Assembly (NCBI GenBank): GCA_028293825.1
Contig: JAQGNY010000005.1
Coordinates: 1 to 64,000 of the forward strand
Direction of reading: 5' to 3'
DNA length: 64,000 nucleotides
From: Verrucomicrobiaceae bacterium
Lineage (GTDB): Bacteria; Pseudomonadota; Gammaproteobacteria; Pseudomonadales; CAMLJR01
Of this stretch, positions 1-64,000 are shown in pieces. Both the position numbers and the translations under genes were made by a program. Under the pieces are notes generated by a model. It did not search any database, was not told the origin of the DNA, and saw only the letters and a list, made by a program, of their open reading frames with translations. Each line of letters begins with the position of its first letter. The first letter of the stretch is position 1.

Positions 1-6
1 GTTCAT
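1..6 (-). CDS. Start codon of next operon gene (partial)
   Basis: An ATG lies on the minus strand at 6-4, 19 bp past the dapF stop and pointing the same way. Only two codons are inside the window. In pseudomonads and enterics dapF is followed by a DUF484 gene and xerC, so that is the likely identity, but this rests on gene order alone. Confidence 0.3.
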
Positions 7-25
7 GGGTCTCGTTTCGGATTGA

Positions 26-868
26 TCAGTCTTGTGCCGGTACGTCGATGTCGCCTTCGAACACGGTCGTGGCCGGTCCGGTCATGAGGACGGAGGCGTC
101 GCCACCCGCCCATTCGATGGTCAGAAGACCGCCTCGCGTCTCGACGTCGACGCGGGTGTCGAGCAGGCCCAGGCGAACGCCGGCCACCATCGCGGCGCAG
201 GCGCCTGTGCCACACGCCAGCGTTTCGCCGGCGCCGCGCTCGAACACGCGCAAATTAATTTCCTGCTGCGATACAACTTGCATGAAGCCCGCATTAACGC
301 GCTGCGGAAAGTCCGCGTGCGTTTCAATTTTGGGGCCGAGTAAAGCTACGGGAGCGGTATGCACATCGTCGACCAGCAACACTGCGTGCGGGTTACCCAT
401 CGATACCGCGCCGATGTCGAAGGTTTGCGCATCGACCCGCAGCGCATAGGTAACTGCCTGCGCCGCTGCGCGAAACGGAATTTCGTTGGGATTTAATACC
501 GGCGTGCCCATGTTTACGCGCACGCTTTTATTGCGCGCGATCTGCAATTCGATGACGCCGCCCTTGGTTTCGACGCGCAGCACATCTTTGCCGGTCAGGC
601 GATTGTCGCGGACGAAGCGCGCGAAGCAGCGCGCGCCGTTGCCGCATTGTTCGACCTCGCCGCCATCGGCGTTAAAAATTCGGTAGCGAAAGTCCACATC
701 GGGACGACCGGGCGCTTCGACCACGAGCACCTGATCGCAGCCGATGCCGAAATGACGATCGGCGAGCTTGCGAATGTGTCGCTCTTTTAAAATGAAGCGC
801 TGACTGATCAGATCGAGTACGACAAAATCGTTGCCGCACCCGTGCATTTTGGTAAAGCGTAACAACAT
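26..868 (-). CDS. dapF: Diaminopimelate epimerase DapF
   Basis: Cytosolic PLP-independent epimerase converting LL- to meso-diaminopimelate, the precursor of lysine and the peptidoglycan cross-link residue. The 280-residue protein matches the family length. Both halves of the catalytic cysteine pair are visible: Cys75 in the EQCGNGARC motif and Cys219 in [10 protein letters not shown]. The N-terminal KMHGCGNDF motif fixes the start within a few residues. It lies 75 bp downstream of lysA in the same direction, so the two are probably co-transcribed, and together they cover the last two steps to lysine. Confidence 0.97.
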
Positions 869-943
869 CGCGCGGATTCCATTGTGCGCTTCGCCGCGAG
901 CGCGGGTTCTTTGCGTGTTGCAGTGCTGATTAAGCTTGAGCGC

Positions 944-2197
944 TTAAGCCAGCACCGATTCGCCACGCATTAAGTCGGCGATAGTTTCGCGCGCACGCAC
1001 GAGATAAAAGCGGTCGCCATCGACCATGACTTCGGCGGCGCGAGCGCGGCTATTGTAATTGGAACTCATGCTAAATCCATACGCGCCGGCCGAAAACACC
1101 GCGAGCAGATCGCCCGCAGCCACCGTCAACTCGCGTTCTTTGCCGAGGAAATCGCCGGTTTCACAGACCGGGCCGACCACATCGTATACGCGGCTTTGCG
1201 CACCGGCTGGTGCCTGCGCCGCCGGCTGAATATCCATCCACGCTTCGTACAGTGCCGGCCGAATCAAATCGTTCATGGCGGCGTCGATCACGCAAAAGTT
1301 TTTATGCTCGTTCAACTTCAGGTATTCGACGCGCGTCAACAACACACCGGCATTGGCGACGATGGAGCGGCCGGGCTCCAACACCAGTTTCAATTTGCGC
1401 GTGCCGAGCGCGGCTAAAACCTGGCGCATATAAGCGTCGGGCTCGGGCGGCTCCTCATCGCGATAACGCACGCCGAGACCGCCGCCGAGATCGAGGTGCT
1501 CGATAACGATGCCGTCGGCGGCTAGTTCATCGATCAGCGCCAGCACGCGCGCGAGGGCGTCGAGAAACGGCGCGGTGTCGGTGAGCTGCGAGCCGATATG
1601 GCAATCGACGCCGACAATTTTCAAATTCTTCAATTGTTGTGCGCGCCGATAAACACTGCGCGCGCTGTCGATGGCGATACCGAATTTGTTGTCTTTCAAG
1701 CCCGTGGAAATATACGGATGCGTGTTGGCGTCGACGTCGGGGTTCACCCGCAGCGAAATCGGCGCGATGGCGTTCAGTGTCGCCGCCACATCTTGCAAAC
1801 GTTCCAGTTCATCAGCGCTTTCGACATTGAAACAATGAATGCCGACTTCCAGCGCGCGCTGCATTTCTGCAGCGGTTTTGCCGACGCCGGAAAAAACGAT
1901 TTTGTCGGGACTGCCGCCGGCCGTCAGCACGCGCTCAAGTTCGCCGCCGGAAACGATATCGAAACCCGCGCCAATACGCGCCAATACGTTCAGCACCGCG
2001 AGATTCGCATTGGCCTTCACCGCGTAACAAATCAAATGCGGCTGCGCGGACAATGCCTGCATGTACGAGTGAAAACGCTGCTCGATGTACGCGCGCGAAT
2101 ACACATACGTCGGCGTGCCATAAGTCGCTGCGATGCTTTGTACGGCAACGTCTTCCGCGAATAATTTGCCGTCGCGAAAGGGAAAAGGAATAGTCAT
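944..2197 (-). CDS. lysA: Diaminopimelate decarboxylase LysA
   Basis: PLP-dependent fold-III decarboxylase turning meso-diaminopimelate into lysine and CO2. The 417-residue protein shows the PLP lysine, Lys61 in CYAVKAN, the HIGSQ motif, the glycine-rich phosphate-binding LDLGGGLG, and the C-terminal CETGDF motif that supplies active-site residues across the dimer. The ATG at 2197 lies 13 bp after the lptM stop. Order lptM-lysA-dapF is typical of gammaproteobacteria. Confidence 0.97.
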   Translation of the reverse strand: MTIPFPFRDGKLFAEDVAVQSIAATYGTPTYVYSRAYIEQRFHSYMQALSAQPHLICYAVKANANLAVLNVLARIGAGFDIVSGGELERVLTAGGSPDKIVFSGVGKTAAEMQRALEVGIHCFNVESADELERLQDVAATLNAIAPISLRVNPDVDANTHPYISTGLKDNKFGIAIDSARSVYRRAQQLKNLKIVGVDCHIGSQLTDTAPFLDALARVLALIDELAADGIVIEHLDLGGGLGVRYRDEEPPEPDAYMRQVLAALGTRKLKLVLEPGRSIVANAGVLLTRVEYLKLNEHKNFCVIDAAMNDLIRPALYEAWMDIQPAAQAPAGAQSRVYDVVGPVCETGDFLGKERELTVAAGDLLAVFSAGAYGFSMSSNYNSRARAAEVMVDGDRFYLVRARETIADLMRGESVLA

Positions 2198-2210
2198 TAA
2201 TTAAGCCTTG

Positions 2211-2339
2211 TTACCGCGATGGTTTCGATGACGGCGGGGTGTCGCCGGGAATAAACAGCGGGCCTTTTTGGCCGCAGCCGGACAGTAGCGGGCCGCATAA
2301 CAGCGAACACAACAGAGCGGCGATTAGCGAGAAGCGCAT
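2211..2339 (-). CDS. lptM: LptM (YifL) family small lipoprotein
   Basis: A 42-residue lipoprotein. The signal peptide starts MRFSLIAALLCSLL and ends in a lipobox with LLSGC, so Cys22 would be lipidated. It is followed at once by the family hallmark GQKGPLF, then a short proline/serine tail. LptM helps oxidative maturation of the LptD-LptE outer-membrane LPS translocon. Its place directly before lysA is the classic one. The usual divergent cyaY neighbour is not seen here: the next gene on the other strand is a DUF3187-type protein. Confidence 0.88.
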   Translation of the reverse strand: MRFSLIAALLCSLLCGPLLSGCGQKGPLFIPGDTPPSSKPSR

Positions 2340-2497
2340 AGGGTGACTCCGGCACGAAAGCCGCGATTATAACGGGGCGGCGAGCGGTTGTTATACTGCG
2401 CGCGGCCCTTTTTACTGGTTGGCCGCATCAATACGCTGGTTTCATAACACGGGTTTTAAAAAATAAATCGGCATCATCAATACATTGGAGAGTGCGG

Positions 2498-3481
2498 GTG
2501 CAGCGACGTTATGGATTTGCGGCGGTATTGATTGCGGCCGGCGTGCAAGTACAGGCAGAAGTTATTGATGAGCCGTTGCAGCTTTCTAATCGCCAGCCGT
2601 TCGTCCAGCTTTTCAATTTGCCGCCGATGCGCAGCGCCGAGGTATTGCCGGCAGCGGCGACCGAGTGGCGCGGTGCGATTGATGTCGCCAATAATTTCGT
2701 GCGCGAGCATCGCGATGACGAACAATTATTTTTCGACGGCGAATCGCAGCGTTATGAATTAAGCGCACGCTACGGCATCGGCCACAATGTTGAGCTCGGC
2801 GTGTCGGTGCCGTGGATCAGTTGCAACGGCGGCGCGCTCGATGGTTTTATCGATGACTGGCATCGCTGGTGGGGATTGCCGCGCGGTGGGCGCCCGGATT
2901 TTCGCTCGCATCAGGTGGCGTTCAATTATCAGCGCGATGGCCATACCGAATTTAATTTCGCTAATGCCGAATCGGGTTTTGGCGATGTGCAAATCAGCGC
3001 TGCATGGCAGTGGATTAAATCCTCGCAAAACGCCGTCGCGCTATCCGGTTACATCAATTTGCCAACCGGCGATGTGGATAAATTAACTGGCACTGGAAAA
3101 ACCAGCGCAGGGTTTAGTGTCGCCGCCACGCACGATCGTTTATTCGATTTGCCATTGGCGCTTTCGGCCAATATCGGCGCGCAGTATTTGCCGCGTGTCG
3201 ATGTCTTGCGCGAGGAACAAAAACAATATGCTTGGTTTGCCGATACCGAAATTAATTGGGTGGTAGCGCAGGACTGGCGCCTTAAAGCGCAATTACAAAC
3301 GCACAGCGCAATTTACGACAGCGGTTTGCGCGCGCTGGGAACCAACCCGGTGCAATTGCTGCTTGGCGGCTCGGTTAAATTATCGCCGCATTGGATGCTC
3401 GATACTGCCGTTGGCGAAGATGTATTGGTCGATACCGCGCCCGATGTCACGCTGCAGTTAGCATTGCGCGCAATCTATTAG
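2498..3481 (+). CDS. DUF3187-like outer-membrane protein
   Basis: A 327-residue exported protein. It has an N-terminal signal peptide (ends near VQVQA), then the NRQPFVQLFNLPP segment and alternating aromatic/polar strands ending in a C-terminal aromatic residue (LRAIY), as in beta-barrels. It resembles the DUF3187 family, whose function I do not know. GTG at 2498 is preferred because GGAG at 2487-2490 lies 7 bp upstream; an in-frame GTG at 2492 is too close to it. The next gene encodes another exported, probably outer-membrane, protein. Confidence 0.7.
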   Translation: MQRRYGFAAVLIAAGVQVQAEVIDEPLQLSNRQPFVQLFNLPPMRSAEVLPAAATEWRGAIDVANNFVREHRDDEQLFFDGESQRYELSARYGIGHNVELGVSVPWISCNGGALDGFIDDWHRWWGLPRGGRPDFRSHQVAFNYQRDGHTEFNFANAESGFGDVQISAAWQWIKSSQNAVALSGYINLPTGDVDKLTGTGKTSAGFSVAATHDRLFDLPLALSANIGAQYLPRVDVLREEQKQYAWFADTEINWVVAQDWRLKAQLQTHSAIYDSGLRALGTNPVQLLLGGSVKLSPHWMLDTAVGEDVLVDTAPDVTLQLALRAIY

Positions 3482-3582
3482 CGGATGAATTTTTCGTAAA
3501 TTAGAAAAGTATATTTGCGGCGAATTTAATTTTAAAAATAGAAAATTCCAACGTATTTTTTCAAAAATTAAAAGGATAAATT

Positions 3583-4401
3583 GTGCGCGCACTAAATGCT
3601 GTCGCTGTTCTGGCATTGCTGATTTCCTCAAGCAGTATTGCCTACAACGTTTTTGATCCGCGCCCGGATGCTGAGTTGCGCGATTTATCCACCGATCAAC
3701 CCGGCACCACCGAAAGTCCGTACTCGCTCGATGCTGGTCATTTGCAGTTCGAGTGGGAGGCGGTGACTTTTACGCGGGATAAAACCGACGGTGTCAAAAC
3801 CGACACACTGACCAGCTCACTCAATCTAAAAATAGGTTTGACCGATAGCATCGATGCGCAATTGATTGTCGAGCCGCGCACGCGCGTAAAAACAACTACC
3901 GATAGCGGCAGCGATACGCACATCGGCAGCAACGATACCGAAGTGCGATTTAAATTTAATCTGTGGGGTAACGATGGCGGCGACACCGCATTTGCGATTA
4001 TGCCGTTTGTACGTTTTCCCACGCACGATTCCGCGTTCGGTGAAAATGGAAAAACCGAAGGCGGCATAATTTTACCGCTGGCTTTTTCGCTGCCGGGCGA
4101 ATGGGATGCATCGGTTATGATTGAGCTCGACGCAGTGCGCAATGAAGAAAGCGATGGATATGTGTCCGAATTTTTGCAATCGATTTCATTCAGTCATGCG
4201 CTGGTCGGCAAGCTCGATGGTTTTTTTGAATTAGTAAATAGCAAACGCAATGAAAGCGGCGCCGAGCGCGAAGCGTATTTCGATTTTGGTGTGTTGTATC
4301 CAATCACAAAAAATCTGCAGCTGGATGCGGGCGTTAATCTCGGTCTAACCGCTGCGGCTGACGACAAATGCGTGTATGCCGGGATTTCCTGGCGGCTTTA
4401 A
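3583..4401 (+). CDS. Exported MetA-pathway-type outer-membrane protein
   Basis: A 272-residue protein with a short signal peptide (MRALNAVAVLALLISSSSIA) and a body of predicted beta strands ending in WRL. Features such as QPGTTESPYSLDAGHLQFE and IGLTDSIDAQL recall the family named after MetA of phenol degradation (putative outer-membrane transporters), but no phenol pathway is nearby. The start is GTG, with AAGGA a few bases upstream. It converges on cyaA with a short AT-rich gap of about 20 bp. Confidence 0.65.
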   Translation: MRALNAVAVLALLISSSSIAYNVFDPRPDAELRDLSTDQPGTTESPYSLDAGHLQFEWEAVTFTRDKTDGVKTDTLTSSLNLKIGLTDSIDAQLIVEPRTRVKTTTDSGSDTHIGSNDTEVRFKFNLWGNDGGDTAFAIMPFVRFPTHDSAFGENGKTEGGIILPLAFSLPGEWDASVMIELDAVRNEESDGYVSEFLQSISFSHALVGKLDGFFELVNSKRNESGAEREAYFDFGVLYPITKNLQLDAGVNLGLTAAADDKCVYAGISWRL

Positions 4402-4420
4402 ATAATTTTAATTTTAAAAA

Positions 4421-7300
4421 TTAAACCACGCTCGCCAATGCTTCATTCAGTGCACGTTCGAGCCGTTGTTTATAGCGCAGGTAGTGAACGGTTTGCGGGC
4501 CATTCACGTCGTTGACGCAGCGGCTTAAATCGATATCGGTGATGTAACACGGATAGCGTTCTTTATCGCTGCGTTGCGAAAGAATGTAACGCGCGACCGT
4601 GTCGTACAGTGCATTGCCGAGTTCGAGCTCGGTAAATTCCTGCTGATCGCAATACACATTAAAAATTAAATTATTATTGAAGTCGTAGTCGGCAATCGCC
4701 TGCACGTTAAAAAATTGATTGCCCGGTTGCGGCGGCACGGTGCGGCGCTCGATATACACCGGCGTTTGCTCGGATACCACTTCGTAATATTCGATGCTGC
4801 GCGGCGCGCCGGTTTCGAGCAACACATCGTGAGTACCGCCAACGAATTCCGCCGTTTCACTCCCTTGTCTAAATAAGGCAGCGAGCATGAATTGATGCAG
4901 CGGTTGCAGCAGCGTTTGTTCATCGCGAAACGGCGTGGTGAAATTGTAGAGCGAACCCATTTCGTCGATAACGAAAACATCGGCAGCACTTTCGCGGCGT
5001 TGATAAATCACTTTAATGCAGTCTGCGCGCGCGAGTTGCGCAATCGCTTCCAATAATGAATTTGGTAAACAGTTGCGATCGAGCACGATCGGGCTATAAA
5101 TGCGTTGCACGCGGCCGAGTAGTTCGAGCAGCGCGGCATAATTCGGCGCGCGTTGAATAGTCGGTTGCGCGTCCTGCCATTGCAGCATGTAAAACTCGCG
5201 CTGCATTTCTAAAATATAACGCGTCGCGGCCGGGCGTGTGCCGCTGTAATAACACGCGGCGATATCTTGAAATAATTGTTCGACGCGCGTGGCAATTGCG
5301 GCGGCGCGGGTTGGACAAAAACAGCGAATGTCGAGCGCCGGTAAACCCGGTTGCTGTTGCGGCGGCAATAATTGTAAATAGTCGCGCAGACATTGCAGCA
5401 GCGCGAACGAGCCGCGATAACTGCGCGTGCTGACATCGCCCCAACTATTTACCGTAATTTGTTCGAGTGCGAGTACGAGATTTTCACGCAGACCGCTGTA
5501 CACCAACGAATCGGTTTGACTGGTTAATCGCTCCATGCCGCGCGCGCGAATTTGCGCCATCGGATCGATGCCGAGATTAATAAATAATTGCATCGAGTTC
5601 GGACGGTTCGGGCTCAAAAACCGATCGTGATTATCCGGGTCGCCACTTTCCTCACGCTGCTGCGGCAAACGTGTGCGCATTGCGCGCACAGTATTTTGCA
5701 ATTCGAATTCACTGACACCATGTTCGCCCGGCACGATATACGTGCGTGTATCGGCGTCCATTAAACCGTTGATATGGCACCACGCCAACAGCGAAATTAA
5801 ATCGTTCGAACGCCGCATCGGCTGTGCCTGATCGATTTCGCGCGTGTTGATTTGTTCGGGTACGACGGCCCAGGCAAGTTGTTCGTTGTGACTGCCGGGC
5901 AATTGACAAAATGTCAGCGCTACTTCGGAAAGCTTCGGTGCAATGCCGGGATTAACCCATTCGACTTTGCCGGCTTTGCGCTCAAACGCCGCGTACAGTT
6001 TGCGGCCGAGAATTGTCATGTCCTGACCGTTAATAACCGCCGTGACTTGCGTGCGCCGCGCAAACTCCAATAAAAAACGATAGCTGTTGGTCAACTCGCG
6101 CACTAATTCTTTTTGTTCGTTGAGTACGCGCGTGACTTTCCAATGCGGGCGCGCGTCGAGATTAATTAATTGCGCTTTGCTCCAGCGCCAATGCATCACC
6201 ATGCGTTCGAGTAATTCGCGTTGCCACGATTTCGTGCGCTGCGACGGACCTTTACTAATCGCTTTACCGACCTTGAAATAAAAGCAGCGTCGCACTAAAT
6301 CCAATCGTTTGTTTTCGCCGCGTGCAAGCAGATAACGCTCTAGCTTGCGATACATCATCACGTACGGATCGAGCTCGTCGATGTCGAGGACTTTTTTATA
6401 AATGGCGCGTTTGAAGGTGGTGCTCAGCGGTTCCACATGCGGGTATTCGCTGGCATACACTTCGGTCAGCAATAATTTGATAACGGATTTGTACGGCGAG
6501 TCGATCGCTTTATAGAGCTGCCAAATACCGGCGCCGATAAATTCGCCGGCGGGAATATGCGCGACGCTGCCAAAATCCAACGTTTCGCCGCCTCTAACGA
6601 ATCGCTTATGGCGCATCTCTTCGCCGATGGCGTTGTAATCCATTTCCTGATCGGGCGGAATCAACCACCAGATCGGAATGCGCCCCGCGATTAACAAACC
6701 GGTGCGATAAAACTCGTCGAGCAATAAATAATGTTGCGCGCTGCCGCAATCTTCGCTGCTTAAACCTTCGCGTTCGCCGAGTCGAAATTTATCCGGCTCC
6801 ATCAAAAAGAAATGCACTTCGAGCGTGAATGTCATCGCCCATTTTTCGATGTCGGCGCATTTGCGTTGCAGCAGAATTATTTCTTCAGCGCTCAGATCGC
6901 TTTGATGACAAATCCAAATATCGAGATCGGAGCTGTTCGATTGCGCGATGGTGCCGCACGAGCCCATCAGGAACAGGCTGTGAATGCGGCGCCGCACATT
7001 CGGCTCGCGATGATGAACGAAGCTACGCGCCAGGCGCTGGCCGCGCTCGATATCGATTTTGCTCGGGTTGTATTCGGACACGCCGCACGGGGTTTGATGC
7101 GAAACGTAACCGGGTAGCATCGGATGGTTGACGTGAAATAGCAGCGCGAGCAAATCGAGAAAGACCTGCTGGCGGGCATCGAGCGCGGATTTGGTTCGCT
7201 CCAGACGAGCTTCGTTGACCTGGAGAAATCGCTGCTTGATAACTTTGAGTGCCTTGCGGTCGAAGCCTTCTTCGAGCGCGGCGTTGGTTTGCGTCTGCAT
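4421..7300 (-). CDS. cyaA: Class I adenylate cyclase CyaA
   Basis: Makes cAMP from ATP in the cytosol; cAMP then acts through CRP. The 959-residue protein is longer than the enterobacterial enzyme (about 850). The catalytic nucleotidyltransferase signature is near the N-terminus: MGSCGT (residues 112-117) followed by SSDLDIW with Asp125 and Asp127 as metal ligands. The rest is the usual large regulatory half. It is divergent from mutM with about 145 bp between start codons. The matching cAMP phosphodiesterase gene cpdA is at 33.8 kb. Confidence 0.95.
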
Positions 7301-7444
7301 GCGCCAAAGTATAGGAGGCGATTGCCGATTTGCCGGTCCGTTGCCGTATCCTTTACGCGATTTAATGCGTGCGGCTCGAACTTGGCGGGGGCGCCCCCAT
7401 ATTCGCGACGCGCCGAATTTTTCCGCCCAAGTATTGGAGCCGCA

Positions 7445-8260
7445 ATGCCGGAATTACCTGAAGTCGAAACCACTCGTCGCGGCATCGAGCCGCATTTGCG
7501 TGGCCAGCGCGTGGCGCGGGTGATCGTGCGCCATCCGCAGTTGCGCTGGCCGATTCCGACGGATCTCGCCGCGCAACTGACTGGTCATGTCATCAGCGAA
7601 GTGCAGCGGCGCGCCAAGTATCTGCTGCTGCCGTTCGCGCACGGGCAGCTGATCATGCATCTGGGCATGTCCGGCAGTCTGCGCATCGTGCCGGCGGCGC
7701 AGCCGGTCAAAAAGCACGACCACGTCGATATCGAATTAAGCTCGGGACAGGCGCTGCGATTTACCGATCCGCGCCGTTTCGGCGCCGTGTTGTGGCAGCC
7801 GACCGATACCGAACTGCATCCGCTGCTGGCTGATCTGGGGCCGGAGCCGCTGACTGATGAGTTCAACGGCGCCTATTTGTTCGAGCGATCGCGCGGGCGC
7901 TCGGCGGCGGTGAAGACGTTTTTGATGGATGGCCATATCGTGGTCGGCGTCGGCAATATTTATGCGAATGAGGCTTTATTCAGCGCCGGGATTCGCCCTG
8001 ATCGCGCCGCCGGCAAGATTTCGCTGGCGCGTTATGAGGCGCTGGCGCAGGAAGTAAAGGTCGTGCTGGCGCGCTCGATCAAACAGGGCGGCACCACACT
8101 GCGCGATTTTGTCGGTGGCGACGGCAATCCCGGTTATTTCCGCCAGCAGCTACAGGTGTATGGGCGGGGCGGGGAGGCGTGTGTTATTTGTGCCACGGTG
8201 CTCGATGAAGTGCGACTCGGTCAGCGCTCGACCGTGTATTGCCGCCGCTGTCAGCGTTAA
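7445..8260 (+). CDS. mutM: Formamidopyrimidine-DNA glycosylase MutM (Fpg)
   Basis: Base-excision repair glycosylase/AP lyase removing 8-oxoguanine and formamidopyrimidines. The ATG at 7445 gives the invariant N-terminus MPELPEVET, in which Pro2 (after Met removal) is the catalytic nucleophile and Glu3 a catalytic acid; the longer upstream reading frame is therefore not used. Lys58 is in place in RAKYLLL. The C-terminal zinc finger has CVIC then CRRC. Length 271 is exactly typical. Conserved neighbours (coaD, ftsYEX, rpoH) lie downstream as in pseudomonads. Confidence 0.97.
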
Positions 8261-8428
8261 GCGCTGGCCGTAATGCGGCGCCCGATCACAAATTCGCCGG
8301 TGATTTGCGCTATGCTGACGCGTCGGCAGTTGACGTGGGTGTTGCGTTAACTAGACTTCGTAAACCATTTCCCAACAAGGTTTTTGCTGTCGCCTCAACG
8401 GACAGCAGTGCGCACGGAGATTTTGCAC

Positions 8429-8773
8429 ATGCGAGCAATCGCGAATAAGAACAGCCTCACCACATTCAGCCGCCTGCTCACTGCTACGACGCTGTCGTTC
8501 GCGTTGCTGGCACCTCAAATCAGCGTGGCCCAGCAAGTCGATGAAGATCCTTCGGCATTGGCGATGGTCGGCGATGCGCTTATCGCGCGGCCGCTGGGTG
8601 TTGTATTCACTGCGGTGGGCGCGGCGCTGTACGTGGTAACGCTGCCATTTACGCTGGCTGGCGGCAACGCCAAGCAGGCGGGAAAAGAGCTGGTAGTCGG
8701 TCCGGCGGAAGCGACTTTCGTACGCTGCCTGGGCTGCACTAAGTCCGGTTACAAACAAGACCCGGCTGAATAA
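8429..8773 (+). CDS. Small exported protein of unknown function
   Basis: A 114-residue protein with a cleavable signal peptide (ends near PQISVAQQ), one hydrophobic segment ([20 protein letters not shown]), then [21 protein letters not shown] and two cysteines in CLGC. Similar short proteins occur in many gammaproteobacteria without known function. The ATG at 8429 has GGAG at 8416-8419. It converges on ggt and its stop codon sits inside a terminator-like hairpin. Confidence 0.65.
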
Positions 8774-8779
8774 CCGGGT

Positions 8780-8780
<1 letters not shown>
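8758..8780 (+). terminator. Hairpin terminator overlapping the stop codon
   Basis: ACCCGG and CCGGGT pair around a loop holding the TAA stop of the small exported protein and are followed by TTTAATT. A second, stronger hairpin (CCCGCCGCG at 8787-8795 with CGCGGCGGG at 8803-8811) lies in the end of the convergent ggt gene. Confidence 0.5.
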
Positions 8781-11278
<2,498 letters not shown>

Positions 11279-11423
11279 AGCGCGGGCCGCATTGCTCAAA
11301 AATAAAAAAGCAGTGGCAACAACGAAGCGTCGAACACCTCAAATGGGCCGCGATTCGTTACTGAAGACAGTTCGTACTGAAATTCGTCACCCAAAAAGCA
11401 ACGATAAATAAGAGCCGTGAATA

Positions 11424-12062
11424 CTAGCCGCTTGGCGTGGACGCGGCAACGCGCTGGAACAATCGATAAGCGACCTGGCCGGCGCGTTTGTCGCGATATA
11501 GCGTCCAATTGCTCGGCAGCGCAGGCAGTGCTTCATCGGCGCCGGATTCAAGATAAATCCAGGCGCGCGCGGCCAGCCAGCCGTTGTCCTCGACCGCGAC
11601 GCAGCAGTCGCGCAGAAAATCCTGGCGAAACGGCGGGTCGAGAAAAACCATATCGAACGGCGCTTCGTTACCCGGTTTATGCGCCAGCCAATGCGCGACA
11701 TCGCTGTGGCAGACCTTGCCGTCAGGCGAGCCTAACAACTTCAAGTGATCGTTGATGCGATCACAGGCCGCGCGGGCACTGTCGACAAACACGCTGTGCG
11801 CCGCGCCGCGCGATAACGCTTCCAGCCCGAGCGCGCCGCTGCCGGCGAATAAATCGAGGCAGCGCGCGCCGGGCAATTCCGGGGCGAGCCAGTTGAATAA
11901 GGTTTCGCGCACGCGGTCCGGGCTTGGGCGCAGTCCCGACAGCGGCGGAAAGCGTAGTTTGCGCCCGCGCCATTGGCCGCCGATGATGCGCAGTTCGCCA
12001 TCCTCGGCGCGAATTTCGCGGTTGGGGGCTTTTCTAGCAGAGGGTTTATTTGTTTTTGCCAC
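11424..12062 (-). CDS. rsmD: 16S rRNA (guanine966-N2)-methyltransferase RsmD
   Basis: SAM-dependent enzyme modifying G966 of 16S rRNA in the 30S subunit. The SAM-binding DLFAGSGALGLEALSRGA segment and catalytic FLDPPF motif are clear. The start is taken as GTG at 12062 (212 residues); the frame stays open upstream but would run across the divergent ftsY start region with no conserved sequence. The rsmD-ftsY divergent pairing is the standard gammaproteobacterial arrangement. Confidence 0.93.
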   Translation of the reverse strand: MAKTNKPSARKAPNREIRAEDGELRIIGGQWRGRKLRFPPLSGLRPSPDRVRETLFNWLAPELPGARCLDLFAGSGALGLEALSRGAAHSVFVDSARAACDRINDHLKLLGSPDGKVCHSDVAHWLAHKPGNEAPFDMVFLDPPFRQDFLRDCCVAVEDNGWLAARAWIYLESGADEALPALPSNWTLYRDKRAGQVAYRLFQRVAASTPSG

Positions 12063-12198
12063 GCGGGATCGGGACCGTTCGTGAAGTAACAAAATTAAGG
12101 GGTGGAGTGATAGGATACGCGCTTGTTTGCGGGGCGCTTTTTCGGCGCTCAACGCAGGAAGCAAGCCCACTTTACCATGATTCAGCTGTCGGACTTTG

Positions 12199-13301
<1,103 letters not shown>

Positions 13302-13305
<4 letters not shown>

Positions 13306-14006
13306 TCGAATTCGAGCGGGTATCGAAGCGTTACACCGGCGGCTTCGAGGCATTAAAAGAAGTGAGTTTCGCCATTCCTCGCGGCGAAATGCTGTTTCTG
13401 ACCGGCCGCAGCGGCGCCGGCAAAAGCACGCTGCTCAAATTGATTATGCTGATGGAGCGGCCATCCAGCGGCCACATCGTCGTCAACGGTCATCAGCTCG
13501 GCAAATTGCCTCCGCGCAAAATTCCACTTTTACGCCGCGAGATCGGCGTTGTGTTTCAGAATCACCAGCTTTTATTCGACCGCACCGTGTTCGATAACGT
13601 CGCTCTGCCGCTGATGATTCTGGGTTATCAGCCCAACGAAATCGGCCGTCGCGTGCGCGCCGCGTTGGATAAGGTTGGGTTGTTGAGTAAGGAAAAAAAG
13701 AACCCGCAAACGCTGTCCGGCGGCGAGCAGCAGCGCGTCGGCATCGCCCGCGCGGTGGTGCACAAACCGCCGATTCTGCTGGCCGATGAGCCGACCGGTA
13801 ACCTCGATCCGGAGCTGTCGCGCGATGTTATGCAGCTGTTCGAGCAGTTCAATCAGGTCGGCGTCACCGTATTGATCGCCAGTCACGATCTAGGCTTGAT
13901 CGCGCGCCTGCCGCATCGTCTGCTGACCTTGCGCGATGGCGAGCTGGTGCGCGGCGTCGGCATGTCGAATGAAGAAGGCTTCGACGGAGAGCTGGCTCAT
14001 GTCTGA
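13302..14006 (+). CDS. ftsE: Cell-division ATPase FtsE
   Basis: ABC ATPase that works with FtsX at the divisome to control peptidoglycan amidase activation. The 234-residue protein has Walker [10 protein letters not shown], the signature LSGGEQQR, Walker [13 protein letters not shown] and the switch histidine in IASHD. GTG at 13302 overlaps the ftsY stop as GTGA, and the 3' end overlaps ftsX by 8 bp, so ftsYEX is a translationally coupled operon. Confidence 0.96.
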
Positions 14007-14985
14007 AATGTTGCGCGCCGACGTGCGCAAATCGGCCGCCAGCCCGCGCCGCATCAACCGTCGCGATCGTCTCGCCGCGTATTCATTGCACCATCGTCAG
14101 GTCGCGCGCGATAGTTTGTTGCGGCTGCTGCGCAATCCGTTCGGCAGTCTCGCCACCTGGCTGGTGATCGGTATCGCGCTGGCGCTGCCGGGCGCGTTGT
14201 ATCTGGCGCTCGGCAATCTGGCGCAACTCAGTGGGCGCTGGGATGGCGCGCCGCAAATCTCCCTATTTTTACAGTCTTCATTGGATGAAGCGGGTGGGCA
14301 GGCTCTGCAGCAAAAAATTTCCCGGCGCGGCGATGTCGCTCACGCTGAATATATTTCGCGCGAGCAGGCGCTGGCGGAATTTCGCAGTCAATCCGGCTTT
14401 GGGCAGGTGATCGATCAACTCGAAACCAATCCGCTGCCAGCGCTGATTTCGGTGCGCCCGTTAGTCGGCCAAAGCGGCGCCGATGCGGTGCAGAAGTTAT
14501 TCGGCGATTTGAAGGCGATGCCGGAAGTGGAGCGCGCACTACTCGATATGGAGTGGGTACAGCGCCTATATGCATTGCTCGATATTGGCCGTCGCATTGC
14601 GTTCGGTCTGGCAACGATGCTCGGTGTCGGCGTGGTGCTGGTGATCGGCAATACGATTCGGCTCGCCATCGAAAGCCGTCGCAACGAGATTCTGGTGGTT
14701 AAGTTAGTTGGCGGTACCAATGCCTTCGTGCGCCGGCCGTTTCTTTACACCGGCATCTGGTTTGGTCTTGGCGGCGGCATCGTCGCCTGCCTTATTTTGT
14801 CGATTGCGCTGCTTTGGCTCGGCGATCCGGTGGCACATCTGGCCGCGCTTTATCACAGCGAATACGCGCTGACCGGGCTCGGCGTGGAAAGAGCGATCAC
14901 TCTTTTGGTCGGCGGTGCGCTACTCGGCTGGCTTGGTGCCTGGCTGGCGGTCGGTCGGCACTTGGGAGCAATCGAGCCGCGTTGA
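13999..14985 (+). CDS. ftsX: Cell-division membrane protein FtsX
   Basis: Inner-membrane partner of FtsE. The 328-residue protein has a basic cytoplasmic N-terminus, a first membrane segment (LATWLVIGIALALPGALYLA), a large periplasmic domain that binds amidase activators, and three C-terminal membrane segments. The RLAIESRRNEILVVKLVGGT cytoplasmic loop is typical. ATG at 13999 is selected because it lies in the ftsE end and gives the usual length; the open frame upstream is shadow sequence of ftsE. Confidence 0.95.
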   Translation: MSEMLRADVRKSAASPRRINRRDRLAAYSLHHRQVARDSLLRLLRNPFGSLATWLVIGIALALPGALYLALGNLAQLSGRWDGAPQISLFLQSSLDEAGGQALQQKISRRGDVAHAEYISREQALAEFRSQSGFGQVIDQLETNPLPALISVRPLVGQSGADAVQKLFGDLKAMPEVERALLDMEWVQRLYALLDIGRRIAFGLATMLGVGVVLVIGNTIRLAIESRRNEILVVKLVGGTNAFVRRPFLYTGIWFGLGGGIVACLILSIALLWLGDPVAHLAALYHSEYALTGLGVERAITLLVGGALLGWLGAWLAVGRHLGAIEPR

Positions 14986-15064
14986 GTGTCATAGCTCTGC
15001 GCGCTGAGCTTCTTTCCATCGCTAGCACTTAGAGCCAAAACAACGCTGCTGAACTTTTAGGTCA

Positions 15065-15094
15065 TTAGCACTCTAATTGCTCGAGTGCTAAAAT
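15065..15094 (+). promoter_or_regulatory. CIRCE operator over the rpoH promoter
   Basis: TTAGCACTC (15065-15073), nine spacer bases, then GAGTGCTAA (15083-15091): a perfect match to CIRCE, the operator of the heat-shock repressor HrcA. A possible promoter coincides with it: TTAGCA (15065-15070) as -35 and TAAAAT (15089-15094) as -10, 18 bp apart, so bound HrcA would cover the polymerase site. The element ends 67 bp before the rpoH start. The operator is seen directly; control of rpoH by HrcA is inference. Confidence 0.88.
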
Positions 15095-15158
15095 GCTGCA
15101 ACCTTGATGCGAATCCGGTCTTGTCGGCACGTAGCAAGAATGTCCCAGGAGGATAGCA

Positions 15159-16004
15159 ATGACTCACAATATGATGCCCATACCGATGGTGCCCGGCGGT
15201 AACCTCGCGGCTTACACGCAGGCGGTAAGTGCAATCCCCGTGCTCACTATCGAGCGCGAGCGCGAGCTTGCCGAAGATCTTTACTACAACGGAAACGTCA
15301 GCGCGGCGCGCGATTTGGTCATGGCGCACCTGCGTTTCGTTGTCCACATTGCCAAGTCCTATATGGGCTATGGTTTGCCGCTGGCCGATCTGGTTCAGGA
15401 AGGCAATGTCGGTTTGATGAAAGCGGTAAAACGCTACAACCCGGAAAAAGGCGTGCGCCTAGTCTCGTTCGCGGTGCATTGGATCAAAGCCGAAATGCAC
15501 GAGTTCATCTTGCGCAATTGGCGCATCGTGAAAATCGCCACTACCAAATCGCAGCGCAAATTATTCTTCAACTTGCGCAGCGCGAAAAAACGCCTGGCGT
15601 GGTTGACCAATGACGAAGCGCATGCGGTCGCGCTCGATCTTGGCGTGGCAGTGAACGAAGTTCGGCAGATGGAAGGCCGTCTGGCGGCGAGCGATATGAA
15701 TTTCGATGTTGGCGTCGATGATGACGACGATGCGGTTGCGCCAATTCACTATCTGGAAGATCGTCGCGCCGATCCGGCGTTGCAACTCGAAGAAAGCGAT
15801 TGGGAAGAAAACAGCAATCAACACCTTGAGTTGGCGTTGGAGAAACTCGACGGTCGCAGTCGCGATATTTTAGCCAGCCGCTGGTTGGGTGAAAGTAAAG
15901 CTACGTTGCACGATCTGGCTGATCGCTATGGTGTGTCGGCTGAGCGTATTCGTCAGCTGGAAAAAAATGCGATGAATAAAGTGAAGGCAATTTTAGAGGC
16001 GTAA
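15159..16004 (+). CDS. rpoH: Heat-shock sigma factor RpoH (sigma-32)
   Basis: Directs RNA polymerase to heat-shock promoters. The 281-residue protein has region 2 ([17 protein letters not shown], then [18 protein letters not shown]), the RpoH-specific box QRKLFFNLR, and region 4 helix-turn-helix near the C-terminus ([20 protein letters not shown]). AGGAGG at 15147-15152 is an ideal ribosome site. It follows ftsX, as in most gammaproteobacteria, but with its own promoter and a CIRCE operator. Confidence 0.97.
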
Positions 16005-16035
16005 ATTATCGCTTCTGAATTCGTGTTAAATAGAA

Positions 16036-16062
16036 GCCGCCTGCGGGCGGTTTTTGTTTTTA
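16036..16062 (+). terminator. Rho-independent terminator of rpoH
   Basis: CCGCC (16037-16041) and GGCGG (16046-16050) form a stem around TGCG and are followed by TTTTTGTTTTT. It begins about 30 bp after the rpoH stop. Confidence 0.85.
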
Positions 16063-16127
16063 TAAAAATAGCTCGTGTCAGCTCATCGCAAAAAATCCGC
16101 GCAAATTTTTAAAATGGATAATCGGCA

Positions 16128-16508
16128 ATGGCAAAAATTTATTTATTGATCGGTGCATTGAATGGCTTTATAGCCGTCGCGCTCGGTGCTTTCGGTGCGC
16201 ATGGTTTGAAGCAGCGCTTGAGCGCCGATTTACTCGCGGTTTATCAAACCGGTGTGCAGTATCATTTTTATCACACCTTTGCGCTGTTGATCGCCGCCGC
16301 GTTGATGCTGTACTGGCCGCAAAATAATTTGCTGCGTTGGAGCGCTTTATTATTTTGCGTCGGTATCGTGATATTTAGCGGCAGTTTGTATGTATTGAGC
16401 CTCACCGGCATCCGTTGGCTGGGCGCAGTGACACCGCTCGGCGGCGTTGCTTTTCTCGCCGGTTGGATTGCATTGGCGGTTGCCGTTTGGAAAGCAGAAA
16501 TACTGTGA
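16128..16508 (+). CDS. DUF423 (YgdD family) membrane protein
   Basis: A 126-residue inner-membrane protein with four predicted helices. The family-specific [20 protein letters not shown] and [13 protein letters not shown] segments are both present. The function is not established. Its TGA overlaps the trmB GTG start by 4 bp (GTGA), so the two are coupled. Confidence 0.9.
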
Positions 16509-17212
16509 GCGATTTAGAAAATACAGAAGAACAAACCTTATCGCGTCGCATTAAGAGCTTTGTGTTGCGTGCTGGGCGCATGACGCCGGCACAACAACGC
16601 GGGCTCGATCAGCATTGGCCGCAAAAAGGGTTGCTGCGCGAAAGCGGCGTACTCGATTTTGAAAAAACATTTGGCCGCCGCGCGCCGAATATTCTCGAAA
16701 TCGGTTTTGGCATGGGGCAGTCGCTGTGGCAGATGGCACAGCAGGCGCCCGATAAAAATTTCATCGGCATTGAAGTGCATCGCCCCGGCGTCGGCAAACT
16801 GTTGCACAGCATGGAAGAAGCTGGCGTCGAAAATATCCGGATTTATTGCGATGACGCGGTTGAGGTTTTGCAGCAATGTATTCCCGATGCCAGTCTCGCC
16901 GCCGTACAGATATTTTTCCCCGATCCATGGCATAAGAAAAAGCATCAAAAGCGGCGTCTGATTCAGGCTGAGTTCGTCGCGTTGTTGCGCGCTAAATTGC
17001 AGCCACACGGCGTTTTGCATATCGCCACGGATTGGCAGGATTATGCCGAGCAAATCTTAAGTGTCATGAGCGCCGCGCCCGGCTTTATCAATCAAGCCGG
17101 AGCGGGTTACGCGCCGCGCCCGGATTATCGGCCCACCACAAAATTCGAGCAGCGCGGTGAACGCTTAGGTCATGGTGTGTGGGATGTATTGTTCGAGAAG
17201 ATCGATATCTGA
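16505..17212 (+). CDS. trmB: tRNA (guanine46-N7)-methyltransferase TrmB
   Basis: Methylates G46 in the variable loop of tRNAs with SAM. The 235-residue protein contains the SAM-binding [10 protein letters not shown], the family signature [15 protein letters not shown] and the C-terminal [12 protein letters not shown] segment. The GTG start at 16505 overlaps the preceding stop; extension upstream would only read the DUF423 gene out of frame. Confidence 0.96.
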
Positions 17213-17579
17213 AATCTTTCTCTTCAGCTCAACCGCGCTCTATTAGGGCGCGGGTTCACGGATCCCTGTCGAAAGATAGGGCTTTTCCTATCCGGGCTAC
17301 CAATTCATCGCTCATGACCATTTCCTCGTCAGGTTTGCGACGTCCTGTTCGAAAAAGTCCACCGCCGCGTCCTTTTTGCTAGGAACCATACGATTTCTCG
17401 GGCGAAAGCTCAGAACGCCGGGGCGTCCAATGTCTCCGCTATGCCCGCACCCGCACCGGCAAAATACTTGGCGAGCATTTGAAGGTGCGAACCGCGCTTG
17501 CATTTTTCGGTCGGAAGATAGGACTTTCCCTGCTCATAATTGGCGCAGGATGTTCGGCGACAATAACCAAGGAACCCCT
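17213..17579 (+). other. Gene-free stretch upstream of the P450
   Basis: About 370 bp with no convincing gene on either strand. It holds a GC-rich hairpin-like sequence (about 17231-17257) soon after trmB, without a T run, and two copies of a 22-bp repeat described separately. The P450 promoter must lie here unless it is read from trmB. Confidence 0.5.
17270..17290 (+). repeat. Direct repeat copy 1 upstream of the P450
   Basis: GAAAGATAGGGCTTTTCCT here and GGAAGATAGGACTTTCCCT at 17513-17531 differ at four of 19 positions. Copy 1 also contains an inverted repeat, GATAGG then CCTATC. Copy 2 ends about 48 bp before the P450 start. An operator or a remnant of a duplicated fragment are both possible. 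Confidence 0.4.
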
Positions 17580-18794
17580 ATGAGTCAGCCTATTCCATCG
17601 TTACCGTCCCATGTTCCGCCGGAGCTGGCGTACCCGTTTCCGTTGACGCCGCGCAAGGCGGGTCTGGTAAACCCGTTTACCGACCTGATTCCGAAAATTC
17701 ACCAAGGACCGGCGATTTTCTACGGCACGGACATTTTCCCAGGACCTGGCGGCGGTGGTTGGGTGATTCGTCGCAGCGAAGATTTAAAGGCGGTTTACAG
17801 CAATACCACCGAATTCATCAAGAAAGGCAACGGCCAATTTGCCGCGATGATCGGCGAAAGCTGGGATGTGATCCCAACCGAGCTCGACCCGCCGCGCCAC
17901 ACTGCGTTCCGTATGTCGCTGAACCCTGCGTTCACGCCGCGCAAAATGGCGGAGCTCGACGGCAAGGTGCGCGATCGCGCCCGTTCGCTGGTAGCGAAAT
18001 TCAAAGATCAGGGTCATTGCGACTTCGTGAAGGATTATGGGGTGCCATTCCCGATTTCGATCTTCCTCGACCTGATCGGTCTGCCGCAGGAGCGCATGGA
18101 CCAATTCCTCGATTGGGAATTCTCGTTACTGCACACCAACGACATGGAAGCTCGCGGCGCCGCTGTGCGCGCGGTCAAGGCGATGCTGCTTGAGGAAATC
18201 GAGAAGCGTCAGAAGAATCCGACCGATGACATGATCAGTAACACGTTGAAGCTGATTGTCGATGGCCGCAAATGGACCACGGAAGAGGTGTTTGGACACT
18301 GCTTCAACCTGTTCCTGGGCGGACTCGATACAGTGACCGCGAATCTCGGCCTGCACTTTTTCCATCTGGCGACCAATCCGCAGATGCAAAGAGAGTTGCG
18401 CGAAGATCCGACCAAGATTGACGCAGCGCAGGAAGAATTATTGCGTGCCTACTCGGCCGTTTCGACGATGCGCATTTGCCACCAGGAAATCACTATCCAC
18501 GGCATCACCATCAAGCCTGGCGATCGCGTGCTAATGTCCACGCCGCTGGGATCGAATGATCCCGAGGTATTCGAAAACCCAACTGTGGTGGATATCAACC
18601 GCCGACCGGTTCACCTAACGTTCGGCTTCGGTCCGCATCGTTGTTTGGGTGCCGCCTTGGCGCGTCGCGAACTGGAAGTTTCCTATCGCGAAATTCTCGG
18701 CTCGCTGCCTGAGTTCCGGCTCGCGCCGGGTTTCCAAGTACCGTTCTTCCTCAGCAATATTATTCACATCGACGAATTGCAATTGGTGTGGTGA
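17580..18794 (+). CDS. Cytochrome P450, CYP101-like
   Basis: Soluble haem-thiolate monooxygenase, 404 residues. Visible features: DVIPTELDPPRHTAFR as in P450cam relatives, the I-helix oxygen-binding GGLDT, the K-helix ExxR as EELLR, and the haem loop FGFGPHRCLGAALARRE with the cysteine ligand. It would need a ferredoxin and reductase; none is adjacent. The substrate is unknown, with terpenoid or hydrocarbon hydroxylation suggested by relatives. ATG at 17580 has AAGGA upstream. A strong terminator follows. Confidence 0.92.
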   Translation: MSQPIPSLPSHVPPELAYPFPLTPRKAGLVNPFTDLIPKIHQGPAIFYGTDIFPGPGGGGWVIRRSEDLKAVYSNTTEFIKKGNGQFAAMIGESWDVIPTELDPPRHTAFRMSLNPAFTPRKMAELDGKVRDRARSLVAKFKDQGHCDFVKDYGVPFPISIFLDLIGLPQERMDQFLDWEFSLLHTNDMEARGAAVRAVKAMLLEEIEKRQKNPTDDMISNTLKLIVDGRKWTTEEVFGHCFNLFLGGLDTVTANLGLHFFHLATNPQMQRELREDPTKIDAAQEELLRAYSAVSTMRICHQEITIHGITIKPGDRVLMSTPLGSNDPEVFENPTVVDINRRPVHLTFGFGPHRCLGAALARRELEVSYREILGSLPEFRLAPGFQVPFFLSNIIHIDELQLVW

Positions 18795-18799
18795 TTTGA

Positions 18800-18836
18800 A
18801 AAGGGCGGGAGTTAAAACTCCTGCCCTTTTTTCTCT
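18800..18836 (+). terminator. Rho-independent terminator of the P450
   Basis: AAGGGCGGGAGTT pairs with AACTCCTGCCCTT (one mismatch), followed by TTTTTCTCTTCTTTC. It starts 6 bp after the stop codon. Confidence 0.88.
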
Positions 18837-18972
18837 TCTTTCTTTACTCTTGTCTTTTTATTTTTATTTTTGTTTGTTCGTCTGATTTTTTTTCTGCGCA
18901 GTTCAAACTTTGATTGATACGTTAGCGACATGAACGCGTCGAGCGATATGTATTGCCGAAAAAATGATTACG

Positions 18973-20295
18973 TTAAATCGCGTCGTCCGACGTATCTTTA
19001 TGCGGATATACCCGCACTAATAAAATTCGCGGCCCCAACATTTTTTTTACGACCACATCGAAATTATCGAACGCGATACGCTCGCCTTCTTTCGGTAATT
19101 CGCCGAGTTTCCACAGCACCAATCCCGCCACGGTTTCCGCGTGTTCGCTTTCGATGTCGAGACCGAGCGTGCGCTCCAAGGTGAAAATCGGCAGGCTGCC
19201 TTTGCCCATCAATGAGCCGTCGTCGAGTTTTATCCATTCATTGGTGGTGCGCCGAAACTCATCGCGAATTTCGCCGACCAGCGGGCCGAGCAAATTATCG
19301 AGCGTGAGAAATCCGCGCGGGCGTCCGTCTTTGTAATTGGCAATGGCAAGATGCGGTGCACCTTTTTGAAAGCGGCGAAATAATTCGGTCGCTGGCATCG
19401 ATGCATTAATTATTGGTGCCGGATGCGCAATTTCTTCTAAATCTTTCAGCTGCGCATTTTTGTGCAACGCGATCAATAAATCCTTTACGTGAACGATACC
19501 AATGACGCGACCTTCTTCGTTCAGCAATGGATAGCGACTAAAGCGATGCTGCGCGATTCGTTCGAGATTTTCGGCCAGCGGAATATTTTGCAGCAGCGAA
19601 GTGGCTTCCGCGAACGGGCGCAATAAATCCGCCACTTCGAGATCGCGAAAATCAAGCGCCTGCGCCAGCATGCGCCACTCATTACCGGTTACCTGATCGT
19701 CGGCGCGACCGCTGCGCAGAATTAATTTTAATTCGTCGACTGAGTAATGCGTTTCGTGCGGGCCGTCGGAACCGAGGCCTATCAACCGCAGCAGTGCGTT
19801 GGCGCTGTGATTCAACAACCAGATCGCCGGATACATCAACCAGTAAAAGCCGTACAGCGGTGTTGCGGTCCACAGCGCGGCACTTTCCGGTTTGCGAATC
19901 GCCCACGATTTCGGCGCGAGTTCGCCGGCGACGATATGTAAAAAAGAAATTGTTACGAAGGCGATAAAAAATGAGACGCCGTGAATAAACTCCATATCGA
20001 CCACGCCGATCGCTGCGAACATCGGCTCCAGCAAACGCGCGAAGGCGGGTTCACCGATCCAGCCGAGGCCGAGCGAGGCGAGCGTTATACCGAGCTGACA
20101 CGCAGATAAATAGGCATCCAAATTGCCGTGCACGCGGCGCAATATCAATCCGCGCCAACCTAACGTTTTTGCCATGGCGCGCACGCGCGTTTGGCGCAGT
20201 TTCACCAAGCCGAATTCGGCGGCAACGAAAAATCCATTCAGTAGCACGAGCAGCAGCGCTGCAATAATTAACGCCAGATTTTCACCGATGGCCAT
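18973..20295 (-). CDS. CNNM/CBS/CorC-domain membrane protein
   Basis: A 440-residue protein of the 'hemolysin-like' CNNM family, linked to magnesium/divalent cation transport. Domains in order: an N-terminal membrane domain (about 1-190; LNGFFVAAEFGLVKLR and ACQLGITLASLGLGWIGEP are diagnostic), two CBS domains (about 205-330), and a C-terminal CorC_HlyC domain (about 350-430; AETVAGLVLWKLGELPKEGE). Name and substrate cannot be settled from sequence. It precedes the yqhA-like gene in reading direction reversed, 45 bp away. Confidence 0.92.
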   Translation of the reverse strand: MAIGENLALIIAALLLVLLNGFFVAAEFGLVKLRQTRVRAMAKTLGWRGLILRRVHGNLDAYLSACQLGITLASLGLGWIGEPAFARLLEPMFAAIGVVDMEFIHGVSFFIAFVTISFLHIVAGELAPKSWAIRKPESAALWTATPLYGFYWLMYPAIWLLNHSANALLRLIGLGSDGPHETHYSVDELKLILRSGRADDQVTGNEWRMLAQALDFRDLEVADLLRPFAEATSLLQNIPLAENLERIAQHRFSRYPLLNEEGRVIGIVHVKDLLIALHKNAQLKDLEEIAHPAPIINASMPATELFRRFQKGAPHLAIANYKDGRPRGFLTLDNLLGPLVGEIRDEFRRTTNEWIKLDDGSLMGKGSLPIFTLERTLGLDIESEHAETVAGLVLWKLGELPKEGERIAFDNFDVVVKKMLGPRILLVRVYPHKDTSDDAI

Positions 20296-20340
20296 TGCAG
20301 TGCTCTTTTATGGGGGAATAAATTTTTATCAGTGGGGAAA

Positions 20341-20835
20341 TCATTCGTGGTGGCGCGTTAATTTATCGAGCATGCCCATCGCAAACGCGGACACGACGAA
20401 TGTTAAATGGATACTAACGTACCACATCAATTTATCGTTCTCGATTTGTTCGACGCGCATAAATAATTTAAGCAAATGAATCGATGAAATAGCGACAATC
20501 GATGAGGCCACTTTATTTTTTAAGCTGGCCGCATCCATTTTGCCGAGCCAACTGAGTTTTTCAGCGTCTTCACCGATATCGAGTTGCGACACGAAATTTT
20601 CGTAGCTCGACAGCATCACCATCACGATCAAACCGCCGACTAATGCCAGATCGATCAGCGACAAAATAACCAATACCAGATCGTGCTCCGCGACGGAGAA
20701 CAGTTGCGGCACGACATGCCACACTTCCTGGAAAAATTTCACGCCCAGCGCGACCAGCGTCAAGCTCAGCCCGAGATAAATCGGTGCGAGCAACCAGCGC
20801 GACGCATACATAAAACGCTCGATGACTTTTTCCAT
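20341..20835 (-). CDS. YqhA family (UPF0114) membrane protein
   Basis: Inner-membrane protein of unknown function, about 164 residues with four hydrophobic segments. [17 protein letters not shown] and [20 protein letters not shown] are close to the YqhA consensus. ATG at 20835 matches family N-termini; GTG at 20841 is an alternative with AGGA at better spacing. Confidence 0.9.
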
Positions 20836-20919
20836 AACCACTTTTGTCCTGATGAAGTAACGCGGCTATTGTACGGGCAGCAGTGCTTCCCTCAAGTAAC
20901 TTTTTTTTGGGCCGAAATT

Positions 20920-21336
20920 ATGTCGGATATACGTTATGCCATTGATGCGGTGATCGACGCCGCGCAGTTTCGCGATGTATTAGTGCGCTCCACGCTCGGC
21001 GAACGGCGCCCGATTGATGACGCACAATGTTTGCAGGGAATGCTGCAGCATGCCGACATCGTGGCCACGGCGTGGGATGGCAATAAATTAATTGGCGTAT
21101 CGCGGTCGCTCACTGATTGGAATTACGCGTGTTATCTGTCTGATCTTGCCGTCGACGTGGCCCATCAACGGCGCGGCATCGGCAAGCGCTTAATCGATTT
21201 AACGCAGCAACAATTAGGACCGCTGTGCAAAATTATTTTATTGGCGGCACCGGCGGCAAAAGAGTATTACGAAAAAATCGGTTTCGACCACAACCCGCGC
21301 GTATGGATGCTAGACCGCACGCAGCGCACGCGTTAA
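20920..21336 (+). CDS. GNAT family N-acetyltransferase
   Basis: A 138-residue acyl-CoA-dependent acetyltransferase. The acetyl-CoA binding motif A is LAVDVAHQRRGIGKRLI (Q-R-R-G-I-G), followed by LAAPAAKEYYEKIGF as motif B. The substrate cannot be inferred. The ATG at 20920 is used; the longer open frame upstream is shadow of the yqhA-like gene on the other strand. Confidence 0.88.
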   Translation: MSDIRYAIDAVIDAAQFRDVLVRSTLGERRPIDDAQCLQGMLQHADIVATAWDGNKLIGVSRSLTDWNYACYLSDLAVDVAHQRRGIGKRLIDLTQQQLGPLCKIILLAAPAAKEYYEKIGFDHNPRVWMLDRTQRTR

Positions 21337-21348
21337 ATGCAGCAGAAA

Positions 21349-22158
21349 TTAATGCGGATATTGTTCGTGCGTGCCGGGTAATAGTGCGGCGACCCGCGCA
21401 ATAAATGGATCGCTCTCGCGGTCGCCCAAATCGGCAAAATCAATCATATCGTAATGCAGTAAATCGTGGCGCGGCCACGTGCCCGCCGCGAGCGATTGCG
21501 TCGCCATCAATACTGTCGTTTCGCGACGAACGCCATTGCTGACGATTATTTGCGCGGGCAGGTTAATATCGGTGCGCCAGATAATGTCGTAATTCGATGT
21601 GTCGATTCGCCCCTGCAAATGCCGAAATTGATAACCGTCGCGCCAGCCTTCCTTCTCTTTGATGGAGGTTTTTTTTATGGCGAATTGTTTTGTGGATGGC
21701 TGTTTTGTGAAGGGTTGTTGTGACGATTGCGGCTGCGCTGCCTCTTGCTCCGATTCCTGTTGCATCAGCGCCAGTAAGATTTTCGGATCGATCAACAGCG
21801 CCGGTTGCGGCCAGTTCGGTTTAATTTCAAGCACCGCAAAATCGTCCATGCGGTATTCGACGGCGCGTTGCTCGTGGTGAAACAGCTTACGGAAAAATAG
21901 CGTTGTACCGTCGTGTTGCCACAGTTCGCCGGTTTGCGTGGCGAGGTCTTCAATTTCGACGCTGTCGTTGTCGCGAAACAGCCGCCACTCGATTTTCGCT
22001 TGCGCATTGGAGCCACCCGCCGAGATAAATTCGCGTTGCGTGCTGTACTGCGCGGCAATGGGTGGCAGCGGCGCGGACAAGTCGATTGGCGGCACCGCCG
22101 GCGCGGCGAGAACATCCACTGCAACGAACAGCGCGAGTGTGGGTAGCAATGGACGCAT
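21349..22158 (-). CDS. Exported protein of unknown function
   Basis: A 269-residue protein with a signal peptide (MRPLLPTLALFVAVDVLAA), a central low-complexity Gln/Lys/Thr/Ser-rich linker (about residues 136-168), and a C-terminal part with RTDINLPAQIIVSNG. I do not recognise a family. The wording of strand-rich segments on either side of the linker suggests two small periplasmic domains. It sits between a GNAT gene (convergent) and alkaline phosphatase (same direction, 83 bp away). Confidence 0.65.
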   Translation of the reverse strand: MRPLLPTLALFVAVDVLAAPAVPPIDLSAPLPPIAAQYSTQREFISAGGSNAQAKIEWRLFRDNDSVEIEDLATQTGELWQHDGTTLFFRKLFHHEQRAVEYRMDDFAVLEIKPNWPQPALLIDPKILLALMQQESEQEAAQPQSSQQPFTKQPSTKQFAIKKTSIKEKEGWRDGYQFRHLQGRIDTSNYDIIWRTDINLPAQIIVSNGVRRETTVLMATQSLAAGTWPRHDLLHYDMIDFADLGDRESDPFIARVAALLPGTHEQYPH

Positions 22159-22241
22159 CGGGATTCCTGATTTATCGCAGCGGGTCGAAATAGCAAAATC
22201 CCCGGCGCTGTACCGCCAAGGATCGGCCGCTTAGTCGTTTC

Positions 22242-23816
22242 TTACCAAGCGCGGCGGTTATTGAAGCCCAGTGCCTCGGCCATCACGTGATAAATCACGT
22301 TCTGCTCCTGCGTGCCGTGAAACAAAAACGCGTGCGGACCGTCTGCGTAAATGCCTACGTCTTCGCCCGCATGTGTTTCGGCGGCCATCGGCACTGTAGC
22401 TTCCTGCATGTAATTCGGTTGCGCTGTATCGACCAGCGTGAGATCCGGCCGCAGCGCAGTGCCAGCGTAATTAGCCGGAACCGTGGCCTCGTTCGCTGGG
22501 TTGTATTCCTTGCGCTGCAAGCCGCCGGTCCAGCCGACGCCGTTGGCGTACGACAGCGTCGTATACGGCAGGCCGAGCGCATCTTTCTGCTCGACGCCAT
22601 CGACGGCGACCTTGCCCAGAATCGGATTGCCGCGCGACGGATAACCGGCGATGGTGAACACGTGGCTGTGGTCGGCGGTGACGATGATCAGCGTATCTTT
22701 GTCGTCGGTCAGTTTCTTCGCCAGCGCGACCGCGTCGGATAGCGCGATGGCGTCAGTCAACGCGCGATACGCATTGCCGGCATGGTGAGCGTGATCGATG
22801 CGGCCGCCCTCGACCATCAGGTAAAAGCCTTTTCGATTATTGCTGAGAATCTTGATCGCTTTCTCGGTCATTTCCGCCAGCGACGGCTCCCCGGCCGTAT
22901 CGTCGGCGCGGTCGGCTTCGTAACGCATATGCGAGCGTTCGAACAGGCCGAGCAAATGCTTGGTCTTGTTCGGGTTGATGCTGTCGAACGCGCCTTTATT
23001 CCACACATACGCCGCCTGTGGAAAGCGTTTGGTCCATTCCGTCGTTAGATCGCGACCATCATTGCGGCGCCCAACCTGGGTCGGATATTCGGGGTCTTTG
23101 GCGGTGTTCGGGGTGAAATAACTACGGCCGCCGCCGAGCACCACATCGATGCCGTCACCGTACGGAAACTCAATCAGCTGCCGCGCGATGTCTTTCACGG
23201 TGGCGCCGGCCGGCACATTGCTGTCGGCTTCCCAGTCGCGGTTGCCGATATGTGCGTAATTCACGACCGGCGTGGCGTGGGTGACGCGCGCGGTGGTGAC
23301 GATACCGGTGGCGAGACCGCGCTGCTCGGCCTGTTCGAGAATCGTGCGCACGCTTTTCGCGGCGGTGACTTGGGCGCTGGGTTCGTTGCGGTTGATCGAT
23401 TGGTCGACCGAAATCGCCCCGTCATTGGTTTTGATACCCGACACCATCGCGGTGGCGGTCGGTGCAGAATCGGAGGTTTGCTGATTCGCGCTGGCGGTGA
23501 CCGAATGCGCCAGCGTGGTGAATTGTTCGAAGCTCAGACGGTTAAATTCGCCATCGCGGCCCTGCAATTGGCCCTGCAGAATGCGCGCGGCGGTAACGGT
23601 GGAAATGCCCATGCCGTCCCCGACAAACAAGATTACGTTTTTAGCGGGGCGCAGATTGGGCCGTTCGCGCTTGGCTTTGCGCACCGCCTGCTCTCCTGCG
23701 GCAAACCATTCGTCGCCATTGGTGGGCACCGAATCGTTACCGGCTTGGGCGGTGAAGGCTGCGCCGATAAGCGTCAGCGTGGTGGCGAAACGTTTGAGCG
23801 GGATGTAGGTCGTCAT
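22242..23816 (-). CDS. Alkaline phosphatase (PhoA family)
   Basis: Periplasmic phosphomonoesterase, 524 residues, releasing phosphate from organic esters. It has a signal peptide (ends near TAQAG), metal-binding FVGDGMGI, nucleophile serine in TSDSAPTATAM, GGRIDHAHH and VTADHSHVF metal-ligand motifs. All ligands expected for two zinc and one magnesium appear present. No obvious Pho box was seen within 90 bp upstream, but I could not score one. Confidence 0.94.
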   Translation of the reverse strand: MTTYIPLKRFATTLTLIGAAFTAQAGNDSVPTNGDEWFAAGEQAVRKAKRERPNLRPAKNVILFVGDGMGISTVTAARILQGQLQGRDGEFNRLSFEQFTTLAHSVTASANQQTSDSAPTATAMVSGIKTNDGAISVDQSINRNEPSAQVTAAKSVRTILEQAEQRGLATGIVTTARVTHATPVVNYAHIGNRDWEADSNVPAGATVKDIARQLIEFPYGDGIDVVLGGGRSYFTPNTAKDPEYPTQVGRRNDGRDLTTEWTKRFPQAAYVWNKGAFDSINPNKTKHLLGLFERSHMRYEADRADDTAGEPSLAEMTEKAIKILSNNRKGFYLMVEGGRIDHAHHAGNAYRALTDAIALSDAVALAKKLTDDKDTLIIVTADHSHVFTIAGYPSRGNPILGKVAVDGVEQKDALGLPYTTLSYANGVGWTGGLQRKEYNPANEATVPANYAGTALRPDLTLVDTAQPNYMQEATVPMAAETHAGEDVGIYADGPHAFLFHGTQEQNVIYHVMAEALGFNNRRAW

Positions 23817-23908
23817 GATGGTTCCCTGTTATCGGTGGCGATTGCAGAGAACGGTATCGGTGAGATATGACGCGGTGATGAATTTTTAAAGCGAGAGCCA
23901 ACCGGCGC

Positions 23909-24349
23909 TCAGTCCTGTCGGCGGTACACCTGCTGGAAGCGCGCATTTTCGACCACGCCGTAATCGCCCTGCGCGTACTCCAATAGCCAGTCGTCGGCGT
24001 TGCCGCGCAACACATCGCCGCCGTTGCTGCGTGCGACAGTGAACGGATGTGACAGCTGTTTCGCCAATACCGGAATCGGCTTATTGCGATAGCGGCCGGC
24101 AGCGCCGAAAACAGTTGGCGCCACCGCTTCATATTTCGCGTCGAAACGATCGCGCGACACGCACCAGCGATCGCCGGTGGAGCCGGTAATTAATGCATCG
24201 CGCGGGGCGTAGCGATTCGGTCCCTCGCGGCTAATTAATTCGCCTGTGGCTGTAGCGAATTCGACGTCGACGATTTCATTTTTTACATAGCTGTGACTGT
24301 GCGCATCGCTGCGCAAATCGACAACTTCGAGGTGAATAGGGGCGTTCAT
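23909..24349 (-). CDS. PGDYG-domain protein
   Basis: A 146-residue cytosolic protein. The C-terminal half carries the motif that names the PGDYG family, here AQGDYGVV, after a region on GSTGDRWCVSRDRFDAKY and a middle PIPVLAKQL. The biochemical role is unknown to me. ATG at 24349 is preferred to an upstream in-frame codon because the conserved part starts shortly after it. Confidence 0.7.
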   Translation of the reverse strand: MNAPIHLEVVDLRSDAHSHSYVKNEIVDVEFATATGELISREGPNRYAPRDALITGSTGDRWCVSRDRFDAKYEAVAPTVFGAAGRYRNKPIPVLAKQLSHPFTVARSNGGDVLRGNADDWLLEYAQGDYGVVENARFQQVYRRQD

Positions 24350-24486
24350 CGGATACCTTTGCAATATTGATTCGGGTCGAAGCGCTCCATAGCGTCGCCG
24401 CAGAGCGGTCATAGTAAAGATCGGCGCGCCCGCTGTAATTACGCATCGGTGATTAATTAACGATTAGTGTCCGCAACGTAGATTTG

Positions 24487-24520
24487 AAGCGAAAAAAGGA
24501 GCCCGTGGGCTCCTTTTTTT
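24487..24520. terminator. Bidirectional terminator hairpin
   Basis: AAAAAAGGAGCCC and GGGCTCCTTTTTTT form a perfect 13-bp stem around GTG. The A and T tracts would allow termination from either side. On the minus strand it lies about 80 bp beyond the LLM oxidoreductase stop. Confidence 0.85.
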
Positions 24521-24600
24521 ATGGCTCTTTTCTATTTTGGGTTTCTATTTCTGACCTTATTTACAGCGGTATTTCCGCTGATGTGGCGTTGCGATCGCGG

Positions 24601-25485
24601 TTACAGGAATTGCTTGGCGAGTTTCTCGATCGCTTCACGCGCTTCCGCGACCGAGGCAATTTCCGGCAGCGTGATGGCCAGCCGATCGGCGCCGGCCTGC
24701 TCGTAATGCTTGGCGTGCTCGGGGGTGGAATCGGAGCTCAAAATGACGCCGATTTCAAATTTCTCACCGACGCGGCCCGCGTCGCGCGCGAACTGTTCGA
24801 TTTTGGCACGACCGTATGTCACATGCTCCGGTCCGCTCATCGGAATGCCCAGAAACGGGAATATTTCCAAACCTTCGTACGCCGGGACCCAGCCGTTGCA
24901 ATGTTCGCCGACGCGTTTCAATACGGTGTCGGCATAACCGCCGAGCCAAATTGGCGTGTGCGGCTGGCGTGCGGGGCGCGGTGCTAAACAGACCGGCGGA
25001 ATATCGAAGAACTCGCCTTTGAATTCGAAGCGGTCCTGCGTCCACAACCCTTTCATGATTTGCACGCTTTCCATCGTGTATTCCCAGCGCCGCTCGAAGC
25101 TGCCGCCGGTGATTTCGATTTCGAGCCGACTGGCGCCGCCGGTGCCGAGGCCCAGTGCGAAACGACCGCCGCTGTATTGGTCGAGCGTGCCAACCTGTTT
25201 GGCGAGTACGACAGGATGTTGCATCGGCATGATCAGCACGCCGGTGGAGACCTCGATGGTTTTGGTCATTGCCAATGCGCGCGCGGCGCCGATCAATGGA
25301 TCCTGGTAATAGGGCACGCCGAAATGCGGCGGTTTTACCGGCTCGTCAAGCGGGCGCACGGTGTGATGACCGTACGTGACCCAGTCGAATCCGCACTCCT
25401 CGGCGATGACGCAAACGGCGCCCATATCGACATCGGGAATCGGAAAACCGGGATCGCCATAAGGGCGGCTGAGACCTAATTTCAT
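24601..25485 (-). CDS. LLM-class flavin/F420-dependent oxidoreductase
   Basis: A 294-residue luciferase-like monooxygenase (TIM barrel). Family segments include YGHHTVRP, STGVLIMPMQHPVVLAKQVG, LDQYSGGRFALGLGTG and PIWLGGYADTVLKRVGEHCNGW. Such enzymes use FMNH2 or F420 and act on varied substrates; the cofactor cannot be assigned here. It stands alone between a terminator and a 236-bp gap. Confidence 0.87.
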   Translation of the reverse strand: MKLGLSRPYGDPGFPIPDVDMGAVCVIAEECGFDWVTYGHHTVRPLDEPVKPPHFGVPYYQDPLIGAARALAMTKTIEVSTGVLIMPMQHPVVLAKQVGTLDQYSGGRFALGLGTGGASRLEIEITGGSFERRWEYTMESVQIMKGLWTQDRFEFKGEFFDIPPVCLAPRPARQPHTPIWLGGYADTVLKRVGEHCNGWVPAYEGLEIFPFLGIPMSGPEHVTYGRAKIEQFARDAGRVGEKFEIGVILSSDSTPEHAKHYEQAGADRLAITLPEIASVAEAREAIEKLAKQFL

Positions 25486-25721
25486 TGCTCTACTCCTTTC
25501 GGCATTGCGCCAGGTATCTGTTTATTGGAAGGCGTTGCGTAGCGATTCGCGCTTAAAAATTGTTATCGGTGGCGCGGCAGGCGCCAGATAATGTCCGTTT
25601 TGACCGGCTTTGAGTAGTTAATAAATGTTTAGGATGGCTGTCTTAAATTACTCGCGGCAGATACGCGTTCGCAGCCCGCAGGGTGCTGAGTTCGCAACGT
25701 TGAGGGCGCTCCATAAGCTCG

Positions 25722-26489
25722 TCATTTCAGGTCGAGCGCCAACGCGGCCTCGACGTTGGCGCGCAGATGGTCGGGATTAATCGTTCCGACGATCGCACTG
25801 CTGACGCCCGGATGACTCAGCGCGAATTGCAGCGCGGCGACCGGATCGGCGCTATGGCCGGACGCGAACGCTTTTTTAATCAGCGCGCCTTTGCGGTGAG
25901 CGGCGCAGTAGTCAAGCACCTCGCGCTCGGCGGTGAAATCCGGGTTGTAGGTCGCCATTACTGCATCGGTTTTAGTGGCCGCGGCGATGCCACCGACAAC
26001 GGTTTTAGTCGAGATGCCAAAGCTGCGCAGCAAACCCTGTTGTTTGCAGCGCGTTAATTCATCGAGCACTTCGCCACGCTCGATAATGTCGGCGTCATTG
26101 CCGTCGGAATGCACCAGCACGATATCGAGATAGTCGGTGCGCATTCGCCGTAAACTGCGCTCGATGCTGTAGCGCGTATGCGCAGCGCTGAAATCGAAAT
26201 GCGATACACCGTTGTCGAATTCCTCGCCGACCTTGGTGCAGATCACCCACTCGGTGCGCTGGCCGTGCAGCAAATGGCCGATGCGTTCCTCGCTGCTGCC
26301 GTACGCAGGCGCGGTGTCGATTAAATTGATTCCGAAGCTTTTTGCCAGCGCGATTAAATGTGCGGCCGCGTCGTCATCCGGCAACGCAAATGCTTGCGGG
26401 TATTTCACGCCTTGATTGCGGCCGAATTTGACCGTGCCGAGTCCGAGCGGGCTCACCTTGATGTCAGTACTGCCGAAAGTGCGATGCAT
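25722..26489 (-). CDS. Aldo/keto reductase
   Basis: NAD(P)H-dependent (alpha/beta)8-barrel reductase, 255 residues. The catalytic tetrad is visible: Asp and Tyr in DTAPAYGSSEERIG, Lys in ICTKVG, His in VLVHSDG. The C-terminal cofactor region GVSSAIVGTINPDHL is intact. The ATG at 26489 follows the stop of the FAD oxidoreductase gene by 5 bp, so the two form an operon; an alternative TTG at 26516 would overlap that gene. Confidence 0.9.
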   Translation of the reverse strand: MHRTFGSTDIKVSPLGLGTVKFGRNQGVKYPQAFALPDDDAAAHLIALAKSFGINLIDTAPAYGSSEERIGHLLHGQRTEWVICTKVGEEFDNGVSHFDFSAAHTRYSIERSLRRMRTDYLDIVLVHSDGNDADIIERGEVLDELTRCKQQGLLRSFGISTKTVVGGIAAATKTDAVMATYNPDFTAEREVLDYCAAHRKGALIKKAFASGHSADPVAALQFALSHPGVSSAIVGTINPDHLRANVEAALALDLK

Positions 26490-26494
26490 CAGTT

Positions 26495-27709
26495 TCAAAA
26501 CAGTAATTCCCAGCAAGGTTGCGCCAGTGGTGGCGCTTTCATTTCATTGCATGCAACGGGCAACGACGCCTGCGGCGGTTTTTTTACATCAAGTAATTGA
26601 GCGTCGAGCAACTGGTCGACTTCATCGGCCATATTTGGCGCCAACGTCAACTTGGTCGGCCATGCAACGATGACATTGTTCGCACCGGCGGCGCGCGCAG
26701 CGAAGGCTTTGTCCGGCTTGAGTAGACCCTTTTGTTTGGGTTCGGCGCGGTCGATCCGCAACGTCGCCCACTCGGTGTGGCCGAAATTCACCCATGGAAA
26801 CAAATCGGCCAATTCGCGCTTGGCTTTGTCGATCAGTTCGCCGGCGCTGGCATCGATATTTTCCGTCGCCAGATCGCCGCCGAGGTACCAAACCCATTTG
26901 CCGTCGCGCAGTGGATGGCTGGAAATGGTCAGGCGCGGCGATGGATTGCCGCCGGTGCAATGCGCATAAAGCGGATGTGGGTAATCGTGCTTTACCAGCG
27001 CTTGATGTAAAGGCCGACGCTGCATTTCCGGTTTGTCGCTGCCGAGCTTTTCCAGCAGCGTTTCGTTACCTTCGCCGGCGCTGAATACGAAGCGTTGCGC
27101 GCGGCAATTGAACGCGACACTGTCATTGGTGGCGCGCAGCGCGGTGGCATTGCCATTCGCAGCGCGCTCGAAATTGATCGATGCGGCATCGAGCGCAAAA
27201 ATCCGTCCGGCTGCGTTGTCGCGCAGTTTCTCGATCAGCGACGGCACGTCGAGCACCATGTCGACCAGCTTATAGAGATTGCCGCGAAACGACGGATTCT
27301 GAAAAATTTGATGGCGATTCGCTGCGGCGACGGTTTCGACGCGACCGCGCGTTAATTTGCTGGCGAAAAACGAGGTGAGGCGCGAGGCGATGTTGTCGCT
27401 CGACCATAAATAGAAGTGATCGCTGAGCAATTTGACGCCGCGCAAATCAACATCGCCTTCATTGCGCAGGCAGCGGCGCCAGTGCTCCGGCATATCGGCG
27501 ATGGCTTCGGACGAACCGGTCAGCGCGCCACCCAGCGCGTACTTGATGCCGCCGTGAATCATCCCCTGCGAATTAATGCTCTGGCCGCCGCCGAGTGCCG
27601 CGCTTTCGAACAGCGCGGCGTTGTAGCCGCGCGCGAGCAATCGGTTCAGCAGCCACAGGCCGCCGACGCCACCGCCAACGATGGCGATATCCACATCAAA
27701 ATCAATCAC
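26495..27709 (-). CDS. FAD-dependent oxidoreductase (DAO fold)
   Basis: A 404-residue flavoprotein. The N-terminal dinucleotide-binding motif is VDIAIVGGGVGGLWLLNRL, with QSINSQGMIHGGIKY resembling glycerol-3-phosphate dehydrogenase/D-amino-acid oxidase relatives, and a second FAD-contact region near FVFSAGEGNE. The substrate is not predictable. It is followed closely by an aldo/keto reductase, suggesting a shared redox pathway. Confidence 0.85.
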   Translation of the reverse strand: MIDFDVDIAIVGGGVGGLWLLNRLLARGYNAALFESAALGGGQSINSQGMIHGGIKYALGGALTGSSEAIADMPEHWRRCLRNEGDVDLRGVKLLSDHFYLWSSDNIASRLTSFFASKLTRGRVETVAAANRHQIFQNPSFRGNLYKLVDMVLDVPSLIEKLRDNAAGRIFALDAASINFERAANGNATALRATNDSVAFNCRAQRFVFSAGEGNETLLEKLGSDKPEMQRRPLHQALVKHDYPHPLYAHCTGGNPSPRLTISSHPLRDGKWVWYLGGDLATENIDASAGELIDKAKRELADLFPWVNFGHTEWATLRIDRAEPKQKGLLKPDKAFAARAAGANNVIVAWPTKLTLAPNMADEVDQLLDAQLLDVKKPPQASLPVACNEMKAPPLAQPCWELLF

Positions 27710-27796
27710 GCGAAATAGGCCGACTCGAAGAATTGAGGCCGCAGTATATCGCGGCGATTGTTGGTTCGGCGTCCGCGCGGTGATTAGTCGCAGCGA

Positions 27797-30040
27797 TCAG
27801 GGCAGTCCATCAATCCATTGGTCGATCAGCGCGACGGCGGCATCGTCGATGGCGTGGCTGGCGAGCGGCGGCATACGTCCGGCAGCCGGATCGGTCAGGC
27901 GCATCCGTTGCCACAGTACGCTGCGCTCCTTACTGCCGGGCGCGACAATGCGGGCGTTGGCTACGCCGAGGTCGCCAGCGGACGGTGCGATATCGATCGC
28001 ATTGATCGCGCTGTTGGCCGTACCGGAGCGCAGGTCGATCGCCACGCCGGTGCCGCCGCCGGGTCGATGGCACTGCGAGCAATTGGCATCGAGATAATCG
28101 CGCGCGCGTTGTTCGACGCCGGCACTGGCGTTATCGAGCGCAGCGGACGCGCCGTATTGCGCGGCATCGCCGATGTCGGTGCTGAATAACGCGATGTGAT
28201 TGAAGCTGCGCAATTGAGTGTCGGTGACGGCGCCGTAATTAAAATTGCGATTGAGCTGGCGCGTGCGTACGCCGAGCAAGGTGCCGGCGGCATCGGTGTG
28301 GCAGCTATGGCACTGCGCGCTGCTCGGGTATTCGTATTCGCGTGTAACCGCAGCGCCACTGCCATCGATCAAATTTAGATTTTCGGTCGCGCCGACGGTG
28401 AGCAAATCGGCATCGGTTTGCTGCGCATTCCAGCGGTAGGTGTAACCGGCCCAGCCGCTGCTTTCGTGAATCAATACGCGCGTTTCAAGGTTGTGCAATT
28501 GGCTCGGCTGGCGTTGATCGAGCGCGACCGCAAAATGTTTGACGACCACACTGCCGACCGGCAATTGCCACGCGTCGGTGGCGGAAAAAGTAATTTTGCC
28601 GTTGGCCGGCAGCGCGATCCAGCGGCGCTTGTTGGCGCCGTCCGACCACAGCGGCGTGTTGACGTCGTATTCGATCAGGCCGGTTGCGGCTTGCAATTGC
28701 GCAACCGGCGCGGCGAATAAACCGGTTTCGGATAAGTGTGTGGGCATGGTCGCGCCGCTGACGGTGCTGGCGTCGATGCGCAATAAACGCCCGCCGGAAT
28801 AATCGAGCGCGTAAATTTCGCCGTTTGCGTCCTCGCCAAAACCGCCGATGGATAAGCCCGAGCTGGCCAGCGCCTGATTGGTGAAATTAACGCTGTCGAG
28901 CGCCCAGATCGTGCCGCTGCCGAAATCGGTATAAATGTATTGTCCGCGCAGCGCCGGAATGGCATTGCCGCGATACACATAACCGCCGGTGATCGATTGG
29001 CCGGCGGTGTGGTCGTATTCCCACACCGGCTCAATGGCGTTTTGTGCCGTCACCGCAATGTTGTAAGCGTGTTTGCCTTCGCGGGCGTTCCAGCCGTAAT
29101 TGCCGCCGCCGGTGACGATGTCGATTTCTTCGTAAAGGTTTTGGCCGACATCGCCGGCCCATAATTTCCCGGTTTGCCGATCGAAAGAAAACCGCCACGG
29201 ATTACGCAAGCCGTAAGCCCATATTTCAGGTCGCGCGCCGGCCGTATTAATAAATGGATTGCTGGGTGGAATCGCGTAAGGATCGCCGCTGCGCGGATCG
29301 ATGCGCAGAATCTTGCCGAGCAGCACGCCGAGATTCTGTGCATTGCCATTCGGATCGCCGCCGCTACCGCCGTCGCCCATCGCGATATAGAGATAATTAT
29401 CCGGCCCGAATGCGAGCATGCCGCCTTTGTGATTTTCAAACGGCTGCGAAATTTCGAGCAGTACTTTTTCGCTGCTGTTATTAACCGTGGTGTAAACGAA
29501 ATTATTGTTGGCGTCTTTATTTAACGTGAAGCGCGAAATTCGCGTGCAGCGCGGATCGGTCGCCTGCGCGCAGCGACCAGCAGTTTTGCTCGATATGTAA
29601 TCGACATAGAAATAACCATTGCTGGCGATATTGGGATCGAACGCCAATCCCAATAAACCTTGCTCGCCGCTATTTAGTGTCTGTGCGGAAATATTCAGCA
29701 GCGCACCTTGCGCGGTGAAGTTCGCATCGAGCAACGCAACCGTGCCGCGCTGTTCGACAACTGCATTGCGACCACCGCTGGCGGGAATCGAAACCATTAA
29801 TACCGGGCTGCTGAAACCGCTCGCTAATTGATTGAGTTGAATCGCGTTACTGCCGTTCGTGCTGGGGAATTGCAGCATTACCGCCGCCGGTGCGACGGTT
29901 AAACCATACGCAGGTGTTGAATTGTTCGGCGGTGGTGTCGATGCACTGCCGCCACCGCCACCGCAATTTATTAATGCTGAATTTATTACTAAGAGAGCGA
30001 GCAAATTGATGGTCGATCGTTTGCCGATACGAACGGACAT
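27797..30040 (-). CDS. PQQ-type sugar dehydrogenase with cytochrome c motifs
   Basis: A 747-residue exported protein. The N-terminus looks like a lipoprotein signal (LINC followed by a glycine run), though Asn before Cys is atypical. Residues about 60-420 resemble soluble aldose/glucose dehydrogenases that use PQQ (LGLAFDPN, GDGGSGGDPNGNAQN, IWAYGLRNPWRFSFD, YGWNAREG). The C-terminal third has two haem-binding CxxCH motifs, CHSCH and CSQCH, about 100 residues apart. This suggests sugar oxidation passing electrons directly to its own haems. Neither the sugar nor PQQ use is proven. Confidence 0.85.
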   Translation of the reverse strand: MSVRIGKRSTINLLALLVINSALINCGGGGGSASTPPPNNSTPAYGLTVAPAAVMLQFPSTNGSNAIQLNQLASGFSSPVLMVSIPASGGRNAVVEQRGTVALLDANFTAQGALLNISAQTLNSGEQGLLGLAFDPNIASNGYFYVDYISSKTAGRCAQATDPRCTRISRFTLNKDANNNFVYTTVNNSSEKVLLEISQPFENHKGGMLAFGPDNYLYIAMGDGGSGGDPNGNAQNLGVLLGKILRIDPRSGDPYAIPPSNPFINTAGARPEIWAYGLRNPWRFSFDRQTGKLWAGDVGQNLYEEIDIVTGGGNYGWNAREGKHAYNIAVTAQNAIEPVWEYDHTAGQSITGGYVYRGNAIPALRGQYIYTDFGSGTIWALDSVNFTNQALASSGLSIGGFGEDANGEIYALDYSGGRLLRIDASTVSGATMPTHLSETGLFAAPVAQLQAATGLIEYDVNTPLWSDGANKRRWIALPANGKITFSATDAWQLPVGSVVVKHFAVALDQRQPSQLHNLETRVLIHESSGWAGYTYRWNAQQTDADLLTVGATENLNLIDGSGAAVTREYEYPSSAQCHSCHTDAAGTLLGVRTRQLNRNFNYGAVTDTQLRSFNHIALFSTDIGDAAQYGASAALDNASAGVEQRARDYLDANCSQCHRPGGGTGVAIDLRSGTANSAINAIDIAPSAGDLGVANARIVAPGSKERSVLWQRMRLTDPAAGRMPPLASHAIDDAAVALIDQWIDGLP

Positions 30041-30141
30041 AACGCATCCCTCAGTCGCTTTGGAGCAGAAGTGATATCGCGTAGTATAAGACGCTCGTTC
30101 GAGCCCTAGATTAATTCAACGTCATTCTTCGGGAGTTCCGT

Positions 30142-31416
30142 TTGCCATTCGCGCGCTGGTGTTACACCGGTCTGTTTTATTTGTTGCTGCCGGTTATTTT
30201 ATTGAGATTGCTATGGCGCGCGCGATTGGCGCCGATGTATCGCCAGCGTATCGGCGAGCGTTTTGGAATTTTTTCGTCCGCAGTTTCTGCCGGTGGTATT
30301 TGGGTGCACGCGGTATCGGTGGGCGAAACCATCGCCGCCGCGCCATTGATTCGCGCGCTGCAACAACGTTATCCGCACTTGCCGATTACTGTGACGACGA
30401 TGACACCGACCGGTTCCGAGCGCGTGCGCGCGTTATTCGGCGATAGCGTATTTCACGTTTATGCGCCGTACGATTTGCCGATTTTTCTCGCGCGGTTTCT
30501 GGCGCATATAAAACCGCGCCTATTAATAATTATGGAAACCGAGTTGTGGCCGAACACCATTCACGCCTGTGCGCAGCGCGGCATAGCTGTGGTGTTAGCT
30601 AATGCGCGGTTGTCGCAAAAATCGGCGGATGGTTACGCGCGTTTGCGTGCGGTGGCAGCGCCGATGCTACAACAAATAACTAAAGTGGCTGCGCAAAATG
30701 CGAAGGACGGCGCGCGCTTTTTAGCATTGGGGGTGCCGCAAAAAAATCTGACGATCTCCGGCAGTATTAAATTCGATATAGAACTCGGCGCCGAATTGAT
30801 CGAGCGTGCACAGCAAACTAAAAACGTCTGGGGTAACCGCTTGGTCTGGATTGCGGCGAGTACGCACGCCGGTGAGGATGAAGTTATTCTGCGCGCGCAC
30901 ATCGAGTTGCGTAAGCGCCATCCCACTGCATTATTAATTTTAGTGCCGCGCCATCCCGAACGATTCGACGCCGTGGCGCGTTTAATCGAACAAAATAATT
31001 TGCCTTATCAACGCCGCTCCGCGCAGCGCGATGTGGCCGAAAATTCCGTCGTACTGCTCGGCGATACGATGGGTGAATTATTGTTTTTATTGGGCTGCGC
31101 CGATGTCGCGTTTGTCGGTGGCAGTTTAATTGCGCGCGGTGGTCACAATACTTTGGAGCCGGCGGCGTGGGGTTTGCCGATTATCACCGGCACCAGCGAT
31201 TTTAATTTTCGCGAAATTTCCGCGCTGTTGCAACGCGCTGGTGCATTGCAGATTGTGCAAGATGCAGACGCACTCGCGCAGGCAGTGATAGATTTAATGG
31301 CAAGCGCCGATGTGCGTAAGCAGCGTGGTGAAGCAGCGCGGCGCGTGGTGGAAAATAATCGCGGCGCGCTGAATAAATTGCTTACTGAAATCGATTCGAT
31401 TATTGCAGAAAATTAA
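30142..31416 (+). CDS. waaA: Kdo transferase WaaA (KdtA)
   Basis: Inner-membrane glycosyltransferase adding 3-deoxy-D-manno-octulosonic acid to lipid IVA. The 424-residue protein has an N-terminal membrane anchor, then RIGERFG with the catalytic Glu, VHAVSVGE, METELWPN and ARLSQKSADGY. The start is TTG at 30142 with GGGAG at 30131-30135; the next in-frame Met would cut away the anchor, so the rare start is well supported. It converges on tolC. Confidence 0.94.
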   Translation: MPFARWCYTGLFYLLLPVILLRLLWRARLAPMYRQRIGERFGIFSSAVSAGGIWVHAVSVGETIAAAPLIRALQQRYPHLPITVTTMTPTGSERVRALFGDSVFHVYAPYDLPIFLARFLAHIKPRLLIIMETELWPNTIHACAQRGIAVVLANARLSQKSADGYARLRAVAAPMLQQITKVAAQNAKDGARFLALGVPQKNLTISGSIKFDIELGAELIERAQQTKNVWGNRLVWIAASTHAGEDEVILRAHIELRKRHPTALLILVPRHPERFDAVARLIEQNNLPYQRRSAQRDVAENSVVLLGDTMGELLFLLGCADVAFVGGSLIARGGHNTLEPAAWGLPIITGTSDFNFREISALLQRAGALQIVQDADALAQAVIDLMASADVRKQRGEAARRVVENNRGALNKLLTEIDSIIAEN

Positions 31417-31447
31417 TTAGCTGTTATTTTTTTCTGACAAATAAAAA

Positions 31448-32905
31448 TTAATTAGTTTCGCCGCTATTTTTTAGCGAGCTGATTTTAAATGTACTGGCCT
31501 TCGGCGAATCCGGCTCCACCAGCCACTCGTTTAAATCGTAAATATCTTGCGGGCTCAGCGTGCCGGCTTGTTGTTTTAGCCGCAGCATGTCGAGCACGTA
31601 ATCGTAACGCGTGTTGGCGTAATCGCGTTGCGCTGCATAAAACGTGCGTTGCACTTGCAGCACATCGACGATATTGCGTGTACCGACTTCGTAACCCGCC
31701 TGCGTTGCTTCCAGTGCGCTCTGCGCCGACACAATCGATTGCGAGCGCGCCTTAACGCGTTGCACATCGGTGGTGGTGGCAATATGGCGCGCACGCGTGC
31801 CCTGAATGACGTTGCGCTCGGTATCGATTTTTTGTTCCAACGCTGCATTGTATTGTTCGGCCGCCTGCCGTTGCGCGGAACTGGTGTAACCGCCGCTGTA
31901 AATCGGCACGGTTAATTTCAATACCGCAGCCCGCGTTGTGGTATTTGAATCGGGCGGCAGATCGAATAGCGACTGCGGTGTGGTATCGACCGAACCATCG
32001 ACATAATCTTTTTGGTAAGTGAGATTTCCGCTTAATTTTGGCGCGTGTTCGTAGCGTTTCGCTGCAGCATTTTCTTGCGCGGCGTCCATACCGAAACGCG
32101 CGGCTTTTAATACGTAGTTATTATTCAGTGCAAATTGCACCCACGCCGCGCGATCGTTCGGCTCGGGATCGGTAATCGGAATATCTTTTTGCAGCAGCCA
32201 CAAATTGGCGTGCGTTTGGCCGGTCAATGTTGTCAGCGTTTCGTACGCGGTGGCGACATTGCCTTCGTCAGTCAATCGTTCGACCACGCTGCCGTCGTAA
32301 GCGGCGCGCGCTTCGTGCACATCGGTGATGGCAATCAAGCCGACATCGAAACGTTGCTGCGCTTGATCGAGCTGGCGTTTATCCGAAAGCTCTTCAGCCT
32401 GCGCCACCTGTAAATTATCGAATGCGCGCAACACGGTGAAATATGCATCGGCGGTGCGCACAATTAAATCCTGTTGGTCGGCAGCGAATTGCGCCTCAGC
32501 TTGACGCCCGATTTCTTTGCCGCTTTTAAAACTGAACCACGCCGGCAAATCGAAAATTTGTTGCGATAGCGTCACGCTCCAACTGCGGTTGGTGGTGTTG
32601 GTGTGCGTGTTGACATCGCCAAATAACGGTGAAAAATTCGGATCGAAACCGGTGATGCCCTGCGCATCTTCATTGCGACGATTGCGTCCGTAACTCGCTT
32701 CGCCATTCACTTGCGGAAATAAACGCGAGCGCGCCTGTACTTCCGTTTCCTGATTGGCTTTGTAGGTCGCTTGCGCGCCTTTCAATTTCGCGTCGTTTTT
32801 TAACGCGAGATCGTAAATATCGCGCAACGTGTCGGCATTCGTTGTGCAGGCGGCGATTGCTAATGCAACGCCAGCGCAGAGCGTGCGCATACGCAGTGAG
32901 CTCAT
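31448..32905 (-). CDS. tolC: TolC family outer-membrane channel
   Basis: Outer-membrane/periplasmic tunnel for type I secretion and RND/MFS efflux, 485 residues including a signal peptide. Two related halves begin at TLRDIYDLALKNDAKLKGAQATY and near DRAAWVQFALNNNYVLKAARF; the conserved GTRNIVDVLQVQR lies near the end. ATG at 32905 is taken; the frame remains open 45 codons further without conserved content. The neighbours yqiB, cpdA, yqiA and parE match the enteric tolC locus, though nudF is missing between tolC and yqiB. Confidence 0.92.
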   Translation of the reverse strand: MSSLRMRTLCAGVALAIAACTTNADTLRDIYDLALKNDAKLKGAQATYKANQETEVQARSRLFPQVNGEASYGRNRRNEDAQGITGFDPNFSPLFGDVNTHTNTTNRSWSVTLSQQIFDLPAWFSFKSGKEIGRQAEAQFAADQQDLIVRTADAYFTVLRAFDNLQVAQAEELSDKRQLDQAQQRFDVGLIAITDVHEARAAYDGSVVERLTDEGNVATAYETLTTLTGQTHANLWLLQKDIPITDPEPNDRAAWVQFALNNNYVLKAARFGMDAAQENAAAKRYEHAPKLSGNLTYQKDYVDGSVDTTPQSLFDLPPDSNTTTRAAVLKLTVPIYSGGYTSSAQRQAAEQYNAALEQKIDTERNVIQGTRARHIATTTDVQRVKARSQSIVSAQSALEATQAGYEVGTRNIVDVLQVQRTFYAAQRDYANTRYDYVLDMLRLKQQAGTLSPQDIYDLNEWLVEPDSPKASTFKISSLKNSGETN

Positions 32906-33028
32906 CGATCGAGAAACCTTAAATAATTGAAAGGGGCAAATCGCGGGCGAGTGTAGCAAAAGGAATACTGTCACCAAACACTGTTCGTCGAACGTGAATA
33001 AACGGTAACCTGTGATAGGCTTGAAGCA

Positions 33029-33520
33029 ATGCAGATTCACTCAGATGCGTTCGAGGTGGCGGTGGAATTAGCGGTGGCGGTATACAAGCGGCGCTATCAG
33101 ATTGATCTCGCGGCGGAGCAAGCCGAATGCGAGATCAACTACGCGCGCTTGTCACGATTATTGCGCGGATATGTAGACGAGCATCACACTTTTGATGTCG
33201 GCAGTAATTCGCACATGCACATTCGTATTGTCGAGCGTTGTCCTTACACCAGTACGCTTGAAATCGCGCAGGCTCCGAGCATGATCGCGGCGTTTGCGCC
33301 GCGCCTGACGGTGCGTGTTTATCACGATGCGCGGCTCGCCGAAGTCGTGGCCTTCGCGCCGTGGCGCCGGGCACTACCGCGTTACGAATATCCCAACCCC
33401 GCGATGCATCAACCCAATGAAAAATCACAGTGGAACCATTTTCTGGGCGAATGGCTCAGCCATTGTTTGCAGCATGGATTCCCGCTGGATCGATCTTTGT
33501 CCACGTTTTGTGAACTTTAA
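33029..33520 (+). CDS. yqiB: DUF1249 (YqiB family) protein
   Basis: A 163-residue cytosolic protein of unknown function. The family core is seen in CEINYARLSRLL, then LRGYVDEHHTF, IVERCPYTSTLEI, VRVYHDARLAEVVAF and YPNPAMHQPNEKSQWNHFLGEW. The N-terminal 30 residues are longer than in E. coli YqiB, so translation might begin further in. It is the first gene of the conserved yqiB-cpdA-yqiA-parE run and is divergent from tolC. Confidence 0.88.
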   Translation: MQIHSDAFEVAVELAVAVYKRRYQIDLAAEQAECEINYARLSRLLRGYVDEHHTFDVGSNSHMHIRIVERCPYTSTLEIAQAPSMIAAFAPRLTVRVYHDARLAEVVAFAPWRRALPRYEYPNPAMHQPNEKSQWNHFLGEWLSHCLQHGFPLDRSLSTFCEL

Positions 33521-33804
33521 CCACGTTAATGCTATGCAGTCGCTGGCACGGTGCAATGCAGACGGTTATAAATAAGATAAATCGTCGTCCTTGCGCGCAC
33601 GCTGGAACTCACGATGATCGAATTCGCTGCTGGCCGATCAAGTTTGTATGACTTAATTGCGAAATTCGCACGATTAATTGAATGTGTGCGCATTAATTTA
33701 GACAGCCGTTGGCGCCGGATCGATGCCAAAGCCCGCTTAACCTTAAACCGATATCGGTTTCAGATCGTACGAAGTTGTTAAACCAACGTTCGCTGGAATT
33801 CGGA

Positions 33805-34614
33805 ATGAGCAAGCCCACGGATCAACAATTGCCGCTGCGCGTGGTACAGATTACCGATTGTCACCTCGGTAAAGTCGCCGGCAGCCGTTTGTTGAATCTC
33901 GACACTGATCAAAGCCTTGCCGCAGTAATCGAGCTGGTGCGCGCGCAGCAACCGCGCATCGACGTGCTATTGGCTACCGGCGATTTGTCCGATCAGGGCA
34001 GCACTGCTGCATATCGACGTTTTTTAAGTGCGACCCGCGATTTGGCCGAGCACACCCGGTGGCTGCCCGGCAATCACGACGATCCCACCGTTATGCGCGC
34101 AGCGCTCGGTGCGGATTCACGTATGCAACGCAATTTAGTGCTCGGCAATTGGCAAATCGTCATGCTCGATTCGAGTGCGCGTGGTGAAGTTGGCGGTTAT
34201 CTGGCCGCGGAAGAGCTGGATGCGCTGAAATTATGTCTCGATGCTCACCCCGAACATTTTGTGTTGATTTGTCTGCATCATCAGGTCGAGCCGGTCGGCT
34301 GCGCCTGGCTTGATCGCCAGCAGGTGGCGAATTCCGAGCAACTGTGGGATGTGATAAAAAATTATCCGCAGGTGCGCAGCGTGGTATCCGGCCATGTGCA
34401 CCAACGTTTTGACGATCTGCGTCACGATGTGCGCGTAATAACGTCGCCTTCGACCTGTGTGCAATTCGCACCCAATAGCGACGATTTTAAAGTCGATAAC
34501 GAAATGCCCGGCTATCGCTGGTTCGAGCTGCATGCGAACGGCCGCATTTGTACCGGCGTCGAACGCGTGTCCGGCTTCGATTATGAAATCGACTTAACCG
34601 CCACCGGTTATTAA
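33805..34614 (+). CDS. cpdA: 3',5'-cyclic-AMP phosphodiesterase CpdA
   Basis: Metallophosphoesterase hydrolysing cAMP to AMP and so setting CRP activity; it opposes the CyaA encoded at 4.4-7.3 kb. The 269-residue protein has all metal-ligand blocks: DCHLG, GDLSDQG, GNHDD, LHHQ and GHVHQ. ATG at 33805 gives a start just before the first block; the upstream open frame has no family similarity. Confidence 0.94.
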   Translation: MSKPTDQQLPLRVVQITDCHLGKVAGSRLLNLDTDQSLAAVIELVRAQQPRIDVLLATGDLSDQGSTAAYRRFLSATRDLAEHTRWLPGNHDDPTVMRAALGADSRMQRNLVLGNWQIVMLDSSARGEVGGYLAAEELDALKLCLDAHPEHFVLICLHHQVEPVGCAWLDRQQVANSEQLWDVIKNYPQVRSVVSGHVHQRFDDLRHDVRVITSPSTCVQFAPNSDDFKVDNEMPGYRWFELHANGRICTGVERVSGFDYEIDLTATGY

Positions 34615-34694
34615 GCGCGCTCCCAACTATTTTCAAGAATTGCCTAGGGCTTTCTCGAATTGCCAGTGCTGTGTGCGACCAGTAGAGTGCGCGC

Positions 34695-35297
34695 ATGACC
34701 GCACCGCTGTTTATTTATTTCCACGGTTTTCTCAGCTCACCCGGCACGCGCAAAGCCGCGTTGCTGACGGAATATCTGCGCGCACAGCAATTAGAGATCG
34801 ATTTGCGAGTTCCCGCATTGCCGGATAAACCCGCCGCTGCGCTGCAGGCAGCGACCGCGTCAATTGAGGCCGCGCAAAAAGAAGGTCGCACTAGCATCGG
34901 TTTGCTCGGCAGTTCGATGGGCGGTTTCTACGCGACAATCCTGGCGCAGCAGTTCGTATTGCGCACGGTATTAATTAATCCGGCCGTGTCGCCGCAGCGG
35001 TTGATCGCCGGTTATCTCGGGCCGTTGCGCAATCCGTACACCGGTGTCGAATTCGAATTGAACGACGCCGACGTCGCCGAATTGCAACGCATTAATCCCA
35101 CGCTGCAGCGCGCGGAATTATTTTGGCTGCTGGCGCAGACCGGCGACGAAGTGCTCGACTACCGCGAGGCGATGAATTTCTACGCCGCCTGCCAACAAAC
35201 GATCGAACCTGGCGGCGATCATCAGTTTCAACATTTCGAACGCTATTTGCCGGAAGTCGTTAAGTTCTTACAATGCGCGCCTGTTAACGCACGCTAA
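34695..35297 (+). CDS. yqiA: Esterase YqiA
   Basis: A 200-residue alpha/beta-hydrolase, palmitoyl-CoA/short-ester hydrolase in E. coli. FIYFHGFLSSPGT forms the oxyanion-hole strand, the nucleophile is Ser74 in GSSMGG, and the catalytic His is in GGDHQF. It ends 19 bp before parE and is probably co-transcribed with it. Confidence 0.92.
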   Translation: MTAPLFIYFHGFLSSPGTRKAALLTEYLRAQQLEIDLRVPALPDKPAAALQAATASIEAAQKEGRTSIGLLGSSMGGFYATILAQQFVLRTVLINPAVSPQRLIAGYLGPLRNPYTGVEFELNDADVAELQRINPTLQRAELFWLLAQTGDEVLDYREAMNFYAACQQTIEPGGDHQFQHFERYLPEVVKFLQCAPVNAR

Positions 35298-35316
35298 TTA
35301 ATTTTTCGGAGTTTGC

Positions 35317-37206
35317 ATGTCTAGTACTTACACCGCCGAATCCATCGAGGTATTGACCGGTCTCGATCCCGTGCGCAAGCGCCCCGGCATGTATACCGAT
35401 ACGTCGCGGCCGAATCATCTGGCGCAGGAAGTCATTGATAACAGCGTCGATGAAGCGCTCGGCGGTCATTGCAACCAAATCGATGTGGTGCTGCACAAAG
35501 ACAATTCGCTGACCTGTACCGATAACGGTCGCGGCATGCCGGTGGATATTCATCCCGAGCAGGGCAAACCCGGCGTCGAAGTTATTTTGTGCACGCTGCA
35601 CGCGGGCGGAAAATTCTCCAATACCAGCTATCAATTTTCCGGCGGCTTGCATGGCGTCGGCGTATCGGTAGTGAACGCTTTATCGAAAGTGTTAGAGGTA
35701 ACGATTCGCCGCGACGGACAGATTTATCGCATGGGTTTCGCCAATGGCGACAAGGCCAGCGATTTGGAAGTAATCGGTACCTGCGGCAAACGCGACACCG
35801 GCACCAGCGTGCGCTTTTCCCCCGATCCCAAATATTTCGAAACGCCGAAGTTTTCGTTATCGCGCCTGCGCCATGTACTGCGCGCAAAAGCAGTGCTGTG
35901 TCCGAAATTGCGGATCACGTTTCTCGATGAAGCCAGCGGTGAACGCGAAGAATGGTTTTATGAAGATGGCCTGCAGGATTATTTGAGCGGCGCCACTGCG
36001 GAGTTCGACGTGCTGCCGGCGACGCCATTTGTCGGCAGTTTTAAAGCCACGCGCGAAGCGGTCGATTGGGCGGTGCAATGGTTGCCGGACGGCGGCGAAC
36101 TTATTACCGAAGCCTACGTGAATTTAATTCCAACCGCGCAGGGCGGCACCCACGTCAATGGTTTGCGTTCGGGCTTGCTTGATGCGATGCGCGAGTTTTG
36201 TGAGTTTCGCAATTTGTTGCCGCGCGGTATCAAGCTCGCGCCCGATGATATTTGGGATCGCTGCTGTTACGTGCTCAGCTCGAAAATGCAGGACCCGCAA
36301 TTTTCTGGTCAAACCAAAGAGCGTTTAACCTCGCGCGAAGCATCTGCCTTTATTGCCGGTGTCACCAAAGATGCGTTCAGTTTATGGCTGAACCAGCACA
36401 CCGAAGATGCGGAAAAACTCGCCGAGTTATGTATCAACAATGCGCAAACGCGGTTGCGTAAGTCGAAACAAGTTACGCGCAAAAAAATCACGTCCGGTCC
36501 GGCGCTGCCGGGAAAGCTGGCCGATTGTTCCGGCAGCGATATCACGCGCAGCGAATTGTTTTTAGTCGAAGGCGATTCCGCTGGCGGTTCGGCGAAGCAG
36601 GCGCGCGACCGCGAATTTCAGGCGATTTTGCCGCTGCGCGGAAAAATTTTGAATACCTGGGAAGTCGATGTGCTCGAAGTATTGGCCTCGCAGGAGGTGC
36701 ACGATATTTCCATCGCGATCGGTGTCGAGCCGGGCTCGGATAATCTCGACGGTTTGCGTTATCACAAAGTCTGCATTCTTGCCGATGCCGATTCCGACGG
36801 CGCGCATATCGCGACCTTGTTATGTGCGTTATTCGTGCGGCATTTTCAGTCGCTGGTAAAAGCCGGTCATGTGTTTGTCGCAATGCCGCCGCTGTTTCGT
36901 ATCGATCTGGGCAAGGAAGTGTATTACGCGCTCGACGAAGCTGAGCGGCAGGGCGTGCTCGATCGTCTCGCTGCAGAAAATAAACGCGGTAAAGTACAGG
37001 TAACGCGTTTTAAAGGTCTCGGCGAAATGAATCCGTTGCAATTGCGCGAAACGGTAATGGATCCAAACACGCGTCGCTTGGTGCGCTTGACCGTCGAAGC
37101 GGGCGACGACACCAATCAGTTAATGGATATGTTGCTTGCGAAGAAACGTGCCGGCGATCGTAAGGCGTGGTTGGAAGATAAGGGCAATATGGCCGAAGTG
37201 ATTTAG
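35317..37206 (+). CDS. parE: DNA topoisomerase IV subunit B ParE
   Basis: ATPase subunit of the decatenating type II topoisomerase. The 629-residue protein has the GHKL ATP site (DNSVDEALGGHC, DNGRGMPVDIH, GGLHGVGVSVVNALS), QTKERLTSRE, the TOPRIM motifs EGDSAGGSAKQARDR and DADSDGAHI, and a C-terminus WLEDKGNMAEVI. The gene is complete: its TAG stop is the last three bases of the 5-bp target duplication of a Tn7-like transposon, which begins at the next base. Gene parC is not in the window. Confidence 0.97.
   Translation: MSSTYTAESIEVLTGLDPVRKRPGMYTDTSRPNHLAQEVIDNSVDEALGGHCNQIDVVLHKDNSLTCTDNGRGMPVDIHPEQGKPGVEVILCTLHAGGKFSNTSYQFSGGLHGVGVSVVNALSKVLEVTIRRDGQIYRMGFANGDKASDLEVIGTCGKRDTGTSVRFSPDPKYFETPKFSLSRLRHVLRAKAVLCPKLRITFLDEASGEREEWFYEDGLQDYLSGATAEFDVLPATPFVGSFKATREAVDWAVQWLPDGGELITEAYVNLIPTAQGGTHVNGLRSGLLDAMREFCEFRNLLPRGIKLAPDDIWDRCCYVLSSKMQDPQFSGQTKERLTSREASAFIAGVTKDAFSLWLNQHTEDAEKLAELCINNAQTRLRKSKQVTRKKITSGPALPGKLADCSGSDITRSELFLVEGDSAGGSAKQARDREFQAILPLRGKILNTWEVDVLEVLASQEVHDISIAIGVEPGSDNLDGLRYHKVCILADADSDGAHIATLLCALFVRHFQSLVKAGHVFVAMPPLFRIDLGKEVYYALDEAERQGVLDRLAAENKRGKVQVTRFKGLGEMNPLQLRETVMDPNTRRLVRLTVEAGDDTNQLMDMLLAKKRAGDRKAWLEDKGNMAEVI
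37202..37206 (+). repeat. Target-site duplication, copy 1 (TTTAG)
   Basis: TTTAG directly before the transposon TGT end, containing the parE stop codon. The same five bases follow the ACA end at 51618-51622. Five-base duplications are the Tn7-family norm. Confidence 0.85.
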
Positions 37207-37275
37207 TGTAAATTTCATCAAAAGTTTATAAAATTTTACGAGAACATTATAAATATTTAATGAGATATTTATAAA
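37207..37275 (+). repeat. Right end with three phased TnsB-like sites
   Basis: After TGT, the heptamer TTATAAA occurs at 37226-37232, 37247-37253 and 37269-37275, i.e. 21 and 22 bp apart. Each is preceded by a similar block (ATCAAAAG, ACGAGAAC, ATGAGATA). Tightly packed ~22-bp sites on the tnsA side are the arrangement of the Tn7 right end. Confidence 0.8.
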
Positions 37276-37293
37276 GTGGCGTATATTTGGAGC

Positions 37294-37952
37294 ATGGAAG
37301 CTCGGAAGCCGCCTAGAATGACAACCCCCGCTCGCAAGTTAAAAAGATCCGCTGTTAAGAACATCGTTCGATTTCCCGCCATGAAAGCAAATGGTGGAAA
37401 AACCATCCTCGTTGAATCAATTCTTGAATCTAAGTATTGCCTGCATCTGGAATTCAATCCCGATGTCTTGCGGTATTACCCCAACCCAAAACCTTCAGGA
37501 TTCCAGATGTTGATCTTGGCGAAACGATCTATACGCCTGATTTCGAGGTGCATTACGTATCTGGAGTAATTGGCTTTGTGGAGGTAAAGCCTCTAGCGCG
37601 ATCACGCACCGATCACTATCAGCGGCTTTTCACCTGCTTTGAGTCGATTCTAGATGGCTCTAATGCGGTGTTTTCTGTCGTGGATGAGATTGCCATCGAC
37701 CAACAGCCGAAACTCCATAACTACGAAAAGCTTTATCAATACAGAAAGCGTCCAACATTGGATATGGCCAGACTGCATAATTGCTCGAACTTTAAAAAAG
37801 GAAAAATAAAGTTGGCGAGACTCGTTGCGGATCTCGGAGGGCAAGTTTCGTTGCGTGAAATATATTCCTGGATAGCACTGGGATATCTAATGTTCAACAT
37901 CGATTCTGAGTCGTTGACTATGGCCACAGAGGTAGAATTCCATGTCAGCTGA
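37294..37952 (+). pseudogene. tnsA: TnsA-like endonuclease split by a frameshift
   Basis: TnsA cuts the 5' ends of the transposon so that it moves by cut-and-paste. The first frame reads to LEFNPDVLRYYPNPK, and the family sequence continues in the -1 frame as TFRIPDVDLGETIYTPDFEV, then GFVEVKPL. Glu of VESILE, Asp of TPDFE and Lys of VEVKP give the expected endonuclease triad, but in two frames. The switch falls on C-CCA-AAA (37486-37492), a canonical -1 slippery heptamer, so programmed frameshifting, mutation, or a base error in the A run are all possible. The exact start is uncertain (GTG 37276, ATG 37294 or 37318). The 3' end overlaps tnsB by 11 bp. Confidence 0.8.
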
Positions 37953-39855
37953 ACTTTGGGTTGAAGGTGTAATTATCGAATTTAAAGACGGCAAGCCATG
38001 CAATAGAGCTATGGTGAGAAGGGTTGGAAAGCACGAAATTGTGATTGCCGATATTCAGGATGGTGCGACGTATCGAGTAGAACAATTTGATCTGAATGAA
38101 AAAAAACAACGCGGGGAATTGAGATTTCTTGCGGAGGTTCGTGATTTTGGTGATTTATCGTTCATTGATTTGAGCGAAAAAGAGCAGCGTGAGGTAAATC
38201 GACGCTTTAAGTATATTAGAGGCCTTAAAGAGAATGGCATAGCCAAAATAACGGAAAAAAATGCATGCAATATAATTAAAGAAATAGCCAAAAAACTGGG
38301 AGAAAAATCACCACATTGGCAATCGGTAAGAAGCTGGAATAAAAGCTTTATTGAAGCGGGCCAAAAAATGCGTGGGTTATATCCACGACATCGATATAAA
38401 GGATCTAGAGAATCAAAAATTGATGACAGAGTCGTTGAAATAATCAATCGAGAATCCAGCCGATACTTCAAGCTCAGTCAACCTACAATTGCATCCATAG
38501 TAAGAAATATTGAAGCAAAAATCATCGACCATAACCTCAGCAATCCAGAAAGCCCCCTTAAAGCCCCGACTTTTTTGACAATTCAGAAACGCATTCAGGA
38601 TAAGTCATATCAAAATAAGCAGAAATCAAGAAAGGGAAAACGAACTCTGGCAGCCGAGCTGGCGGGTTCCGATAGTGGCATTGTAACGAGCCGGGTTCTT
38701 GAGCGCGTTGAGATCGATCACACTCAGTTAGACATACACGTTTTACATGATGATCATAAAACCCTTCTGGGTCGGCCATTCATCACCGTTTTAATCGATC
38801 ACCACTCGCATATGGTTCTTGGGTTTCAAATGTCGTTTGAAAATCCTTCATTCGCATCGGTCTGTATGGCATGTATGAATGCCTTCTTACCCAAAGATGA
38901 TTTTATTTCGAAAATGAAGTGTGATTCCAGCTGGCCAGCCCATGGCATTCCGAGCACGTTAGTGACGGATAATGGTAACGAATTTTGGGGGCGCCACTTC
39001 GCATCTGTAGCTGATGAGTTGGGGCCAATATTTCAATACTGTCCGATTAGAAAGGGGAATTATAAAAGTAAAGTTGAACGATTTTTCGGAATGGTAAATT
39101 CGCTCGTGCTAGATGATTTACCTGGAGTCGTCAGAAAGCCTGGTAAATGTGGTGAAGGGTATGACGCTCGTCAAGAGGCCAAGATTACCTTTACCGAATT
39201 CAAGCGATATTTCACGAATTGGCTGACTGAGATTTATCATAATTCACCGATTGATGAAACGGGAATGACTCCAAATGAACTTTGGGTACAATCCGAAGAT
39301 GATTTACCTATTCCATTTGAGAATGAGATGGAATTGATACCGATTCTTATGGCGACAACTACACGAGAGTTAAGTGGGGGCGGCATTAAAATATTCTCCC
39401 TAAATTATGATTCGGCTGTTCTAAAAGACATTTACCGGAGAGACGGCCCCTGCAGCGTAACCGCTAAGTACAACCCCTTTGATATCGGATCAATATTGGT
39501 TTTAGATGACCACAATAAAACATATTTAAAGGTAGATTGCGCGAGATATTCGTACGCTTCAGGGCTGTCTGAGTTTGAAAATAAAAAGATACGAGAAGAG
39601 GCAAGGCGAAATGGTCAAAATAAATTAGAAGATTTCGATTTGCAGCGGGCGAAGGTAAAGCTAGCCGAGGAGCGTGATGAGCTTCACGCGAGAAATATGC
39701 GTCGTAAAACGCAGGTGACTGTATCGAAAGCAGCTAGATCAGAACAAATTGGCGTGGAGTCGCCAAGGCTCGTCATTGACAATACTAAAAATATTACCGT
39801 CATCGCGGGGGAGTTGGACGAGGAGTTGGATCTGGACGGCTGGGAGGTTGAATGA
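37942..39855 (+). CDS. tnsB: TnsB-like DDE transposase
   Basis: RNase-H-fold transposase that binds the ends and joins 3' ends to target. In the 637-residue protein the DDE residues are Asp in VERVEIDHTQLD, Asp in TLVTDNGNEFWG and Glu in KSKVERFFGMVNS. N-terminal DNA-binding helices precede, and a Mu-transposase-type C-terminal beta-barrel (DRRDGP-like YRRDGPCSVTAKYNP) follows, with a charged C-terminal tail that in Tn7 contacts TnsC. Codons are AT-rich compared with parE. GAGG lies ahead of the ATG. Its stop overlaps tnsC as ATGA. Confidence 0.95.
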   Translation: MSAELWVEGVIIEFKDGKPCNRAMVRRVGKHEIVIADIQDGATYRVEQFDLNEKKQRGELRFLAEVRDFGDLSFIDLSEKEQREVNRRFKYIRGLKENGIAKITEKNACNIIKEIAKKLGEKSPHWQSVRSWNKSFIEAGQKMRGLYPRHRYKGSRESKIDDRVVEIINRESSRYFKLSQPTIASIVRNIEAKIIDHNLSNPESPLKAPTFLTIQKRIQDKSYQNKQKSRKGKRTLAAELAGSDSGIVTSRVLERVEIDHTQLDIHVLHDDHKTLLGRPFITVLIDHHSHMVLGFQMSFENPSFASVCMACMNAFLPKDDFISKMKCDSSWPAHGIPSTLVTDNGNEFWGRHFASVADELGPIFQYCPIRKGNYKSKVERFFGMVNSLVLDDLPGVVRKPGKCGEGYDARQEAKITFTEFKRYFTNWLTEIYHNSPIDETGMTPNELWVQSEDDLPIPFENEMELIPILMATTTRELSGGGIKIFSLNYDSAVLKDIYRRDGPCSVTAKYNPFDIGSILVLDDHNKTYLKVDCARYSYASGLSEFENKKIREEARRNGQNKLEDFDLQRAKVKLAEERDELHARNMRRKTQVTVSKAARSEQIGVESPRLVIDNTKNITVIAGELDEELDLDGWEVE

Positions 39856-40856
39856 TGGATCAGAATATTTCAACAAAGCCATTTGTTTATTTTCCTAGAA
39901 TAAATGAGTTGTTCTCTCTTTTTGATTTGTTGCGTGATCAAAATATTAGGCATGACGCAGTTTCATGTGCATTGATAACCGGCGAGTCAGGTAGTGGAAA
40001 AAGTGAAATTGCCTCTCGCTACGTTTTAAAAAATCCCGTAGTTGAGGAAGAGGAAAGAACCTTTAAGCCGGTTGTTTGGTATGAGTTGAAGTCGGTTTCT
40101 AACCGTAAAGATTTCATCATAAAGCTGCTTATAGCGATTGGGGATCCTCAGCTAGGTAGAGGTGCGAAAAACGAAGGTGAGCTCTACGATAGGCTTATAT
40201 TACAGTGCCGTGTAATTGGGTTGGAGCTGCTGATTTTAGATGAAATTCAAGTGATCATAGAAAGACGAAGTCAGAGTGTAATTTCTGTTCTTGCGGATTT
40301 GTTCAAGGACTTAATTAAAGATCTAGGTATTCCCATCGTTTTTATGGGGATGCCATGGAGTAGGCACTTAATAGATTCAAATAAGCAGCTCAGAGGGAGA
40401 ATAAGCTATAGACACGTGATCCCATCTTTCCGTGTGAGTATGCCCGAATATTTGAACGAGTTTAGAAAACTATTAAAAAAGCTATCTGATCATTATCAGT
40501 TATCAGAAGATGTTGGAATTTATAAGCAAGATATGGCGCTGAAAATATTTTCTTTTTCAAGCGGAAACTTGAGGGATACGGTAATACTCGTGCGCGATGC
40601 ATATACTCAATCATGTCGCGATGGTAAGGCTGTTTCGTCAGCAACATTTAAGAAAGTTTTGCGGGGCTATGGAGTCCCAGATGAGCAGAATCAATTTATC
40701 CAACAGTTAGAAAGATTGCAATTTAGAGAGCTGGTATGTCATTCAGACTGGAATTTCGGAGCAAGGACTAAAGAGAATTCCATAGTTGATGGAAAGTACG
40801 TCACATTTGGTGTTTCAACGGATAGGAAAATATATAGCTTTCATGGGGCAGCATAA
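39852..40856 (+). CDS. tnsC: TnsC-like AAA+ ATPase
   Basis: Target-site regulator that links TniQ/TnsD to the transposase. The 334-residue protein has Walker A ITGESGSGKS, Walker B LELLILDEIQ, a sensor at IVFMGMP and the arginine-containing GRISYRHVIPSF segment, as in TnsC/TniB. It is shorter than Tn7 TnsC, resembling TnsC of TniQ-type elements. The second ATG at 39855 is better spaced from GGAGG (39843-39847) than the first at 39852. It overlaps tniQ-1 by 14 bp. Confidence 0.93.
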   Translation: MMDQNISTKPFVYFPRINELFSLFDLLRDQNIRHDAVSCALITGESGSGKSEIASRYVLKNPVVEEEERTFKPVVWYELKSVSNRKDFIIKLLIAIGDPQLGRGAKNEGELYDRLILQCRVIGLELLILDEIQVIIERRSQSVISVLADLFKDLIKDLGIPIVFMGMPWSRHLIDSNKQLRGRISYRHVIPSFRVSMPEYLNEFRKLLKKLSDHYQLSEDVGIYKQDMALKIFSFSSGNLRDTVILVRDAYTQSCRDGKAVSSATFKKVLRGYGVPDEQNQFIQQLERLQFRELVCHSDWNFGARTKENSIVDGKYVTFGVSTDRKIYSFHGAA

Positions 40857-41955
40857 GGTCTTTAATTTAATTTATCGAGGAATTAAAAAAAAGGATGAAC
40901 TTACTATTGATTACGTCCAGCGCTTAGCCAGAATCAATGGGTTTTCAAAAATTGAGATATTTGAAAACTATCTCGAGCGAACATATCATTTGAACTGTTG
41001 CGATTCCAATGGCTCGAGTAAGTACAATAAATGCAGAATTGCTTTGGAGGGAATTTTAAAAAGGAATATTCCAGAAGGCTGTCTTGATAGAATTAGATTG
41101 GGAAAGGGAAATAGTTGGTCTAAATGCGTAAAGGTTTGTAAGGCTTGTTTGCAGAAGAGCGATTACATTCGATTTTATTGGAGGCTTCGTAATTATAAAA
41201 AATGCCATCTCCACGGCGACTGGCTTATTCCATTGGCGGAAGAGTTGGATGATTTTAGTAAAGATGACGCTGAATTTGAAAAATATCCACCACTTTATAT
41301 TTATGAATTAATTGACTCAAGTCTAGATGATGAAAAATGTCAGGATAAAATTGTAGATGAATTAGAGATGGTTGAATACGAGCGGGCAATAATACGTGCG
41401 CTAAAACTAAATCTATCGTTAGACGGCGTGTATAAATTAGATTTTTCAAAGGCTTTTGCTGGATCAGCATCAGGAAGATATTTAGGGTTGTCTGCACAAG
41501 ATAGAGTTTTCACCATTGTTCACGATCTTGATTCGACAGGTCTGTACAAGCAGGTATTGCTTAGAGTTATAGCGTTGATGATTTGCAATCCGCGGCGAGA
41601 AGGTGCTTTTTGTAAAATAACATGGAGGGAAAAGCATGACGATTATCGTAGATTTTCTATGTTATTTCTTGGATCAGATAATCTGCTTTCTGCACTGTTG
41701 TATAAAATACGTGATTTTTCGTCTTTGGATATTGATGAGATTCCGATTGTAGATCTTGTGGACGGAGGGTGCGTCGGGGTCGATCTTTTAAGCAAAAAAA
41801 TTAAGTTGGCTTCGTATTATTGTAGGTTTTTTGATAGTGATGTGGCGGAGTCTTTAAGGATGGAATCAAGCCTAGTAGGCGGTCCTCATCGAAAGCCTAG
41901 TTTGTATCAGCGGTTTTTAATATCAAAACGCCTTGGTTATAAATTAAAGCTTTGA
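40843..41955 (+). CDS. tniQ: TniQ family target-selection protein 1
   Basis: A 370-residue protein. The TniQ domain is recognised by DELTIDYVQRLARINGF near the N-terminus and the zinc finger CKACL ... CHLHGDWLIPL. The remainder is helical without a motif I recognise. TniQ proteins bind DNA or partner complexes and recruit TnsC to targets. ATG at 40843 is inside the end of tnsC; the longer frame upstream is shadow sequence. Confidence 0.85.
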   Translation: MGQHKVFNLIYRGIKKKDELTIDYVQRLARINGFSKIEIFENYLERTYHLNCCDSNGSSKYNKCRIALEGILKRNIPEGCLDRIRLGKGNSWSKCVKVCKACLQKSDYIRFYWRLRNYKKCHLHGDWLIPLAEELDDFSKDDAEFEKYPPLYIYELIDSSLDDEKCQDKIVDELEMVEYERAIIRALKLNLSLDGVYKLDFSKAFAGSASGRYLGLSAQDRVFTIVHDLDSTGLYKQVLLRVIALMICNPRREGAFCKITWREKHDDYRRFSMLFLGSDNLLSALLYKIRDFSSLDIDEIPIVDLVDGGCVGVDLLSKKIKLASYYCRFFDSDVAESLRMESSLVGGPHRKPSLYQRFLISKRLGYKLKL

Positions 41956-41966
41956 AGGTCATATAG

Positions 41967-43436
41967 GTGTTGTTATCCAGGCCAAATTTGCACTTCGATG
42001 AGTGTCCTGTAAGTTATCTGATCAGGGTATGTGAGCAGAATGGTTTCCGGCATATAGGCCATTTGCTGCATCATGGAGGGTTATCCTGGAAGAATGCGCG
42101 AGCACCAGTGCATCAAATTCTAACTGGCGAGTTCGATTTATCGTAATATCTTATTAATTTAGGTCTCGATCATCCACTATTTAAAACTGCTGAAATATAT
42201 TCGACTTTTCGTCGAGTAATTGATACTCCGCATCTTTTTGTAAAATACCCCAGGGTGTGTCCAGAGTGCATTGCCGAAAATGGATATTGTAAGTTGCAGT
42301 GGGCCATTCTTCCTATTTTAGCGTGTGTACAACATAAGCGGATGTTAGTCGATACTGAAAGAGAAACTGGGGACAGGTTGGGTTGGTATAGGGGAAAAAT
42401 TGATAAGTTCTGCCATGCACTAAAACAGGTGAGGCCTGGCCAGCAGCCTATTTCACCATCTGTTCTCCAGTTCAGCAAATACTTTGAATCATTAATCTTA
42501 AAGAGCGGGGTGTGTGCAAAACCGCCGTCCGCGATGTCTGAATTGGGCTTTCGTGAAGCGCTAACTATGTTCAATTTTCTGGCGCACTATCAAGCACGAT
42601 TGCTAGGTGACGCTTTTTCGCCGGTTTCGTTAGATGGCTACTCGCTAGCTAAACACTATGATGGCGTTTGGCGAATGATATGTAATTGGCCTGACGATTT
42701 TTATTTTATGCTCAGCCAGTATATTGATAATCCAATGAGTGCGAGAGGAGTCTCCGGAGTCAATAAGCACTATCGAGATTTATACGAGCGCCTGCATCGA
42801 CAGCAGAGGAATGAAGGCGTCGCACGAATAAAATTTGAGTTTGACCGCTACATCCAGACCTACTGGCCTGGACTTCTTGAGGCGGATCGCATGACCAGAA
42901 TTAATTTAATATTGCCAAGGAGTCGTATTGTTTCAAAAAATGAAGCGGCCAGAATCATAGGATGTCGCCCTGAGCGTATAGATAAGTATGTTCGAACCGA
43001 AAGGCTGTCCCGAATTATATTTAAAGGAAAAGCGCATTATAGCCGCTGCGAAAGTGAGAAATTGGCGAGCTTAATATCATCTAACTGGACGGTAACCGAA
43101 GCTTGTGAGGCGTTGCAGATTACTCGTTACCAGCTCAAGCAGTTATTGGATGCAGAAGTATTCCCTGCCATTCAGCGACCGAATAAATTTGATCGGGATT
43201 GGATTGTTGACAAGGCTCGATGTCAGTTTTTGGTGGATAGGTTACTTCTGCGTGTTGATGTTTTGGGCGCGAGGGAATTGTCCTTGTCAATGGGTGGTAT
43301 CCAAAGACGGGGGTTTTCGATCGTACAGCTAATTTCTGCTATGCAGTCTGGCCACTTAGAATTCAGTGTGCGTCCAGATAAGACGCATCCGTATAGCTTG
43401 AAGCAATTTACGTCGTTTAAATTAAAGTTAGTATGA
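41967..43436 (+). pseudogene. TniQ/TnsD-like protein 2 with in-frame stop
   Basis: GTG at 41967, with GAAGG 8 bp upstream, opens a TniQ frame: LLSRPNLHFDECPVSYLIR then VCEQNGFRHIGHLLHHGG. After 59 codons a TAA (42144-42146) interrupts it, and the same frame continues with LGLDHPLFKTAEIY, zinc-finger CPECIAENGY ... CVQHKRML and two C-terminal helix-turn-helix-like regions (SKNEAARIIGCRPERIDKYV; TVTEACEALQITRYQLKQLL). Read through, it would be 489 residues, the size of TnsD. I infer that this was the parE-recognising protein. Translation of the second part could restart at 42255 (GTG). Confidence 0.82.
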
Positions 43437-43566
43437 CAAAGCTTCGGTGGAATGTAGTGAAAATAAGCGCTTCTATTATCTCCCCGTGAATGCGGTTGAA
43501 GTGGACATACTCCCCGGCGGCTGCCTGTTAGTTGAATCACTGCGGACACATTTAGGACTTCGTCTC

Positions 43567-44979
43567 ATGGCAACAAACTCCCAGCGACTCAGAACAGCTT
43601 TGGAGGAAACCCTTCAACTTCAGAGTCCTGAAAGCGACGAATACAAGCAGTGGCTGCACGGCCCGCGCAGCTCTCCAATACCGCCTTCAGTTCCAGCAGG
43701 CGGCGGTAGTTTCTACCCGACCACAGATCGTGCACTTGCCTGCATAACGGAAATCATCGACAGCCTTCGCGACAACGATGTTGTACTCGCCCGAACTCTA
43801 AGCCGAGATGAAATGTTCAAGCGCGCGACGGGCACTTTTGGGGCAATGCTCTCATCGCTCATCCGAGAGGCGGATGACAATGACCGATGGAAGCAATACC
43901 GCGGAGCTCTCACCAGTGCATTCGCCGGTCTGCCGACGTCTCAAACCGTTTACATCCCGACATGGCTTTTCATCCGGCAAGAATATGGAGCCTTCTCCGT
44001 TGGGCCGGTTGAGTTCATGGATCGCTCAGGATGGCTCGACAAAGTAGAAAGCCTTCGCGGATGTCGTCCGGCATGGCGGTCAGGGGTTGAAGAAAAGTGG
44101 GGTTTAAATAGCAGCGCGGACAGTAGCGTCGAAGGCGATGATGGTGCGCAGATCAAGTTTGCCATGTCGACCGTTACGCGTTTCGCGACAGTTGAACAGC
44201 AGATTGCATGCGTAGCCGTTGCTGGTTTCGATGACCGCGAAGCTGGTCGCCGAGCTTTGCTGGCAACCAGAATCGCTATCGATGCGATACGCCTGCTCAT
44301 TCCGGGACATAACAAGAAGCGGGTGTCTACATCTTCTGATCACGGCCCACCACTCGGCATTGAACGACTGCGGCAGACCGCCGGACATGATCTGGTTGCT
44401 GGATCAGAAGCCGATTTGCCCGGAGTAGGTGGTACCCCCGGTTTGGCTCAAGAGGTAATTGATACGTCGGCGGAGTTCCGGTTGGCTGCGGGAAATTGCA
44501 TCAAGATCATTCTCAGCCCGACTCCTGCGCAGGAAAGTTTGCCGGAGCTATCTCAACGATGGGGCAATGCCATTCACTGGTATGGGCGAGCCTGTGTTTC
44601 CGACGTCGACTTCGTCGCACTGCCGATGTTCGGCTTCGTGCTCGACATCCTGTGTGGCGGCAAAGAGGAAGCTGGAATTCGAGATTTAGCCTGCGCACTC
44701 TTCGAGAAGAGGCCCGAAGATATTGTTGGGGCGAATGGCATGACGCTTAAAGCTGCAGTTCGGAAAGTGTACGAATGGAGATCAAAGATCGCACACGGCT
44801 CCATGCTGGCAATTGATCTAAGCTTTGAATCAGAACGCGTTTTCGCCGAAAGCATCGCCAACCCAATGCTTTTCCAGTACGCGATGAATCTGGAGCAATA
44901 TCGTTCTAGCGCATCTCCGCTGGACACGGGCGACAAGTTCCTGAAGTGGATTCAGCAGAACCGACCTTCGACTCCATAA
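43567..44979 (+). CDS. HEPN-domain cargo protein
   Basis: A 470-residue protein of unrecognised overall family. Near the C-terminus VYEWRSKIAHGSM contains R-x4-H (Arg405, His410), the active motif of HEPN RNases, in a setting like Apea-type HEPN domains. The N-terminal 370 residues show no motif I know. HEPN proteins are common effectors of defence and toxin systems. Base use is more GC-rich than the tns genes, suggesting separate acquisition. ATG at 43567 has AGGA 9 bp upstream; the longer open frame to 43447 is less likely. Confidence 0.7.
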   Translation: MATNSQRLRTALEETLQLQSPESDEYKQWLHGPRSSPIPPSVPAGGGSFYPTTDRALACITEIIDSLRDNDVVLARTLSRDEMFKRATGTFGAMLSSLIREADDNDRWKQYRGALTSAFAGLPTSQTVYIPTWLFIRQEYGAFSVGPVEFMDRSGWLDKVESLRGCRPAWRSGVEEKWGLNSSADSSVEGDDGAQIKFAMSTVTRFATVEQQIACVAVAGFDDREAGRRALLATRIAIDAIRLLIPGHNKKRVSTSSDHGPPLGIERLRQTAGHDLVAGSEADLPGVGGTPGLAQEVIDTSAEFRLAAGNCIKIILSPTPAQESLPELSQRWGNAIHWYGRACVSDVDFVALPMFGFVLDILCGGKEEAGIRDLACALFEKRPEDIVGANGMTLKAAVRKVYEWRSKIAHGSMLAIDLSFESERVFAESIANPMLFQYAMNLEQYRSSASPLDTGDKFLKWIQQNRPSTP

Positions 44980-45034
44980 CTGGATTCCGATGGCAACTGC
45001 GCAGGACAGCGTAGATTAAACCAATGATGACGAC

Positions 45035-45236
45035 TGTTTTCCGCCCAAAACTGACCCACTTATGGGCCGCACTCAACAATTTGGGCGATCTGCCGCCAGC
45101 GGTGTACCGACTGAAAGTGGAAAATTCTAATTTAGCGCTGCCTCACTAGTGGGGAAGTGGGCAGGCAGTTTTGATTGGAATGACTGGCTGACTTTGAACT
45201 GGAATGGGTGTCGGCTTTGAATTGGAAGGGCGGCCG
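45035..45236 (+). mobile_element. Decayed insertion-sequence remnant (MITE-like)
   Basis: TTCCGCCCAAAACTGAC near 45040 and GCAGTTTTGATTGGAA near 45165 are inverted copies of one sequence. Between them 45058-45149 reads as ALNNLGDLPPAVYRLKVENS before a stop, resembling the C-terminus of an IS transposase. On the right, three ~24-bp direct repeats follow (AGTTTTGATTGGAAT, ACTTTGAACTGGAAT, GCTTTGAATTGGAAG), recalling the multi-repeat ends of IS21-type elements. The family is uncertain. Confidence 0.5.
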
Positions 45237-45575
45237 GCCTCTCGCAATCACATATACATTCAGTGCGATGGGGTACTTTTGAATGTAGATGAAGGTCAAT
45301 TTACGTGCGTAAAACGGCAAGTAAAGTCTAGCGAGCGTCAGTCCCGCATACTTGGATGGATTGGCTGCTTTTTGTTCTATTTATAATGTTATAAAAATCA
45401 ATAAGTTGTGGGCATGTCTTTCTGCGGTGGTGGAGGCATTGGACAGTTAATATGGGTGCAACCATACTTGCTCCAAACTGGGTGCTTACTGCACCTAAAT
45501 CCATGTATTTAATCTCCAGTCATTTGTTGTGCAAATGCATAGCTGCGCAGCAGAGTTCACTATGGAGGGGAAACT
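45237..45575 (+). promoter_or_regulatory. Leader region of the methyltransferase operon
   Basis: About 340 bp without a convincing gene. A TATAAT at 45382-45387 could be a -10 box but has no good -35. GGAGGGG at 45564-45570 is the ribosome site of the methyltransferase gene. Confidence 0.4.
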
Positions 45576-46865
45576 TTGACAACTGGCGATTACCTCGATC
45601 TATTTGACGCGAGCGAGCTTTCTCGTGAGCGATTTTCTGATCTCAAAGATAATTCTTTCTGGAACAACTCCAGTGAGAAGGAGCTCAAACTTCATCGCAT
45701 ACACGCGTATCCTGCGAAGTTCCCCGCATTTATCACATCGAAAGCTTTTGATTATGCTGCGGCCCATAATATTAAGGTAAAAACAGTCGCTGACGTTTTT
45801 TGCGGTTGCGGTACGGTAGCCTTTGAAGCAAGAAGAAATTCGATTGATTTTTGGGGTTGCGACATTAATCCTGTTGCAACGCTAATTGCCACAGCGAAAA
45901 GTAATTCTTATACATTAAAAAAATTAGAAGATTATTATGAAAAAATAATGATCGCTTTTCCTCGCGCCAGTAAAAAAGTTGATCTAACAAAAAGTGCCAT
46001 TGAGCGCCTGAATTATTGGTATCACCCTGAGCAGCTCCATGATTTAGCGAAATTGCTGAATGCAATAAATGGAACTGTATCTACTCGCAGCCATTACCGC
46101 GCTTTTTTTCTCTGCGCATTTTCAAATATTCTTAAATCCGCATCAAGGTGGCTTACGAAATCAATTAAGCCACAGATTGATCCGGTTAAGCAGCCAGCTA
46201 ATGTATTGGCTGCGTTTTCCGTACAATTTTCTTCGATGGTTCGTGCGTGGGAGCAGACAGATTTAAGCTCTACAAGCACCACAAAGATCGTAAACGCTAA
46301 TGTTTTGGAAATTAGTGCACCTCCAAAAGCAATCGATATGATCGTGACGAGCCCGCCTTACGTGACATCATACGAATATGCCGATCTTCACCAGTTGTCC
46401 TCGCTTTGGCTTGGATATGCTTCCGACTACCGAGATCTGCGCACAGGCTCAATAGGTAGTACGCAGCACTCATTGGACTTTAATAGGGAAGTTAAACGCT
46501 TAAACCGCGTTGGATCCGAAATCGTATTCAGTCTTTTCGATCGAGATCGAGCGATAGCTAAATCGACGGCGAAATATTTTCTGGATATGCAGCAAGTGAC
46601 TAAGCGTTGCTATAAGTTTTTAAAGCCAAAAGGGCTTGCGCTATTTGTTATTGGAAATACCGAATATAAAAGTATACGTATCGATAATGCTGCGCATTTA
46701 AGTGAATCTCTCCTCGGTAGTGGATTTTCCAAAGTCCGTGTGGCGAAACGACGCATTACAAATAAAATACTTACGCCGTATAGAACTGAGCAGGGAAGGT
46801 TTACTCGAAGTGATACTGGCCGCCATGTTTATGGCGAAGAATTTATCTTGATTGCGTCCAAATGA
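45576..46865 (+). CDS. DNA methyltransferase, N4-cytosine/N6-adenine type
   Basis: A 429-residue SAM-dependent enzyme. Motif I is VADVFCGCGTVAFEA (about residues 71-85), then WGCDINP; the amino-methyltransferase catalytic motif IV is TSPPY (residues 258-262), followed by SYEYADLHQLSSLW. HRIHAYPAKFPAFI at residues 40-53 is typical of this group of DNA methylases. No restriction endonuclease gene is next to it. Start is TTG at 45576 with a strong GGAGGGG 5 bp upstream. Its stop overlaps the next start as ATGA. The recognition sequence is unknown. Confidence 0.88.
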   Translation: MTTGDYLDLFDASELSRERFSDLKDNSFWNNSSEKELKLHRIHAYPAKFPAFITSKAFDYAAAHNIKVKTVADVFCGCGTVAFEARRNSIDFWGCDINPVATLIATAKSNSYTLKKLEDYYEKIMIAFPRASKKVDLTKSAIERLNYWYHPEQLHDLAKLLNAINGTVSTRSHYRAFFLCAFSNILKSASRWLTKSIKPQIDPVKQPANVLAAFSVQFSSMVRAWEQTDLSSTSTTKIVNANVLEISAPPKAIDMIVTSPPYVTSYEYADLHQLSSLWLGYASDYRDLRTGSIGSTQHSLDFNREVKRLNRVGSEIVFSLFDRDRAIAKSTAKYFLDMQQVTKRCYKFLKPKGLALFVIGNTEYKSIRIDNAAHLSESLLGSGFSKVRVAKRRITNKILTPYRTEQGRFTRSDTGRHVYGEEFILIASK

Positions 46866-49111
46866 CTCCTAAAAATTTACAGTTCCGCCCTTACGCTAGA
46901 TTGCTAACAATGCTTGGCGATCAACTGATTAAGAACGAGCGAATTGCATTAATAGAAATCCTTAAAAATTCATATGATGCCGACGCATCGTGGGTAAGGG
47001 TTACATTTGATGGATTTGGGGATAATTTTGAACATAAAACTGGCGCCAAAATAATCATTGAAGATGATGGCGTTGGCATGACTGAGGAAGTAATAGTAAA
47101 TCATTGGGTTAATCCGGCGACCCCGCTCAAAAAAATCGGGAAAGTCTCTAATGACGAAACTGTCAAAGGCAGAAAAATTCAAGGTGAGAAGGGTATTGGC
47201 CGATTCGCCATACTCAAGCTGGGTAAGAAAGTTACGATTACTACTAGGCCAAAAAAATCCAATCTTGAGTATGAGTTAAAACTAGATTTTTCAGCTTTTG
47301 ATGATGACTTTCTCAAAGAAAATGGCCGCGAAAATGTTAAGTTTTTGGATGAGCTGAATATAGATTTTTCCGAGTCTGATCAGCCTAGATTTATGCAGGC
47401 AAAAGAAATTACTTTGGGTGCAAGAAAGTTCAAGCGAAAGCCGCAGGGTACCCGCATTGAAATATCCCACTTAAAAGGAGTTTGGAGTACAAAAAAGGTC
47501 GAAGAGGTTTACAAGGATTTGGTTCGATTGCAGTCTATTTTTGATGACCAACCTGAGGACGAGTTCGAAACCTCTTCCAGTACAGCTTTTAAGGTCTTTA
47601 TATATCAGGGAGATCACTATAAAAACCTCTCCGACCAATACCTTAGTAATCTGCAAACCCTTATAAAAGAAAATTCAGTATTTCGAATAGAAAAAGGAAT
47701 ATATAACGAAAGTTCGAAAGAGTTTGTTTTTAGCTTGAATGGACAGGAAAAGCGTTTGCCATTAATGGATCCTGAAATCTCCGGTATGCGAATATTTCGC
47801 GAACGGTTTGGAGATGGTGCTGAGGAATTGTTGCTTCGCGGGACAAAGTGTGGGTCATTCTCTTTTGGCTTTTATATTTTTGATTTTAGTTCTGATGCGA
47901 AAGGAAGGTATGAGCTAGATAAGAGCGACAAGAGCATTATCAAAGAGCATCGAATATATTTGTACAGAGATAATATTCGGGTATATCCATACGGTGACCC
48001 GGAGGACGACTGGCTTCAGATTGATGCATATCGCGGCACTATTAGTGCGGGTCAGTTTTTAAGTAACGATCAAGTTGTTGGGTTCGTAAACATCACTCAG
48101 TCTGAAAATCCTCAACTAACCGACAAGACAAACCGTGAGGGCTTGATTGATACGGGAAATCCAACCTCAGATTTTCTATGCCTGATAAAGCTTTTTTTAG
48201 CCTGGGTGCGGAAAAAGCCATACGCGCAATATCGCGCGTCTGTGGCAGTAAAAAATGAAGTTGAGATATTTAAGAAAAATCAAGTTACTGAAGGAATCCA
48301 ATCTCTCGAGAAAATTGTCGAGGACAGCAAGCCCGCTAAAGAAGCGCTTTCGGAGATATCTAAGCTTTATAAAGCTGAGCGGAACTATTTAGTTAAGCGT
48401 GCAGAGACAACTGAGCATTTGGCAGGTGTAGGCCTTTCTGTTGAGACAGCATCCCATGACATTATGGCTGTAATGGGGCGGCTGCTCGCGATAAACGATG
48501 GCCTCATACGAGAGACCAATGGCAGGGGAGAGGTAAATAAGGAAGTAATTAACAGGGAGCTTACGACAATGCGCGGCATGCTGTCATTTGTCGAGTCTCA
48601 ACTTAAAGACCTTCAATTACTTTTTAAGTCCACGAAACAACGCCGCAAAGATATTCGTGTCCGTGAGGTGATCGAAAAGGTGCATCGTCTTTTCGCTGGT
48701 GTTCTTTCTAAGCAAAATATTGGATTTGATATTTTAGAAAAAGGCTCCCCGTTAGTCGCGAAGACAACGGATGCCGTCCTGCTGCAACTATTGCTTAATT
48801 TATTCGACAATTCGATATATTGGCTTCAAACAAAGCACGATGGCAAAAGAAAAATAGAAGTCCTTCTAGATGGTGATGAGTCCTGCTTTGTTTTTTCTGA
48901 TAACGGGCCGGGAATTAAATCGGATGACGCTCCTTATATATTTGAGCCCTTTTATTCTGGTCGCGGTGAGGAAGGTCGAGGGCTTGGACTTTATATCGCG
49001 CGACAGTTGTTAGATCGTCATGACTATGCGATTGATCTGGCTGATATAAAAAGCCAAAAAATATTGCCCGGTGCCAATTTTGTAGTTTCGTTTGTGAAGG
49101 ATGACAAATAA
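46862..49111 (+). CDS. Dual-GHKL ATPase/histidine kinase
   Basis: A 749-residue cytosolic protein with two GHKL nucleotide-binding modules. The N-terminal one is Hsp90/MutL/MORC-like: ALIEILKNSYDADA (29-42), DDGVGM (68-73), GEKGIGRFA (108-116). The C-terminal one is a histidine-kinase core: phospho-acceptor His532 in ETASHDI, N-box LFDNS (Asn650), DNGPGI (680-685), FEPFYSGR and GRGLGLYIA. No membrane segment or PAS sensor was seen. Its position between a methylase and a receiver protein (overlaps 4 and 1 bp) implies one system. Its likely role is ATP-dependent DNA sensing plus phosphotransfer to the receiver; that is inference. Confidence 0.85.
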   Translation: MTPKNLQFRPYARLLTMLGDQLIKNERIALIEILKNSYDADASWVRVTFDGFGDNFEHKTGAKIIIEDDGVGMTEEVIVNHWVNPATPLKKIGKVSNDETVKGRKIQGEKGIGRFAILKLGKKVTITTRPKKSNLEYELKLDFSAFDDDFLKENGRENVKFLDELNIDFSESDQPRFMQAKEITLGARKFKRKPQGTRIEISHLKGVWSTKKVEEVYKDLVRLQSIFDDQPEDEFETSSSTAFKVFIYQGDHYKNLSDQYLSNLQTLIKENSVFRIEKGIYNESSKEFVFSLNGQEKRLPLMDPEISGMRIFRERFGDGAEELLLRGTKCGSFSFGFYIFDFSSDAKGRYELDKSDKSIIKEHRIYLYRDNIRVYPYGDPEDDWLQIDAYRGTISAGQFLSNDQVVGFVNITQSENPQLTDKTNREGLIDTGNPTSDFLCLIKLFLAWVRKKPYAQYRASVAVKNEVEIFKKNQVTEGIQSLEKIVEDSKPAKEALSEISKLYKAERNYLVKRAETTEHLAGVGLSVETASHDIMAVMGRLLAINDGLIRETNGRGEVNKEVINRELTTMRGMLSFVESQLKDLQLLFKSTKQRRKDIRVREVIEKVHRLFAGVLSKQNIGFDILEKGSPLVAKTTDAVLLQLLLNLFDNSIYWLQTKHDGKRKIEVLLDGDESCFVFSDNGPGIKSDDAPYIFEPFYSGRGEEGRGLGLYIARQLLDRHDYAIDLADIKSQKILPGANFVVSFVKDDK

Positions 49112-50358
49112 TGCCGCATAGAAGCCTTTTTTATGGAGCAGCCGTTTTTATAGACGATCATTTTCATGCGGGTGATCCGCGGGTCACATCTATCAAAGAG
49201 CAGATAGAGCAGGCTGGTTGCCATGTGGTGGGAATGACAGGGTTGCCCAAAGAAAATAGCTGGGAAAATCTTAAATTTGCCTCGTTTTTTATTGTTGACT
49301 GGAAGTTGCACGAAGGAAGTTTTACAGATGAAGGTGGTGTTCCAATGGCGCGAGCATCTGAACAGCTAGATGCGCAGCATGTTGCCGAAACCATTGAGTT
49401 CTTGAAGAAGTTAAAAGAAATTAGATTTGCGCCGGTATTCATTTTCACAAATGAGGATGTGGAGTCGGTCCAAGAGCACATAAAGAAATGCCCCGAATTA
49501 AATGGTGAGAGTGGTCCATCTCATATATTCGTTAAAAATAAATCTGAGGTTCTCGAACGTGGTGTATTCGATGTCCTCTCTGATTGGCTAAAAACCGCTC
49601 CATCGGCCTATGTTCTCAAAAGATGGGAGCAAGAGTATGAGCGCGCCAAGAATGCTTTGTTTTTGGATTTTTACAACAAAAGCGTTTATTGGCCGTTGAT
49701 TATGTGGAAAACTTTTGAGCAAGATTCGGTTCCTCAATCTATTGAGTTAGGCAATCTAATCGGAAGAAATTTAGCGTCACGTATGACACCTTTCGATTTT
49801 GATTTAGGCTCATATGTAGATGCTTTCGACGCACATATGCCAGTCAATCAAAATGAATATCGCGCCATGCTACAAAAAGTATTGTCGGGTGAACGGTTTT
49901 TAGATATTAAGTATTTACACGAAAGCTCAGTTTCTCCAGGTGATATTTTTTATGATGGGAAAAAGTATTACTACATTAATGTTCGACCTGAATGCGATTG
50001 CTTCCCCAGAGGGGAGGTTCAGCTTGATGACTTACCTATTTATCTTTTGAGGGGCGCTAAACTTAGCCATACAAAGACTATAGAGAAGTATGACAAAGCT
50101 TATGGTTCATTACGCGAAAGTGATAATGAAGCGGTTTTATTTGGATTGTTGCCCGATACTACAATAAGTTTTCGTTTCAGCGATTTAAAGATTGAAGTTT
50201 GGAAAGATTGGAAGGAGAAGCGTATTGGGCGCTTATTGCCTCCCTTCCTAACTAGGCTACAGCTTCGCTACTCTGCATATCTTCAGCGACCAGGGCTTCC
50301 TCGTGTTCCGCCAGAAGCGATAAAGCCGATAGAGGAGAATCAGCAAGCGACTCAATAA
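49111..50358 (+). CDS. Receiver-domain protein with unknown C-terminal half
   Basis: A 415-residue protein. The first 145 residues have the response-regulator constellation: AVFIDDHF (acidic pair 15-16), FFIVDWKL (phospho-acceptor Asp63), VFIFTNED (Thr113) and HIFVKNK (Lys142), at receiver spacing. Residues 160-415 match nothing I know; they include an acidic/aromatic region and INVRPECDCFPRGE. A winged-helix or effector domain cannot be recognised. The start overlaps the kinase stop as TAATG. It is the probable phosphorylation partner of the upstream kinase. Confidence 0.75.
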   Translation: MPHRSLFYGAAVFIDDHFHAGDPRVTSIKEQIEQAGCHVVGMTGLPKENSWENLKFASFFIVDWKLHEGSFTDEGGVPMARASEQLDAQHVAETIEFLKKLKEIRFAPVFIFTNEDVESVQEHIKKCPELNGESGPSHIFVKNKSEVLERGVFDVLSDWLKTAPSAYVLKRWEQEYERAKNALFLDFYNKSVYWPLIMWKTFEQDSVPQSIELGNLIGRNLASRMTPFDFDLGSYVDAFDAHMPVNQNEYRAMLQKVLSGERFLDIKYLHESSVSPGDIFYDGKKYYYINVRPECDCFPRGEVQLDDLPIYLLRGAKLSHTKTIEKYDKAYGSLRESDNEAVLFGLLPDTTISFRFSDLKIEVWKDWKEKRIGRLLPPFLTRLQLRYSAYLQRPGLPRVPPEAIKPIEENQQATQ

Positions 50359-50409
50359 GAGCTGATTTGGAGGTATCACGTCACGCTCAAAGGTGCTGTG
50401 CTCGCACAG

Positions 50410-50505
50410 ATGGATGAGCGGAATTATTGGCCGACTTTAAACCGGAATCAGTGGCGGGTTTGAGTTGGAGCTAGTTAGTGGCAGTTTTGGGCCGGAGTAC
50501 GCGTT
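50410..50505 (+). repeat. Second block of IS-end-like direct repeats
   Basis: ACTTTAAACCGGAAT (near 50434), GGTTTGAGTTGGAG (near 50457) and CAGTTTTGGGCCGGAGT (near 50482) are spaced about 24 bp and match the repeats at 45165-45230 in the same orientation. The two blocks bracket the methyltransferase-kinase-receiver operon. Confidence 0.55.
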
Positions 50506-50530
50506 TAATTATGCAATCGATGTTGGAATA

Positions 50531-50830
50531 TTAAACCTGATCGTCGCTATGCTTCATCTTGACTGTAAGGGTTGTTCCAATTCGAACCCCGATATTTACT
50601 AGCTCATCAAGAGAAAACCGCGAGACTTTATTTTTTAGCAGCTCCATCAAACGCGGCAGCGTAATACCACAGTACTTTGCTGCTTCAACCTGCGTCCAAT
50701 TGCGCGCTGCGATTGCTTCAATGATGTTATCCATCAGCTCATTTCGGATTCTCCAGCTCGCAGCCTCTTCGATACTATCGGCCAGCGCATCCTCCATGCG
50801 ATTGAAGGTCACAGCATCTAATCTGCTCAC
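50531..50830 (-). CDS. XRE-family HTH protein, HigA2-like
   Basis: A 99-residue protein. The helix-turn-helix is NWTQVEAAKYCGITLPRLMELL, in the setting of short antitoxin-like XRE regulators (DUF-type HTH with SRFSLDELVNIGVRIG). In higBA-2 loci the toxin gene precedes it, but no toxin-sized frame occurs just upstream, so it may be an orphan. GTG start with GAGGTG upstream. Confidence 0.75.
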   Translation of the reverse strand: MSRLDAVTFNRMEDALADSIEEAASWRIRNELMDNIIEAIAARNWTQVEAAKYCGITLPRLMELLKNKVSRFSLDELVNIGVRIGTTLTVKMKHSDDQV

Positions 50831-50889
50831 ACTTCACCTCGTGTTACCTGGTTGAACCGATTTTTCTCTTGTTTGAGCTCCCCTTTTTG

Positions 50890-51096
50890 CTATTGCTTGC
50901 AAAAAGGCTCGATGCTGTCGCCGGATAAAATAGTCTTTTTATTTTCTACTATAGCTTTCGCGCGAGCGATCACCTCTTTCGGATGCTCAATGTAGCCCGC
51001 ATCGGACGTTTCCAGAGCGTCGGCCATGAAAAACGCCATATCCTCCACAGTGATCAAATGCTCTGCCGCATTAAACGTGCTTAGTTTTTCGAGCAT
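50890..51096 (-). CDS. Truncated antidote-like protein
   Basis: A 68-residue frame with a good ribosome site (AGAGGAA). FNAAEHLITVEDMAFFMADAL, then DAGYIEHPKEVIARAK, resembles the N-terminal half of HI1420-type addiction antidotes, whose DNA-binding half normally follows ARAKGM; here it ends early at PFCKQ. Probably a degraded or shortened antitoxin gene. No toxin partner is visible. Confidence 0.5.
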   Translation of the reverse strand: MLEKLSTFNAAEHLITVEDMAFFMADALETSDAGYIEHPKEVIARAKAIVENKKTILSGDSIEPFCKQ

Positions 51097-51512
51097 TTCA
51101 TTTCCTCTCCGCTCAGTTGCACAAGAATATACAAATTGTAATTTTAATTCACATGTAGCCAAGCACAAAAATTCTTTTGAGCGTTATTCATCACACTACA
51201 TGGTTTTAGGTCACGGTCGAAGGCTAGAAAGAGGGCGATTGATTGGAGAGAGCTGATTTAACGAAGGTGCAACTCAGCCGTACCGTACATTTTCGCGTCC
51301 GCGAAAATTAGGATGAAGAAAGTTCGTCGTTTTGGGCAGACCTGCAATCTAGCCGTTTATCGCAAAAAGGTAAGTTAGGTGGCGTATCGAGCTGGATCAT
51401 CAGCGCAGTGGGTCACAAACACTGGAGCGGGTGGATCAGAACCTCTAGCGCAGGAGGGTCAAATTCAATGGAATACAGGGCCAGAATTACCAGCACCCAC
51501 AACTTTAGAAAT
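51097..51512 (+). other. Gene-free cargo edge
   Basis: About 415 bp between the antidote-like gene and the transposon end. I see no gene with supporting signals. TTCGCGTCCGCGAA near 51292 is a perfect short palindrome-like hairpin of unknown role. Confidence 0.4.
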
Positions 51513-51617
51513 ATTTTATAATCTTTTGGTAAAAATTCGTTTAAAAAGTTTTGATGAAATCACAATGGTGGGCCCATTTGTTGGGTCTCTTCTTATAGAC
51601 TTCTGGTAAAAGTGACA
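51513..51617 (-). repeat. Left end with three dispersed TnsB-like sites
   Basis: Read on the minus strand from ACA inward, sites are ACCAGAAGTCTATAAGAA (51590-51607), ATCAAAACTTTTTAAACG (51538-51555) and ACCAAAAGATTATAAAAT (51513-51530). They match the right-end site ATCAAAAGTTTATAAAAT but are spread out, as at the Tn7 left end. Confidence 0.78.
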
Positions 51618-51622
51618 TTTAG
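51618..51622 (+). repeat. Target-site duplication, copy 2 (TTTAG)
   Basis: TTTAG directly after the ACA terminus, identical to 37202-37206. The chromosome resumes here. Confidence 0.85.
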
Positions 51623-51821
51623 TAGCAATTGCCATCGCCAATGGCGCAAATGCGATCTCTTTTCTAAAATGATCCAAGTGATAAATGTACGACTGCTAGT
51701 TTTAGAAACGCTGCATACTTGTTGTAGTAAATAGATGATGGACGACGGATGGCTTTACGCCTTAAAAGCAGAGAAAAGGGAAGGCACGGAACGCGTTAAG
51801 GTTGTACCGTCCTTTCGTATC

Positions 51822-51838
51822 AAAACCCTCCGGGTTTT
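51822..51838. terminator. Hairpin, probable original parE terminator
   Basis: AAAACCC and GGGTTTT pair around TCC. It lies about 200 bp from the element edge, where it would have served parE before the insertion. Confidence 0.5.
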
Positions 51839-51905
51839 AGCGCCATAAAAAATATAAATAGCTAATTTTGCGTTGTTTTATTTTCCTAAAAAAATAGCCG
51901 TGTAG

Positions 51906-51945
51906 TCATTTGACAGGCTTGCGTCAGCAAGGACCTGTCAAATGA
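51906..51945. repeat. Long two-step inverted repeat
   Basis: TCATTTGACAGG (51906-51917) is perfectly complementary to CCTGTCAAATGA (51934-51945); inside it CTTGC pairs with GCAAG around GTCA, with a GA bulge. No T run follows. It begins 137 bp before the FkbM gene start. Confidence 0.7.
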
Positions 51946-52042
51946 GCGCAATTGCTAATGGACAAATAGGCCAGCAGTTCTGGCATTGCTGTTTTTCGAA
52001 GATAACCCGGATCCACATGGATGATTGAACGAGGTTTTTAAG

Positions 52043-52906
52043 ATGATCGCCATCAATAAACTAACGAGTATCGTTCCGCTTGGTATTGGCATTAACGGCC
52101 GGTTGCAGGCCAGGGCGCTCAATTTATTCGATAAATTATTGCCCGCCAAAATCGGTATGTTCGAAATCGGCGAAGGTATACGCGTCGATACCAGTGAAAA
52201 TAGCGAAAGACTTTTGCGCTACTTTCTTTACAACGTGTTGCGGTATTACCGCGCCAGTCCGTTGTTTAGATTTATGCAAAAGATGTTAAAAGACGACGAT
52301 ATTTTTTTGGATATCGGCGCCAATCTCGGTATGTACAGTTATCTCGCCAAAAAATTGCAGTGTCAGTCCTATGCGTTCGAGCCGGAACCCGCGCATGTCG
52401 AATTCCTGAAACGCAATCCGAGTATTTATGATCGGCTCTTCACTGTGGCAGCCAGCGACTCCGATGGAGAATGCGATTTTTTTGTCGCCGGCAAAATAAA
52501 TCCGGGCGGCAGCTCGTTGGTTGCCGGCAGCGCAGCGCTTAGAAATTCGATGTATGCGCGAACGGTTAAAGTAAAAACACAGCGGATCGATGCAGCGATT
52601 ACTGACGCCAATGTCATCGAACGCATCAAGTTAGCGAAAATCGATGTCGAGGGCGCAGAGGAGCTGGTTGTCAGCGGCATGACCGGACTTCTTAAAAAAA
52701 ATCCATTCGCCATCTGGTGCGAGGTGCGCGGACCGCAGTCCTCGCGCAACCCAAACTCATGCCAGAAAGTAATCGATATTTTGGCGCCGCTCGGCTACCA
52801 CGCCTATGTGTTCGAGGGGCGCTCGCTCGAGGTATTTTCTGATCGGCATGTTCAGCAGGTTTTTGATTTGATCTTTCTGCAAAACAAATCTGGCAACATT
52901 GCGTGA
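52043..52906 (+). CDS. FkbM family methyltransferase
   Basis: A 287-residue SAM-dependent O-methyltransferase. IFLDIGANLGMYSYLAKK is the SAM motif, FEPEP the acidic loop, and KIDVEGAEELVVSGM the FkbM hallmark. Targets in this family are often surface sugars or natural products; no sugar locus is adjacent. ATG at 52043 has GAGG (52031-52034) 8 bp upstream. Confidence 0.88.
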   Translation: MIAINKLTSIVPLGIGINGRLQARALNLFDKLLPAKIGMFEIGEGIRVDTSENSERLLRYFLYNVLRYYRASPLFRFMQKMLKDDDIFLDIGANLGMYSYLAKKLQCQSYAFEPEPAHVEFLKRNPSIYDRLFTVAASDSDGECDFFVAGKINPGGSSLVAGSAALRNSMYARTVKVKTQRIDAAITDANVIERIKLAKIDVEGAEELVVSGMTGLLKKNPFAIWCEVRGPQSSRNPNSCQKVIDILAPLGYHAYVFEGRSLEVFSDRHVQQVFDLIFLQNKSGNIA

Positions 52907-52982
52907 ATATCTGTTCAGTCGCTGCTGTGTAAAAACGCAATAAAAAATGGAGCGAAAAAGACGGACAGCCCGCTTAACGAAT

Positions 52983-53375
52983 TTATTTTGCAAGATAAGC
53001 ACAGTAACCGGGACGCGGTCCGACGCGTGGATGATTGCGACAGGTCTGCGGGCGTTTTTCATAAATGGTGCAGCGGCGCGTGTGCGTGTCGAGATAAATA
53101 CAATCCCCATTAGCTAAGCGCGTCAGTGTGAAAATTCCGCTGGAAAAATTAAAGTGCTCCACCACACCTGACTTCTTCAATTTTTTTGCTAATTCTTTTG
53201 GCGGCTCGTCGGCTTCGAACGCATCGAGCAATTGCATTCGCACCAAATCGGCAATGTTAACTTCGACCGGCAGCGTGCAACAGCTCGCCTTGCAGCTCGC
53301 GCACATTGTTGCTTTGTATTTAAGCCACGTGTCGAGTCGCTCTATATCGGCTGATGGCAAGTTGCGTTCACGCAT
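52983..53375 (-). CDS. YkgJ family cysteine-cluster protein
   Basis: A 130-residue protein with the zinc/iron cluster cysteines of the YkgJ family: CASCKASCC near residues 24-32, then CIYLD, RRCTIYEKRPQTCRNHPR and GYC. The function is unknown. ATG at 53375 is chosen; it overlaps the cupin gene end by 8 bp, so both are read together. Confidence 0.85.
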   Translation of the reverse strand: MRERNLPSADIERLDTWLKYKATMCASCKASCCTLPVEVNIADLVRMQLLDAFEADEPPKELAKKLKKSGVVEHFNFSSGIFTLTRLANGDCIYLDTHTRRCTIYEKRPQTCRNHPRVGPRPGYCAYLAK

Positions 53376-53760
53376 CGTTGTGCTGCGAATCGATATCGAC
53401 ATAATTTTCCGGTACGAAGCGCGGTGTACACAGCGCAAGAAAAATTAAATCGTCAGTGCCGTTATTGTGAATACGCTGTGCGCAATCGGCCGGAATAATA
53501 ACCACGTCGCCGGCTGTAACCTGTTGCGTTATTTCATTGCCGACTTCGACAATGCCGCTGCCTTCGATAATCACATAGCGTTCGACGGTATTTGTCAGCT
53601 TGTGCCAGCGCGTTGTTTTGCCCGGTTCGACGCGTGCGCGCGCAATCGACAAGGCCGGATTGTCGACGCAATTATCCAGCTCAATGATGTGGCAGCCTTC
53701 GTGGAAAAAATATTCCGCTGCCGGCGTGAACGGTTTTATTTGTGATTTCATTCGATGCAT
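53368..53760 (-). CDS. Small cupin-domain protein
   Basis: A 130-residue single beta-barrel. Cupin motif 1 is spread over RWHKLTNTVERYVIIEGSG and motif 2 over GDVVIIPADCAQRIHN, with His and Glu metal ligands in place. Probably a metal-dependent isomerase or sugar-binding protein, but no substrate can be assigned. A second ATG at 53751 is an alternative start. Confidence 0.82.
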   Translation of the reverse strand: MHRMKSQIKPFTPAAEYFFHEGCHIIELDNCVDNPALSIARARVEPGKTTRWHKLTNTVERYVIIEGSGIVEVGNEITQQVTAGDVVIIPADCAQRIHNNGTDDLIFLALCTPRFVPENYVDIDSQHNDA

Positions 53761-53895
53761 CAGTTTCGTTTGGCAACGTCATTTACTGCGTCGCGATAAT
53801 TTTTCTGCACATGTGCAGTCCAGCGCAAAGCCAATCTAGCGCAAACCCTGTCAGCACGGTAGTCTGCGCGCTGCATGAGACAAGGTGAAAACTGC

Positions 53896-56253
53896 ATGAA
53901 ATCGTGGCGACTCGCAGCAATTTGGCTTGCAATCGCATTGATCGGAATTGGCCTAGCGTGGTATTGGCACCGCAGCGGCATTGAACGCGCCGCGTTAGCT
54001 GCGCGCGATGTGCCGGTCGTCACCGAAGGCGGTTCAGCAACGGCCAGCGCCGAATTTTATCGCGATGTGAAACCGATTTTCGATCGCCGTTGTCTGGTCT
54101 GCCACGGCTGTTACGACGCGCCGTGCCAGCTCAAACTCGATTCACCGGAAGGTATTCAGCGCGGCGCCACCAGCGCCAAAGTTTACGACAGTTCGCGTTT
54201 GTTCGAGAGCGCGACAACGCGCTTATTCGTCGATGCGCAAAGCGCCGCGCAATGGCGCGATAAAGGGTTTTTCAGCGTATTGAACGAAGGCGAACAAACC
54301 AGAGAAAAAAATCTCGACGACAGTGTGTTGTATCAAATGCTGGCGTTAAAGCAGGAGCATCCCCAACCTGAAGATACGCTGCCGACGTCGATCGATTTAT
54401 CGATTGAGCGCAAAGAGTTTTGTCCCACCGCAGATTCATTTTCCGAATACGCGCAAAAACATCCGTTGCAAGGTATGCCATTCGCGTTGCCGGGGTTGTC
54501 GGCCGAGGAATTCGCCACGATGAAGCGCTGGCTTGAAGGCGGTGCGAAGGTAACTGCACCGACAACAATTTCTGCCAGTGCGCAACAGCAGACGACAGAG
54601 TGGGAACGGTTTTTAAATCGAGACGATGTTAAAACGCGGTTGATGAGCCGCTATTTATTCGAGCATTTATTTCTCGCCGATGTGTATTTCGGCAATGACG
54701 ATACGCGCGAATTTTTCAAGTTAGTGCGCTCGCGTACTGCACCCGGTACGCCGATCGATCTTATCGCGACGCGGCGTCCATTCGATGATCCCGGCATCGA
54801 ACGCGTGTTCTATCGCTTGCAACCCGTGCGCGCCACCTTGGTGGCAAAAACGCACCTACCGTATTTGTTCGACGCGAAGCGCATGCATCGTTTCGACGAA
54901 TTATTTTTACAGCCCGACTACCGCATCGATAATTTGCCGTCGTACGCGCCGGAAACTGCTGCCAATCCGTTTATTACTTACGCGGCGCTGCCAGTGCAAA
55001 CGCGGTATCGGTTTATGCTCGATGAGGCCGGATTTTTTATCGATAGTTTTATTAAGGGCCCGGTGTGTCGCGGCCAGATTGCGCTGAATGTTATCGACGA
55101 TAGATTTTGGGTCGTGTTCGCCAACCCGGATGCTGAGACAAAAGTCGATGCGCAATTTCTCGCGCAGGAAAGCAAACAGCTCGCGGTGCCGAGCGAGTTG
55201 GGCAACAAGCCGCTGGGTTTCACCCAATGGCAAAAATACGCAGACATGCAGGCGGATTATCTCGGCGCGAAAGAAAAATTTCTGTTCGATAAATTCGGTG
55301 CGGCGCACGCGGTAACGCAGGATTTAATTTGGAGCGGTGACGGCGGCAATTTAAATGCGGCGTTGACGGTATTTCGCCATTTCGATAACGCCAGTGTGGT
55401 GCAAGGTTTGGTTGGCGAAGTGCCGAAGACCGCATGGGTGATCGATTATCCGATGCTCGAGCGCATTCATTATTTATTGGTTGCAGGTTTCGATGTTTAC
55501 GGCGATGCCAGCCACCAACTGGTAACGCGTCTGTACATGGATTATTTACGCATGGAAGGTGAAACCAATTTTCTGAGTTTTCTGCCGAAAAATAGACGCG
55601 AGGCCGAGCGCAATTCCTGGTACCAAGGTGTCGGTGCGAAAACGCGCGATTCGGTGTATCGCAAGGTCGGCAATTATCAACGCGAGACCGGCATTAGTTA
55701 CCACAGCAAAAATCCAAAACAGGAATTTTTCGATTTATTGAAAGCGCGGTTTGGTGCAGCGCTATCGCAACATTACGCGATGAACGATGCATCGCTGCCG
55801 GAACCGGCGCGCACCGCGTTGGAAAAAATCGGACGGGTACGCGGGCGCGCCGCAGCGTATTTACCGGAAGTGGTATTGCTGCGCGTGGTAATTCGCGGCG
55901 ATTCGGATCGGCTATATACGATTTTGCATAATGCCGATTACGCGAATGTCGCGCTGTTATTTTTAGATAAAGAACGGCGGCGTCCGCAGTTCGATAATGT
56001 CACCTTGGTGCCGGGAATTATCGGTGCGTACCCGAATGCATTCTGGGTCGTGAACGAAACTGATTTGCCGCAATTAGCGCGACAACTCAGTGCGGTGGAG
56101 GGGCCGAATTCCTACAACGCGGTGGCGCAACGCTTCGGTATCGCGCGCACCAATCCGCGCTTTTGGCAGGAGAGCGATTGGATATTAAATACCTATCGCA
56201 ATCTGGAGCCGATCGAATGGGGCGTGCTCGATTACAACCGCTATGTGCGCTGA
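53896..56253 (+). CDS. cti: Fatty acid cis/trans isomerase Cti
   Basis: Periplasmic haem enzyme that converts cis- to trans-unsaturated fatty acids in membrane lipids, giving fast resistance to solvents and heat. The 785-residue protein has an N-terminal membrane/signal segment (AAIWLAIALIGIGLAW) and the haem c motif CLVCHGCYDAPCQL, which is diagnostic of Cti. ATG at 53896 has AAGGTG 8 bp upstream. It is divergent from the cupin gene and stands alone. Confidence 0.94.
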   Translation: MKSWRLAAIWLAIALIGIGLAWYWHRSGIERAALAARDVPVVTEGGSATASAEFYRDVKPIFDRRCLVCHGCYDAPCQLKLDSPEGIQRGATSAKVYDSSRLFESATTRLFVDAQSAAQWRDKGFFSVLNEGEQTREKNLDDSVLYQMLALKQEHPQPEDTLPTSIDLSIERKEFCPTADSFSEYAQKHPLQGMPFALPGLSAEEFATMKRWLEGGAKVTAPTTISASAQQQTTEWERFLNRDDVKTRLMSRYLFEHLFLADVYFGNDDTREFFKLVRSRTAPGTPIDLIATRRPFDDPGIERVFYRLQPVRATLVAKTHLPYLFDAKRMHRFDELFLQPDYRIDNLPSYAPETAANPFITYAALPVQTRYRFMLDEAGFFIDSFIKGPVCRGQIALNVIDDRFWVVFANPDAETKVDAQFLAQESKQLAVPSELGNKPLGFTQWQKYADMQADYLGAKEKFLFDKFGAAHAVTQDLIWSGDGGNLNAALTVFRHFDNASVVQGLVGEVPKTAWVIDYPMLERIHYLLVAGFDVYGDASHQLVTRLYMDYLRMEGETNFLSFLPKNRREAERNSWYQGVGAKTRDSVYRKVGNYQRETGISYHSKNPKQEFFDLLKARFGAALSQHYAMNDASLPEPARTALEKIGRVRGRAAAYLPEVVLLRVVIRGDSDRLYTILHNADYANVALLFLDKERRRPQFDNVTLVPGIIGAYPNAFWVVNETDLPQLARQLSAVEGPNSYNAVAQRFGIARTNPRFWQESDWILNTYRNLEPIEWGVLDYNRYVR

Positions 56254-56368
56254 ATTACATTGTATTTTTAGCGGTTGCAGGCATACATCGTTAACGTTCT
56301 AAGCCAATCTTCAACACGCCTGAAGCGCGTGTCTATACTTGCGCAATCGCAAGTATCGGAATGGCTTC

Positions 56369-58426
56369 ATGCTTTCATGGATAAAACGTGTTTCCGCTTT
56401 TAAACCGCATCGCGGTGCGCTGCGGATTGCATTCGTTTATGCGGCGGCGGGCGTGTTGTGGATCACCTTCAGCGATCAAGCCATCGCGCGTTTTATTTCC
56501 ACGCGCGCACTCGCCGAATGGATCGCGACGGTTAAAGGTTATGGCTACGTCGCCGTCACCAGCGTGTTGCTCTACGTCGCCATCTGGCGGTTGCATGCGC
56601 AACACCGTCTGACGCAGGCGCACCTGCAGCGATCGGAGCGCGCCTATCGCACCATGTTCAACGATAACCCCAATCCGATGCTCGTTTACGATCCGCACAC
56701 GCTGCGCTTTCTCGAAGTGAATCGCGCCGCCATCGCTAAATACGGTTACACGCGCGACGAATTTTTAGCGCTGACGTTGCGCGATATTCGCCCGCCCGAA
56801 GCGCAGGCGCAATTTCAGCGCGATCTCGATGCCAGCAAACACTTCAGTGATTTCTTGGTGGCAGGTCCGGTCCCGCATCAAACCAAGCAGCACGTCGTGC
56901 TGAATATGGAAGTGACGATCTCAACGCTGCGTATGCAGTCGCGCGATGTGCAATTGATGATGGCGCAGGATATTTCTCTGCGCGTGCAGGCCGAGCGCGA
57001 ATTGCTCGAATCGCGCCGTCAATTGAAAGAGGCGCAGCGCATCGCCGGGTTCGGCTCCTGGTCGGTCGAGCACGACTCCGGCGCGCTGACGTTTTCATCG
57101 CAGATGTATCAATTGCTCGGCATCGATGTCGACGCGCAGACGTGGACGATGCAAACGCTCTTTCAGTTTGTGCATCCGGACGATCGCGCGGCGCTGCAGA
57201 AGGGTTATGACGATGCATGGCGCGGCCAGCCGCTGCAAATCGAGCTGCGCTTGTTGCGCGCCAGCGGCGATATTCATTACGTCTTAATGCGCGGCGAACA
57301 AGTGGCGCGCGCCGACCGTGCGCGGCAATTGATGGGCACGATTCTCGATGTCGACGAGCGCAAGCGCTACGAGAAAAAGCTGCAGGACAGCGAACGTCAA
57401 TACCGACAACTGATCGACAATTTGCCGGAAGCGGTAATGATTTATGGCGATGGCAAAGTCATTTTCGCCAACCCGGTGGCGGCGACGTTGTTCGGCGCGA
57501 CCACGCCGGACCAATTGCTCGGCTTCAACGTCGAAGATTTTATTGCGACGCCGAGTAAAACCGCAGCGCGCTCGCGGCTGGAATGGCTGCAGGGCGGGGT
57601 CGATCGCACCGATAGTCATTTTCGCGAGCGGTTGCTGCGCAAATTGGATGGCGAAATTTTTGCGGCCGAGGTGGCGGCGCGCTCGACCATGATGAACGGC
57701 GCGCATTGCATTCAAGTGCTGGTGCGTGACATCAGCGATCAGAAAAAAAGTCAGCAGGATTTGCGTCAGGCCAACGAACGGCTGCTGCATTTATCCACGC
57801 ATATGTTGGAAGCGGCCGAAGACGAGCGCCGGCATTTATCGCGCGAGCTGCACGACGATCTCGGCCAGTCGCTGACCTTCATTAAAATGACCGCGGCGTG
57901 GTTGCGCAAACGGTTGCAGCACGACGAACTCAGCGAGCGCATCACGCAGGTGCATGTGGCAGCGGGCGAGGCGCTGGAAAAGGTGCGCAATTTGGCGCTG
58001 GCGTTGCGCCCGGCGCAACTCGATGGACTTGGCCTGAAAGCGGCAATGGAAGATCATTTGCATAAATATTGCGACGGCAGCGGCGTCGATTACGCGGCGC
58101 GGCTGGAAGACTTGCAGCCACGCCCCGACCCCGATATCGAAACCGCTGTGTTTCGTATTTTTCAGGAGGCGGTGACCAATATTTTTCGGCATTCGGGCGC
58201 GAGCTTTATCGAAATCGAATTGGCGCGTCGCGACGGTGTTATCGAGCTGCGCGTGGTCGATGACGGGCGCGGGTTCGATGTGGAAGAGGCGTTCGCGCGC
58301 GGCGCCAATCTCGGTTTGCACACGATGCGCGAACGCGCGCAGCAATTGCGCGGCGAAGTACGGGTGCATTCCGTAGTCGGCGCCGGCACCGAAATGTCTG
58401 TCACGATTCCGGAACAGGTGCTGTGA
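56369..58426 (+). CDS. PAS-containing NarL-type sensor histidine kinase
   Basis: A 685-residue inner-membrane kinase. Two membrane helices (about 18-35 and 60-75) enclose a very short loop, so sensing is probably by the three PAS-like domains (about 85-205, 215-340, 350-475). The dimerisation/phospho-acceptor region is HisKA_3: EDERRHLSRELHDDLGQSL, and the ATPase has FQEAVTNIFRHSGA, DDGRGFD and GLHTMRERA. The signal is unknown. The adjacent LuxR-type regulator is its expected partner. ATG at 56369 is favoured over a TTG ten codons upstream. Confidence 0.92.
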   Translation: MLSWIKRVSAFKPHRGALRIAFVYAAAGVLWITFSDQAIARFISTRALAEWIATVKGYGYVAVTSVLLYVAIWRLHAQHRLTQAHLQRSERAYRTMFNDNPNPMLVYDPHTLRFLEVNRAAIAKYGYTRDEFLALTLRDIRPPEAQAQFQRDLDASKHFSDFLVAGPVPHQTKQHVVLNMEVTISTLRMQSRDVQLMMAQDISLRVQAERELLESRRQLKEAQRIAGFGSWSVEHDSGALTFSSQMYQLLGIDVDAQTWTMQTLFQFVHPDDRAALQKGYDDAWRGQPLQIELRLLRASGDIHYVLMRGEQVARADRARQLMGTILDVDERKRYEKKLQDSERQYRQLIDNLPEAVMIYGDGKVIFANPVAATLFGATTPDQLLGFNVEDFIATPSKTAARSRLEWLQGGVDRTDSHFRERLLRKLDGEIFAAEVAARSTMMNGAHCIQVLVRDISDQKKSQQDLRQANERLLHLSTHMLEAAEDERRHLSRELHDDLGQSLTFIKMTAAWLRKRLQHDELSERITQVHVAAGEALEKVRNLALALRPAQLDGLGLKAAMEDHLHKYCDGSGVDYAARLEDLQPRPDPDIETAVFRIFQEAVTNIFRHSGASFIEIELARRDGVIELRVVDDGRGFDVEEAFARGANLGLHTMRERAQQLRGEVRVHSVVGAGTEMSVTIPEQVL

Positions 58427-58534
58427 ATAGCGTGCACAACGCATTAATCGGCGTGCTTGAAATGGAGCGCGGTCAAAGTGGAGAAAGCGACGAAGTGAAC
58501 AAATCGACCCAATGAAGAAGTGGAGCGGGTTGCG

Positions 58535-59194
58535 ATGAGCGACAAGAAACGCGTCGTGCTAGTCGACGATCACACACTGGTGCGTGCCGGCTTGCGCGCA
58601 TTAATCGATGATCTGGCCGGTTACGAGGTGGTCGGCGAGGGCAGCGACGGTGCGGAAGCATTGCCGCTGGTGCTGGCGCAACAGGCCGATGTGTTGGTGA
58701 TGGATATCAGCATGCCGCGCGTGTCGGGTATCGATGCAATGGCGTTGGTGCGCGCGCAACTGCCGCGCATGCCGGTGATTATTCTGTCGATGCATGCGAC
58801 GCGCGATTACGTGTTGCGGGCGATTCGGGCCGGCGCGTCTGCGTATCTGCTGAAAGAGGCGGCGGAAAACGAATTGGAATTGGCCCTAAATGCGGTGCTG
58901 AGCGGTCAGCAGTATTTGAGCCCGAAAATATCCAGCACCGTCATCGACAGTTTGCTGCAGGGCGAAGCACAGGCAACCAGCGATACGCTGACCGCCCGGC
59001 AGCGCGAAGTATTGCGGCTGCTGGCGTTGGGACGCGGCACTAAGGAGATTGCGTTCGAGTTGGAGCTGAGCGCAAAAACGGTGGAGTCACACCGCGCGCA
59101 AATCATGGAGCGGCTGTCGATTCGCGATGTGGCCGGACTGGTGGTTTACGCCATCCAGCACGGCATTATCAATATCGAAGAGCGCTCGCATTAA
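58535..59194 (+). CDS. NarL/LuxR-family response regulator
   Basis: A 219-residue cytosolic DNA-binding regulator. The receiver has VVLVDDH, phospho-acceptor Asp in VLVMDISMP, ILSMHA and LLKEA; the C-terminal LuxR helix-turn-helix is LTARQREVLRLLALGRGTKE, then IAFELELSAKTVESH. GGAG at 58522-58525 precedes the ATG. It follows the sensor kinase by about 110 bp and is the cognate partner by position. Confidence 0.94.
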   Translation: MSDKKRVVLVDDHTLVRAGLRALIDDLAGYEVVGEGSDGAEALPLVLAQQADVLVMDISMPRVSGIDAMALVRAQLPRMPVIILSMHATRDYVLRAIRAGASAYLLKEAAENELELALNAVLSGQQYLSPKISSTVIDSLLQGEAQATSDTLTARQREVLRLLALGRGTKEIAFELELSAKTVESHRAQIMERLSIRDVAGLVVYAIQHGIINIEERSH

Positions 59195-59212
59195 CCCGCT
59201 TTCAGGCCGCAG

Positions 59213-59234
59213 AGGGCGCGATTTATCGCGCCCT
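59213..59234 (+). terminator. GC-rich hairpin after the response regulator
   Basis: AGGGCGCGAT and ATCGCGCCCT form a perfect 10-bp stem around TT, 18 bp after the stop codon. It lacks a T run, so termination strength is uncertain. Confidence 0.55.
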
Positions 59235-59421
59235 TACAAGATGTGATCGAAACGAGTCGCGTAGCTTGAATTTGCGCTCATCTAGGTAGTTAGCGCCATC
59301 GCGTAGGTAATTTCACTGACAGGAAAAGCCCTAGTCAATTTCGGAAATAGCGCATACCGCCGCGTACCCCGACCCACTAGACTTTGCCCATCGTCCTGAT
59401 TGGGCAAATCGAGTTCCCGGA

Positions 59422-62400
59422 ATGACTCTAGATTCTTTACGCCGTGTGCTAACGCCGCGCGCAATGCCCGTCACACCGACCTTACCGACCAGCGGCTTAG
59501 TGGCGCTGGCGCTGCCGTTCGTGTTGTTGAGCGTGGTGTTTAACGGCATGAATATCGATGTGCCAAGCCTGATCGCATGGGTTGCCGCCATCATCATGGT
59601 CGCGTTTGCGTTGCCGGCGCTTTACGCGGCGATCGCCACCTTTGGTGCTATCGCCGGCGCACTGCTGTTGTTGCGGTTGATGGGCACCGCACCGTCGGAG
59701 TTTTCCAGCTTTGAGCTGACCGCATTTTTTTTCGCGACTGCATTGGCCTGGGTGGTCGGTCAATTGTTTGCGTTGATCGTGCAAAAGCGTGCGGCGCTAA
59801 GCGCCAGCAATATCGATTTGAACAGCTACGAGAAAACCTTATTTGCGGTGCTGGAAAACAGCCGAGAGTGCATCAAATTAATTGCCGCCGATGGCACTAT
59901 TCTAGCGATCAATGAGCCCGGTCTGCGCCTTGCCGGTGCTACCCAAGAAAATCAAATGCTCGGCCAGAATTGGTTTTCGCTGTGGGATGCCGAATCGCAG
60001 AAGACGTTGCAAACTGTCTGGCAGGGCGCGCTGGCAAAAGGTGCGGGCGAATTCACCGGCAATTGCCGCATTTTTAGCGGCGAGCGGCGTATCTGGCAAA
60101 ATGCGTTCAGTGCGATTCAACTGCAATCCGAGCAACAGCCAGCGCTACTGTGTATCTCGCGCGATATCACCGACAGCCTCGCCGCGCAGCAAACCTTAAA
60201 AGCCAGTGTCACCCAGCTCAATAGCTTGGCCTGCAATATCGACGATGCATTCTGTTCGCTCGATAGCCACTGGGCGATTACGTTTGCGAATGCCAGTGCG
60301 CAAAAGATGCTCGCCGCTGAAAACGACCCGGCCATCACTGGCCACAATTTCTGGGAATTTTTTCGCTCCTCGAAAGATGACGAAGGCGCGACCTGCATTC
60401 GCCGCGCGTTCGACCAGCAAACGGTGCAGCGCTGCGATTATTTTTGCGTGTCGCGCCGTGCGTGGCTCGGCATCACCGCATTTCCGCACGCGGCCGGTAT
60501 CGGCGTATTAATTCGCGATTTAACCGCGATCAAATCGGCCGAAAAAACTGCCGCCGAAGAAAATACGCGGCTGCAAGTAGCGCAGGATATTGCCGGCTTT
60601 GGCGATTGGTCATTCGATTACGATTTGGGTCTGATGAAGTTATCGCCACGTGCGTTGGCGTTGCTCGATCTGGCCGAATGCCCGGTGCACGAACACAAAA
60701 AACAATTATTGGAGCGTTTGCATCCACAGGATCGCATGGCATTGGTGCAGGCCATTATCAATAGTTCGAGCGAAGCGTCGCGGCTCGATCTCACCGTGCG
60801 CATGCCGATTGCCGATGGCAGCGGCGATCGTCACGTGCATTGGATCGGCCAACTAATTGCCGACGAATACGGCAATCCGGTGCGCATGATGGGCGCGGTG
60901 CAAGACGTCAGCACGCACCTGAGCGCGCAGCAGGCCATCGACAAAGCCCGCGCATTGGTGCGCGACATTATCGACGTGTTGCCGATGGGCATTGGCGTGC
61001 TCGATGCGCAAGGTTCGTTTGTAGTGATGAATCGTGTGTTCAGCGATGTGCGCCGCGATCTGCATGGCACCGAACCGCCATCGAATCAGCCGTTTGTCGA
61101 TCAGAGTATGTATAGCCCGATGCTGAGCGCTCTTACCACGGAACTTGAATCGGTCGTAGGCGATTTACTCTCGGGCAAAATCGACCATTTTCAAACCGAT
61201 CATCGCGTGGTGATCGATGGCGAAGCGCGCTGCTACACAGTGCATGCGCAGTTGTTGGAAACTAGCGGCGAGAAAATGGTGTTGATCTCGCACAACGATA
61301 TTTCGTCGATTGTGCGCATGACCGAAGCAACCGCGCAGAACGCAAAACAAATGCGCGAACTGCTCGATAATCTGCCGGAAATTTTTTGGATTTACGATCT
61401 GGAAGCGCAGCGCTTTACCTATTACAGCTCGGCGGTGGAAAAAATCACCAAGGTGCCGCGTGATCAATTAGTTGAAAATCAAAGCACGATGGATTTGATC
61501 CATCCGGAGGATCGCGAGCGCTTGAATAAACTGATGCCGCAACGGCTCTCCGGCAACGTCGATATCGGCGAAGTGCAATACCGCATGATCGACGCCGATG
61601 GCGAGTTGCACTGGCTGAGCGGCAACACCATTCCGATGCGCAACGAACACAATGAAGTGACCAGCCTACACGGCGTGTTGCGCGATATCACCGCGCGCAA
61701 AATTTATGAAGAGCAACTAGTCGCGGCGGCGTATGTCGACGATTTAACCGGTCTGCCGAATCGCAAAGCATTGCTCAACGAAATGTCTGTGCGCATCGAG
61801 CAGGTCGCGTTAAATCCATTGGCACTCATGTTGATCAATATAGATCGCTTCAAAAATATCAACGACACGCTCGGTTACAGCAGCGGCGATTTGTTGCTCG
61901 ATCAAGCCGGCAAACGGTTGCGCTCGGCGCTCGATCCCGAAATCTATTTAGCACGTTTCGGCAGCGATGAATTTGCAGTGATTTGTCCGCAGCAAAAACA
62001 GAGCGCTGTCGGTGCAACCATCAAACATTGTTTCGACACCGCGTTTGAATTACATGCGGAGCGCGCGTTTTTGACCGTGTCGATCGGCGCGGCCAGTGTT
62101 GAAAATAGTGGCGATGTCGATCAGTTGCTGCGTTTTGCCGGCATAGCGTTACAGCGCGCAAAAGCCGGTGGGCGCAATAATTTCCAAGTGTTCCAAGACA
62201 CAATGATGCTGCCGACACGCGAACGGCTCACGCTCGAAAATGAATTGCGCACTGCGTTGCAAGACGGCGAATTCGAATTGTTTTATCAGGGTAAATTCGC
62301 GTTGGCGACCGATACGTTAATCGGCGCCGAAGCATTATTGCGTTGGCGCTCGAAAACACGCGGATTGGTTTCGCCAATCGATTTCATTCCATTGCTCGAA

Positions 62401-63021
62401 GAAACCGGGCTTATTTTACCGGTGGGCGATTGGATTTTGGCGGAAGCCTGTCGGCAAGTGCGCACTTGGTACAAACGCACCGGCACCTGGTTGCCGGTGG
62501 CAGTGAACGTGTCTGCGCTGCAAATCGTTAATCGAGCCTTCGGTGAAAATGCGCTGACGATTCTGCAAAAAAGTGGCGTACCGGCTGGTGTTATCGAACT
62601 TGAGATTACCGAGTCGGCGTTGATGTCCGATGCCGCGCACGGCGGCCAATTAATTAGCACGCTGAAAGCAGCCGGATTTGCGATTGCGCTCGATGATTTC
62701 GGTACCGGGTATTCAAACCTGAGTTATTTGCGCCGGTTCGCGCCGAATACGTTAAAAATCGATCGCAGTTTCGTGGCCGAGTTGACCGCTAAAAATAGCG
62801 ACCGGGCCATCGTCGAAGTGGTATTGCAATTGGCGAGTGCGCTGCAAATCGATGTGGTTGCCGAAGGCATCGAAACCATCGAGCAGCAAGCCATTTTATG
62901 CGAAATGAATTGCCATTTAGGGCAGGGCTATTTGTTTTGCAAACCGCTGACGGCACTGCAATTCGAGCAGGATGTAATGCGGCTGCCGGCACCGCCGCGC
63001 ACGAATGCGCGCTGGCGTTGA
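59422..63021 (+). CDS. Multi-PAS GGDEF-EAL cyclic-di-GMP protein
   Basis: A 1199-residue inner-membrane protein. Several hydrophobic helices (about 24-120) are followed by about five PAS-type domains (130-770), a GGDEF domain (DDLTGLPNRKALL; RFGSDEFAVI) and an EAL domain (GAEALLRWRS, EITESALM, DDFGTGYSNLSYL, KIDRSFV, VAEGIET). The EAL residues look intact, so c-di-GMP phosphodiesterase activity is likely. The signature loop reads GSDEF rather than GGDEF, a substitution sometimes compatible with cyclase activity. It follows the two-component pair but after a hairpin and 227 bp. Confidence 0.93.
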   Translation: MTLDSLRRVLTPRAMPVTPTLPTSGLVALALPFVLLSVVFNGMNIDVPSLIAWVAAIIMVAFALPALYAAIATFGAIAGALLLLRLMGTAPSEFSSFELTAFFFATALAWVVGQLFALIVQKRAALSASNIDLNSYEKTLFAVLENSRECIKLIAADGTILAINEPGLRLAGATQENQMLGQNWFSLWDAESQKTLQTVWQGALAKGAGEFTGNCRIFSGERRIWQNAFSAIQLQSEQQPALLCISRDITDSLAAQQTLKASVTQLNSLACNIDDAFCSLDSHWAITFANASAQKMLAAENDPAITGHNFWEFFRSSKDDEGATCIRRAFDQQTVQRCDYFCVSRRAWLGITAFPHAAGIGVLIRDLTAIKSAEKTAAEENTRLQVAQDIAGFGDWSFDYDLGLMKLSPRALALLDLAECPVHEHKKQLLERLHPQDRMALVQAIINSSSEASRLDLTVRMPIADGSGDRHVHWIGQLIADEYGNPVRMMGAVQDVSTHLSAQQAIDKARALVRDIIDVLPMGIGVLDAQGSFVVMNRVFSDVRRDLHGTEPPSNQPFVDQSMYSPMLSALTTELESVVGDLLSGKIDHFQTDHRVVIDGEARCYTVHAQLLETSGEKMVLISHNDISSIVRMTEATAQNAKQMRELLDNLPEIFWIYDLEAQRFTYYSSAVEKITKVPRDQLVENQSTMDLIHPEDRERLNKLMPQRLSGNVDIGEVQYRMIDADGELHWLSGNTIPMRNEHNEVTSLHGVLRDITARKIYEEQLVAAAYVDDLTGLPNRKALLNEMSVRIEQVALNPLALMLINIDRFKNINDTLGYSSGDLLLDQAGKRLRSALDPEIYLARFGSDEFAVICPQQKQSAVGATIKHCFDTAFELHAERAFLTVSIGAASVENSGDVDQLLRFAGIALQRAKAGGRNNFQVFQDTMMLPTRERLTLENELRTALQDGEFELFYQGKFALATDTLIGAEALLRWRSKTRGLVSPIDFIPLLEETGLILPVGDWILAEACRQVRTWYKRTGTWLPVAVNVSALQIVNRAFGENALTILQKSGVPAGVIELEITESALMSDAAHGGQLISTLKAAGFAIALDDFGTGYSNLSYLRRFAPNTLKIDRSFVAELTAKNSDRAIVEVVLQLASALQIDVVAEGIETIEQQAILCEMNCHLGQGYLFCKPLTALQFEQDVMRLPAPPRTNARWR

Positions 63022-63043
63022 TACAAGCAAATAGTAAATACGA

Positions 63044-63881
63044 TCACTCGACAGCTGTGGTGTCGGGCTTGATCGGCAACGGTGCGTTATTGGCGAAATG
63101 AACCGTGCGCGTCGGAAATGGAATGCGATCTTCGTTGTATCGAAGGCCAATTTAATTTCTTCATGCAAGCTGTCGCGCATGTCACCGTGATTTTCGCGCG
63201 CCGCCCACACCGGTAACTGAATATCCACTGACGATTCGCTGAAGCCCTGAAATATAATTTGCGGGCGCGGCTCTCAAGACATAGCGGGTTATCCGTCGCC
63301 ATTTGCTGCAATACACGCGCGCCAGCGCAATATTCCGAGTTGTACGCAATCGATGTTTTTAAATCCGAGCGGCGAATTTGAAACTTGCTCAAATTAATCA
63401 CGTCGGTTTTTATAAGGGTTTCATTCGGGATACGCACATAGCGGTTGTCGAACGTACGCAATTTTACCGACAGCATATCCACCGATAACACTTCGCCGGT
63501 GTGATTGCCGACTTGAATAATATCGCCGATCAAAAAGCTCCGTTCGCTGATGACGAACAACCCGCTGATTATATTGGCCGCCGATGTTTGTGCGGCGAAA
63601 CCAATCGCGACGGAAAATACGCCGGCCGCACCGAGCACACATTAATTTTGAAACCGAGTTGATGCAGCGCCGTGTCGATGAATATCGCCAGAATCAACCA
63701 GCCGCCGAAGCGCGGCAAATGACTGAGAAAGCTGCGGCGTCAATCGAAAATAAAGCTGCGAAAAAACGATGCCCGCAACAATTAGCATTGCCGTGCGCAA
63801 CGCGTTGGCCGTATCGATCGAATTGATGACGTGCTGAATCGAGTTTATAAAATAAAAATTAAGCTGATAAAAACGAGGCAC
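63044..63881 (-). pseudogene. MscS-type mechanosensitive channel with four frameshifts
   Basis: Full-length small MscS homologue (about 279 codons) in five pieces: an N-terminal helix region from GTG 63881; SHLPRFGGWLILAIFIDTAL; the pore and beta domain LGAAGVFSVAIGFAAQTSA, ISGLFVISERSFLIGD and LRTFDNRYVRIPNETLIKT; EPRPQIIFQGFSESSVDIQL; then IPFPTRTVHFANNAPL to the TGA at 63046-63044. Junctions are near 63724, 63638, 63283 and 63125, each a small shift. Sequence between breaks is well conserved, so inactivation is recent or the assembly contains indel errors. It converges on the GGDEF-EAL gene. Confidence 0.85.
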
Positions 63882-63946
63882 TTTTTTTGGAGAAGCGCCA
63901 GGTTTTGTATCGATCGGGTGAATGTCGGTTAAGTGTGCCGTTTAAT

Positions 63947-64000
63947 TTATTGCGGAGCGGGTTTGGCGCTACCGTCTTTTACCGGCGGCGCTGCATCCGC
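63947..64000 (-). CDS. C-terminal tail of a gene running out of the window
   Basis: An open frame enters from the right edge on the minus strand and ends at TAA (63947-63949) after 17 codons reading ADAAPPVKDGSAKPAPQ. Ala/Pro/Lys-rich tails are common in exported or ribosome-associated proteins; no identity can be given. Confidence 0.35.
   Translation of the reverse strand, partial: ADAAPPVKDGSAKPAPQ

Follow-up and report, generated by a model that had tools for sequence, protein, structure and literature searches.

HrcA with its operator CIRCE and the heat-shock sigma factor sigma-32 (RpoH) are usually presented as separate heat-shock systems, meeting at groE if anywhere. In Bacillus, HrcA requires GroEL for its activity. 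Known components of the arrangement considered here are HrcA and CIRCE themselves, sigma-E acting at rpoH, and a CIRCE predicted at rpoH in one case. The closest described case is Geobacter sulfurreducens, for which a perfect CIRCE was predicted at position -51 of rpoH in a genome with hrcA, and where groESL and hrcA-grpE-dnaKJ are also CIRCE targets (Rodionov 2004, PMC545781). In Agrobacterium, groE is under both RpoH and HrcA (cited in PMC11764788), and the P3 promoter of Escherichia coli rpoH is a sigma-E promoter, according to a review (PMC8103513).

In this study, we analyse the rpoH upstream region within a 64 kb window, the whole stretch of DNA under analysis, together with the 4.34 Mb genome from which it comes and with genomes of the same order, the same class (Gammaproteobacteria) and beyond. 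The locus resembles that of G. sulfurreducens in its perfect CIRCE near rpoH, in the presence of hrcA and in having groESL as another target. However, the Geobacter case is a prediction for one delta-proteobacterial genome, in which hrcA-grpE-dnaKJ has a CIRCE, whereas a genome-wide pattern search at up to three mismatches found none at hrcA here; and the available part of that account (PMC545781) describes neither a sigma-E overlap nor a wider pattern, whereas here CIRCE is found next to rpoH almost constantly across the class sample. As in Agrobacterium, the two systems meet on a heat-shock target, but they meet there at groE (PMC11764788) and would meet here at the gene of the sigma factor itself. 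Searches of an open-access library yielded no account of a class-wide pattern linking rpoH to HrcA and no report of a CIRCE that shares bases with a sigma-E promoter; Permina and Gelfand (2003), on beta- and gamma-proteobacteria, may hold part of either.

The original prediction placed a perfect CIRCE before rpoH, and one is present without a mismatch (Table 1), with the rpoH start 67 bp downstream. At up to three mismatches it is the single match in the window, and 100 shuffles gave none. The same search of the whole genome returned two CIRCEs, one at rpoH and one at groES, both with 0 mismatches. Because a reversed control pattern matched three places in the genome at this loose setting, the evidence lies in the two perfect copies rather than in the number of matches. 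A chance palindrome is ruled out by the shuffles and by the conservation across relatives described below. The repressor gene, on whose presence the prediction depended, is encoded on another contig (PF01628, E 7.5e-60; TIGR00331, 321 bits against a cut-off of 197); by visual inspection, the next reading frame downstream is GrpE-like. A sigma-32 promoter before hrcA was considered and rejected, its closest match having four mismatches. RpoE (sigma-E) is also encoded in the genome (TIGR02939, 317.6 bits, cut-off 236).

Table 1. Positions of genes and regulatory elements at the rpoH locus of the window
Feature	Position	Strand	Sequence or basis
ftsE, upstream neighbour	13302-14006	+	TIGR02673 over cut-off
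ftsX, upstream neighbour	14014-14985	+	TIGR00439 over cut-off; start codon uncertain
Sigma-E type -35	15050-15056	+	TGAACTT; consensus GGAACTT
CIRCE (HrcA operator)	15065-15091	.	TTAGCACTC-N9-GAGTGCTAA, 0 mismatches; arms 15065-15073 and 15083-15091; loop TAATTGCTC
Weak sigma-70-like -35	15065-15070	+	TTAGCA; within CIRCE left arm
Sigma-E type -10	15072-15076	+	TCTAA; spacer 15; last two bases of CIRCE left arm plus first three of loop (TAA)
Sigma-70-like extended -10	15086-15094 (hexamer 15089-15094)	+	TGC-TAAAAT; CIRCE right arm plus AAT
Probable ribosome binding site	15147-15152	+	AGGAGG; read from sequence
rpoH, sigma-32 heat-shock sigma factor, 281 aa	15159-16004	+	TIGR02392 394 bits (cut-off 323); NF005143 over cut-off

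Elsewhere in the window, a gyrB/parE-type gene (35317-37206) precedes a stretch of low GC content (37942-43436; 0.42-0.46, against mostly 0.52-0.59 elsewhere). It looks like a Tn7/Tn5053-like transposon: one encoded protein carries a Mu-transposase C-terminal domain (with rve scoring only below cut-off), another is a TniB-type ATPase, and two frames that have no match in Pfam are TniQ-like by position. At 45576-50358, PADLOC type II models identify a DNA methyltransferase; a second protein combines two GHKL ATPase domains with weak similarity to a restriction enzyme model, and a 415-aa frame matches nothing in Pfam or PADLOC. These genes are possible transposon cargo and possibly a defence module.

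The CIRCE is interlocked with promoter elements. Sigma-E promoters follow the consensus GGAACTT-N15/16-TCTRA, from which TGAACTT-N15-TCTAA (15050-15076) departs by one mismatch. The exact pattern with N15 matches once in the genome, at rpoH, and about two matches genome-wide are expected by chance (an estimate); a single match is no enrichment, and the case for sigma-E therefore rests on conservation. TTAGCA-18-TAAAAT (15065-15094) agrees at 9/12 positions with TTGACA/TATAAT set 16-18 apart; its -35 is weak and a TG precedes its -10. The overlap of the operator with an rpoH promoter, as first proposed, holds for this sigma-70-like pair, but the main promoter, of sigma-E type, had been missed. 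Positions 15050-15094 can be read as a putative composite rpoH promoter, in which an HrcA operator, a sigma-E promoter and a sigma-70-like -10 are interlocked. Judged from the -10 elements, transcripts would start near 15082 with sigma-E and near 15101 with sigma-70. Since the candidate sigma-E promoter also lies under the CIRCE, three inputs, HrcA, sigma-E and sigma-70, may converge at rpoH. Two further candidates were rejected: a sigma-32 promoter at rpoH, whose closest match has five mismatches, and an RNA thermometer in the rpoH leader, where the stability of the 15082-15220 fold does not exceed that of shuffled sequences (z +1.22). Further rpoH promoters may exist.

The other CIRCE of the genome (C51:28844) lies 138 bp ahead of groES. 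The same groES carries a sigma-32-like CTTGAAT-N13-CCCCATAT, one mismatch from consensus, and groE in the source genome seems to be under both the HrcA and the sigma-32 systems. At this locus (L003, 1501-1562) the CIRCE lies on a sigma-70-like promoter and the sigma-32-like promoter lies behind it.

We compared the layout of 124 rpoH sites whose CIRCE had at most two mismatches (105 class and 19 order genomes) with that of 24 groES controls, the loci with a groES motif within 500 bp among 39 CIRCE loci inspected. The two sets share the operator and, presumably, the repressor, but the operator is placed differently. At groES, a sigma-70 -10 enters the start of the operator: a TAnnnT -10 runs into the first base of CIRCE at 22/24 groES sites versus 8/124 rpoH sites, and the rpoH layout is therefore its own. 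At rpoH the promoters enclose the operator, with a -35 before it, the sigma-E -10 within it and the sigma-70-like -10 at its end; aligned on CIRCE, the 124 sites give the consensus ggaactt-N9-TTAGCACTCtaA-N6-GAGTGCTAAaAT. A sigma-E -35 ([GT]GAA[CT]) starts 14-17 bp before CIRCE at 82/124 rpoH sites and at 0/24 groES sites, whereas shuffled flanks gave a mean of 1.7 and a maximum of 7. By this criterion it is absent from the remaining 42/124 (among the order genomes, from G039). The A at loop position 3, the last base of the sigma-E -10, is found at 99/124 rpoH versus 1/24 groES sites; a sigma-E -10 would demand just such a non-random loop at rpoH. A T three bases past CIRCE occurs at 112/124 versus 4/24 and is missing from 12 rpoH sites; 75/124 rpoH sites have both this T and the -35, and 5/124 have neither.

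These counts bear on an alternative reading, in which HrcA represses rpoH but sigma-70 alone transcribes it, the GGAACTT and TCTAA elements being a relic or a flank that HrcA prefers. Of the two promoter signals, the T that follows CIRCE (TAAnnT) is the commoner, at 112/124 against 82/124, as that reading would have it. However, the -35 keeps a nearly fixed offset, lying exactly 16 bases before CIRCE in 61 of the 82 sites that carry it, and it is found at none of the groES CIRCEs. With the genomes that lack hrcA also considered (see below), we regard a non-functional sigma-E part as unlikely, and keep to a promoter with both sigma-E and sigma-70 elements.

The survey of relatives drew on two samples. 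The class sample comprised 184 genomes from 165 genera and about 150 families; RpoH was found at E 1e-60 in 173, CIRCE with at most two mismatches anywhere in 135 and hrcA in 133. Upstream regions of rpoH were read in 147 class genomes, with G000, G021 and G035 counted in the order sample instead; the lowest-scoring RpoH matches fall outside the 147, except for G145 and G065, which were included. The order sample comprised 56 genomes from 46 families, with hrcA in 20 and CIRCE at up to two mismatches in 21, in 19 of which it lies just before rpoH. At this threshold, CIRCE at rpoH tracks hrcA in both samples, in 101/113 genomes with hrcA versus 4/34 without detected hrcA in the class (Fisher p 2e-17) and in 17/20 versus 2/36 in the order (p 1.7e-9), p values that overstate independence because the genomes are related. 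Allowing three mismatches raises the class counts to 107/113 and 6/34, so that the hrcA-bearing class genomes without a site fall from 12/113 to 6/113. Letter-shuffled upstream regions came no closer than four mismatches in 2,940 trials. Some of the sites without detected hrcA (4/34 and 2/36) may be due to incomplete assemblies. The three hrcA-bearing exceptions in the order are G001 and G029, with three mismatches each, and G023, a partial rpoH match that spans residues 114-277 only and lies near a contig end, its start region not properly read. For genomes with two rpoH copies, the CIRCE copy was counted in G084 (one mismatch; eight in the other), and the counted copy of G212 has three mismatches (seven in the other). 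In G062 (L314) the rpoH upstream region has tandem CIRCE-like palindromes, TTAGCAGTC-N9-GAGTGCTAA and a perfect copy. G004 has a second rpoH-like gene (C22:351240-352031, L159), 44% identical and situated some 10 kb away from hrcA; its contig, C22, has no CIRCE listed.

Conservation upstream of rpoH, which had been put forward as a check, is thus evident in both samples, and together with the presence of hrcA it supports the proposed link between rpoH and a chaperonin-sensitive repressor. The accompanying view that rpoH is an uncommon neighbour for HrcA and CIRCE did not survive the survey, in which the pairing is near-constant across the class sample; a peculiarity of the source genome alone is likewise ruled out. 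Outside the class but within the same phylum, 37 best-match upstream regions were read, and a CIRCE with at most two mismatches was found in 1/26 genomes with hrcA, counted by hand (G243; G237 has four mismatches), a count that may be too low because many of these genomes carry several rpoH-like genes, of which one each was read. Because of this low count the link between CIRCE and rpoH looks typical of the class and sporadic elsewhere, as in the Geobacter sulfurreducens prediction. As the layout recurs in most of the hrcA-bearing relatives sampled, it looks like old, shared wiring and no oddity. In our judgement, from sequence comparison, HrcA quite probably represses a composite sigma-E/sigma-70 promoter of rpoH, an old feature of the class that has mostly been kept with hrcA and eroded upon its loss.

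A different role for the palindrome, as a stem-loop in the transcript that affects the stability or translation of rpoH mRNA instead of, or besides, serving as HrcA-bound DNA, would be feasible if it were transcribed from further upstream, for example by read-through from ftsX. Yet the presence of CIRCE tracks hrcA, the leader folds no better than its shuffles, as noted above, and both proposed promoters overlap CIRCE, so that their transcripts would begin within or past its right arm. A mainly transcript-borne role is accordingly very improbable, and we retain HrcA-bound DNA as the preferred reading.

Named loci give a closer view of the relatives. The motif was wanting in 5/110 loci, which were skipped, none of them among the 80 named. 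Among the best 80 of the matches listed, CIRCE has at most one mismatch in 28, which include Haliea, Halioglobus, Parahaliea, Pseudohalioglobus and Sediminihaliea; of the remainder, three have three mismatches and 49, among them all loci with Pseudomonas or Cellvibrio sp. in the title, have at least five. The CIRCE before rpoH is perfect in two marine isolates, Parahaliea mediterranea DSM 21924 (L085) and Pseudohalioglobus sediminis (L062). All 31 named loci with up to three mismatches matched a -35 pattern looser than that of the 124-site test. The closest RpoH among these 80 (79%) belongs to a gammaproteobacterial MAG (L034), which is identical in the slice compared to the sister genome G001. 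This match points to the class of the source genome and, in GTDB terms, to the order of Pseudomonas and Cellvibrio. Their rpoH upstream region reads TTGGCAGTC-N9-GACTGCTAA, both arms being altered in step at one paired position, and because of this paired change a shifted HrcA specificity is possible. That these nearest relatives have a three-mismatch version, although hrcA is present in G001, could also mean that the CIRCE is a relic and that rpoH is no longer under HrcA control in the source species. However, 18/18 operator positions are intact in the source and 15/18 are kept in G001, whereas the 45-base flank before the operator is identical at only 15/45 positions (ungapped). We give the relic reading very little weight, the least of those considered, and continue with an operator still in use.

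Of 64 genomes in which neither hrcA nor a CIRCE of at most two mismatches was detected, 19 keep a sigma-E match (loosened pattern, at most one mismatch), enough sequence after that match also being needed for inclusion. G003 and G017, which have an intact CIRCE, and five genomes with short slices were excluded from the initial set of 26. In the 19 genomes, in-register matches to the left arm number 66, compared with 33.2 in shuffles (sd 4.9; 0/2000 reach 66), and those to the right arm 60, compared with 45.0 (sd 5.6; 11/2000 reach 60, and a right-arm shift of +15 ties at 60). This looks like an eroded CIRCE, with a clear left arm and a modest right arm. G046, G002, G034 and G038 exemplify a sigma-E promoter with an apparently decayed in-register operator and no detected hrcA.

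E. coli shares the gene order ftsE-ftsX-rpoH with the source genome and has GAACTT-N16-TCTGA upstream of rpoH, which fits the sigma-E promoter P3 (PMC8103513). Both this promoter and the sigma-E matches retained in the 19 hrcA-less genomes speak against transcription by sigma-70 alone. E. coli differs from the source genome in having no CIRCE in the ftsX-rpoH gap, where the best match has 8/18 mismatches; a recognisable CIRCE relic at this site was accordingly rejected. The HrcA profile matched 7/14 control genomes, E. coli being among those without a match. We somewhat favour the view that in an hrcA-bearing ancestor of the class rpoH was under HrcA at one promoter, in which its operator shared bases with a sigma-E promoter, and that the E. 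coli/Pseudomonas circuit is a descendant without HrcA in which the operator has decayed.

A regulatory cycle can be proposed for the composite promoter. While free GroEL is sufficient, HrcA would be active on CIRCE, RNA polymerase with either sigma factor would be blocked and rpoH expression would stay low. Misfolded protein that occupies GroEL would cause HrcA to leave CIRCE, since HrcA needs GroEL in Bacillus, and overload of the chaperonin would in this way lift repression. With HrcA off, sigma-70 would transcribe rpoH, as would sigma-E, more strongly, under envelope stress. Sigma-32 would then boost groESL, and HrcA would be restored and shut groE and rpoH again. This would amount to a feed-forward loop, in which loss of HrcA acts on groES both directly and via sigma-32 and which GroEL closes, and the envelope-stress input of sigma-E would reach rpoH only as far as HrcA permits.

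The repressor appears to gate the promoter of rpoH, together with sigma-E, in most of the hrcA-bearing genomes sampled, across many families. The sigma-E -10 carried in the CIRCE loop is a possible explanation for why that loop is non-random at rpoH. If the proposal is true, a single promoter of 45 bp would couple chaperonin load and envelope stress to the heat-shock regulon of the cytoplasm, and the circuit of E. coli would be a simplified case.
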